DNA of 36,235 nt from Candidatus Obscuribacterales bacterium (GCA_020050835.1 JAGVKB010000082.1:1-36235), one strand, 5' to 3'; shown: positions 1-36,235, numbered from the stretch's first letter. Notes: generated by a model from the sequence alone, not told the origin. Numbers and translations: made by a program.

Positions 1-77
1 ACACCCTCAACTCCGTCAAAATTTCCTCTCAAAAACCCCTCCACACCCCAATTCCAAAATTTTTTACAACTCGACAA
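1..77. other. No gene seen at left window edge
   Basis: This short stretch lies downstream of the pilO-like stop codon. It is pyrimidine-rich on the plus strand and contains a T-run. I see no convincing open frame, hairpin or promoter. A further pilus gene (pilP or pilQ type) could begin just outside the window, but nothing here shows it. Confidence 0.4.
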
Positions 78-755
78 CTATATGCATGAATAGAGCGGGA
101 TCAAAAAACTGATTTTTAGCTCATTGGAATCCAGGTCCTTTTGCTCCTTGCCTTCAGTCGGATAACCGACCTCAACTTGACTGACCCCGATCACTCGTTG
201 ATAGGCCTGCAGCTTTTTCATGAATTCGACCGCTCCAGCATAGTTGCCTTGAGCTGATACAATCATGAATTGTTTTACCAACCCGGTTTCAACCTCGACT
301 GGCTTCGCTTTATCCGCACCAGGAGCTGGTCCCAGCGCTCGCGGTCCTTCATCTGGTTTGGGCGGGGCCTTAGCCCCTTTTGGAGCAGCAGCTTCTTGAT
401 CTGCAGCCTCCGTCGCTCTCAGTTTGTCTTTATCCGGCTCCTCCACTGACACTAGATCGAGCCCGGATTCGAGCGCCATCTTTTCCAAGTCTATTATCAG
501 AATATCAATATCCGGACTTTTCGGCACGGAGCCCCTGAGCTGATCGATCTCGCCTTCCAGCTTCACCTTCTCCTGCTGCAATCGGGAAAGATCAGACAAT
601 TTGATCTTCAGCTCCGTCTGTTCCTTCAACTTAGCATCCAGCTCGTCTGATTTCGTTTGATGCTCGGTCAGAGCCTGAGATGCGCCGGAAAACCAGAGCA
701 CCACCGCGATGATGTAGCCGACTACGCACAGTAAAATTTTCTCTCTGGTCTGCAT
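78..755 (-). CDS. pilO: PilO-like type IV pilus assembly protein
   Basis: This 225-residue protein is probably the PilO component of the inner-membrane alignment complex, which pairs with PilN and links the pilus motor to the outer parts of the machine. It has one N-terminal membrane helix (about residues 8-26), then a charged coiled-coil segment (about 30-75). A proline- and alanine-rich linker follows (about 110-150), then a C-terminal alpha/beta domain of the ferredoxin-like type found in PilO. The ATG start lies 8 bases after the stop of the PilM-PilN gene, so the two are almost certainly co-transcribed. Sequence identity to known PilO is hard to see by eye because the family diverges strongly. 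The call rests on topology, length and position after pilM/pilN. Confidence 0.8.
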   Translation of the reverse strand: MQTREKILLCVVGYIIAVVLWFSGASQALTEHQTKSDELDAKLKEQTELKIKLSDLSRLQQEKVKLEGEIDQLRGSVPKSPDIDILIIDLEKMALESGLDLVSVEEPDKDKLRATEAADQEAAAPKGAKAPPKPDEGPRALGPAPGADKAKPVEVETGLVKQFMIVSAQGNYAGAVEFMKKLQAYQRVIGVSQVEVGYPTEGKEQKDLDSNELKISFLIPLYSCI

Positions 756-763
756 CGCTTACC

Positions 764-2494
764 TCATTTAGTCGCGCCCGGCCCGGCAGCTGCAATTGAA
801 GACAGCTCTTCGGCCGGACGGACCCGCGAGACCACACCAAACTCAATTATACGTGCGTCTTCTTGCGTGTTCCGTTTGGCGAAAGCCACAGTAGAGTCCA
901 TAAACAGCGGCGAGCCTCCGAGATTGATTGAGAGGTCCGATATCTTGCTGAAGTCGACCGCGTCGCCCTCGATCTTGATTGCATTGCCTTGAATCGAAAC
1001 TTTCTTGATCTGCAGTCCATCGGGAGTATTGTCTGCGATTGTTTTCAGCACAGCCGACCAAGGTCTGCTGTACTTAATGATCTCGTCCAGCAGCTGCTTC
1101 TTACGCTTCAAGACAGCATTGTCGTCACGTAGTTTCGACAAGCTGGTCAGCTGTCTCTTTTCGTCCTCGATCTGCTGGTTGACTCGATTGAGCTCAGCAA
1201 CCTTGCTGGGAACATCGAATTGCGAGAAGTAGAGCCAGATCGCTCCCACGATTAGAGTGCAGACGAGCCCGCCCAACAGAGCCGGCAGAAACCAGGGCGT
1301 GTCCTCCTCGACAATGCGCACCGTCGGGCGGGCCTCGATCCCTTCCAGAGCGCCGATTGACGGGCCCTCTTTGTTCAAATCCAGATCGACCGTGATGACC
1401 GGAGCCCAGGAGCTATCGACAATGCTGCCGGTAACCATCGTTTCGGCCGGCGCTCTTTCGGTGGGAACCAGATCGGCACCGGCGGACAACCCCCTGAACG
1501 GATTGGCGAGCACCGCTCCGATATTCAAGCGATTGGACATGAACTCGTCGATCTGCGGAACCAGACAGCCTGGACCGCAAAGAATAATCTGATCAATCTG
1601 GACTTCGCCAACCTGCGATCTATAGAATTCGAGCGAGCGTCCGACTTCGTCCGTGATGTCACCGAATACGGTGCGAGAGATCTGTGCCGCCTGGCCAATC
1701 CGCGGCTCGACGCTGGCCATGCCGAACAGTTGCACTTGCGGTAACAGATTGACCGCGTCTTCGACCGACATGTCAAGACTGCGTGAAACCGCTTCGCCCA
1801 ATGTCTCCAAGCCAAGCAATACCGAGCGGGTAAACAACGGCATCCCACCCCGGATCAAATTGATGTCGGTCGCTTCGTGCCGGATGTTGACGGACATGAT
1901 GAGATGGTCAGGCTGATCGAGATAACCGGCAAAACTGAGCGCTCGAATCGTAGAAAGCGAGGAGATATCCAGGCGCCCGAGCGTAACGCCAGCCGACTCG
2001 GCCATGCGCCAGTAGCTGTCGACGATCGCCTTTTGAATAGCAGCCAAGATCACATCGACGCGTCTTACCCCGTCAGGGTCGGTTCGTTCGGTAGCCGGCA
2101 TGATCGACCAGTCGAGATTAGCTTCCTTGAGCGGAAACGGCACGTGATTGATAGCTTCCTGCGTGACGACATCGGCCAACTCATCGGGAGGCATTCCGGT
2201 CGGTACCGGCATCAATCTAATCACTACCGATTGTCCAGGCACCACAGTATTCAGCACCGGCGGGGCACCGGAGAGATTGAGTCCGGACTGAATCAGACAA
2301 TCCTGAACGACCGCTCCGACCGTTTCAGGATCGGCGATTAAACCTTCCCGGACGGTATTTGGTGGAGTTGGAATTGAACCATAGCGAGTCAGCTCGATGC
2401 CGACCTTGGTCTTCTCCATCTGAACAACCGATACGCTCGCACTGTTGACGTCCAGTCCGAGTGTCGGTCCCTTCTTTTTACCGAATCCAAACAC
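764..2494 (-). CDS. PilM-PilN fusion protein, type IV pilus assembly
   Basis: This 576-residue protein joins two proteins that are normally separate. Residues 9 to about 345 form a PilM domain, an actin/FtsA-like ATP-binding fold. It begins with a GLDVNSASV phosphate-1-type loop and contains a late LCGPGC glycine motif near 305-310. After a linker there is a membrane helix (about 401-423), a coiled coil (about 428-472) and a small alpha/beta domain to the end, which is the layout of PilN. In ordinary systems the cytoplasmic N-terminal peptide of PilN binds PilM. Here that contact would be covalent. The start is GTG (2492-2494) with AAGGA-like purines upstream. It follows the prepilin peptidase gene by 39 bases and precedes pilO by 8 bases, so all three look like one operon. 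Confidence 0.88.
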   Translation of the reverse strand: MFGFGKKKGPTLGLDVNSASVSVVQMEKTKVGIELTRYGSIPTPPNTVREGLIADPETVGAVVQDCLIQSGLNLSGAPPVLNTVVPGQSVVIRLMPVPTGMPPDELADVVTQEAINHVPFPLKEANLDWSIMPATERTDPDGVRRVDVILAAIQKAIVDSYWRMAESAGVTLGRLDISSLSTIRALSFAGYLDQPDHLIMSVNIRHEATDINLIRGGMPLFTRSVLLGLETLGEAVSRSLDMSVEDAVNLLPQVQLFGMASVEPRIGQAAQISRTVFGDITDEVGRSLEFYRSQVGEVQIDQIILCGPGCLVPQIDEFMSNRLNIGAVLANPFRGLSAGADLVPTERAPAETMVTGSIVDSSWAPVITVDLDLNKEGPSIGALEGIEARPTVRIVEEDTPWFLPALLGGLVCTLIVGAIWLYFSQFDVPSKVAELNRVNQQIEDEKRQLTSLSKLRDDNAVLKRKKQLLDEIIKYSRPWSAVLKTIADNTPDGLQIKKVSIQGNAIKIEGDAVDFSKISDLSINLGGSPLFMDSTVAFAKRNTQEDARIIEFGVVSRVRPAEELSSIAAAGPGATK

Positions 2495-2533
2495 AGCCTT
2501 CGTCCTTTCGCCTTAATGCGATTACAAAACTCA

Positions 2534-3634
2534 TTATGCCCCACCGCCAAATAGAGAGCCAATCGGGTCCCAGAAAATGGCGGCGATTCCGCCGATTGCC
2601 AGCGCTGGTCCAAAAGGAAACGGCTTGGAAACTCTCGTTCCTACCGACACTATACCCAACAGCCCGCCACCGGCCGCGCCGAGCAGTCCGAACTGCAACC
2701 AGGGCAGCCCGGTACCGGCCATGCCGGTCATCAGCGAGAGAAAGAAGGTCGTAAGACCTAAAAGCGAAAAGCCGACGATGACGCCGGACAGCGCCGGACG
2801 CCAGACTTCCTTCAACAAGTCAGCCTTTTTCATCTCCACAATCAAGAGGAAGATGCCCATCACCGTGCCCACCACAAAGCTGACCAAAAGCGCAACCAGC
2901 AGTCTCTGCCAGCCCAAATAAGAGGCGATCACGGCCGAAAGAACCGCATCGCCGCCGCCCATCACCTCAATCTCTTCCCTGAGCCCGTCATGGCCCTCAG
3001 TAGGGATTTGGAGCTCGGCATCCAAACCTTCGTCGGCACCGTCGCCGACACCATCTTCTTCATCTGCTTCCGGATGATAACGGTTGTACAGCTTTAGCCC
3101 GTAATGTGCCAGAAAATCGAACAAGATATAGCTGGCACCGATACCAGCCATCGCACCAAGCACGTCTTTGCGGACGAAGCTGCTGAAGCCTATCCCGAAT
3201 ATCATGGAGGGATAAGTAATATCATGCGGAATCAGCTTTTCATGAATGTCGGTAACTGTGACTGCAATTAAGGTTGCGACGAAGACAGCCATTCCGAAAG
3301 CTTGCCAGGTCGGTCCAAAAGTTTTCACGAGCACGACAAACGAAAGGGCGGTGGCCAGCTCGACCGCCGGGTATTGCAGCGAGATCGGTTGAGAGCAATG
3401 GCGGCATCTCCCCTTGAGAAGCAAGTAAGAGAGCACCGGAATGTTATCCCAGACGGCAATCGCCTTTTCGCATTTCGGACAGCGAGACGGCGGCCAGACG
3501 ACTGAATCGCCGGAAAGCGATCGCAGCGCCAGAACATTTAGAAAACTGCCCACAATCAAGCCGATAAGACCTGCGAACAGGCTAAGAGCTAGCGGGTTGG
3601 AAGCCGTGCTTTCCATTTCAGGACTGACAGGCAC
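2534..3634 (-). CDS. pilD: Prepilin peptidase / N-methyltransferase, A24 family
   Basis: This is a 366-residue polytopic membrane aspartyl protease that cleaves the class III leader of prepilins and methylates the new N-terminus. It opens with the usual GLIVGSFLNV segment. Two zinc-binding CxxC pairs follow (C52/C55 and C77/C80), which mark the bifunctional form with the methyltransferase domain. The catalytic aspartates are D129 in TVTDIHEKLIP and D229 in the GGGD motif. Between them, at about residues 183-222, lies an acidic cytoplasmic insertion rich in Asp, Glu and Gly that is longer than usual. The start is GTG at 3632-3634. An in-frame ATG at codon 7 is an alternative, and neither has a clear SD. 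The gene heads the pilD, pilM-N, pilO run. Confidence 0.93.
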   Translation of the reverse strand: MPVSPEMESTASNPLALSLFAGLIGLIVGSFLNVLALRSLSGDSVVWPPSRCPKCEKAIAVWDNIPVLSYLLLKGRCRHCSQPISLQYPAVELATALSFVVLVKTFGPTWQAFGMAVFVATLIAVTVTDIHEKLIPHDITYPSMIFGIGFSSFVRKDVLGAMAGIGASYILFDFLAHYGLKLYNRYHPEADEEDGVGDGADEGLDAELQIPTEGHDGLREEIEVMGGGDAVLSAVIASYLGWQRLLVALLVSFVVGTVMGIFLLIVEMKKADLLKEVWRPALSGVIVGFSLLGLTTFFLSLMTGMAGTGLPWLQFGLLGAAGGGLLGIVSVGTRVSKPFPFGPALAIGGIAAIFWDPIGSLFGGGA

Positions 3635-3784
3635 TTTCTAGCTCGAGGCTTTTCCGCGCAGCTCGCGCAGCGCACCAGATAGGCACCATCTAAAATACAA
3701 CACTTTTCACAAATGCCCAAACTGATTTTATGCGCCACTTAAGACAACGGGCCACTTGACATTGAAGCGGGCTCAGCGCTTTTC
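3635..3784. other. Spacer between ABC permease and prepilin peptidase genes
   Basis: This 150-base gap separates the end of the ABC transporter operon from the start of the prepilin peptidase gene. Both are on the minus strand, so it should hold the promoter for the prepilin peptidase operon. I found no clear consensus promoter or T-tailed hairpin. Confidence 0.4.
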
Positions 3785-4573
3785 TCATGGGAATTCCCGT
3801 CTTTCAGTCACCACCGTCGAGAAGCTGAGCAGCAAAATGATGTAAGCCAGCACATAGCTCAATAAGAAGCCGAGCAGCTCGGGCTCCGGCTGGCGCGAAT
3901 ACATCAAGTCCGCCCGCACCTGAGTAAGCTTGGCAAGATCCGGAACGAACCAATAGATGGCCTCGAAGAGTCGAGTAACTCCGGCATTGTCAGAAACCCT
4001 GGCCAGGTCCCGGAGCGACTGCCCCATATGGGCGATTAGCCACAAGGCCAGTGTAAATACAACGCTCATAACCGGCGTGGCGAAGGTGGAAAAGAAAGTA
4101 GCAATCGCTGTCACGAAGAGCAATTCTACATAGATCAAAAGCACGGATTCCATCAATAGTGGGTTGATTACATGCTCGTGTGAGCATGCGCAAATGGTTC
4201 CCAAGAGAAATGCGCCCATGGCAAAGGTAACCAGCAAAACGCAGCTGGACAGTCCGAGGTACTTTCCTAGAATGAATTGCCAGCGCGCAATCGGCTTGGT
4301 GACGATCAGATAGATCGTCCGCCTTTCAATCTCTTTGTAGACCAGGCTAGTGCCGACAAAAATGGCGATGATACCGCCGATGAAGGCAATCGTGGCCAAG
4401 CCGATATCTTCTAAGATTCTCAAGTCTTGACCAACAGACAGCGAACCCAGAAGTATTCCAGCCAGTGTAATGACAAAGGCAAAGACTAGAAAGACATATA
4501 CAATTCTGTCTCTCACCGTTTCTCGCAGGGTATTGCGAGCGATTGCCAGAACCGGACCGACCAGGTTCGTCAT
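3785..4573 (-). CDS. ABC-2 type transporter permease
   Basis: This 262-residue integral membrane protein has about six predicted helices. One cytoplasmic loop carries YKEIERRTIYLIVTKPI, typical of ABC-2 permeases of the NosY/NatB-like group. It should form the membrane channel for the ATPase encoded just upstream. Its ATG overlaps the TGA of that gene (ATGA at 4570-4573), a sign of coupled translation. The substrate cannot be read from the sequence. Because the pair follows a sigma factor gene inside a pilus locus, export of an envelope component or a stress-related role are both possible. Confidence 0.85.
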   Translation of the reverse strand: MTNLVGPVLAIARNTLRETVRDRIVYVFLVFAFVITLAGILLGSLSVGQDLRILEDIGLATIAFIGGIIAIFVGTSLVYKEIERRTIYLIVTKPIARWQFILGKYLGLSSCVLLVTFAMGAFLLGTICACSHEHVINPLLMESVLLIYVELLFVTAIATFFSTFATPVMSVVFTLALWLIAHMGQSLRDLARVSDNAGVTRLFEAIYWFVPDLAKLTQVRADLMYSRQPEPELLGFLLSYVLAYIILLLSFSTVVTERREFP

Positions 4574-5325
4574 CTAGCCGCCCCTTCGCAGTTTACACAT
4601 TCCAGAAAGTACTCCTCCAGATTCTGATAACCTCCGCCTCCGGTCACAGTTGATACCTTTTCACTGCCGACCAGTTTGCCTTTGTGCAATACTCCTACCC
4701 GATCGCAAATTTCGCTGACGTCCGGCAGCAAGTGCGAATTGAAGAAGATAGTCTTGCCTCGATCTTTTAGCTTATGAAGGATCAAACGCACGTCGCGGCG
4801 GCCGATCGGGTCAAGCCCTGAGGTCGGCTCGTCCCAGAAAATCAGCTCGGGATCGTTCATCAGCGACTGGGCGATGCCAAGACGCTGCATCATCCCCTTC
4901 GAGTACTTTCTGATCGGCGTGTCGCCGGCATGGGACATCGAGACGAGCTGCAATAGCTGCTCGGCTCGTTCGCGCCTTTCCTGCTTGGCGATGCCGAAGG
5001 TCAGCCCGGCGAAATCCAGGAACTCGGAGCCGGTCAAATAGGAATAAAAATACGGATTCTCCGGCAAGAAGCCGATCTTGGCCAAAGCCCGTCGATCACC
5101 GGCTGGAAAGCCAAGCACCGTAGCCGAACCAGCAGTCGGTCTGAGCAATCCCAAAAGCAGCTTAAGAGTGGTTGTCTTGCCCGCGCCGTTTAGCCCCAGC
5201 AGACCAAAAGTCTCCGAACGCTCGACCGTAAGGGTTAATCCGTCGACGACCCGAAATCTCTTCCGGAGGAAGTGACTGACATGATCTTTAGTCAGACTAG
5301 ACGTCTCAATGACCGAGTTGGTCAT
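4570..5325 (-). CDS. ABC transporter ATP-binding protein
   Basis: This 251-residue cytoplasmic ATPase powers the ABC-2 permease that follows. It shows a complete nucleotide-binding domain: Walker A GLNGAGKTTTLK, the signature YSKGMMQRLGIAQ, Walker B LIFWDEPTSGLDP, and a switch histidine in FFNSHLLPD. The early ENPYF segment after the Q-loop region is typical of the CcmA/NatA-like branch. A short C-terminal tail holds two cysteines (CVNC). The ATG lies 4 bases beyond the sigma factor stop codon, with AAAGGAAG about 10 bases upstream. The gene therefore reads as the middle of a sigma factor, ATPase, permease operon. Confidence 0.92.
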   Translation of the reverse strand: MTNSVIETSSLTKDHVSHFLRKRFRVVDGLTLTVERSETFGLLGLNGAGKTTTLKLLLGLLRPTAGSATVLGFPAGDRRALAKIGFLPENPYFYSYLTGSEFLDFAGLTFGIAKQERRERAEQLLQLVSMSHAGDTPIRKYSKGMMQRLGIAQSLMNDPELIFWDEPTSGLDPIGRRDVRLILHKLKDRGKTIFFNSHLLPDVSEICDRVGVLHKGKLVGSEKVSTVTGGGGYQNLEEYFLECVNCEGAAR

Positions 5326-5329
5326 GAGT

Positions 5330-6184
5330 TCATGACTTCCTTTCTATCTGCCCGCCTTGTTGCTTCTTGGTTTGATTGATGATGCGTTGCAGCTCTGTTA
5401 CGGCGGCTCTGAGCCTTCTGGACACCTGCATTTGAGAGATGCCCAGCCTGCGCGCCACTTCAGTCTGGCTCAAATCTTCGTAAAAGGTCAATTGGACCAC
5501 TTCGCGCAAACCGTCTCGCAGCTGCTTGATCGCCTCTGCCAGCATAAAACGATCTTCTTTGGCGATTTGATTGCTTTTATACTTGCCGTCGACCAGGGTG
5601 TCGATCAATGATTGCTCGCTGCCCGCATCATTTGAGAGAGCTTGATCCAGGGATATCAATGTCCGCCGGCGATCGACTTCATAGGCTTCGTTTACCCGGC
5701 TGACCGGAATTTGAAGCTCCACTGCGATCTCAGCATCGGTCGGCTCGCGCCCGAGACGCGCGGTCAAGTTTTGAACCAGGCGATTAATTCGGAACGACAG
5801 CTCCTGCAACTCCCGCGGAGCGCGAATCATCGCTGTCTTATCGCGAAGATAATGCCGGATCTCGCCCGTTATGAGGTGAGTGGCATAAGTTTGAAACTTC
5901 GCCCCGGCATCCGGCTTGAATTGATCGACAGCCTTAATCAGTCCGATCGAACCGACTTGAATCAAATCCTCGACCGGGTCAGTCGATCGTCTCGCTAAAC
6001 CGTAAGCGATTCGTTTCACCAGCGGCAGGGCCGACTGGATAATCGCATCCCGGAGCGATGGATCTCGGCCCTGGGAATACTCACACAACCAGGAATGGAC
6101 CTGATCTTGCCCTTTATCTACTTCCGGCTTGGGACCGTTACCCGACCCCGCGGTGGCTTCTTTTGCTTGCAAACGCCTAGTCAC
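5330..6184 (-). CDS. RNA polymerase sigma factor, SigB/SigF/SigG type
   Basis: This 284-residue group 3 sigma factor would redirect RNA polymerase to a specialised promoter set. Region 2 is clear (DLIQVGSIGLIKAVDQFKP, then FQTYATHLITGEIRHYLRDK). Region 3 follows (PRELQELSFRINR to TDAEIAVELQI), and region 4 carries a helix-turn-helix (LSQTEVARRLGISQMQVSRR). The N-terminal ~40 residues are polar and probably disordered. The start is GTG at 6182-6184 with no visible SD, so the exact N-terminus is uncertain. In cyanobacteria a SigF-type sigma factor controls pilin expression and motility. Its place between pilC and the prepilin peptidase suggests a similar role here, which is inference. I see no anti-sigma partner gene nearby. 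Confidence 0.9.
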   Translation of the reverse strand: MTRRLQAKEATAGSGNGPKPEVDKGQDQVHSWLCEYSQGRDPSLRDAIIQSALPLVKRIAYGLARRSTDPVEDLIQVGSIGLIKAVDQFKPDAGAKFQTYATHLITGEIRHYLRDKTAMIRAPRELQELSFRINRLVQNLTARLGREPTDAEIAVELQIPVSRVNEAYEVDRRRTLISLDQALSNDAGSEQSLIDTLVDGKYKSNQIAKEDRFMLAEAIKQLRDGLREVVQLTFYEDLSQTEVARRLGISQMQVSRRLRAAVTELQRIINQTKKQQGGQIERKS

Positions 6185-6234
6185 TCACACTACTGAAGAC
6201 ACGACAATTACTATTCTAATGCTAAATAGTCCGC

Positions 6235-6249
6235 TTCGATGACATCGAA
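6235..6249. promoter_or_regulatory. 15-base palindrome upstream of sigma factor gene
   Basis: TTCGATG-A-CATCGAA is a perfect 7-base inverted repeat with a single central base. It sits in the 93-base gap between the end of pilC and the start of the sigma factor gene, about 50 bases before the GTG. The near-zero loop makes a protein-binding operator more likely than an RNA hairpin. No regulator can be assigned. Confidence 0.35.
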
Positions 6250-6277
6250 ACAAAACCATACTCCACATTAAATCACA

Positions 6278-7501
6278 TCATCGGATCTGATTGATGACCG
6301 TAAAGATTGGCAAGTACATTCCGACAACCACCGAACCGACGATCCCCCCTATTCCCACAACCATAATTGGCTCGAGAATCGAAGTCAGCGCATCGACGGC
6401 ATTTTCTACCTCGACATCGTAAAAGTCGGCAATTTTCTCCAACATTTCATCCAGTCGTCCAGTCTCCTCACCGACCGCGACCATCTGGGTGACCATCGGC
6501 GGAAAGAGCGGATCTTTGCTGAGCGGCTTGGAGATGCTGCCGCCTTGCCTGACTTCCATGCTCACTTTGTCGACTGATATGGCCAGCACGGCATTGCCGG
6601 CTGTGTCCTTCACGACGTCAAGCGCAGACAGCATCGGCACACCGGACCGGACCAGCGTGCCGAAAGTTCGACTGAAACGGGCAACCGCCACTTTCTTGAT
6701 TAAGTCACCAAAAACCGGCAGCCGCAATACAAAGCCGTCAATCTGAATTCGCCCTTGCTCGGTCATGTACCAGGTTCTCAGCCCCCAGACCGCAGCAATT
6801 ACCGAGACGACGAAAAGTCCCATCCAGAAAGACCGCATGAACTCCGACAGATTAATCAGAAACTGCGTGTAGGCCGGCAGTTCGCCACCGACCGTTTTGA
6901 AAAGGTTTTGGAAGATCGGCAGAATAAAGGTCAACATAGCCCAGAAGACTATTACCGCAACTGCCAACACTACCGACGGATACACCATCGCCGACTGAAC
7001 TTTGGCATTTAGCTTGGCTCTGGCCTCCAGAAACTCCGCCAGCCTCTTGAGAACATCATCCAGGATACCGCCTGCCTCCCCGGCTCGAACCATTGAGACA
7101 AAGAGCTTGTCAAAGACTTCTTGATGCCTGGCCATCGAGTCAGACAGCGATTGACCGGCTTCGACCGACTTGCGAACGCCGTCGAGCGTTCGTTTCAACT
7201 TCGGATTCTCGGCTTGATCCACCATAATCGTCAGGGCGCGGAGCATCGCGACGCCGGCTCCCACCATCGCCGAGAACTGTCGAGAGAAGACCACCATATC
7301 TTTCAATCTGACCGTCTCGAGCGACTCGTTCAATTTTTGAAGCGCGCCCATCGCGCCGGACTGCGGGCCTTTTGGTCTGATGTCCACGACATTCAACCCG
7401 CGAGCGGTCAGGCGCGCTTTCAATGCAGCTTGCGACTCAGCTTGAGCCAACGCCTCTTGAATTCGACCGCGGTCATCTTTTACACGATACAGAAATTCCA
7501 T
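6278..7501 (-). CDS. pilC: Type IV pilus inner-membrane platform protein PilC
   Basis: PilC is the membrane platform that the PilB and PilT motors turn to add or remove pilin subunits. From the ATG at 7499-7501 the protein is 407 residues, the normal family size. It begins MEFLYRVKDDRG, the conserved PilC/GspF opening, with the SD ACGGAG 8 bases upstream. It carries two GspF domains. The first includes FSRQFSAMVGAGV and RAGEAGG; the second includes FSRTFGTLVRSGVP and VGEETGRLD. Three membrane helices separate and end them. The frame stays open upstream to a TTG at 7690, which would add 63 residues of no recognisable character, and I reject that start. It follows pilT on the same strand. Confidence 0.93.
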   Translation of the reverse strand: MEFLYRVKDDRGRIQEALAQAESQAALKARLTARGLNVVDIRPKGPQSGAMGALQKLNESLETVRLKDMVVFSRQFSAMVGAGVAMLRALTIMVDQAENPKLKRTLDGVRKSVEAGQSLSDSMARHQEVFDKLFVSMVRAGEAGGILDDVLKRLAEFLEARAKLNAKVQSAMVYPSVVLAVAVIVFWAMLTFILPIFQNLFKTVGGELPAYTQFLINLSEFMRSFWMGLFVVSVIAAVWGLRTWYMTEQGRIQIDGFVLRLPVFGDLIKKVAVARFSRTFGTLVRSGVPMLSALDVVKDTAGNAVLAISVDKVSMEVRQGGSISKPLSKDPLFPPMVTQMVAVGEETGRLDEMLEKIADFYDVEVENAVDALTSILEPIMVVGIGGIVGSVVVGMYLPIFTVINQIR

Positions 7502-7709
7502 ATACAACGCTCCGTCTTCGGCGACATAACTCGCTATCGCCACACGGTTCGCTTCGCCCGGCCGTTGGCTCTGGTTCAGCGCTCCCGCCTTTTTTGTCTC
7601 ACCTTCAATTGAGTTGTTTTGCCGGCCTCCCGCTCCTTGCCTTGCTCGCCTCGACAGACTGATAAACCTTGCCGGACTTGGCAATATCAACTCTTATTCC
7701 CGGCCGGCA
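7502..7709. other. Spacer between pilT and pilC
   Basis: This 208-base gap precedes the preferred pilC start. The pilC frame happens to stay open through most of it. The predicted peptide is polar and unlike PilC proteins, so I treat it as non-coding leader. I found no clear promoter in it. Confidence 0.45.
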
Positions 7710-8831
7710 TTAGCTCTTACCAGGAGCGCCAACGTAATGTGGTGCCTGTGTTCCGACCAGGCGCTGAAAGTCTTCCTGACGGCTGGTTTTTGTGAGCGCA
7801 TCTTCGTAAGTGATCTGACCGTCCTTTACCATGCGAGCGAGATGCGCCTCGAGCGTTTGCATGCCGAGCGCACCACCCATCTGAATCGCCGAGTAAATCT
7901 GAGCGGTCTTCGATTCGCGAATCAGGTTAGCGATGGCCGGCGTATTAATCATGATCTCCAGGGCCAATACCCGGCCCTTGGTCGTCGGACTGCCACCGAC
8001 CTGCTGAGCGATTCGGGGCAAGAGCGTTTGGCTGAGCACAGCGACCAAACCGTTGGAGAGCATGATGCGAACTTGTTGCTGCTGAGCCGGGGGAAACACG
8101 TCGACGATCCGGTCGATCGTTTGAGCAGCCGACGACGTATGCAAGGTTCCAAATACAAGGTGACCGGTTTCAGCGGCGGTCAAAGCCAATCGAACCGTCT
8201 CCAGGTCGCGCATTTCTCCCACCAGGATGATATCGGGATCTTCTCTGAGTGCCGCACGCAAGGCATTTTCGAAGCTCTTGGTATCTGCGCCAAGCTCGCG
8301 CTGGCTAACCACCGATTTCTTGTTCGGGTGCATAAATTCAATCGGGTCTTCAATCGTCAAGATATGCTCGGCGCGATTCTCATTGATCCAATCGACCATC
8401 GCAGCCAACGTGGTCGACTTACCGGAGCCGGTCGGACCGGTCACCAGCACCATGCCCCTCGGTTTATGGGCGATCTCTTTGACCACAGGCGGTAGATTGA
8501 GATCATCGATCGCCGGCACCCGTGAAGCGATTGTTCTGAGCGCAGCAGCATAATTGCCCTTATCCTTGTACACATTGACCCGGAAACGCCCCAGCCCCTC
8601 GACTCCATAACTGCAGTCAAGCTCGTAAGTCTGCTCGAGCGTCTTGCGCTGCTCCGGAGTGAGGATAGAAAAGACGAGGCGCTGCACCTCGTCTCTCGTG
8701 AGCGGATCGAAGTCGCTGCGAATCAGCCGGCCGGATACCCGAACGATCGGTGGCTGCCCGACCTTTAAATGCAAATCGGAGGCTCCACGGTCGAAACAAA
8801 GCTGCAGAATCTCCTGCATTTCAATAGCCAT
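7710..8831 (-). CDS. pilT: Pilus retraction ATPase PilT
   Basis: This 373-residue hexameric ATPase depolymerises the type IV pilus and so drives twitching motility and DNA uptake. Its features are the N-terminal ASDLHLKVG segment, Walker A GPTGSGKST (132-140), and an Asp box around TIEDPIEF (159-166). The Walker B region is EDPDIILVGEMRD (198-209), and the His box is GHLVFGTLHT (223-232). Near residue 299 it has PAIANLIRESK, the counterpart of the AIRNLIRE motif that marks retraction ATPases and separates PilT from PilB. The ATG at 8829-8831 has AAAGGAG 11 bases upstream. It lies 56 bases after pilB and precedes pilC, the common pilB-pilT-pilC order. Confidence 0.96.
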   Translation of the reverse strand: MAIEMQEILQLCFDRGASDLHLKVGQPPIVRVSGRLIRSDFDPLTRDEVQRLVFSILTPEQRKTLEQTYELDCSYGVEGLGRFRVNVYKDKGNYAAALRTIASRVPAIDDLNLPPVVKEIAHKPRGMVLVTGPTGSGKSTTLAAMVDWINENRAEHILTIEDPIEFMHPNKKSVVSQRELGADTKSFENALRAALREDPDIILVGEMRDLETVRLALTAAETGHLVFGTLHTSSAAQTIDRIVDVFPPAQQQQVRIMLSNGLVAVLSQTLLPRIAQQVGGSPTTKGRVLALEIMINTPAIANLIRESKTAQIYSAIQMGGALGMQTLEAHLARMVKDGQITYEDALTKTSRQEDFQRLVGTQAPHYVGAPGKS

Positions 8832-8887
8832 TTACTGCGCTGCTCCTTTCTTGAGTGCTCGACCGCACCAACCAGGCAACTTCGAGC

Positions 8888-10972
8888 CTAAGCGACTCTG
8901 TCACCACCGACTGCTGAATCAGGCTGTCCGCGTGGCGTTTGGCAGTAAGGGCAAGATTCCCAGTCACCACACACGTCTGCGCAGCAAAACTTGCAGCAGC
9001 TCTCGAGCATGGCATCAGCTTTCGTAACACCACACTTCGGACAACTAGTCCAATTCTCCTCTTGTAGCGTTCCGCAACGAATGCAAGAAACCTTCAGCTC
9101 ATGCTGGCAGAATGGACATTTCACGAAATCGTCACCGATCGGATTATGGCATTTCGGACACAGCTTGTCATCACCAGCAGTATCAGATAGCGTCACTCGA
9201 ATTACTTCGTCAGTGGTAGTCAACCCCTGCCCAACCAGCCTTAAACTGTAGTCCTTGAGCGTGATCATGCCAGCCTGCTTGGCAGCAAATCGAATCATCG
9301 CCGTCGTCGCGCCGCCGGCGATCAAATCTCTCAATTCGTCGTTGACCCGCATGACTTCGTAGACACCAACCCGCCCCTTGTAGCCAGAGTCGTTGCAGCT
9401 CTCGCAGCCCTTGCCTCGCTTGAACATCGGCCAACCTTTGTTGTTGAGCTGCAATTTGAAGTACTGGACGGTCGATTCCGCCACTCTCTCCATTCCTTTG
9501 TCCATCAGCCCGAGGTATTCCAGACTCTGCTTTTCCGGCAGATACTCCTCGGTACAGTCCGGACAGATCCGCCTGACAAGCCGTTGTGCTACGACGCCGA
9601 TGGTGGCAGCGGCAGTCAAGAACGGGTCGACTTCCATCTCTTTGAGACGGCTCATGGCGCCGGGAGCATCGTTAGTGTGCAGGGTGGTAAACACAAGGTG
9701 ACCGGTCAGAGCTGCTTCGACAGCGGTTTTTGCTGTTTCACGGTCACGCGTTTCACCGACGAGCATGATGTCCGGATCTTGCCGCAGAAATGCTCTCAAG
9801 ATCCGGTTGAAATCCAATCCTTTTTCTCTCAGCACCTGCACTTGCGTGATGCCGTTCATGTCATATTCAATTGGGTCTTCCGCGGTGACTATATTGACCT
9901 CGGGAGTATTCCTTTCGGCCAGGGCCGAATAGAGAGTAGTAGATTTGCCGGAACCGGTCGGTCCGGTCACAAACAGGATGCCATAAGGCTTCTTGATCAT
10001 CTCTCTGACGACATCCAGAATGTCTTGTTCGGTCAGGAGTTTATCGAGGCCGAGTGTGGTATTCGATTTGTCCAGGATACGCATAACCACTTTCTCGCCA
10101 TGCTTGGCTGGAATTGACGAAACCCGGAAGTCGATATCTCGACCGGAGAATCGCACCCGAATCCGTCCGTCTTGCGGCACTCGGCGCTCGGCGATATCGA
10201 GATCGGCCATAATCTTGTAACGAGAAACAAGCGCTGCCAGAATCGCTTTTGGTAGTCTCCGGTCGATGAACATTACGCCGTCCAGGCGATAGCGGACGGT
10301 CACTTCGCGCTCCTGCGGCTCGATATGTACATCAGAGCATCGCCGCTTGATCGCCTTGGCAAGAATTTGATTAGCCAGAAGCACAATCGGTGCATCCTGA
10401 GCCTGGCGGGCCAGATCAAGATCGTTTACGTCTTCGTCCGACTCGGCCATGACATCGAGCGTGCTCAGGTCGACATCGGCTTCAATGAAGCTCTTATCAG
10501 CCTCTTCGTACGTTTCCTCAACTAATTCTTCCTGCCGCTTGGCGTAAATGGTTTCCATAAAATGCTGGAAATCATCTTCGGTGCAAACCACCGGCTTAAC
10601 TTGAATGCCCTTCAATCTATACTTGACATCATCGAGCGCAATCAAGTTGTTTGGATTAACCATCGCCAAAGTCAAGCGATTGCCTTGCCTGGTGATCGGC
10701 ACCACCTGATATTGGCGCATCACCGATTCCGGCAAGACGTACATGACGTCCGGGTCGGCTTCGGTCTTGGACAAAGAGACATAATTGACGCCGTATTGCA
10801 GTTCGAGCGCGTTCTTGAGATGGTTTTCAGTAGCCAGTCCCAGTCTCGACAGGATCAAACTAATCGGCTCACCGGTCTTCTGTCGCTCGGCCTGGACAAG
10901 TGCTAGCTCCTCTTGAGTAATCAGTCCGTTGTCGACCAGCAGCTCACCGATTTCTTTTTTGACAAGAGCCAT
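8888..10972 (-). CDS. pilB: Pilus extension ATPase PilB with C-terminal zinc-ribbon tail
   Basis: PilB is the hexameric ATPase that drives pilus assembly through PilC. This 694-residue copy has the N-terminal GspE/MshEN-type domain (about 1-145) and an acidic linker (about 148-185). The ATPase core has Walker A GPTGSGKST at 337-345, DPDIMLVGETRD at 399-410 and GHLVFTTLHT at 424-433. The usual zinc-binding loop is present (C470, C473, C523, C526). Beyond the normal end, residues 605-677 add six further Cys pairs (605/608, 619/622, 630/633, 644/647, 660/663, 674/677), which reads as three zinc ribbons in a row. Ordinary PilB proteins stop near residue 590-600. The ATG at 10970-10972 starts the pilB-pilT-pilC run. 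Confidence 0.95.
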   Translation of the reverse strand: MALVKKEIGELLVDNGLITQEELALVQAERQKTGEPISLILSRLGLATENHLKNALELQYGVNYVSLSKTEADPDVMYVLPESVMRQYQVVPITRQGNRLTLAMVNPNNLIALDDVKYRLKGIQVKPVVCTEDDFQHFMETIYAKRQEELVEETYEEADKSFIEADVDLSTLDVMAESDEDVNDLDLARQAQDAPIVLLANQILAKAIKRRCSDVHIEPQEREVTVRYRLDGVMFIDRRLPKAILAALVSRYKIMADLDIAERRVPQDGRIRVRFSGRDIDFRVSSIPAKHGEKVVMRILDKSNTTLGLDKLLTEQDILDVVREMIKKPYGILFVTGPTGSGKSTTLYSALAERNTPEVNIVTAEDPIEYDMNGITQVQVLREKGLDFNRILRAFLRQDPDIMLVGETRDRETAKTAVEAALTGHLVFTTLHTNDAPGAMSRLKEMEVDPFLTAAATIGVVAQRLVRRICPDCTEEYLPEKQSLEYLGLMDKGMERVAESTVQYFKLQLNNKGWPMFKRGKGCESCNDSGYKGRVGVYEVMRVNDELRDLIAGGATTAMIRFAAKQAGMITLKDYSLRLVGQGLTTTDEVIRVTLSDTAGDDKLCPKCHNPIGDDFVKCPFCQHELKVSCIRCGTLQEENWTSCPKCGVTKADAMLESCCKFCCADVCGDWESCPYCQTPRGQPDSAVGGDRVA

Positions 10973-11043
10973 GAGAGTTACCCTTCAAATTGACGTCACG
11001 AATGCTGTCGGGACTTGCCCAGCGCCCATATAATCTGAGCTGA

Positions 11044-11067
11044 CCAGAGCCGAGGCAAAACCTCTGG
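11044..11067. promoter_or_regulatory. Inverted repeat between pilB and GT39 gene, with nearby TATAAT
   Basis: CCAGAG (11044-11049) and CTCTGG (11062-11067) form a perfect 6-base inverted repeat with a 12-base spacer. It lies in the 100-base divergent region between pilB (minus) and the GT39-like gene (plus). A plus-strand TATAAT stands at 11029-11034, but I see no good -35 box at the right spacing. The repeat could be an operator or a 5' leader stem. Confidence 0.25.
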
Positions 11068-11072
11068 CACAA

Positions 11073-12773
11073 GTGCCGGGGTTTATGTTCCCGAGCCTGG
11101 CTGGTATTAAACCTAGACTGAATCGACGACGAGCTGAGCCAACAACAGTTTTGACAGCCAAAGAAATCACCGCTCTTTTATTTATTTTCCTGCTAGCTGC
11201 CGGTTTGCGTCTTGGTGGAATTACCTTTGACAGCTTGTGGCTGGATGAGTCGTATCAGACATTCACTGAAACCATCGCTCAGCCTCTGCCCGATTTCACC
11301 CGCATTCCGGATGCTCCTTTTCTCTTCAAGTTCGGACCACCCCAATCGGTCGCCACCGTTCTATCCAACTTTCGAAAGGTCGACCCGCTCTGCCCTCCAC
11401 TCTACGCAGTCTTGCTCAATCGATGGATGACCGTCTTCGGAGCAAGCGATTTCGCCGCCCGCAGTCTTTCATCCCTGCTGTCCATGCTCTCGCTGCTGGT
11501 TCTTTTTTTCAGCTGCCGATCTTTTTTTGGAACGTTGCCGGCTCTCTTTTCAGCCCTCTTGGTCGCCGTCTCGCCTTTCGATATTCACTATGCGCAGGAA
11601 GCCCGCATGTACGGGCTCCTGCTCTTCACTTCCACCCTGTCAGGCTCAGCGCTGCTCGGCTTGTGTTTACGCGTCCTATCCAACCGGAAGGACGAAGGAA
11701 AGCCTCGAACCGAACCGGTAGCGCCACAAGAAACCGGCAGCGGCTCGGCGCACTCCGTCGGCTCAACGGTTGAATGCGCTTTGCTGGCGGTCACCTACAG
11801 CGTATCGACCTGGGCCCTTATCAACAGTCACTATACAGCTCTGTTCGTGGTTTTATTTCAGGGGCTCTACTGTACCTGGCTTTGTTTCAGGCATCGCAGC
11901 CTGAAGCTCTTTGTAATTTTGAGCATATGCTGGCTAAGCGTGCTAGCTATGTGGCTGCCCTGGTTCGATCTCTTTCGGCAGGCGGCAGCCGCCAGAACCG
12001 AGTCTTTCTACGTTATTCGCCAACCGAGCTTGTGGTGGCCGTTTTGGGCACTAATTGCCAGAATACCCTTCAACTGGCTCGTGTTTCTCTCAGGCAAGCA
12101 AGTGGTTGCGTATGCGATACCACTTTACGTGACGTCTTCAATATTAGTCGCAGCCGCCAGTTCATTGGTAAACCGTCTCAGACCCGCAGCCCCATTCGAC
12201 CAGAACCAGTCGTTCTGCAAACAATTTATCTGGCTTTGGGCGATCATGCCACCGCTGCTGGTGTGGCTCATCGACGTAATCGAAGGACACAAAGTCGTGG
12301 AGATCGCTCGTTATCTCACAGCGACAGCGCCGGCAATTTACTTCCTATGCGGGTGCGGAGCGCAGGCACTATTGGCGATGCGCGGCTGGGCAAAAGTGCT
12401 TCTAGTTGTGCATGTCGCCTGCGCGCTAGTCAACAACGCTTACGGACACATCATGACGCAGCGAGAGCCCTGGCAGGAGATGGCGGCGCTTGTGGAAAGG
12501 CAGGTTAAGACTGATGAACCGCTCCTGGTGAGCCAGTATTACGACATAGTTTGCCTGGACAGATATCTGACCGTGCCGCTGCTGCAAATAGGCGTATCGC
12601 CGGCATTAGGCGCCGAACGCCTGGCCAGCTTGCTTGCCGGACGCAAGCGGTTCTGGTTGATCACCGCGCAGGAAGGTGAAGCGATCAAAAACATGATTCC
12701 CGGCGATTACAGGCTGAGGCAACAGACAGACTTAAGGCATGCCCTGCACTTGCGCTTGTACGAAAGACAGTAA
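11073..12773 (+). CDS. GT39-like polytopic membrane glycosyltransferase
   Basis: This 566-residue membrane protein resembles the ArnT/PMT family (GT39, GT-C fold), which moves a sugar from a polyprenyl-phosphate donor to an acceptor outside the inner membrane. After a short basic N-terminus comes the first helix (about 31-48), then SLWLDESYQT. The acidic pair D58/E59 matches the catalytic loop-1 position of the family. About ten further helices follow, and a soluble C-terminal domain begins near residue 460. The SQYYDIVCLDRYL segment in it is typical of bacterial members. The start is GTG at 11073 or ATG at 11085. It is convergent with a GT2 gene that could make the lipid-linked sugar donor. 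The acceptor is unknown and could be a polymer, lipid or pilin. Confidence 0.8.
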   Translation: MPGFMFPSLAGIKPRLNRRRAEPTTVLTAKEITALLFIFLLAAGLRLGGITFDSLWLDESYQTFTETIAQPLPDFTRIPDAPFLFKFGPPQSVATVLSNFRKVDPLCPPLYAVLLNRWMTVFGASDFAARSLSSLLSMLSLLVLFFSCRSFFGTLPALFSALLVAVSPFDIHYAQEARMYGLLLFTSTLSGSALLGLCLRVLSNRKDEGKPRTEPVAPQETGSGSAHSVGSTVECALLAVTYSVSTWALINSHYTALFVVLFQGLYCTWLCFRHRSLKLFVILSICWLSVLAMWLPWFDLFRQAAAARTESFYVIRQPSLWWPFWALIARIPFNWLVFLSGKQVVAYAIPLYVTSSILVAAASSLVNRLRPAAPFDQNQSFCKQFIWLWAIMPPLLVWLIDVIEGHKVVEIARYLTATAPAIYFLCGCGAQALLAMRGWAKVLLVVHVACALVNNAYGHIMTQREPWQEMAALVERQVKTDEPLLVSQYYDIVCLDRYLTVPLLQIGVSPALGAERLASLLAGRKRFWLITAQEGEAIKNMIPGDYRLRQQTDLRHALHLRLYERQ

Positions 12774-12780
12774 TTGATGG

Positions 12781-12795
12781 GCGCAAGCGCTGCGC
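12781..12795. terminator. Weak hairpin between convergent glycosyltransferase genes
   Basis: GCGCA-AGCGC-TGCGC forms a 5-base stem with a 5-base loop, just past the GT39 stop and before the GT2 stop. There is no T-run on either side. It may help end transcription from both directions, but the evidence is only the hairpin and its location. Confidence 0.2.
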
Positions 12796-12828
12796 AATTA
12801 CTACCAACGCGAAGCTCGGGCCTAGAAA

Positions 12829-13653
12829 TTACGGTCTAAACAGCGGGCTTTTTGCCATGCCGGTTTTAGCGGACACAAACTTTACCAGCGAACCAAGCAC
12901 TCCCAATCCATATTTGACGCTGTTCCAAAAATTGATCGAGGAAGCTTCCGGGAAATAACGCGTCTCAACCGGAATTTCGGCGATCTTAAAGCCGAAATAC
13001 ACAGCCTGGCAGAGGATCTCCGCATCAAAAACGAAGGCAATCGAGTTGCGCAAGAACGGGACACGCTCGAGAAACTGCTTACTATAGGCGCGGTAGCCGG
13101 TATGAAACTCCGAGAGGTTTGTGCCCAACACCATATTTTGCATAGTGGTCAAAAACCGGTTCGAAATGAATTTATAGATCGGCATTCCACCCTTCAGCGC
13201 TCCGCCGCCAAGAAAACGCGAACCGAGAACGATGTCTGCCGTTCCGTCCAAAATCGGTGCAACCATCTCGGGAATCTTGCGCGGATCGTACTGATAATCC
13301 GGATGCAGCATAATCACTATCTCTGCGCCATCACGCAAAGCTTCCAAATAGCAAGTTTTCTGATTTCCGCCATAGCCGACATTATGCGGGTGTCGGATAA
13401 CTTTGATATCGAGCGTGCTGCCGACAGCGACCGTATCATCCTTGCTGCAGTCGTCTACCAGAATAACTTCAGACACCAGCCCTTTGGGAATCTCATCAAA
13501 GGTCTTTAAGAGCGTCTTTGCTGCATTATAGGCAGGCATCGTTACGACTATGCGCGGTGTATTGGTACGCCCGGGAGCCGCCGTTGATTTGAAGGTTGAC
13601 TTGAGCGCCCCTGATTGCGACGACTCTTGACTTGCTGTGAAAGTATTGACCAT
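12829..13653 (-). CDS. Family 2 glycosyltransferase, dolichol-/polyprenyl-phosphate sugar synthase type
   Basis: This 274-residue enzyme has the GT-A fold of DPM1-like GT2 transferases, which load a sugar from a nucleotide donor onto polyprenyl phosphate. It shows RIVVTMPAYNAAKTL at the start of the domain (about 34-48), EVILVDDCSKDDT (62-73), and HNVGYGGNQKT (90-100). The metal-site region is LHPDYQYDP (116-124), where D119 stands in the DxD position, and EFHTGYRAYS follows later. There is no clear C-terminal membrane helix. The first 30 residues are Ser/Thr-rich and probably disordered. The ATG at 13651-13653 has a strong AGGAAGG SD, and a stem-loop lies directly upstream. It may supply the lipid-linked sugar for the convergent GT39-like enzyme, which is inference from neighbourhood. 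Confidence 0.88.
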   Translation of the reverse strand: MVNTFTASQESSQSGALKSTFKSTAAPGRTNTPRIVVTMPAYNAAKTLLKTFDEIPKGLVSEVILVDDCSKDDTVAVGSTLDIKVIRHPHNVGYGGNQKTCYLEALRDGAEIVIMLHPDYQYDPRKIPEMVAPILDGTADIVLGSRFLGGGALKGGMPIYKFISNRFLTTMQNMVLGTNLSEFHTGYRAYSKQFLERVPFLRNSIAFVFDAEILCQAVYFGFKIAEIPVETRYFPEASSINFWNSVKYGLGVLGSLVKFVSAKTGMAKSPLFRP

Positions 13654-13665
13654 GCTTCCTTCCTA

Positions 13666-13691
13666 AGACCTCGCAACATGTTAAGAGGTCT
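13666..13691 (-). promoter_or_regulatory. Nested palindrome in the leader of the GT2 gene
   Basis: AGACCTC (13666-13672) and GAGGTCT (13685-13691) form a perfect 7-base inverted repeat. The 12-base spacer itself contains the 8-base palindrome AACATGTT (13675-13682). It ends 2 bases before the AGGAAGG SD of the GT2 gene. It could be an operator or an RNA stem-loop that limits ribosome access. Confidence 0.4.
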
Positions 13692-13830
13692 GCCGGTGAA
13701 AGTCAATTTGATGAGCTACGTTTAGTTTTGCGCGCCCAAGGCGCTAAGCCTCATTTCATCATCCAGGCGGAAAAGAGGCTCCTCAACCGCGTCAGGTGAT
13801 TTGTGTACCGATTTTGCGGATAGACATCTG

Positions 13831-13848
13831 TCGAAAACTATTTTTCGA
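13831..13848. promoter_or_regulatory. Perfect AT-rich hairpin upstream of membrane TPR gene
   Basis: TCGAAAA-CTAT-TTTTCGA is a perfect 7-base stem with a 4-base loop. It lies 106 bases before the ATG of the downstream membrane TPR gene and within the 301-base divergent region shared with the GT2 gene. The rest of that region shows no convincing promoter by eye. Confidence 0.35.
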
Positions 13849-13954
13849 ACAGTTAAGGCTTAATCTGATTGCTTGTTTGATCGGCAGATTAGTCGTGAAT
13901 AATTCAGATTACGAAATCGAGCGCCAATTCCGCTATTCAAACAGAGTCACTGTT

Positions 13955-15238
13955 ATGACCCAACCGGAAAGTACCGAGACTGCCACCGAAAAACCTGCAC
14001 TAGCAGGTCAGGACGTAGCTTACGGAACAATTCCAACTAACTTCAATCATCGTGGCTTCACTTTAGTCGGCACGACCTTCGTCGTCTTTGAAGGCATCTT
14101 TCTGACGCTTTACGGTAGTGATTTCTGGTTCGACTGGGATCTCTCGCTCTTCGGCATACCGACGATCATCTTCGCCGCTGTAATAAGTCATATCCTTTTA
14201 CTTTCAGTCGAGAGTAAATATGGCTGCATTTTTTTCTCTCCGATCTGGAAAGGCTGCCCACCTACGGTTTATTGGAGGTTGGTGAGCACGACGAGCTTTG
14301 GCATCACCTTTGGGGCCCGGCACATGAAATGGGAAGCAGTCGATGAACTGTTCCTGACATTTCTCGGCAACCTGCTGGTCAGATCCCGGATGATCTGCGG
14401 CAAAGAGGCGCGCGAAGCGGATTTACTGGCCAAGATACCGGTCGGAACGGTGCCGACGGATTACCAAAGAAGGCTAGTCGAGTCGGTCCGGAGCAAGAAC
14501 CCCGATCTAAAAACCAATCGTCGCCTGGACAAACGGCTCCAGACCAAAGATCTCAAAGGCACCGCCTTCATTCAATCTTTCGGCGTGATTTTCATGATCT
14601 TGATACTGCTCGACCTTGGCCGGTCTACTTTTGCCTTTCTTGAGATGAACAAGGACTACTTCTTATCCCAATTGAGAGCGAAGGACGGCAAGGTCGCCGA
14701 AGCGAAGAGATATCTCGCAGCAGCAGATTCTCTGCATGAGCACCCGTTTCCAGTTTCCTGGGTAGACACCAAATTGCTGAGGCAGGGAGTGGTAGCAGCC
14801 GGCGTGCATCAGCTTCGCTCGGAAGCGCTCTGGCGATTGGATCGCAAGGACGAAGCGATTGAAGAGGCAAAGAAAGCGATTGAAAGCTCACCTGACAGCT
14901 TTAGAATGAACCTGCGACTGGCAAGACTTTATGCCGACACCGGCAAACTTTCAGACTGCCGCCAGCAGATTCGCAAAGCGATCAAGAATCACAACGACTC
15001 GTTGCTGCCGAGGCTGTATATGCTCGCCGAGCTGGCCGCCGAGCACAATAATGCCCAGTTGAGCAGCTTTTATCAAATTTACCTCGATGAGATGATCGAC
15101 CTTGTCTACGGTGAAGAACCAAATTGGCCGCCAGGCGGCAACCGCTTTCTTCACGAGGTTTTCTTCTCGGAAGATGTCACATTCGTTTTCGATCGGCTCC
15201 TGAAGAACCATAACGAGAGCACTGATGAGAAAAGGTAA
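13955..15238 (+). CDS. Membrane protein with C-terminal TPR-like repeats, function unknown
   Basis: I do not recognise a named family. From the ATG at 13955 the protein is 427 residues. A polar N-terminus of about 30 residues leads into two adjacent membrane helices (roughly 38-57 and 63-87). A soluble basic segment follows, then a third helix near 215-235. The C-terminal half has TPR-like helical repeats, seen in RSEALWRLDRKDEAIEEAKKAIESSPDSFRMNLRLARLYADTGK-type spacing. The frame is open upstream to a GTG at 13796, but that extension crosses a perfect hairpin and has no SD, so I prefer the ATG. It sits among surface-polysaccharide genes, and a scaffold role in that machinery is possible but unproven. 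Confidence 0.6.
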   Translation: MTQPESTETATEKPALAGQDVAYGTIPTNFNHRGFTLVGTTFVVFEGIFLTLYGSDFWFDWDLSLFGIPTIIFAAVISHILLLSVESKYGCIFFSPIWKGCPPTVYWRLVSTTSFGITFGARHMKWEAVDELFLTFLGNLLVRSRMICGKEAREADLLAKIPVGTVPTDYQRRLVESVRSKNPDLKTNRRLDKRLQTKDLKGTAFIQSFGVIFMILILLDLGRSTFAFLEMNKDYFLSQLRAKDGKVAEAKRYLAAADSLHEHPFPVSWVDTKLLRQGVVAAGVHQLRSEALWRLDRKDEAIEEAKKAIESSPDSFRMNLRLARLYADTGKLSDCRQQIRKAIKNHNDSLLPRLYMLAELAAEHNNAQLSSFYQIYLDEMIDLVYGEEPNWPPGGNRFLHEVFFSEDVTFVFDRLLKNHNESTDEKR

Positions 15239-15371
15239 ATCTTCAACAGAGTTTCACTAGAGCGCTGCCCCCGCCGCTCGCTTTCATAATTTAAATCGTC
15301 TCAAGCCTGCCCTTTTCATCTGCGGTATTATCGCCACATCCGGCAGCCGGTTGGCTCCGGAAGCTTTAGTT

Positions 15372-16595
15372 GTGGAGTCGGTCTTGAACGACAGCGGTTC
15401 TCCTTCGAAATATTTCCCGCCGGCGATGACCATTGCTATCGCCTTGGTGATCGCTCTGGAGATTTGGCTGGCGGCGGCTCACCCGCTTACAAACGTACCA
15501 ATTGCTTCCCTTGAACGCAGCGAAATCTTTCAGGCTGTAGATTCGTACCGCCGCCAACCCGGACCGGCCGATATCATACTTTTCGGTTCGTCATTAATGA
15601 CGGCACCGGTGCTGCAAAGCGAAGCGCTGTATCTCAACCAACCGCTTCCAAAATTCACCCATCGCAACACGCATGTACTGGCAAAAGCTCTTGAGCGCCG
15701 CCTCGGCCGAGAGCCAAGCACCTTTTGCCTGGCTTCCGGTGGGCAGATGGCTTCGGATGTTTATCGCACTACCAAGAACGTCTTGCGGTCCGACAAACAG
15801 CCGATCGCCATCATATACGGTATCGCGCCTCGAGACTTTCAAGACAATTTGGTGCCCGCAGTCGAGTCAACTCCTGTCTTTCAGTCGCTCGCCACCATTG
15901 AAGATTTACCGGAAAGGCTGGCATCCGGTCCCTTTCGCCTCAAGGCAAAGGTAGATCTCGTGCTCGGTCGCCTCTCTCTTCTGTGGCGATACAAAGCGGA
16001 CATGCGTAGTTATTTAACGCTGCGCATGAAAAAGTATATGGAGCGATTCCTGCCCTGGGTCTGCTTTGAGAAGTACAACGAGCGACACGAGCTCAAACAA
16101 CAGAAACGCGGGCTTTTCCCTGAAGAGGCGGCCGGAGTGCCGACCGCCTGGCCGGGTATAGCGCTCGATCACCTCACTCCGCCGCAAATGCTGGCTGATT
16201 ATGACTGCCGCTACAACCCCGTGTCAAAACAGCAGGTAGCGGAGCAGCTGTCCTATTTCCAGCGCTTTCTGGAACTTTGCAAGCAACGAGGAATCGCAGT
16301 ATTGGTGGTCAACATGCCGCTGAGCAAAGCCAACAAAGCGATGCTCGCCCCATCCCTGGTTCAAGACTATTTGAGCGCGACCCAAAAGCTCTGCAAGCAG
16401 TATGAAGTCGACTATCAAAATCTCAATCAAGACAGTTGGGACAAGGCGGACAACTTCATCGACACTGTTCATCTCACTCCCGCCCGGTCGCAACCGTTCA
16501 TGGAGGAGCTGGCGGTGCTGGCGGCCCAGTCGCAGGTAGCGCTGGCGCTCAAGAGCGGCAAGGCTACGCTCGCTCAGCGTGGACACCAGCTCTGA
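15372..16595 (+). CDS. DltD/DUF1574-like membrane-anchored SGNH protein (copy 1)
   Basis: This protein of about 407 residues should be anchored by one N-terminal membrane helix, with its SGNH-hydrolase-like domain outside the inner membrane. Numbered from a TTG at 15351, the nucleophile motif is FGSSLM (S80/S81), block II is LASGGQMASD, the core strand is YGIAPRDF, and the catalytic pair is DTVH (D371, H374). This is the serine plus C-terminal DxxH pattern of DltD, which works with the MBOAT protein DltB in surface-polymer acylation. I place the start at GTG 15372, because GGAAG lies 8 bases upstream. ATG 15426 is possible. Three paralogues lie nearby on the other strand. Its stop overlaps the next start by one base. 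Confidence 0.8.
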   Translation: MESVLNDSGSPSKYFPPAMTIAIALVIALEIWLAAAHPLTNVPIASLERSEIFQAVDSYRRQPGPADIILFGSSLMTAPVLQSEALYLNQPLPKFTHRNTHVLAKALERRLGREPSTFCLASGGQMASDVYRTTKNVLRSDKQPIAIIYGIAPRDFQDNLVPAVESTPVFQSLATIEDLPERLASGPFRLKAKVDLVLGRLSLLWRYKADMRSYLTLRMKKYMERFLPWVCFEKYNERHELKQQKRGLFPEEAAGVPTAWPGIALDHLTPPQMLADYDCRYNPVSKQQVAEQLSYFQRFLELCKQRGIAVLVVNMPLSKANKAMLAPSLVQDYLSATQKLCKQYEVDYQNLNQDSWDKADNFIDTVHLTPARSQPFMEELAVLAAQSQVALALKSGKATLAQRGHQL

Positions 16596-17335
16596 TGCGC
16601 AAGCCGGCTAGCTTCGAGTCTTCAAGCTTTCCTGTCCACTGGACGATGCTCGGGCTGACCAATCGCCGCCGCCAGCGGATTCGCAGCGCCGCTCCCGCAC
16701 CGCTGCTTCTTTTATTTCTGGCAATCCTGATCTGTATCTGCTTATGCTCTTGCACCTTGACCAGAGATATCGACAGTACCAAGCAGTGGCTCCTTTACAT
16801 GGAAGCCGCGCACGCAGCGAAACTACAAGCGCGCTACCGCGACGCCGAAAGGCTCTACCAGTCCGCTCTGAAGGAATCAGAACGGCAGGGCAAGGAGAAT
16901 CGGCTGGTGGCAGCAAGTTTGGACAGCCTGGGAACGCTATATAGCGTGCAGGCTCGTTTCGATCAGGCGGAAAAGTACTTTGTTCTGGCTGTTTCAACGG
17001 CGAGGAAGACCGTTTCCAAAGACGATCCGGATCTAGCCGCATATCTGGATAATCTGGCTGAGTGCTTTGTGACAAAAGGTGAGCTTCAAAAGGCGGAATC
17101 TTCTTACAAAGAAGCGATTGCGATCTGGAGCGCTATGCCTAGCCACAAAACGGATCTGGCTCTAAGCCAGCTCAAATTGGCTAATGTCTACTACTACCAG
17201 GACAGATTGACCGATGCCGAGCCTCTTTTTCAGGTTGCGTTGCCGATTGCAGTCAAGGCACCACTAGTGGACAGCCGATTGATCGAGCATTGTAGCCAGT
17301 CCTACGCCAAAATTCTCAGTAAACGGGAGCGCTGA
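16595..17335 (+). CDS. TPR-repeat lipoprotein
   Basis: This 246-residue protein starts at the ATG that overlaps the TGA of the preceding SGNH gene (TGATG), so translation is probably coupled. A basic N-terminus precedes a hydrophobic stretch (about 36-50) ending in LCSC, a lipobox with acylated cysteine C53. The mature part holds at least four TPR units of the kinesin-light-chain spacing. They can be seen in the repeated pattern of ARYRDAERLYQSALKESE, ARFDQAEKYFVLAVSTARK, GELQKAESSYKEAIAIW and DRLTDAEPLFQVALPIA. TPR lipoproteins usually act as adaptors. The coupled gene order suggests it partners the SGNH protein at the envelope. The longer frame starting at 16436 overlaps the SGNH gene and is rejected. 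Confidence 0.78.
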   Translation: MRKPASFESSSFPVHWTMLGLTNRRRQRIRSAAPAPLLLLFLAILICICLCSCTLTRDIDSTKQWLLYMEAAHAAKLQARYRDAERLYQSALKESERQGKENRLVAASLDSLGTLYSVQARFDQAEKYFVLAVSTARKTVSKDDPDLAAYLDNLAECFVTKGELQKAESSYKEAIAIWSAMPSHKTDLALSQLKLANVYYYQDRLTDAEPLFQVALPIAVKAPLVDSRLIEHCSQSYAKILSKRER

Positions 17336-17342
17336 AAGATGC

Positions 17343-17372
17343 CTGACTGCCTACTACTGCCGCTGCAGTCAG
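17343..17372. terminator. Hairpin between convergent TPR lipoprotein and SGNH genes
   Basis: CTGACTGC (17343-17350) and GCAGTCAG (17365-17372) form a perfect 8-base stem with a 14-base loop. It fills the 33-base gap between two convergent genes and reaches into the stop codon of the minus-strand one. There is no T-run, so it may be a bidirectional end signal of the weaker kind. Confidence 0.4.
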
Positions 17373-18631
17373 TGCGCCACAGTCGATGACGTTGCCGCCA
17401 CACTCTCCGGCTCGGCCCGCGGCTGACTGAGGCTGGCGACGACTGCCTGATCGCTGGCCACTGCCTGCGCTATCAACTTAAACAGTCGAGCTCCGCCTTG
17501 AGCGTTTAAGTGCACCGTGTCCAAGAAGTCTTCAGTTTCGAATCCGTTTGCATCGCAATAATCAATCCAACGCGCGCCGTGCTGCTGGCAAGCAGACGCG
17601 ACCTTCTGTTTGAATTCAACCCAGAATTTGTCAGGGATAATCTCGCGGGTGGGCCAGAGGTTCGGCATGCCTACCACTATTACCTTGATCCCCGAGTCTT
17701 GCAAGAACGCAAGCTGCTCGTTGAAAAACGCCTGCTCGCTGGAGTATACAGGCGGATACGGATTGCGATAGCGATGTTCGTATTCAGATGTATTGTCGAT
17801 CAACCCAATTGGAATATTGGCTGGAATCAAGAGCACCCCTGGCTTGAGATCGCCCGCGATATCCGAAAGCGCCTGCGCCATTTGATTCTGTGCCAGATGC
17901 TTGTCGAGCGGCTTGGCCTCGACTTCGGCTTGCTCCGGCTGATTGCCTGAAGGTGTCAACAGCCTGCGCAACGGCAAATCCTTGCTCATTACCCAGCCGA
18001 GATGGGCGATCGGATCGGGAAATGCTTTGCCGCCCATTTCATGCAGGTTGACACACGGCGCATAGAACTGAAAGGGCTCGGTGGCGGAGGCGGCATTAAG
18101 ACTGTTGTCGATAAAGTCTCGGGGCGAAACACCGATGATAACGACCTTAGGTTTTCGCTGTCCTTGGAAAAGCGCACGACTTAACATGTATCCATCGGAT
18201 ACCATGAAGCCGCCTTGCGAACAGTTGAAGACGCTGTAATCTCTGCCCAGAGTGTCTTTCAACGCTTCCTCCAGCGTCGAGGCTCGCCGATGTTTCAGAA
18301 CATCCATGGCGTGCTGCTTCAATTGCGCATCGGCAGCGAACGTCGCTGACGCCATTTGCGAGCTGCCGATCAAAGCGATGTCCGGCGCGCCTGGCTCATC
18401 TTCATAAGCTCTCGTCGTCCACCAGCTAAATGTACGATTTTTCGCCGTCTTCAAGAGCTCCAGAACGCTCTTATCCGGATCCAGTTTTGTGCCGGCGGAA
18501 GAGAGAATCTGCCCGGTTGAGACATTCACCAAAACGAAACAAAAGACCGCCACAGCAAACGAGCTGTGAACCAGCGCCTTGAACAGCGACATGTATTTCG
18601 AAGGTGGTGGTTCGGCTTTTGTGTTTGTCAT
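17369..18631 (-). CDS. DltD/DUF1574-like membrane-anchored SGNH protein (copy 2)
   Basis: This 420-residue protein is the last gene of the MBOAT operon. It has a short cytoplasmic N-terminus, one membrane helix (about 19-37) and an extracytoplasmic SGNH-type domain. The motifs are IGSSQM (S90/S91), NCSQGGFMVSD, IGVSPRDFID and DTVH (D371, H374), numbered from the ATG at 18629-18631. That ATG lies 4 bases after the stop of the upstream paralogue and has little SD, as expected for coupled translation. A longer frame from 18736 would overlap the upstream gene by about 100 bases, so I reject it. The middle of the protein is the most divergent from the other copies, and the PVPAG loop they share is absent. 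It probably acts on a different acceptor or step. Confidence 0.82.
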   Translation of the reverse strand: MTNTKAEPPPSKYMSLFKALVHSSFAVAVFCFVLVNVSTGQILSSAGTKLDPDKSVLELLKTAKNRTFSWWTTRAYEDEPGAPDIALIGSSQMASATFAADAQLKQHAMDVLKHRRASTLEEALKDTLGRDYSVFNCSQGGFMVSDGYMLSRALFQGQRKPKVVIIGVSPRDFIDNSLNAASATEPFQFYAPCVNLHEMGGKAFPDPIAHLGWVMSKDLPLRRLLTPSGNQPEQAEVEAKPLDKHLAQNQMAQALSDIAGDLKPGVLLIPANIPIGLIDNTSEYEHRYRNPYPPVYSSEQAFFNEQLAFLQDSGIKVIVVGMPNLWPTREIIPDKFWVEFKQKVASACQQHGARWIDYCDANGFETEDFLDTVHLNAQGGARLFKLIAQAVASDQAVVASLSQPRAEPESVAATSSTVAH

Positions 18632-18635
18632 TGGT

Positions 18636-19913
18636 TCAGTGAAGTCGAGGTCTCTTATCCGGTCTGGATTCCGCAAAGAAATGGCGATCGAGCTCTTTAC
18701 CAGCCAACGCCAGTGCGCTCGCGGCGCGCATATCAACAGTCAACGCTTGCACCAAAAGGTCAAGAAACTTTGTCCCGCCGAACGCGTTCATATGCACCGT
18801 GTCGTGAAAGTCCGGTACCCGAAATGCATCGAAATCGCAAAGGTCGAAGTAAGTAATCTTGTCCTGGTCGCAGATGGCGCGCATAGCTTGTTTGTAGTTG
18901 TAGAACACTTGCGGATGCAAGATCATCGCATTCTCAATCGTGACCGGCATATTCACGACGATCAGCTCGATCCGCTCTTTACGGCAGAACTTAGCCATTT
19001 CACGCAGGAAATAAATCTGCGTTTTGTAGGTTAAGGGATCAGGAGACTTATAACGCGCTTGATACTCCTTCGTGTTGTCGGAGTAGGCAGCCAACGCTTC
19101 CTTCAGTGTCGTGGGCGTAGACATGACTGCATTTGGAATGATCTCGCCGGGCAGATAGTTAGGCAACAGTTTAGTCCTGTCCCACCAGGTAAATGGCTTG
19201 CCACCGGCAGGCACGGGCAGCAGACCAGACAGCAGGCCGGTAGTCAATTCGATGCTGGCCAGCTGAAAGTCCATCGCCTTTCCGTACAGATAAAAGTTGC
19301 GCTGCAAAAACCAGTCAAGTTTGGCCAGCGGCGTGCGAAACATCCAATTGGCCACATCGTCAAGATTGACCAATCTACGGAAATACCGAAACGGCTCCGT
19401 GTCGACCGGACTGCTCAAAGTGCTATCCAGAAAGTCTCTCGGCGCGATGCCATAAATCACTACATCCGGCCGATGCGCGCAATTGACCATCGCCCGCAAT
19501 GCCAGGTAAGCATCAGACGGCATCTGACCGGGCAGAGCGAGATTGAAGGTGCTAAAGCTGCCACCGAATGTAGTGCGCAGCCTGTGATCCAGATAAGCGG
19601 CCTTGTGATACTGCGTCAGGTCGAGCCCCTTTTTGTGATAGTTCGCGTCACAGGCGGCAATGGCACTTACCACAAGCGACGAACCGAGCAGAACGACATT
19701 GTGTACGTCGGCACTGGTACGCAAGTCATTCATCGCCCACCAGGCCCAGCCTTTAACCGGAAAGCGATACTGGTCGAAAGGAATGGGGGTATTGAAATCA
19801 AGGTAGAAATTGAGCGCGCCAAACAAAACCAGAGCAAGCAGAAATGTGCTCTTTATCCGCCTGGCTGGTTGCGCAGGCAAGGCATTGTCAACTACTGCTC
19901 GCTCAGTGGACAT
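18636..19913 (-). CDS. DltD/DUF1574-like membrane-anchored SGNH protein (copy 3)
   Basis: This 425-residue paralogue has one membrane helix (about 23-39) followed by the extracytoplasmic domain. The motifs are LGSSLV (S78/S79), FNLALPGQMPSDAYL, YGIAPRDFLD, IVVNMPVT and DTVHMN (D371, H374). It shares long stretches with copy 4 just upstream, such as the LPGxMPSDAYL and PVPAG segments, so the two come from a fairly recent duplication. The ATG at 19911-19913 has AAAAGGA about 5 bases upstream. It lies 18 bases after copy 4 and 4 bases before copy 2. Known DltD-type proteins help an MBOAT partner pass acyl groups onto a surface polymer. Hydrolase or transferase activity here is inferred from the intact motifs. 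Confidence 0.83.
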   Translation of the reverse strand: MSTERAVVDNALPAQPARRIKSTFLLALVLFGALNFYLDFNTPIPFDQYRFPVKGWAWWAMNDLRTSADVHNVVLLGSSLVVSAIAACDANYHKKGLDLTQYHKAAYLDHRLRTTFGGSFSTFNLALPGQMPSDAYLALRAMVNCAHRPDVVIYGIAPRDFLDSTLSSPVDTEPFRYFRRLVNLDDVANWMFRTPLAKLDWFLQRNFYLYGKAMDFQLASIELTTGLLSGLLPVPAGGKPFTWWDRTKLLPNYLPGEIIPNAVMSTPTTLKEALAAYSDNTKEYQARYKSPDPLTYKTQIYFLREMAKFCRKERIELIVVNMPVTIENAMILHPQVFYNYKQAMRAICDQDKITYFDLCDFDAFRVPDFHDTVHMNAFGGTKFLDLLVQALTVDMRAASALALAGKELDRHFFAESRPDKRPRLH

Positions 19914-19931
19914 CGGTTTCCTTTTTTGCTG

Positions 19932-21278
19932 CTAGAGAGCCGAGCGCCCGGCATCGGCAACTCGCTTTTCCGGAATCGACTGAGACGAGGCAGATCTGTT
20001 CTTAGACCCGTTATCCAGCTCGGGCAATTCCAGTGCCGTACGCACTGCTTTATCTTGAGCCATCTGCTCGACGACTAGATCCAACATCTTCTTCCCGCCT
20101 CCAGAGTGAAGATGCACAGTATCCATAAAATCCGAAACATTGAACGTCTTGGTTCCTTGCAGATCAACAAACGTAGCCCCTTTCACGGTCGAGAGCACGT
20201 GGACGCTCTTGCGATAGGCCTCCCATGAATAGTCTTTGATCAGCGATCGATTGAGATCGGTAATCGGCATCGAAACAATCACCACCTGAATTCCGCGCTG
20301 CTGGCATATATCGAGCAGCTCGGCGAAGAAGCGCATTTGGGAGGTGAAGGTATCCCATTTGACATGCGCGTAACGCTTCTTGTACTCGGCCAAATTATCG
20401 GCAAAGTGCTCGGCTTTCGACGGTCTGAAGTAGGCTTCGGCGCGATTCAATTCAGCCGGGCGATAGTCCGGCAGAAGCATTCTTCGTTGTTCGACAGAGT
20501 AGGGCTTTGCGCCTGCAGGCACCGGCATCAACCCAGAAAGCTGCTTGCTTGCCAGCTGCACCCATTCGGCCACGAGATCCTGTTTCAGCCCATACAAGTA
20601 AAAGGTTCGGCTGATATTGAAATTTAGCCGGTCGATCCAATCCGGAGTCATGCGATCGATCATGCTGCTGACATCGCCGAAGCGAATCAGACTGCGATAT
20701 GGGTCGGTGGCCCCGGGATTCGGCAGGAGATTATCCATAAAATCGCGAGGCCCCAGACCATATACAACCACTTTCGGCTTGTTTTCGCGATTGAGCAAGA
20801 AGTCGGTAATCAGATAAGCATCCGACGGCATCTCACCCGGCAGTGCGAAATTGAAGCTTCGGACAGCTCGACCGGTCTTAGCCTTGAGCCTGCTCTCGAA
20901 GTAGGCGCTTTGATGATGCTGGCTCCCATCCAGCCGCCTATTCAAGAAATTGGCGTCGACTCCGGCAACCGGTACGAGCACCAGTGAAGAGCCAAGAAAA
21001 ACGACATCAGGAGCGCTCTTAGCGGACAAGAAGTCCTGAATGGCCCAGCCGGTCCAGGTACTTTCCGGAAACTTTTCGGCCGGCACTCTTGCAAAATCAA
21101 AAGTTGCCGCCAGTCCGCACACCACCGCAAATATGATCGAAGCAATTACGGAGCGACTGGTCAGAAAGTTCTCCAGGAAGCAGGACACAACGCAGTTGTC
21201 ACCGGACTCGCGGCAAGAATGTCGCAAGTCTCCCGCAGCTTCGCGGTTCGCCATAGTGACTGGAGCGCTTGCACCCAT
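19932..21278 (-). CDS. DltD/DUF1574-like membrane-anchored SGNH protein (copy 4)
   Basis: This 448-residue protein is the first SGNH gene after the MBOAT gene, and its ATG overlaps the MBOAT stop by one base (TAATG at 21280-21276). It has a longer polar N-terminus, a membrane helix at about 43-60, then the SGNH-like domain. The motifs are LGSSLV (S97/S98), FNFALPGEMPSDAYL, YGLGPRDFMD, IVSMPIT and DTVHLH (D386, H389). An Asn- and Ser-rich tail of about 30 residues follows. The tight coupling makes it the most likely direct partner of the MBOAT enzyme. It is closest to copy 3, with which it shares the RxFYLYG and PVPAGxKP segments. Confidence 0.84.
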   Translation of the reverse strand: MGASAPVTMANREAAGDLRHSCRESGDNCVVSCFLENFLTSRSVIASIIFAVVCGLAATFDFARVPAEKFPESTWTGWAIQDFLSAKSAPDVVFLGSSLVLVPVAGVDANFLNRRLDGSQHHQSAYFESRLKAKTGRAVRSFNFALPGEMPSDAYLITDFLLNRENKPKVVVYGLGPRDFMDNLLPNPGATDPYRSLIRFGDVSSMIDRMTPDWIDRLNFNISRTFYLYGLKQDLVAEWVQLASKQLSGLMPVPAGAKPYSVEQRRMLLPDYRPAELNRAEAYFRPSKAEHFADNLAEYKKRYAHVKWDTFTSQMRFFAELLDICQQRGIQVVIVSMPITDLNRSLIKDYSWEAYRKSVHVLSTVKGATFVDLQGTKTFNVSDFMDTVHLHSGGGKKMLDLVVEQMAQDKAVRTALELPELDNGSKNRSASSQSIPEKRVADAGRSAL

Positions 21279-22735
21279 TAGAACTGGAAGTAGATAAACC
21301 GTGGTGAACTATCCGGACTGAATATGGTGAGCAAACACATGAGAGCCACCATCACACCTACCTGCAGGGCCCATGGCGGGCTCAGATAGAAGCGTTTGTC
21401 ATTGAGCCAATTGACTACCGGTTGAGCGATCATCAAAATGGGCAGAATGATTAGCAACGCCGGAAATACGATTGGATCTCTAATTTGCAGGACAGATAGT
21501 TGTTGCATCGAGAAGTGAAGCAGCGCAGCCGGCGCCTGCACTAGCTGAGAAATGATTGCGCATGCATCTTGCATGTTCTCGGCCCGAAAAAACACCCAAC
21601 CGATACAGACAAAATGGAAGGTCACCACCACCGAAACTGCATGGTAAATCTTCGATTGCAAAAGACTCTTAGCCAATCCGGACTTTTCCAGCAGGCGCGA
21701 ATACTCACGGTGAGCGATCAAGAGGATGCCTTGATACGCGCCCCATACGAGGAAGTGCATAGCCGCACCGTGCCACAGACCTCCCAGCGTCATCGTGATA
21801 AACAGGTTACGATACATCTTCCACTGGCTGCAGCGGGAACCGCCCAGCGGAATGAACAGATAGTCGCGCAGCCAGGTGGACAGCGAGATATGCCAGCGAT
21901 GCCAGAAATCGGCAACATTGGAAGCTATATAAGGCAGGTTGAAGTTGATCGGCACCTTGTAGCCGAACAGAAGCGCCGAACCTCTGGCGATATCCGTGTA
22001 TCCGGCGAAATCAAAGAAGATCTGGAAAGCGAAAGCATAGGTGATCAGCCACAGATCCAACGAAGAAAAATTGCCCGGATGGGAGAAGCCTGCTTGCGAT
22101 ACGAGCGCTAAATTGTCAGCGATCAACACCTTCTTGAACAAGCCCATTAAGATAAGCTGCATTCCTTCATCGAGATATTGCCATTTAAACTTAGCGGGGA
22201 TATCCAGCTGCGGAATGAAGTCCTGATACCGTTTAATCGGACCAGCAATTTGCGTCGGGAAGAACGAGGCGAACAAAGCGAAATCGAAGAACTTCTTTAC
22301 CAGCGGTTTACCGCGATAGACTTCGACTGCGTAATGAATAAACTCGAAGACGAAAAATGAAATGCCTAGCGGCAGAATGATATGCAGATGGGGCTCACGG
22401 AATTGAACGCCGAATAAGTTGAGCGTGTCCTTGACCGTAATGAGCGAGAACGTCGCGTACTTGAAGATACCGAGCGTAATCAGGTTGGCGGCAACTACCA
22501 CGCCGAGCCACCATTTCTTGTCCTTCTGTTCGGTCGCCTTGGCTATTAGCGGCACAAGCAAGAAGTTGCCGAGCGTCAGGCCAAAGATGAGCAGTCCGTA
22601 AATCGGCCGCCAGGACATGTAGAACACATAGCTAGCCACCAAAAGCAGTGGCACCCGAAAGCGGTGTGGAGTGATCCAGAACAGCACAAAGACTGTCGGA
22701 AGAAATACCAGGTACTGAAGACTGTTAAAAAGCAA
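21278..22735 (-). CDS. MBOAT-family membrane O-acyltransferase (AlgI/DltB/PatA-like)
   Basis: This 485-residue polytopic enzyme should move an acyl group, usually acetyl, across the inner membrane for transfer to a surface glycan. It starts MLFNSLQYLVFLPTV, the typical AlgI-like opening. It contains FFPTQIAGPIKRY (158-170), FDFAGYTDIARG (241-252), and FWHRWHISLSTWLRDYLFIPLGG (277-299, H279). The catalytic histidine is H322 in GGLWHGAAMHFLVWG. The start is TTG at 22733-22735, well supported by AAGGAG 8 bases upstream. It heads an operon with three DltD-like SGNH genes. I call it MBOAT family and not algI, because no alginate genes are here and the polymer is unknown. Confidence 0.93.
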   Translation of the reverse strand: MLFNSLQYLVFLPTVFVLFWITPHRFRVPLLLVASYVFYMSWRPIYGLLIFGLTLGNFLLVPLIAKATEQKDKKWWLGVVVAANLITLGIFKYATFSLITVKDTLNLFGVQFREPHLHIILPLGISFFVFEFIHYAVEVYRGKPLVKKFFDFALFASFFPTQIAGPIKRYQDFIPQLDIPAKFKWQYLDEGMQLILMGLFKKVLIADNLALVSQAGFSHPGNFSSLDLWLITYAFAFQIFFDFAGYTDIARGSALLFGYKVPINFNLPYIASNVADFWHRWHISLSTWLRDYLFIPLGGSRCSQWKMYRNLFITMTLGGLWHGAAMHFLVWGAYQGILLIAHREYSRLLEKSGLAKSLLQSKIYHAVSVVVTFHFVCIGWVFFRAENMQDACAIISQLVQAPAALLHFSMQQLSVLQIRDPIVFPALLIILPILMIAQPVVNWLNDKRFYLSPPWALQVGVMVALMCLLTIFSPDSSPRFIYFQF

Positions 22736-23275
22736 TCTCTCGTCTCCTTATTTATCGGCTCCGCCTTGGGTATGCGATCTGAATCGCCACCTGACGATTA
22801 CTTACTGCCTTATTCTCCTTGAAACCCTAAAAATGCTCATTAGAGGCGGCAAATCCAAGTTTTCAATTGGCTGGCGAAACCATGATAATGTCTGGATTTC
22901 AAGAATGTCCAGGCTAATACGGTTGTCTTAATCTAAAGGTTTTCATATAAAAACCCGGTCAGACAACTCAAAAGCTGCGGACAGACTGACAAATCACCAC
23001 TTGAGAACCAAGACTCCCGAACCTTTTACTGGTTTCAATTGTCAAGCAAGCTTTCATCTTGCGCCCTGCCCGATCAACGAGAGCAGGATAGTCAAGCGTC
23101 GAATCAGCGAACCGGAAAGCAAAAGCGGCTCTCAATCCCTCATCCGGCTCCGCAGATCAAGCCGTCCGCACAGCTCCTCCGCCAAGATCATAGAAGATGC
23201 CTCATCACCATCCAACAGATTGGCTCCGCTTGATCGATGATTGGCGCCAGCACCTCGGCCGGACCCGATCCAAAC
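22736..23275. other. 540-base gap upstream of the MBOAT operon, no gene seen
   Basis: The gap separates the response-regulator stop from the MBOAT start, both on the minus strand. Open frames on either strand (for example 23001-23240 plus) have no SD and no recognisable product. The part near 22880-22911 holds a candidate promoter, and AAGGAG precedes the MBOAT start. I see no other structure. Confidence 0.5.
22882..22911 (-). promoter_or_regulatory. Candidate sigma-70-type promoter for the MBOAT operon
   Basis: On the minus strand TGGACA (22911-22906) and TATCAT (22887-22882) each match five of six consensus bases and are 18 bases apart. Transcription would begin near 22875, giving a leader of about 140 bases before the TTG start. 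This is a by-eye match only. Confidence 0.35.
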
Positions 23276-24007
23276 TTAATCCGGCTCTCTCGGGTCGGAA
23301 GCTTGCCGGCTGAAGCCTTCTGGAATCAACTGGTAGCCGCCGCCATAGACAGTTTTTATGTACTTGCGATCGGAGGTCTCCAGTCGCGTTCTCAAGTGGC
23401 GAATATGAACGCGAATGGTATCTACGTCATCATCTGGCGAGTATCCCCAGACCTCTTCCAACAGCTTACCGGTCGAAACCGTCTGCCCATGATGCTGCAT
23501 CAAGCAATGCAAAATTTCAAATTCGGTCGGTGTCAGTTTGACTATCCGTTCTCTTACCTTCGCCTGCAGGTTCTCCGGTATGAGCGTTATCTCGCCAGCC
23601 GTCAGGATCTCCGGCAGCGAGGCAGACTCCGGCACCGAACCCGATCTTCTCAACAGGGCGCGGACTCTGACTTGCAGCTCGGGAATTTCAAATGGCTTGA
23701 CAAGATAATCGTCAGCACCGGAATCAAACCCGGTAACCTTATCCCTCGTCATTCCGAGCGCAGTCAACATGAGCACAGGAATGGTCTGAGTCTGTGGATT
23801 CTGCCTGAGGCGCTGGCAAACAGTGAAGCCATCCAGGTCAGGCATCATGACATCAAGCACGATCAGGTCCGGTCGATTCTGCTGGGAAAGCGCCAGACCC
23901 TTTATACCGTCGGGGCAGGTTGTGACGTGATGTCCAAGCAGCTCCAGATTTACCTTTACGAGCTCAGCAATGGCCTGGTCGTCGTCGATTACGAGAATTC
24001 TGCTCAA
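23276..24007 (-). CDS. OmpR/PhoB-family response regulator
   Basis: This 243-residue two-component transcription factor has an N-terminal receiver domain (about 1-120) and a C-terminal winged helix (about 140-235). The acidic pocket is IDDD near residue 8-10. The phosphoacceptor is D52 in [10 protein letters not shown], with T82 and K104 (LVKPFE) in place. The DNA-binding part shows [34 protein letters not shown] and TVYGGGYQL, the standard winged-helix pattern. It is close in style to cyanobacterial regulators such as RpaB, although I cannot assign orthology. The start is TTG at 24005-24007 with GGAG 7 bases upstream. It lies 24 bases after htrA. No histidine kinase gene is present in the window. 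Confidence 0.92.
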
Positions 24008-24031
24008 TTTACTTCTCCGTCTTTGAACCGA

Positions 24032-25198
24032 TTATTGCTGATCACTGGCACTCAATTTTACTGGAATTTTGACCACACGCCCCTGCCTCAAAACGCTAAG
24101 CGTAACAGTCTGCCCGGCCTTCTTGCCTTCCACGTACGAAAGCAAGTCGTCAGGAGACAGCGTCTTGACGTTGTCTATCCCGACGATCACGTCGGCCACG
24201 CTGTTGTCGACCTGGTTAATGGTGAACGGTCCTTGGCGATAGCTGACAAGCTTCGGTCCGGACAACCCGGCCTGAGCCGCGGGTCCATCCGGCTCAAGTC
24301 TTACGACTCTGAGCCCGAGGTCTGTTTGCTGAACCATTTGCACTCCCAAATCCGGCCTGATGACATGGTGATGCTTGATCAATTCAGGAACGATTCGTTT
24401 GACAATATTAATCGGTATCGCAAATCCAATGCCGGCCGACTGACCAGAACGACTCAAAATGGCGGTGTTCACGCCGATCATCTTGCCAGAACTATCCAAC
24501 AGCGGACCACCAGAGTTGCCAGGGTTAATCGCCGCATCCGTTTGAACAATCCCCTTAATCAGCCGGCCACTTTCCGTCCTGAGTGTCCGCCCGATACTCG
24601 AAACGATGCCGCAAGTAAGCGTCCGCTCTAAGCCAAAAGGGTTGCCGATCGCCAGAACTCGCCGACCAACCTCCAGCTTGGAGGAGTCTCCCAGCGGAAT
24701 AGTCACCAGCTTGCTGCCGGCCGGCGGATCGATTTTGAGCACCGCCAGATCGTTGGGAGGGTCCGTTCCGATCACCTGAGCTGCCTGGTTGCTGCCGTCG
24801 GCCAGAGTGACTCGCAGGTTGCGTGCTCCGTCGACGACATGATTGTTAGTAAGAATATAGCCGGCCGGATCGATGATCGCTCCAGAGCCGGTTCCTTCCT
24901 TCGGCAAAACGTTGAAAAACACTTCTTCCGGAGACGGCGACGTCACCGTCGTAATGTTAACGACTGCCTTGTTTGCTGCTCGATAAACCCGCACATTGAC
25001 CGCTTCGTCCGGCGTCAAACCGTTGAGTCCAACGCTCGTCGAGGCCGCTGGCAATTTTCCTAACATTCCAGCCGTCGCCGATTTCGAGCGAATCGGCTGA
25101 GCTGAAACCGGAGCAGTCAAAAATGGCAAGGCCACAATGAGCGCCGCAAGCCAGAAGCTTCCTGCAATCTGCAACATGTTTGAATTCGTGGACCTCAT
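24032..25198 (-). CDS. HtrA/DegP-like periplasmic serine protease with PDZ domain
   Basis: This 388-residue envelope protease probably degrades or refolds damaged exported proteins. The ATG at 25196-25198 gives a normal signal peptide ending VSAQ (about residue 34). The longer frame from 25291 would overlap plsY and is rejected. The trypsin-like domain has the triad H120 (LTNNHVVDG), D150 (PPNDLAVLKI) and S229 (INPGNSGGPLLD). A single PDZ domain follows (about 285-385), with the substrate-groove region near RPDLGVQM and the DVIVGIDNVK strand. The mature N-terminus has about 30 residues of polar linker. The gene starts 7 bases after the plsY stop, with GAGGAG close before the ATG. Confidence 0.93.
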   Translation of the reverse strand: MRSTNSNMLQIAGSFWLAALIVALPFLTAPVSAQPIRSKSATAGMLGKLPAASTSVGLNGLTPDEAVNVRVYRAANKAVVNITTVTSPSPEEVFFNVLPKEGTGSGAIIDPAGYILTNNHVVDGARNLRVTLADGSNQAAQVIGTDPPNDLAVLKIDPPAGSKLVTIPLGDSSKLEVGRRVLAIGNPFGLERTLTCGIVSSIGRTLRTESGRLIKGIVQTDAAINPGNSGGPLLDSSGKMIGVNTAILSRSGQSAGIGFAIPINIVKRIVPELIKHHHVIRPDLGVQMVQQTDLGLRVVRLEPDGPAAQAGLSGPKLVSYRQGPFTINQVDNSVADVIVGIDNVKTLSPDDLLSYVEGKKAGQTVTLSVLRQGRVVKIPVKLSASDQQ

Positions 25199-25205
25199 AA
25201 ACTCC

Positions 25206-25868
25206 TCAAACCTTTTGCTCAGCCGCAGGCTCGACATCGGACTTGGGCTTCTGTCCAATTTTAGGTTCCGTGCCGGTAAGCAGCCGGGCAATGTTGGCGC
25301 GATGCCTGAGTACTACATAAACAGCGCCGAACATGCAGTAAGCAGTGAAACCAATCGCTGCATGATTGAACATCATCCAGAAACAAGAAGATATTACCGC
25401 CACCATCGAGGCCAGCGAGACGAACTTGCTGACGCTCAGCACCAGCAACCAGGTTCCGAAGGATTCAGCAGCCGCCAGTGGATTCATTGCAATCGCACAA
25501 CCAAGCGCGGTGGCAGCACTCTTTCCACCCTGAAACCCCAGGAAAATCGACTTACTGTGCCCGACTAGCGACATCAATGCCACTACCATCGGTATCAGCT
25601 GCAGCGCCTGAAACGGCACCCCCGAAATCAAGCCGGCAGTCTCACAATAAAGGCTGATCCAGACCGCTATATAGCCCTTAAAAATGTCGAAAAAGAACAC
25701 GAAAGCAGCCGGACCCTTACCGACACAGCGCAAAACATTGGTAGCCCCGGTGGATCCGCTGCCTTCCTGGCGAATATCTATACCCTTGACCGCTTTGCCG
25801 ACCCAATAGCCGGTCGGTATCCCTCCCAGAATGTAACCCAGGATGATCACTGCAAACGCGGTCAACAT
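25206..25868 (-). CDS. plsY: Glycerol-3-phosphate acyltransferase PlsY
   Basis: This 220-residue inner-membrane enzyme uses acyl-phosphate to acylate glycerol-3-phosphate, the first step of phospholipid synthesis. All three family motifs are visible: GSGSTGATNVLR near residue 36, GHSKSIFLGFQGGKSAATALG in the middle, and RHRANIARLLTGTEPK near the C-terminus. About five to six helices are predicted, starting with MLTAFAVIILGYILGGIPTGYWVGK. The ATG at 25866-25868 has GGAAG upstream. It is the first gene of a tight run with htrA and a response regulator. That order ties membrane-lipid synthesis to envelope quality control. Confidence 0.96.
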   Translation of the reverse strand: MLTAFAVIILGYILGGIPTGYWVGKAVKGIDIRQEGSGSTGATNVLRCVGKGPAAFVFFFDIFKGYIAVWISLYCETAGLISGVPFQALQLIPMVVALMSLVGHSKSIFLGFQGGKSAATALGCAIAMNPLAAAESFGTWLLVLSVSKFVSLASMVAVISSCFWMMFNHAAIGFTAYCMFGAVYVVLRHRANIARLLTGTEPKIGQKPKSDVEPAAEQKV

Positions 25869-26303
25869 CGTCGCTCTTCCAACTCCCGTCTTCGCTCCAC
25901 CGGCGAGCGCAGCCCTGTCCTAAAGCAGAATTGACCGGCCGCAAACGGCAGCCCAAACGACAATAGAACCTACGCATTTCTACCATTTTTACGCATCCGC
26001 GTGCCAGTCTACAGATTCCATCAGCAAAGACCGAGCGGGCACAGCTCGCAATACATGAGGCACAAATAATCTTCAACTCAAGCTTCCGCTTGAAGTCTCT
26101 CCTCATCGCTCGACGGCCATCATCATTGCTTGTTGACTCGACTCGATTTAACCGCTACGTGTAATTACGAATGACTTCTGCTTGAACAGAGTGCAAGATA
26201 GCTCGCAGATATATACGGATTCGCTCCTGCGAATCGTCAGGTCGGGCTGGACCGCATTGCTTATTGGTGCTGACGAACCGATAACCCTTATTAGGACCCG
26301 CTG
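25869..26303. other. 435-base divergent region between plsY and SRPBCC gene
   Basis: The region separates two divergent genes and should hold both promoters. I found no consensus pair on either strand. It contains a short hairpin TCAAGC-TTCC-GCTTGA (26078-26093) and a stronger one at 26218-26235. An open frame reaching in from 25717-26106 on the minus strand is an out-of-frame shadow of plsY. Confidence 0.45.
26218..26235. promoter_or_regulatory. Perfect hairpin upstream of the SRPBCC gene
   Basis: GATTCGC-TCCT-GCGAATC is a perfect 7-base stem with a 4-base loop, 68 bases before the ATG of the SRPBCC gene. It directly follows an AT-rich TATATA stretch (26210-26215) that could be a -10 box, which would put the hairpin at the start of the transcript. 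An operator or leader stem are both possible. Confidence 0.35.
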
Positions 26304-26918
26304 ATGAAGTCTAACTGTTCTAACTGGCTCATTGCTTTCCTGGCTGTTGCATGCCTGACTCTGGGTTGCCCGGTTACATTTGCGGCTGAATCGACCTCGC
26401 CTGGACCGGACCGTCTACTTTTGACTCGCACTACCAGCGGTCAAAAGACATTCGAAGTCGCTCAAATTATGATCAATGCCAGCGCTGATCGCATCTACAA
26501 GATTCTGACCGATTATCAAAATGCCGGAATGCTCTTTCCCGGGTTGAAATCATGCCAGATCCTGGAGAACCGCGGATCGACCAAATGCGTTGCCTATAAA
26601 GTGTCACCCAGCAATTCACTGGGAACCTATCAATACCAATTGGAGATTACCGAGACTCGCAATCGATTGATCGAATGGCACCGCGTAAAAGGTGATTTGA
26701 GAGCGATCGACGGATCGTGGAAACTTGAGCCGGCCTCGCACAAAGACAGAACGGTCGTCACCTACTCATCGAGTATTCAAGTCGGATTTTTCATGCCGCA
26801 AGCTCTGGTCAATCGACAGATACGCAGTGGCATGGCCGACATCCTCTATGCGCTCAAAGCCAAAGCGGAAGGAACCGATGTAATCGCCGACAATCCTGTT
26901 TCGGCTTTAGGAAACTGA
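26304..26918 (+). CDS. Exported SRPBCC (START/cyclase-like) domain protein
   Basis: This 204-residue protein has an N-terminal export signal, then a single SRPBCC fold, a helix-grip domain that holds hydrophobic ligands. The signal contains LTLGC (a possible lipobox near residue 22) and also a FAAES site, so it may be a lipoprotein or a free periplasmic protein. The domain begins FEVAQIMINASADRIYKILTDYQNAGMLFPGL, the typical coenzyme-Q-binding/cyclase opening. It ends with RQIRSGMADILYALKAKAE, the long C-terminal helix. The ATG has AGGA 7 bases upstream. An exported SRPBCC protein could shuttle or buffer lipids or pigments, but no ligand can be read from the sequence. It is convergent with der. 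Confidence 0.8.
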   Translation: MKSNCSNWLIAFLAVACLTLGCPVTFAAESTSPGPDRLLLTRTTSGQKTFEVAQIMINASADRIYKILTDYQNAGMLFPGLKSCQILENRGSTKCVAYKVSPSNSLGTYQYQLEITETRNRLIEWHRVKGDLRAIDGSWKLEPASHKDRTVVTYSSSIQVGFFMPQALVNRQIRSGMADILYALKAKAEGTDVIADNPVSALGN

Positions 26919-26936
26919 GAACGCAGACAAAGGCGT

Positions 26937-26960
26937 AGCCAATCGGGAGGGCACTTGGCT
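26937..26960. terminator. Weak hairpin between convergent SRPBCC and der genes
   Basis: AGCCAA (26937-26942) and TTGGCT (26955-26960) form a 6-base stem with a 12-base loop in the 47-base convergent gap. It has no T-run, so support is only position and pairing. Confidence 0.25.
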
Positions 26961-26965
26961 CCAGC

Positions 26966-28321
26966 TTATCTGTCTCTTTCTTTCGAGCGAGCGATAATCC
27001 TGACTGCCGAACCGACGAAACCAAACGCTTCGCGAATCTTGCGTTCGAGATAAATCTGATAGCTGTTGGTCAGGAGCTTGGCATCGTTGACAAAAAGTAT
27101 GAAGGTCGGGGGCGCAACCGACACCTGGGTCGTGTAATAAAGCTTGCACCGTTTCCCTCGTTTGCCGGCCGGCGGCGGAGTAATGGCCACCGCTTCGTTC
27201 ATTACTTGGTTCAAGATCGAAGTAGATATCCGCCTTCGACTCTCAGCGAAAGCTCGCTCGGCGGCCTCAAGTATCTTCGAGACGCGCGTCTTGAACGTAG
27301 CGCTCGTGAAAATCACTTCCGCATAGCCAAGATGATTGAGATCCTGTCGCGCTTCTGCAATAAACTTGTTCATGCCGCGAGAAGACTTATCCTCGATCGC
27401 ATCCCATTTGTTGTAGACGATAACCACAGCTTTACCGGCTTCGTTGATCTTAGCGGCGATTTTTTGATCTTGATCGGCGATCGTTTCGTTGACATCAAGC
27501 ATGATCACGACGACGTCGGCGCGATCGATCGCCGCGATTGACCGCACTACGGAAAACGCTTCTATACCATAATCAACCTTCGATTTGCGACGGATGCCGG
27601 CTGTATCGATCAGTGTAATCTCTCGTCCGTGAAATCTGATCAGCGTATCGACGGCATCGCGGGTGGTACCAGGTATCGCCGTGACAATCGACCGCTTCGA
27701 CCCGCATAGAACATTGACTATTGAAGACTTTCCAACATTTGGTCGGCCGACGATCGCCACCGAAAAGGGAGTTTTGTCCGCCTCTTCGCCGCCGGTTTCC
27801 TCAACCGGGCTAACCGCGCCCTGCTTGAAGCTGCCGATCACGATATCGAGCAGATCACCCACTCCGCCCGATCCCCGCATAGCGGAAAGAGACATCGGCT
27901 CACCCAGCCCGAGCTTGAAAAATTCAAGTCGATTGTTGTCCTCATGCGGCTCATCAATTTTATTGACGGCCAGGATAATCGGTTTCTTCGTCTTTCTCAA
28001 AATGTTGGCGACTTCTTCGTCAGCCCCGGAAAGTCCGGACTTTCCGTCGACCATGAAGACGATCACGTCTGCTTCTTGAATCGCCAATCCGGCTTGATCT
28101 GTGACCTGATTGGCCATCTCTTCGTGACTGTTGGGTATCAACCCGCCGGTATCGATCAGCAGAAAGCTGTGCCCGGCCCATTCCGCTTCCCGATAAATTC
28201 GGTCGCGCGTAACACCTGGCTGATCGTCGACGATCGCAGTGCGTGCACCGATACAACGGTTGAAGAAGGTAGATTTTCCGACGTTGGGGCGGCCAACGAT
28301 GGCTACCACTGGTTTGGCCAT
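26966..28321 (-). CDS. der: Ribosome-assembly GTPase Der (EngA)
   Basis: This 451-residue essential GTPase takes part in assembly of the large ribosomal subunit. Two GTPase domains stand in tandem. The first has GRPNVGKSTFFNR, QPGVTRDRIY, DTGG and NKID. The second (from about residue 187) has GRPNVGKSSIVNV, IPGTTRDAVDT, DTAGIRRKSKV and NKWD. A C-terminal KH-like domain follows (about 355-445) with KRCKLYYTTQV and PPTFILFVND, ending in a basic tail. All key motifs are intact and the length is normal. The ATG at 28319-28321 has AGGAGG close upstream, and a TATAAT lies at 28347-28342. Confidence 0.98.
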   Translation of the reverse strand: MAKPVVAIVGRPNVGKSTFFNRCIGARTAIVDDQPGVTRDRIYREAEWAGHSFLLIDTGGLIPNSHEEMANQVTDQAGLAIQEADVIVFMVDGKSGLSGADEEVANILRKTKKPIILAVNKIDEPHEDNNRLEFFKLGLGEPMSLSAMRGSGGVGDLLDIVIGSFKQGAVSPVEETGGEEADKTPFSVAIVGRPNVGKSSIVNVLCGSKRSIVTAIPGTTRDAVDTLIRFHGREITLIDTAGIRRKSKVDYGIEAFSVVRSIAAIDRADVVVIMLDVNETIADQDQKIAAKINEAGKAVVIVYNKWDAIEDKSSRGMNKFIAEARQDLNHLGYAEVIFTSATFKTRVSKILEAAERAFAESRRRISTSILNQVMNEAVAITPPPAGKRGKRCKLYYTTQVSVAPPTFILFVNDAKLLTNSYQIYLERKIREAFGFVGSAVRIIARSKERDR

Positions 28322-28341
28322 GATTCCTCCTGCCTGCCCAG

Positions 28342-28347
28342 ATTATA
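28342..28347 (-). promoter_or_regulatory. Perfect TATAAT before der
   Basis: A perfect -10 hexamer on the minus strand would start transcription about 14 bases before the der ATG, just ahead of the AGGAGG SD. The -35 position has no good match at 16-18 bases, so it may depend on another contact or be chance. Confidence 0.3.
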
Positions 28348-28453
28348 ACTGCGTGCTGTCGGGCTCCGGCGCAGTCAAGTTGCGCGCAAACGGCTACCGA
28401 ATCGGCTCACAACGATTGCAGCGGCGAATGTGAGGCTAACTGACTACCAGCAA

Positions 28454-30106
28454 TTATTTATTATCTTCCTTATTGGAAGCTGCATCGGCTATCTCTTTAT
28501 CCGTCGGTTTACGAAACTGCATGGTCGATGAGCCGAATTTCTTGCCGAGCTTGGGGGCCTGGGCCTCTAGCCAACGATAGAGCGTGTCCTTGGCGGTGTT
28601 GAGATAAACCGCAATTTCGTTGTCGCCACCCTTGTCCGGATGCTCTCTGGTCATTTCGCTCTTCCAGGCTTTGTGAACCGTCTCCAGCGTTATCTCCTCC
28701 GGGCGCAGACCGAGGACCAAGCAAGCTTTTCTGATATCGGGAGGCACGGTCCGCACGACAAATCCCTGCGGAGGGGGCTCCTGTTGAGGCCGATGTCCAC
28801 CGACGAACTTAGTGCCCGCAGCCTTCTTGCCGGCTTCGTCCTCCTTCTTCTCAACCGGCTCCTCACCCGTCTTTCCAAAGCGATGCTTCAAAAGATCGCT
28901 GAGCTCATCTTCGGTGAGCGTGGTCGTCTTGATCTTGTGGTCGATATCGGTTTCGTTGGGCTCATAGTATCCGGCACCCATGCCGTCGTCACCCTCGGAA
29001 CGCTCGGGTCGAAAACTGGTTTCTTCAAGCTCGGCTTCTTCGCCAAAATCCTGACTGTAGAGGCTTTGAGTTGGATCGAGCAAACCATCGAAGGACGGAG
29101 CACCCCATTGTCCGGCTTCCGCAACCGGCTCCGTAACATTTTCGACCGCCGGCTCGGGCGCTAACTGTCGCTCAGCAACCTCGTCAGCCGGCGCCGCATT
29201 GTCTGCCGGCTCTTCTTGCGAGCCGGCGAGCACTTCCTGCGGCGCTTGAGCATCGTCAGGCTGGGCCAAAACTGTTTCTTCAATAAGAATTGATTCGGAC
29301 TGCGAAACAGTCTCCGTCAACAGCGTCTCTTCGGCCACAGGCGGCGCTGTCGCTGACGGCTCAGCGGCGCTCTCCTTTAAGTCCGAAATTTGCTCCGGAC
29401 TTTCTTGCTGGTCGGTACCGTAGATAGACCAGCCGTCTTCTTCAAGCTTATGAGACACTGCCACTTTGGGAGGTTCGATTTGAATCGGCAAAGGGGGAGG
29501 CGGCGGAACAGTAGCTGGAGCGGCTGGCTCATCGCAAACCGGCTTCTCCTCTTTAAAAAGCTTTTCTGTGCTGGGCGGCTCTGGCGAAAAGAGAGTCAAT
29601 GATTGGTTGAAATCGGCTGCAAGCTCGGAGGGGTCAAAAAAACGTGACTCAGCCTCGGTCGAACCAATCCCGCCCGGTTCGTCACTACCAGTAGTATCAC
29701 GAGGTTTGAGCGGTGCAGGTTGATCTTGCCGCTCGCAGGCAGCCGCCTTATAGCCGTTCTGCCAGGCATTCTGTTGCTCTTTGGCAAGCGCCTCGTTCTG
29801 TTGCTTCAACTCTAAGACAAGTTGCTCCAGCTCCTGATTGCGCCTTTCCAGTTCGGCAAATCTGCTGTCGGAGCTGCCGGCAGCACCGGCATCATCGCCA
29901 GCTGACGCGGTGCCCGGCGCTTCGCCGCGCGCCTTTGAGACGATATCCATCAGTTCGGTGCTTCTGTAAAGCGTGGAGCGAGGAATCTTAGCTTCATCGG
30001 CTACCGTGTATGGATTGATATCCCAACCCTTTTCCTGCAAAGCCTTGATGGCAGCAAGCACGACCTCTGGATCTATCTTCTTTTGACTGGTTAGGTCCTT
30101 TAACAT
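28454..30106 (-). CDS. Protein with N-terminal helix-turn-helix and C-terminal J domain
   Basis: This 550-residue protein is not one I can name. Residues 10-60 resemble a TetR/KfrA-type helix-turn-helix (ALQEKGWDINPYTVADEAKI then PRSTLYR). A coiled coil follows at about 80-120. The long middle part (about 130-440) is rich in Glu, Pro and Ala and is probably disordered. The C-terminus has a J domain: TVHKAWKSEMTREHPDKGGD carries the HPD motif at 489-491, the signature that stimulates DnaK ATPase. The helix after it (LNTAKDTLYRWLE) replaces the usual NEAYxVL. DNA binding and DnaK recruitment would sit in one chain. The ATG at 30104-30106 has AGGA 4 bases upstream. Confidence 0.8.
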   Translation of the reverse strand: MLKDLTSQKKIDPEVVLAAIKALQEKGWDINPYTVADEAKIPRSTLYRSTELMDIVSKARGEAPGTASAGDDAGAAGSSDSRFAELERRNQELEQLVLELKQQNEALAKEQQNAWQNGYKAAACERQDQPAPLKPRDTTGSDEPGGIGSTEAESRFFDPSELAADFNQSLTLFSPEPPSTEKLFKEEKPVCDEPAAPATVPPPPPLPIQIEPPKVAVSHKLEEDGWSIYGTDQQESPEQISDLKESAAEPSATAPPVAEETLLTETVSQSESILIEETVLAQPDDAQAPQEVLAGSQEEPADNAAPADEVAERQLAPEPAVENVTEPVAEAGQWGAPSFDGLLDPTQSLYSQDFGEEAELEETSFRPERSEGDDGMGAGYYEPNETDIDHKIKTTTLTEDELSDLLKHRFGKTGEEPVEKKEDEAGKKAAGTKFVGGHRPQQEPPPQGFVVRTVPPDIRKACLVLGLRPEEITLETVHKAWKSEMTREHPDKGGDNEIAVYLNTAKDTLYRWLEAQAPKLGKKFGSSTMQFRKPTDKEIADAASNKEDNK

Positions 30107-30319
30107 GCGGTCCTGGCTAGCCCCCTTAACCCATCTTGAAAGGGCAGAAATTCGGTCGAATATTCTTCATATGCCCAGCCTCAACCCTTCCCTAAAACCA
30201 TCAGGCGTACAGACACCGACTTATTTCATCTTAGATTACATTTCAGGACAAAAGCACAGCTTAGTATAACCTTTGGTATATCTAATACGGTGAATAGGCT
30301 TGACTGACTGGGATTTGAC

Positions 30320-30613
30320 ATGCCAAACATGACAAAAGCAAAACTACGAGTGACTGGACGCGTACAAGGCGTCTTTTACCGCCAGACGACCCAAACCAAG
30401 GCCAGTGAGCTGGGATTAGGCGGCTGGATACGAAACACCGACGACGGAGCGGTCGAGCTCGAAGTCTGGGGACCAGCCGAGCGGGTCGAGCGCCTGATCG
30501 CCTGGTGCCAGATTGGGCCTCCCTCAGCCAAAGTCTCGGCGGTGGAAGTTGAATGGCGAAAGGACCTTGATGATCATTCAGCCGACCAGCTGCGCTTCCA
30601 AATCTCGCACTGA
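30320..30613 (+). CDS. acyP: Acylphosphatase
   Basis: This 97-residue cytoplasmic enzyme hydrolyses acyl phosphates such as acetyl- or carbamoyl-phosphate. The family signature GRVQGVFYRQ has the phosphate-binding arginine R21, and GWIRNTDDGAVELEVWG has the catalytic asparagine N39. Length and order are normal. The start could be ATG 30320 or ATG 30329, and the SD is weak for both. It is divergent from the J-domain gene and convergent with dnaX, with only a 10-base gap to the dnaX stop. Acyl-phosphates are also the substrate of PlsY, but a link is only speculative. Confidence 0.95.
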   Translation: MPNMTKAKLRVTGRVQGVFYRQTTQTKASELGLGGWIRNTDDGAVELEVWGPAERVERLIAWCQIGPPSAKVSAVEVEWRKDLDDHSADQLRFQISH

Positions 30614-30623
30614 CTGCCAGCTT

Positions 30624-32978
30624 TCACACTATCAATCGGGAACCTGGTCCTTCAAATATCTTGTAAGCATCGCGTACTGTGCGAGCGTCGAAACCATCGC
30701 CGGTATCGCTCAAGGCTGACGATGCCGCCTTGCCCGACACCACGCGCGGACCGCTTTCGCCGTTTTCACCACTTTTGTCCGGGTCGCCGGCCGCAAACGC
30801 TGTCGGTCCTGGTGCGGGCGGCGCTGCTAAGCCGCCCGCAGGCGCCGGCGATTGCTTGGCAGCAGTCTGCAAGGGCAGACCGCTATTTTGTTGCTGAGTC
30901 CGTACCGGCTCAGGCTCCTCATCAAGGGAGGACGGCTCCAAACCAGGCAAACCATCGCTGGCCGAGGCGGACTGATGTTCCCTTCCAGCCGCCTGGGAGA
31001 GACTTGGCGACAGCGATTGCTGCTCCAGCGATGGTTTAGCTTTGACTGGCGGCGCTTCATCCCTTGGGCGGGTCGCTCTCTGAATTGGAGCGGTAACAAT
31101 TCGAACCTTCATCATGACGCTTCGCCCAAGCACCGCCTCACAAGCAATTTTGATCTTTTCGATCCGCCGCTCGACCGTGTTTTGGAAATGCTCGGTCAAA
31201 ACACCGATCGTACAGTCTTTGGCCGTCAGGCCAACTGGAAAGGCGTGCTCGGAAAGCACACTGTAGGCAGGAATGTTAACCTTCTGCAGCTGTTCGAGCA
31301 GCTGCGACCAGAATTGATCGAGATCGGCAGCCTCCTCTTGAGCACTGGCAAATTGTATTTGTTCAGCCTGTGCGGCATCAGCGGCTTGCCTTTGAGCGGT
31401 CTGCGGCTGAGCAACCTGTGCTTGAATGACTTGTGGTGGAGTAACTTGTGCTTGAGCAGCCGCTTGCTCCACCGGGGCTGCTGGCGCGCTTTGGTGTCGA
31501 TCGGCCGTTGCTGCCGGCTCCTCTGAACGATCCTCAGCTATCCCTTGCCCGGTGGCCGGAGTCAAGTTTCTGTCCGGCGCTGATTCAACCGTCACCGCAG
31601 CAGGCGACTGTTGCACCACCGGACCTGGCACCGCTGCTGGTACCGGCGCCGCCGGCGAGCTTGCCTCTGCCGCCACCGGCTGAGCAACCGTTTGCGTGAC
31701 TGGTTTGGGAGCCGGCACCGGCTGGGCCGGTCTCTGCATCGGTTGGGCGGAATGTGAATTCGAGCTTGGAGCAAGCAACTGAGCTCCACCGGCAACCGCT
31801 GCCTCAAGCGCCTGGAGACGCTGAGCCAGGTCTTGAACGATCAACATGTCATGACGGTGGCAAATTGAAAGCAGACCCATCTCGAGGTTGAGAGCGGGCT
31901 GAGAGCTTCGCCTGCAAGTTTGTTCGAGCCGATCCAGCTGCTCCACAATTTGTGAGAGCTCTGCCCGCTCGAAACGCCCGGCTTGTTCGAGCAAACCAGA
32001 CAGATAGCCGGCTGAGCCGACGATGAACGATGAGGCCGAACCGGGATCGGAATTGCCGGTCTCGACCAGGTAAGAGGCTTTTGTCAACGAAAGGAAATGG
32101 CGCGCTAGCTCGAGCGCAATTACGCTTGGCTCGCGGCCTTCGATCAACAAACGGTTAGTCAACGACAGCACTTGATGCCCTTGCCTGGACAAAACCTCCG
32201 CGCTGATCTCGAGCAACACATCTTCGTGGACGGCTCCCAATAATCCGAGCAGCCCGGCGACGCTGACCGGTTGTCCGGGAGAACCAAGCAGGCTGGCTTG
32301 ATCGATCAGCCCAAGCGCATCTCTCAATCCGCCGCCAGATCTCCGTGCAATTAATTCGAGCGCCTGCTCATCGATCTCAATCTGCTCTTTTTCAGCGACG
32401 GAGCGCAGATGCTTGACCAGATCCTCCTGCCCGACCAACCTGAACATCAGCCGCTGGCACCGGCTGACAATCGTGGGCGGAACCTTATGCTCTTCCGTGG
32501 TAGCCAGAATGAAAATCACATTGGGCGGCGGCTCTTCAATTGTTTTCAAAAGAGCGTTAAAAGCCTCTTTCGTCAGCATGTGACATTCGTCGATTATGTA
32601 GAGCTTAAACCGTCCACCAACTGCCACGAGCGGCGCTCGCTCGATTAAAACACGGGCATCGTCGACGCTGTTATTCGATGCCGCGTCAATCTCAAAGACA
32701 GCCGGCGAACTGCCGATCTTAATCTCCTGGCAGGGTATGCAAGTCAGGCATGGCTCCGGAGTCGGGCCATGCTCGCAGTTAAGCGACTTTGCAAGAATAC
32801 GAGCGCTGGAAGTCTTGCCTGTACCGCGTGGACCAGTAAAAAGATAAGCATGCGATATCCGATTGCTGTTTATCGCATTAGCCAGAGTCCGAGCGACAGC
32901 CTGTTGTCCAACAAGCTGGCTCAGCGACTGTGGTCTGTATTTGAGATAAAGCGGCTCATGTCGCCTCAGCTCACTCAT
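30624..32978 (-). CDS. dnaX: DNA polymerase III subunit gamma/tau
   Basis: DnaX is the clamp-loader ATPase that places the sliding clamp on DNA and ties polymerases together. This 784-residue protein has the AAA+ core. Walker A is GPRGTGKTS (49-57), the zinc site is C68, C77, C80, C83, Walker B is LYIIDECH (127-133), and the sensor/arginine-finger motif is SRC (172-174). The gamma domain III follows to about residue 360. A long Ala/Pro/Gln-rich linker (about 395-545) leads to a tau-like domain (DQFWSQLLEQLQKVNIPAYSVL). A second disordered tail lies between about 665 and 760. No intein is present, unlike some cyanobacterial dnaX genes. The ATG has GAGAGG just upstream. Confidence 0.97.
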   Translation of the reverse strand: MSELRRHEPLYLKYRPQSLSQLVGQQAVARTLANAINSNRISHAYLFTGPRGTGKTSSARILAKSLNCEHGPTPEPCLTCIPCQEIKIGSSPAVFEIDAASNNSVDDARVLIERAPLVAVGGRFKLYIIDECHMLTKEAFNALLKTIEEPPPNVIFILATTEEHKVPPTIVSRCQRLMFRLVGQEDLVKHLRSVAEKEQIEIDEQALELIARRSGGGLRDALGLIDQASLLGSPGQPVSVAGLLGLLGAVHEDVLLEISAEVLSRQGHQVLSLTNRLLIEGREPSVIALELARHFLSLTKASYLVETGNSDPGSASSFIVGSAGYLSGLLEQAGRFERAELSQIVEQLDRLEQTCRRSSQPALNLEMGLLSICHRHDMLIVQDLAQRLQALEAAVAGGAQLLAPSSNSHSAQPMQRPAQPVPAPKPVTQTVAQPVAAEASSPAAPVPAAVPGPVVQQSPAAVTVESAPDRNLTPATGQGIAEDRSEEPAATADRHQSAPAAPVEQAAAQAQVTPPQVIQAQVAQPQTAQRQAADAAQAEQIQFASAQEEAADLDQFWSQLLEQLQKVNIPAYSVLSEHAFPVGLTAKDCTIGVLTEHFQNTVERRIEKIKIACEAVLGRSVMMKVRIVTAPIQRATRPRDEAPPVKAKPSLEQQSLSPSLSQAAGREHQSASASDGLPGLEPSSLDEEPEPVRTQQQNSGLPLQTAAKQSPAPAGGLAAPPAPGPTAFAAGDPDKSGENGESGPRVVSGKAASSALSDTGDGFDARTVRDAYKIFEGPGSRLIV

Positions 32979-33273
32979 CTGACCTCTCCCGGCAGAAGAT
33001 CCGGAACCGCTACTACTGAAAGATAGATCCTAACCTAAATCCTTGGCCGGCTCGCTAACCGGGATTAACAATCCAGGCCAACAGCCCAGCCTGTAATAGG
33101 CTTTCCAGACCTTTGCCCACCTAATGATTCCGCCGCTTATCAAGTCTTCCTTTCACGGAATTTCCACATCTTGATCTTAATGTGCTAAACATCGTCTCAT
33201 CCCTTCAACCGACTGAACTCCCTTTGGAAATCAGCGGACTCTTCGTGACTGGCCCCAGTGAGGATTACTATTA
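32979..33273. other. 295-base divergent region between dnaX and an unknown gene
   Basis: This gap should carry promoters for dnaX and for the unknown gene on the plus strand. It holds two small perfect hairpins: GGATT-AAC-AATCC (33062-33074) and AGCCT-GTAAT-AGGCT (33088-33102). I looked here for a signal-recognition-particle RNA, which often sits near dnaX, and did not find its conserved loop. Confidence 0.4.
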
Positions 33274-34161
33274 ATGGTTGAAGATATCGCGAGAGCAAGC
33301 TCCGGTCCAGAGAGGTCCGAAACAGCACCGGTCGAGCCAAGCCCAATGCCCGATTTCCGCATGCAAGCGGTGATGGAAGCTTTTGGACCGAGGAAATCCG
33401 AATCGACCAGCGGATGTTGTGACAAGTCCGACCGCTCTTTGGGTATGCTCGACTTCGCCCCCCCGCAGCAAAAGACGCTGGCGGCGGCCTTTGGTGACAT
33501 GTTGGCCTCGGCTGGCTATGACCAGCTGTTTTCGGCACGCGGTGAAGGCGATCCGCAAGATCGCAAGACCAGACGAGAAGAGCGCCGCAAGGAGCGCGAA
33601 GAGCGGGGCGGTCCGATTCGCGACCTTCTCGGCGGACTCTTCCAGCAAATCAAGGGCATCGACCTCGGCAAGATGGATTTGAATTCGCTGGCTGACAAGT
33701 TGAAGCTGGCACCGGAAATGATCGATAAAGCCAAGACGGTGGCGCAAGCGCTCCAGGGCGTGGAGTCAGTCAAGTTCAGTAAAACAGATGACGGTAAACT
33801 GGGAGTCAATATTACTCGCAAGGACGAAAACACGGTCGATATCAATAAAGAGCATGCCGGACCGCCGAAAGTGACAGTCAAGAACGCCAATATCGGCAAA
33901 GAGGTTTCATTCAAAATCGGTAAGGACGGCGACAGCTATAAGCTGGAAGACATAACCGGCATCAAAATCAACTCCTCGATGGAAATTCCAAAACTGCTCG
34001 GCGGTGGCAACAAGGATGTCGCGGTAGACCTCAAGAGCGCGAAGCTCGACAAGGACAAAGAAGGCAATGCCATTATCAAGGCCGAAATAACCAATCCGAT
34101 TATTCCGGGTACGAAAATTCCAGTGGACGTCCCGCTCAACCCGGACGCAAAGAAGAAATAA
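33274..34161 (+). CDS. Unrecognised 295-residue hydrophilic protein
   Basis: I do not recognise this protein. The ATG has GAGGA about 9-10 bases upstream. The N-terminal third (about 1-110) is polar and low in structure, with a GCC cysteine pair near residue 48 and a very basic-acidic run of Arg and Glu near 98-112. An amphipathic helical part follows (about 115-165, LLGGLFQQIKGIDLGKM). The remainder is lysine- and aspartate-rich with alternating hydrophobic residues, which suggests a beta-rich repeat domain. One example is KVTVKNANIGKEVSFKIGKD. There is no signal peptide or membrane helix. It ends 13 bases from a convergent gene. Codon use looks like its neighbours, so it is probably a real lineage-specific gene. 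Confidence 0.6.
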   Translation: MVEDIARASSGPERSETAPVEPSPMPDFRMQAVMEAFGPRKSESTSGCCDKSDRSLGMLDFAPPQQKTLAAAFGDMLASAGYDQLFSARGEGDPQDRKTRREERRKEREERGGPIRDLLGGLFQQIKGIDLGKMDLNSLADKLKLAPEMIDKAKTVAQALQGVESVKFSKTDDGKLGVNITRKDENTVDINKEHAGPPKVTVKNANIGKEVSFKIGKDGDSYKLEDITGIKINSSMEIPKLLGGGNKDVAVDLKSAKLDKDKEGNAIIKAEITNPIIPGTKIPVDVPLNPDAKKK

Positions 34162-34174
34162 TAGTCTTTCCGCC

Positions 34175-34603
34175 TTACTTCACGTTAAAAATAAGCAGGC
34201 TGACCACTTCTGGTTTGGCTCCGCGCGACGGTCTTGAGAGTTGAAAGGCAACCTGGCTGATCGGATAGACATAATTCTGGCCCGAACCGGACAACGGTTC
34301 GGACAGGATGAAAGCTGGCTCGCCGAACCGCAGCTTCACCGACGACAGCTCGTCGCCAAGCCGCACACCGAAGTCCGGACCGACTAGAGCGCTGTCAAAA
34401 ATTCGCAGCGCTTCGACCTGCCCGTTGCGCATATAGACCTGCACAGCACTGGATTTGGTACCAGGCTTCCGAAAGGTGAGAACGGTCCAGCCATCGTTTG
34501 TATGCCGCTCGGAACTTCCCAGCGTGGCAAGAGCCTGCATCGCTTGCGTTTCGGAATACCCAAGCCGAACAAGCGGAATGCCAGTCACTACATTTGGTGG
34601 CAA
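34175..34603 (-). CDS. Small protein with two possible BamE/SmpA-like repeats
   Basis: This 142-residue protein starts with TTG at 34601-34603, supported by GGAAG 8 bases upstream and a 21-base gap from the preceding gene. It has no signal peptide. It appears to hold two similar alpha-beta units. The first has an early helix (YSETQAMQALATLGSSER) followed by strands (WTVLTFR, AVQVYMRNGQVEALRIFD). The second has GVRLGDELSSVKLRFGEP followed by YVYPISQVAFQLSRP and VVSLLIFN. The LGxxxxxVxxRFGEP pattern recalls BamE/SmpA-type domains, a weak resemblance. It is the last gene of a minus-strand operon with a LuxR-type regulator and a secreted protein. Confidence 0.6.
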   Translation of the reverse strand: MPPNVVTGIPLVRLGYSETQAMQALATLGSSERHTNDGWTVLTFRKPGTKSSAVQVYMRNGQVEALRIFDSALVGPDFGVRLGDELSSVKLRFGEPAFILSEPLSGSGQNYVYPISQVAFQLSRPSRGAKPEVVSLLIFNVK

Positions 34604-34624
34604 GAGCGCGACTTCCGCCAGGCG

Positions 34625-35986
34625 CTACTCCCGCCTGGCTACCGGATCGTTGCGCCGGAACGAGGCGGATTGATCCGCGTAAAAATTATCCACCGGCACG
34701 ACACTGCTGGCTGCACCGGCGGCCCTCGGCATGGGCGCTGGCGCTGGCACCGACTCCGGGGAAGGTGTCTTGAGCGACCGTCCGGCAGACATCGGCACTG
34801 GCTGGGAACTCATTGCGTGCGAGGAAGCTAAGTGACCGCGAACGTTAGTCTCATTGCCGGCGTATCCCGCGCCGCCGCCGGCATAACCGCCATAAGATTG
34901 CATCGCCAACGGCGACCGGAAGTCGTTGATATTCTGCTTGGCGGCAAGCATTTGAGATTTTCTAGCTCCGACGCTCGGTCTTTCCTTTTCGGCTCTAAAG
35001 CTGGAAGCGGAAGACCACTTCGATTTGGAAGCAGTCAAAACGGCGCCGCGTGATTTCGATTCCTCATCACTGGCCGGAAGCGCTTGCTTCCGCTCCACGC
35101 TTTGCTGAGCAGCTTCCAGACCTTGCGCCAGATTGAAAAGTTTATTGGCAGAACTGCTCAGACGCTGGCGCGATTCCGGAGACAGCTTATTGACAGCGGC
35201 TTCGGCTTTGGCCCGCTCGCGTTCCCAAATCCCTTGCGCATTGCTGTAACCGTAGCCTCCGACCGAATCATCCGCTGCGTTTCCGGCTGGTGCGCCGGCC
35301 TCTTTTGCTTCCTTAGCATCCTTGGCCTTTTGATTCCTGTTTTTTCCAAGAGCGTCGCCGTCCCTCTCCCAAAATCCCTTCTTGCCGGAAAGCTGGCTAT
35401 CGCCGGTCGTCACAGTGCCATAGTCGGGATTGTCACCGCCTGACGCGACAGAGCTATCCAGCTTAATTTTAGGCATATCGCTCCAGGCGATTACGTTGGA
35501 GCCCTTTTTAATCTCCGGTTGAAGCGCTGGCGGCGTCGCTATCTCTTGCGGGCGGATGGCCAGCCGATAGTCAGTTGGTCCTTGTGCCGCTTGTTGCACG
35601 TTTAGCGTATTTTGCTCGGTCTGATACTTGGGCTTGGCCATGGCAATCTGCGGAACGTTTCTCACCCGCTGCAAAATGTCCTGAAGCAGCCTTATACCTG
35701 CTTCCGGCGGAGAGGAGCGATTGAGCTGTATGTGACCGGTAAACAATGACTTGCCGGTCTTGCCATTAGAAAACGTACGATCGCCGGCATGGCGCTCCAG
35801 AACCGAAGAACCTTTTGGCACGGCAAAAGTATTCGACTTCATAAGATTAGCGCTGTCCACGCTTCGCATCAAAGCATCGCGCTTTTCCTGCGCCGGAGCT
35901 GCTCCAATGTTCGACAAGCAGAGGCTGGCGGCAAGAAGCATAAATGTCCCACCAGTTAAGCGCTTGAAATTCAGATCGTACTTCAA
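34625..35986 (-). CDS. Secreted low-complexity protein of unknown function
   Basis: The best start is TTG at 35984-35986. It lies one base after the stop of the LuxR-type gene, with GGAGG 5 bases upstream (the SD overlaps the end of that gene). From there the protein is 453 residues with a signal peptide (basic KRLTGG, then MLLAASLCLSNIG, cleavage near AAPAQ, residue 31-32). The mature chain is rich in Ala, Ser, Gly and Lys and probably largely disordered. Two copies of a short motif stand out, GFWERDGD near 204-211 and GIWERERA near 252-259. A Gly/Tyr-rich stretch (YGGYAGGGAGYAG) lies near 360. No family is recognised. A longer frame from 36145 overlaps the regulator and is rejected. Confidence 0.65.
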   Translation of the reverse strand: MKYDLNFKRLTGGTFMLLAASLCLSNIGAAPAQEKRDALMRSVDSANLMKSNTFAVPKGSSVLERHAGDRTFSNGKTGKSLFTGHIQLNRSSPPEAGIRLLQDILQRVRNVPQIAMAKPKYQTEQNTLNVQQAAQGPTDYRLAIRPQEIATPPALQPEIKKGSNVIAWSDMPKIKLDSSVASGGDNPDYGTVTTGDSQLSGKKGFWERDGDALGKNRNQKAKDAKEAKEAGAPAGNAADDSVGGYGYSNAQGIWERERAKAEAAVNKLSPESRQRLSSSANKLFNLAQGLEAAQQSVERKQALPASDEESKSRGAVLTASKSKWSSASSFRAEKERPSVGARKSQMLAAKQNINDFRSPLAMQSYGGYAGGGAGYAGNETNVRGHLASSHAMSSQPVPMSAGRSLKTPSPESVPAPAPMPRAAGAASSVVPVDNFYADQSASFRRNDPVARRE

Positions 35987-35987
35987 T

Positions 35988-36235
35988 TTAGCCTCCAGTT
36001 TTCGCCTCGAGCAGCTTTGACTCCCAATCTTCCAGCTCAGACTGGTTGATGAGCCCGCGGCGCGTAGATAGATATACAGCGCGACAGCGCTGATTGAATT
36101 CAGTGTCGTGAGACTCACTGCGGCCTGGAATGCCCAGCTTGGCATAGAGGGACTTGAGTCTCGATTGAACAGCCTTTTCGGTCAGATAGAGCCGCTTGGC
36201 AATAGAATGATCGGTCAACCCGAGCGCGATACAAG
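35988..36235 (-). CDS. LuxR/NarL-type transcriptional regulator, C-terminal part (cut by window edge)
   Basis: Only the C-terminal ~82 residues are inside the window, and the frame runs on past the right edge. The visible part is a LuxR-type helix-turn-helix: ALGLTDHSIAKRLYLTEKAV then QSRLKSLYAKLGIP, with the recognition helix around TEKAVQSRLKSLY. A charged tail of about 40 residues follows, longer than usual. It is either a response regulator of the NarL class or a stand-alone LuxR protein, and the N-terminal domain that would decide is not visible. Its stop is one base before the TTG of the secreted-protein gene, so it probably heads an operon that it may itself control. Confidence 0.8.
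   Translation of the reverse strand, partial: CIALGLTDHSIAKRLYLTEKAVQSRLKSLYAKLGIPGRSESHDTEFNQRCRAVYLSTRRGLINQSELEDWESKLLEAKTGG

Follow-up and report, generated by a model that had tools for sequence, protein, structure and literature searches.

The locus

The locus lies on contig C26 of the 7.0 Mb genome of a Candidatus Obscuribacterales bacterium, within a stretch of 36,235 nucleotides (GCA_020050835.1 JAGVKB010000082.1:1-36235) that was analysed at its full length and is termed the window here. The minus strand carries, in tandem, an MBOAT gene and three genes for SGNH proteins, denoted SGNHa, SGNHb and SGNHc; a fourth SGNH gene, SGNHd, is on the plus strand (Table 1). The MBOAT and SGNHa frames overlap by one base (TAATG), and gaps of 18 and 4 bases separate SGNHa from SGNHb and SGNHb from SGNHc respectively. 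The stop codon of SGNHd overlaps the start of a TPR gene by one base (TGATG). The open reading frames agree with a preliminary description of the DNA in both the MBOAT-SGNH-SGNH-SGNH operon with these junctions and the TPR-coupled fourth SGNH gene on the opposite strand.

Table 1. Genes of the cassette and its neighbours, with positions in the window.
Feature	Position	Strand	Remarks
MBOAT protein, 485 aa, TTG start	21278..22735	-	Pfam MBOAT 2.4e-30
SGNHa, putative membrane-anchored DltD-like SGNH transferase, proposed first client	19932..21278	-	clade of 36, support 100
SGNHb, proposed second client	18636..19913	-	clade of 39 (a few extra copies included), support 100; AF2 pLDDT 84
SGNHc, proposed third client, fastest evolving	17369..18631	-	clade of 36, support 100; AF2 pLDDT 81
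SGNHd, fourth SGNH, facultative associate	15372..16595	+	clade of 13, support 100
TPRm, membrane TPR protein 5' of SGNHd	13796..15238	+	TPR domains
TPR protein, hydrophobic N-terminus, possible lipoprotein, coupled to SGNHd	16595..17335	+	TPR_12 5.2e-21
OmpR-type response regulator, conserved gene upstream of the operon, listed for context	23276..24007	-	84-93% identity, equal position at relatives' loci

Elsewhere in the window there is a PilB-like ATPase (8888-10972, minus strand) with a C-terminal extension carrying several CxxC zinc-ribbon-like motifs, which is unusual-looking for a pilus ATPase. Between this gene and TPRm lie a PMT-type (PMT_2) membrane glycosyltransferase (11073-12773, plus strand) and a GT2 protein near the polyprenyl/dolichyl-phosphate sugar synthases (12829-13653, minus strand). 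The proximity of these two genes to the SGNH locus makes extracytoplasmic glycosylation possible there.

Conservation of the cassette

A scan of public genomes using an alignment of the four SGNH sequences returned 75 loci, and protein search placed the great majority of the relatives among Candidatus Obscuribacterales / Melainabacteria MAGs. Besides the window, 32 of the scanned loci carry the complete cassette, i.e. MBOAT, SGNHa, SGNHb and SGNHc on one strand and in equal order. The a-b-c order is unbroken in all 32, with three SGNH genes in the operon at each, and the median junctions are 20, 4 and 5 bases for start codons chosen by script. Incomplete loci are mostly truncated where the contig ends; one (L058), with SGNHa and SGNHc only, may be a genuine exception. 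At the loci of relatives the upstream genes, Der-(PlsY)-HtrA-response regulator, are likewise kept.

An orthologue of SGNHb was found in 31 of 37 Obscuribacterales genomes searched (E<=1e-170), with a second SGNH gene adjoining it in nearly all. An SGNH profile at E<=1e-40 matched every genome of the family to which the cassette belongs (38/38), as against none of 79 other genomes of the class. Other families of Cyanobacteriota mostly have one much longer DUF1574 protein, and tandem arrays of DUF1574 proteins were absent from those searched. We note that these frames, of about 1000 residues and mostly single-copy, occur in many genomes of the other families (e.g. G143:C1:24205-25143).

The cassette pattern is therefore far above chance, given 32 complete loci and four paralogue clades each with support of 100. 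The one-to-many arrangement, for which a survey of related genomes had been suggested, is conserved across the order, and a chance rearrangement of separate MBOAT/SGNH pairs is ruled out by the 32 syntenic loci. The ratio of four SGNH proteins to one MBOAT originally proposed has to be modified, since the core unit is one to three and SGNHd is loosely attached (10 of 32 loci).

SGNHd and the TPR proteins

Where SGNHd was found within the fetched flank of a complete locus, it is on the opposite strand and always 3' of SGNHc. Relatives of TPRm are present 3' of SGNHc at 19 loci and adjoin SGNHd in most of the loci that have it; TPRm is present, too, at some loci in which no SGNHd was detected. 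We therefore take a-b-c as the system and SGNHd as a facultative associate, and TPRm is at most a partner of SGNHd. Both TPR proteins had been suggested as scaffolds. Of the two, TPRm is conserved. For the putative TPR lipoprotein, a search of the fetched loci at E 1e-8 found nothing apart from the window's own copies; it is probably incidental, and a conserved or general scaffolding role for it is not supported.

The interval between SGNHc and TPRm varies among relatives, and may hold a class II tRNA synthetase with an editing domain, an Exo_endo_phos protein or a nickel insertion protein; no clue to the acceptor was found in the gene clusters of this interval. The Exo_endo_phos-family protein occupies the place that SGNHd has in other genomes at L046 (15292-16578), L047, L048, L053 and L056. 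In six relatives a different TPR gene is directly 3' of SGNHc.

The SGNH paralogues

The four SGNH proteins of the window align over their full length, with 22-33% identity to SGNHa. They share the motifs GSS, G-M-SD, PRDFxD, YxxRY, MP and DTVH, and, following the third strand, have GxxPRDF where GxND would be canonical. In each the serine comes first, in block I, and the DxxH is C-terminal. The predicted catalytic residues are Ser98, Asp386 and His389 in SGNHa, Ser79, Asp371 and His374 in SGNHb, Ser91, Asp371 and His374 in SGNHc, and Ser74, Asp364 and His367 in SGNHd. The triad is invariant in all 121 cassette orthologues examined, which extends the initial observation that GSS and DTVH are kept and that no copy is obviously dead; a dead or scaffold paralogue is ruled out. 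The invariance in all of the SGNH lines also argues against a dead relay or a regulatory subunit.

In a tree of 175 SGNH proteins the cassette members form four clades, each with support of 100. Between 4 and 12 positions are differently fixed per pair of paralogues, compared with 0-1 between subclades of one paralogue. Several of the positions that separate paralogues flank catalytic motifs; P103/A84, for example, follows the serine and E149/Q130 the block II glycine. With separate clades, fixed differences and an invariant triad, the duplications are old and predate the sampled species, with the copies kept active and different.

A hydrophobic N-terminal segment is present in 35/35 SGNHa, 32/35 SGNHb, 32/33 SGNHc and 11/11 SGNHd sequences, although for SGNHb the scan window can overlap the first strand. 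The proteins are near or below the gathering score of DUF1574 (PF07611; 29.1 bits), with SGNHd scoring 28.9 (or 30.4 in the genome search) and the other three less. They differ from the single protein of about 1000 residues that is typical of other Cyanobacteriota. DUF1574 is matched by 21 of 27 relatives at E<=0.01.

Structural models of SGNHb and SGNHc

For both SGNHb (pLDDT 84, pTM 0.82) and SGNHc (pLDDT 81, pTM 0.78) the AlphaFold model comprises an N-terminal helix (residues 23-41 and 24-45 respectively) and an SGNH domain. The top Foldseek matches of both are crystal structures of DltD, with E values of 1.3e-5 for SGNHb and 4.6e-6 for SGNHc. By VIA-align the Z scores are 13-16 to SGNH esterases (over about 165-210 residues) compared with 13.6-14.7 to DltD (264-281 residues), so that the two roughly tie and the fold comparison excludes neither PatB nor the esterases. 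A profile search of the PDB with the SGNH sequences gave no significant match, and the fold assignment therefore rests on the models. SGNHb and SGNHc are predicted to have the SGNH/DltD fold, in keeping with the SGNH catalytic site expected from the preliminary description, and SGNHa and SGNHd are assigned to it by alignment.

The MBOAT protein and the acyl donor

The MBOAT protein is 75-82% identical to its orthologues and matches DltB structures in the PDB (8e-35). The histidine of its WHG motif (His322) is invariant in the aligned orthologues. Its C-terminus, FIYFQF, conforms to FXYXXF, and this is found in every cassette MBOAT with a complete C-terminus. FXYXXF at the C-terminus of an MBOAT is an acyl-shuttle motif, also described for DltX (PMC12148441). 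In PatA the tyrosine of this motif is auto-acetylated from acetyl-CoA, and the acetylated peptide can be used by PatB as donor (PMC12148441). Because the cassette MBOAT ends in the acyl-shuttle motif of PatA, the chemistry is very probably that of PatAB. In another MBOAT of the source genome (L102:4470-6011, minus strand, contig C109) there are 26 more residues past FIYFQF, so that the shuttle motif lies short of the extreme C-terminus.

No match to DltC (TIGR01688) was found in the genome, which is 95.7% complete, while Bacillus and Lactococcus controls were positive. An acyl-CoA donor is therefore more likely than D-alanyl-DltC. Against the Dlt equivalogs, the MBOAT scores 196 of the 375 bits required for DltB and the SGNH proteins at most 18.6 of the 150 bits for DltD. 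A Dlt system using D-Ala is rejected on these scores and on the DltC result. Matches to TIGR01734 all fall far under the cut-off, and are uninformative about DltA because the search was also positive in 12 of 14 control genomes.

Other MBOAT and SGNH loci

The source genome has eight other MBOAT proteins. Those with a linked SGNH protein of the cassette family have exactly one each (two on contig C63, and one on each of C89 and C2), and for the remainder none was detectable in the fetched stretches. On C63 an MBOAT 70% identical to that of the cassette is followed by a single b-type SGNH. In one genome (L062) SGNHd adjoins a different MBOAT, which most resembles another MBOAT of the source genome. 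We note also that the gene after the C56 MBOAT encodes a protein weakly matching GDSL lipases, and that five cassette-family SGNH genes of the same genome (L107, L108, L109, L110 and L111) have no MBOAT inside a 10 kb stretch; these would need an MBOAT in trans.

Rates of conservation were compared in 19 genomes that have both cassette and single-partner loci. The median pairwise identity is 76.4 for the cassette MBOAT and 68.9 for the single-partner MBOAT, and is higher for the cassette in 170 of 171 genome pairs, which are not independent. The corresponding medians are 51 for SGNHa and SGNHb, much like the 48 of the single-partner SGNH, and a lower 40 for SGNHc. The greater conservation of the MBOAT is what a hub under constraint from several partners would show, although other causes could explain it.

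Proposed mechanism and alternatives

We propose that the cassette encodes an MBOAT-SGNH module for envelope acylation, with three client O-acyltransferases, and perhaps a fourth, supplied in parallel by a single acyl-shuttle MBOAT; we regard this as probable. On the cytoplasmic side the MBOAT would accept an acyl group, most likely a short one such as acetyl that comes from acyl-CoA, and load it on Tyr482, in the FIYFQF tail at its extracytoplasmic C-terminus. From this tail the group would move to the catalytic serine of one of the clients SGNHa, SGNHb and SGNHc, whose N-terminal helices would hold them at the membrane. Every client would acylate a hydroxyl of its own on an envelope glycan; the clients would work in parallel and compete for one shuttle. 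Homology suggests the acyl-tyrosine and acyl-serine steps, while we infer the parallel division of labour, the donor and the acceptors. That the single acyl-tyrosine shuttle is a shared hub, distributing acyl groups to three or four dedicated transferases and thus giving several envelope modifications, is a proposition on which we are evenly balanced.

Clients acting in parallel on different acceptors are the most likely arrangement, and the chief alternative is a relay, in which the MBOAT tyrosine would give the group to the serine of one SGNH, from which the next SGNH would receive it, with the last alone touching the polymer. This is the published model for the two SGNH proteins of alginate and cellulose acetylation (PMC4148444, PMC10302187), and the fixed a-b-c order and tight spacing suggest co-assembly. 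Yet b- and d-type clients can exist apart from the set, with a lone b-type SGNH beside its own MBOAT on C63 and SGNHd beside a different one at L062, where the other members are seemingly not needed. This favours parallel clients. Moreover, all the SGNH proteins here have the S...DxxH arrangement of DltD and PatB, unlike AlgJ as described, and we consider a relay unlikely.

A division into writer and eraser would make one or two of the SGNH proteins O-acyltransferases and another an O-acylesterase removing the same group. Ape1-type esterases accompany PatA/PatB, SGNH folds are compatible with hydrolysis as well, esterases and DltD appear together in the Z-score lists, and SGNHc evolves faster than the others (median identity 40 vs 51). 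Against this, all four proteins have GxxPRDF rather than GxND, nearly every orthologue has the anchor-like N-terminus that a shuttle client would need, and DltD was ranked top by Foldseek for both models, so that an eraser among them seems unlikely. The tandem homology and identical active-site residues could alternatively reflect duplication into three interchangeable transferases kept for dosage. However, the copies have low mutual identity and differently fixed positions, their duplications are older than the sampled species, and some lineages should have lost redundant genes, whereas the a-b-c order is kept in all complete loci. Such redundancy is very hard to sustain.

If parallel clients are correct, one channel would control several envelope modifications, a one-to-many acyl distribution not described before, and several acylated envelope sites would be under one control in the Obscuribacterales. 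This is a little-studied non-photosynthetic cyanobacterial group for which we found no studies of envelope chemistry, nor any acyltransferase papers on Obscuribacter in the literature searched. Studies of one-to-one systems established the acyl-shuttle mechanism, and a relay has been invoked for two-SGNH cases. A conserved one-to-three operon that keeps all its active sites provides a natural test separating relay and parallel models.

Comparison with known systems

In the PatA/PatB peptidoglycan O-acetyltransferases, an MBOAT with a C-terminally fused FXYXXF motif acts with a membrane-anchored SGNH protein having an S...DxxH triad, without DltC. The cassette likewise links such an MBOAT to SGNH proteins with this triad and a putative membrane anchor; the difference is one SGNH per MBOAT there and three here, sometimes with a fourth nearby. 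The DltB/DltD/DltX system is resembled in that the MBOAT matches DltB structures and the SGNH models match DltD best in Foldseek. By contrast, DltC was not found here, the motif is fused to the MBOAT whereas it is on DltX in that system, and the scores are far under the equivalog cut-offs. The AlgI-AlgJ/AlgX and WssH-WssI/WssF systems likewise combine a single MBOAT with multiple SGNH-like proteins, but these are two SGNH proteins together with AlgF or WssG in a polymer-specific operon, while the cassette has three homologous DltD-type proteins beside housekeeping genes. In AlgJ the Asp and His of the triad are in a cap segment before the Ser (PMC4148444). This cap arrangement of AlgJ/AlgX is absent from all four SGNH proteins here, in which the Ser precedes a C-terminal DxxH.

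The early suggestion of an undescribed system was thus too strong, since the chemistry matches the MBOAT-SGNH acyl shuttle (PMC12148441) and the two-SGNH systems AlgJ/AlgX and WssI/WssF are known. One SGNH per MBOAT is typical but not strictly defining, as Alg and Wss have two, and the cassette departs from it. No description of a one-to-three MBOAT-SGNH system was found in the literature searched, the coverage of which was incomplete, and the genomes surveyed for the arrangement were of Cyanobacteriota. What is unusual is one shuttle with three proposed client transferases and sometimes a fourth, where described systems have one or two. By its motifs and predicted chemistry the module belongs with the MBOAT-SGNH acyl-shuttle systems, and differs from them in its conserved one-to-three stoichiometry.
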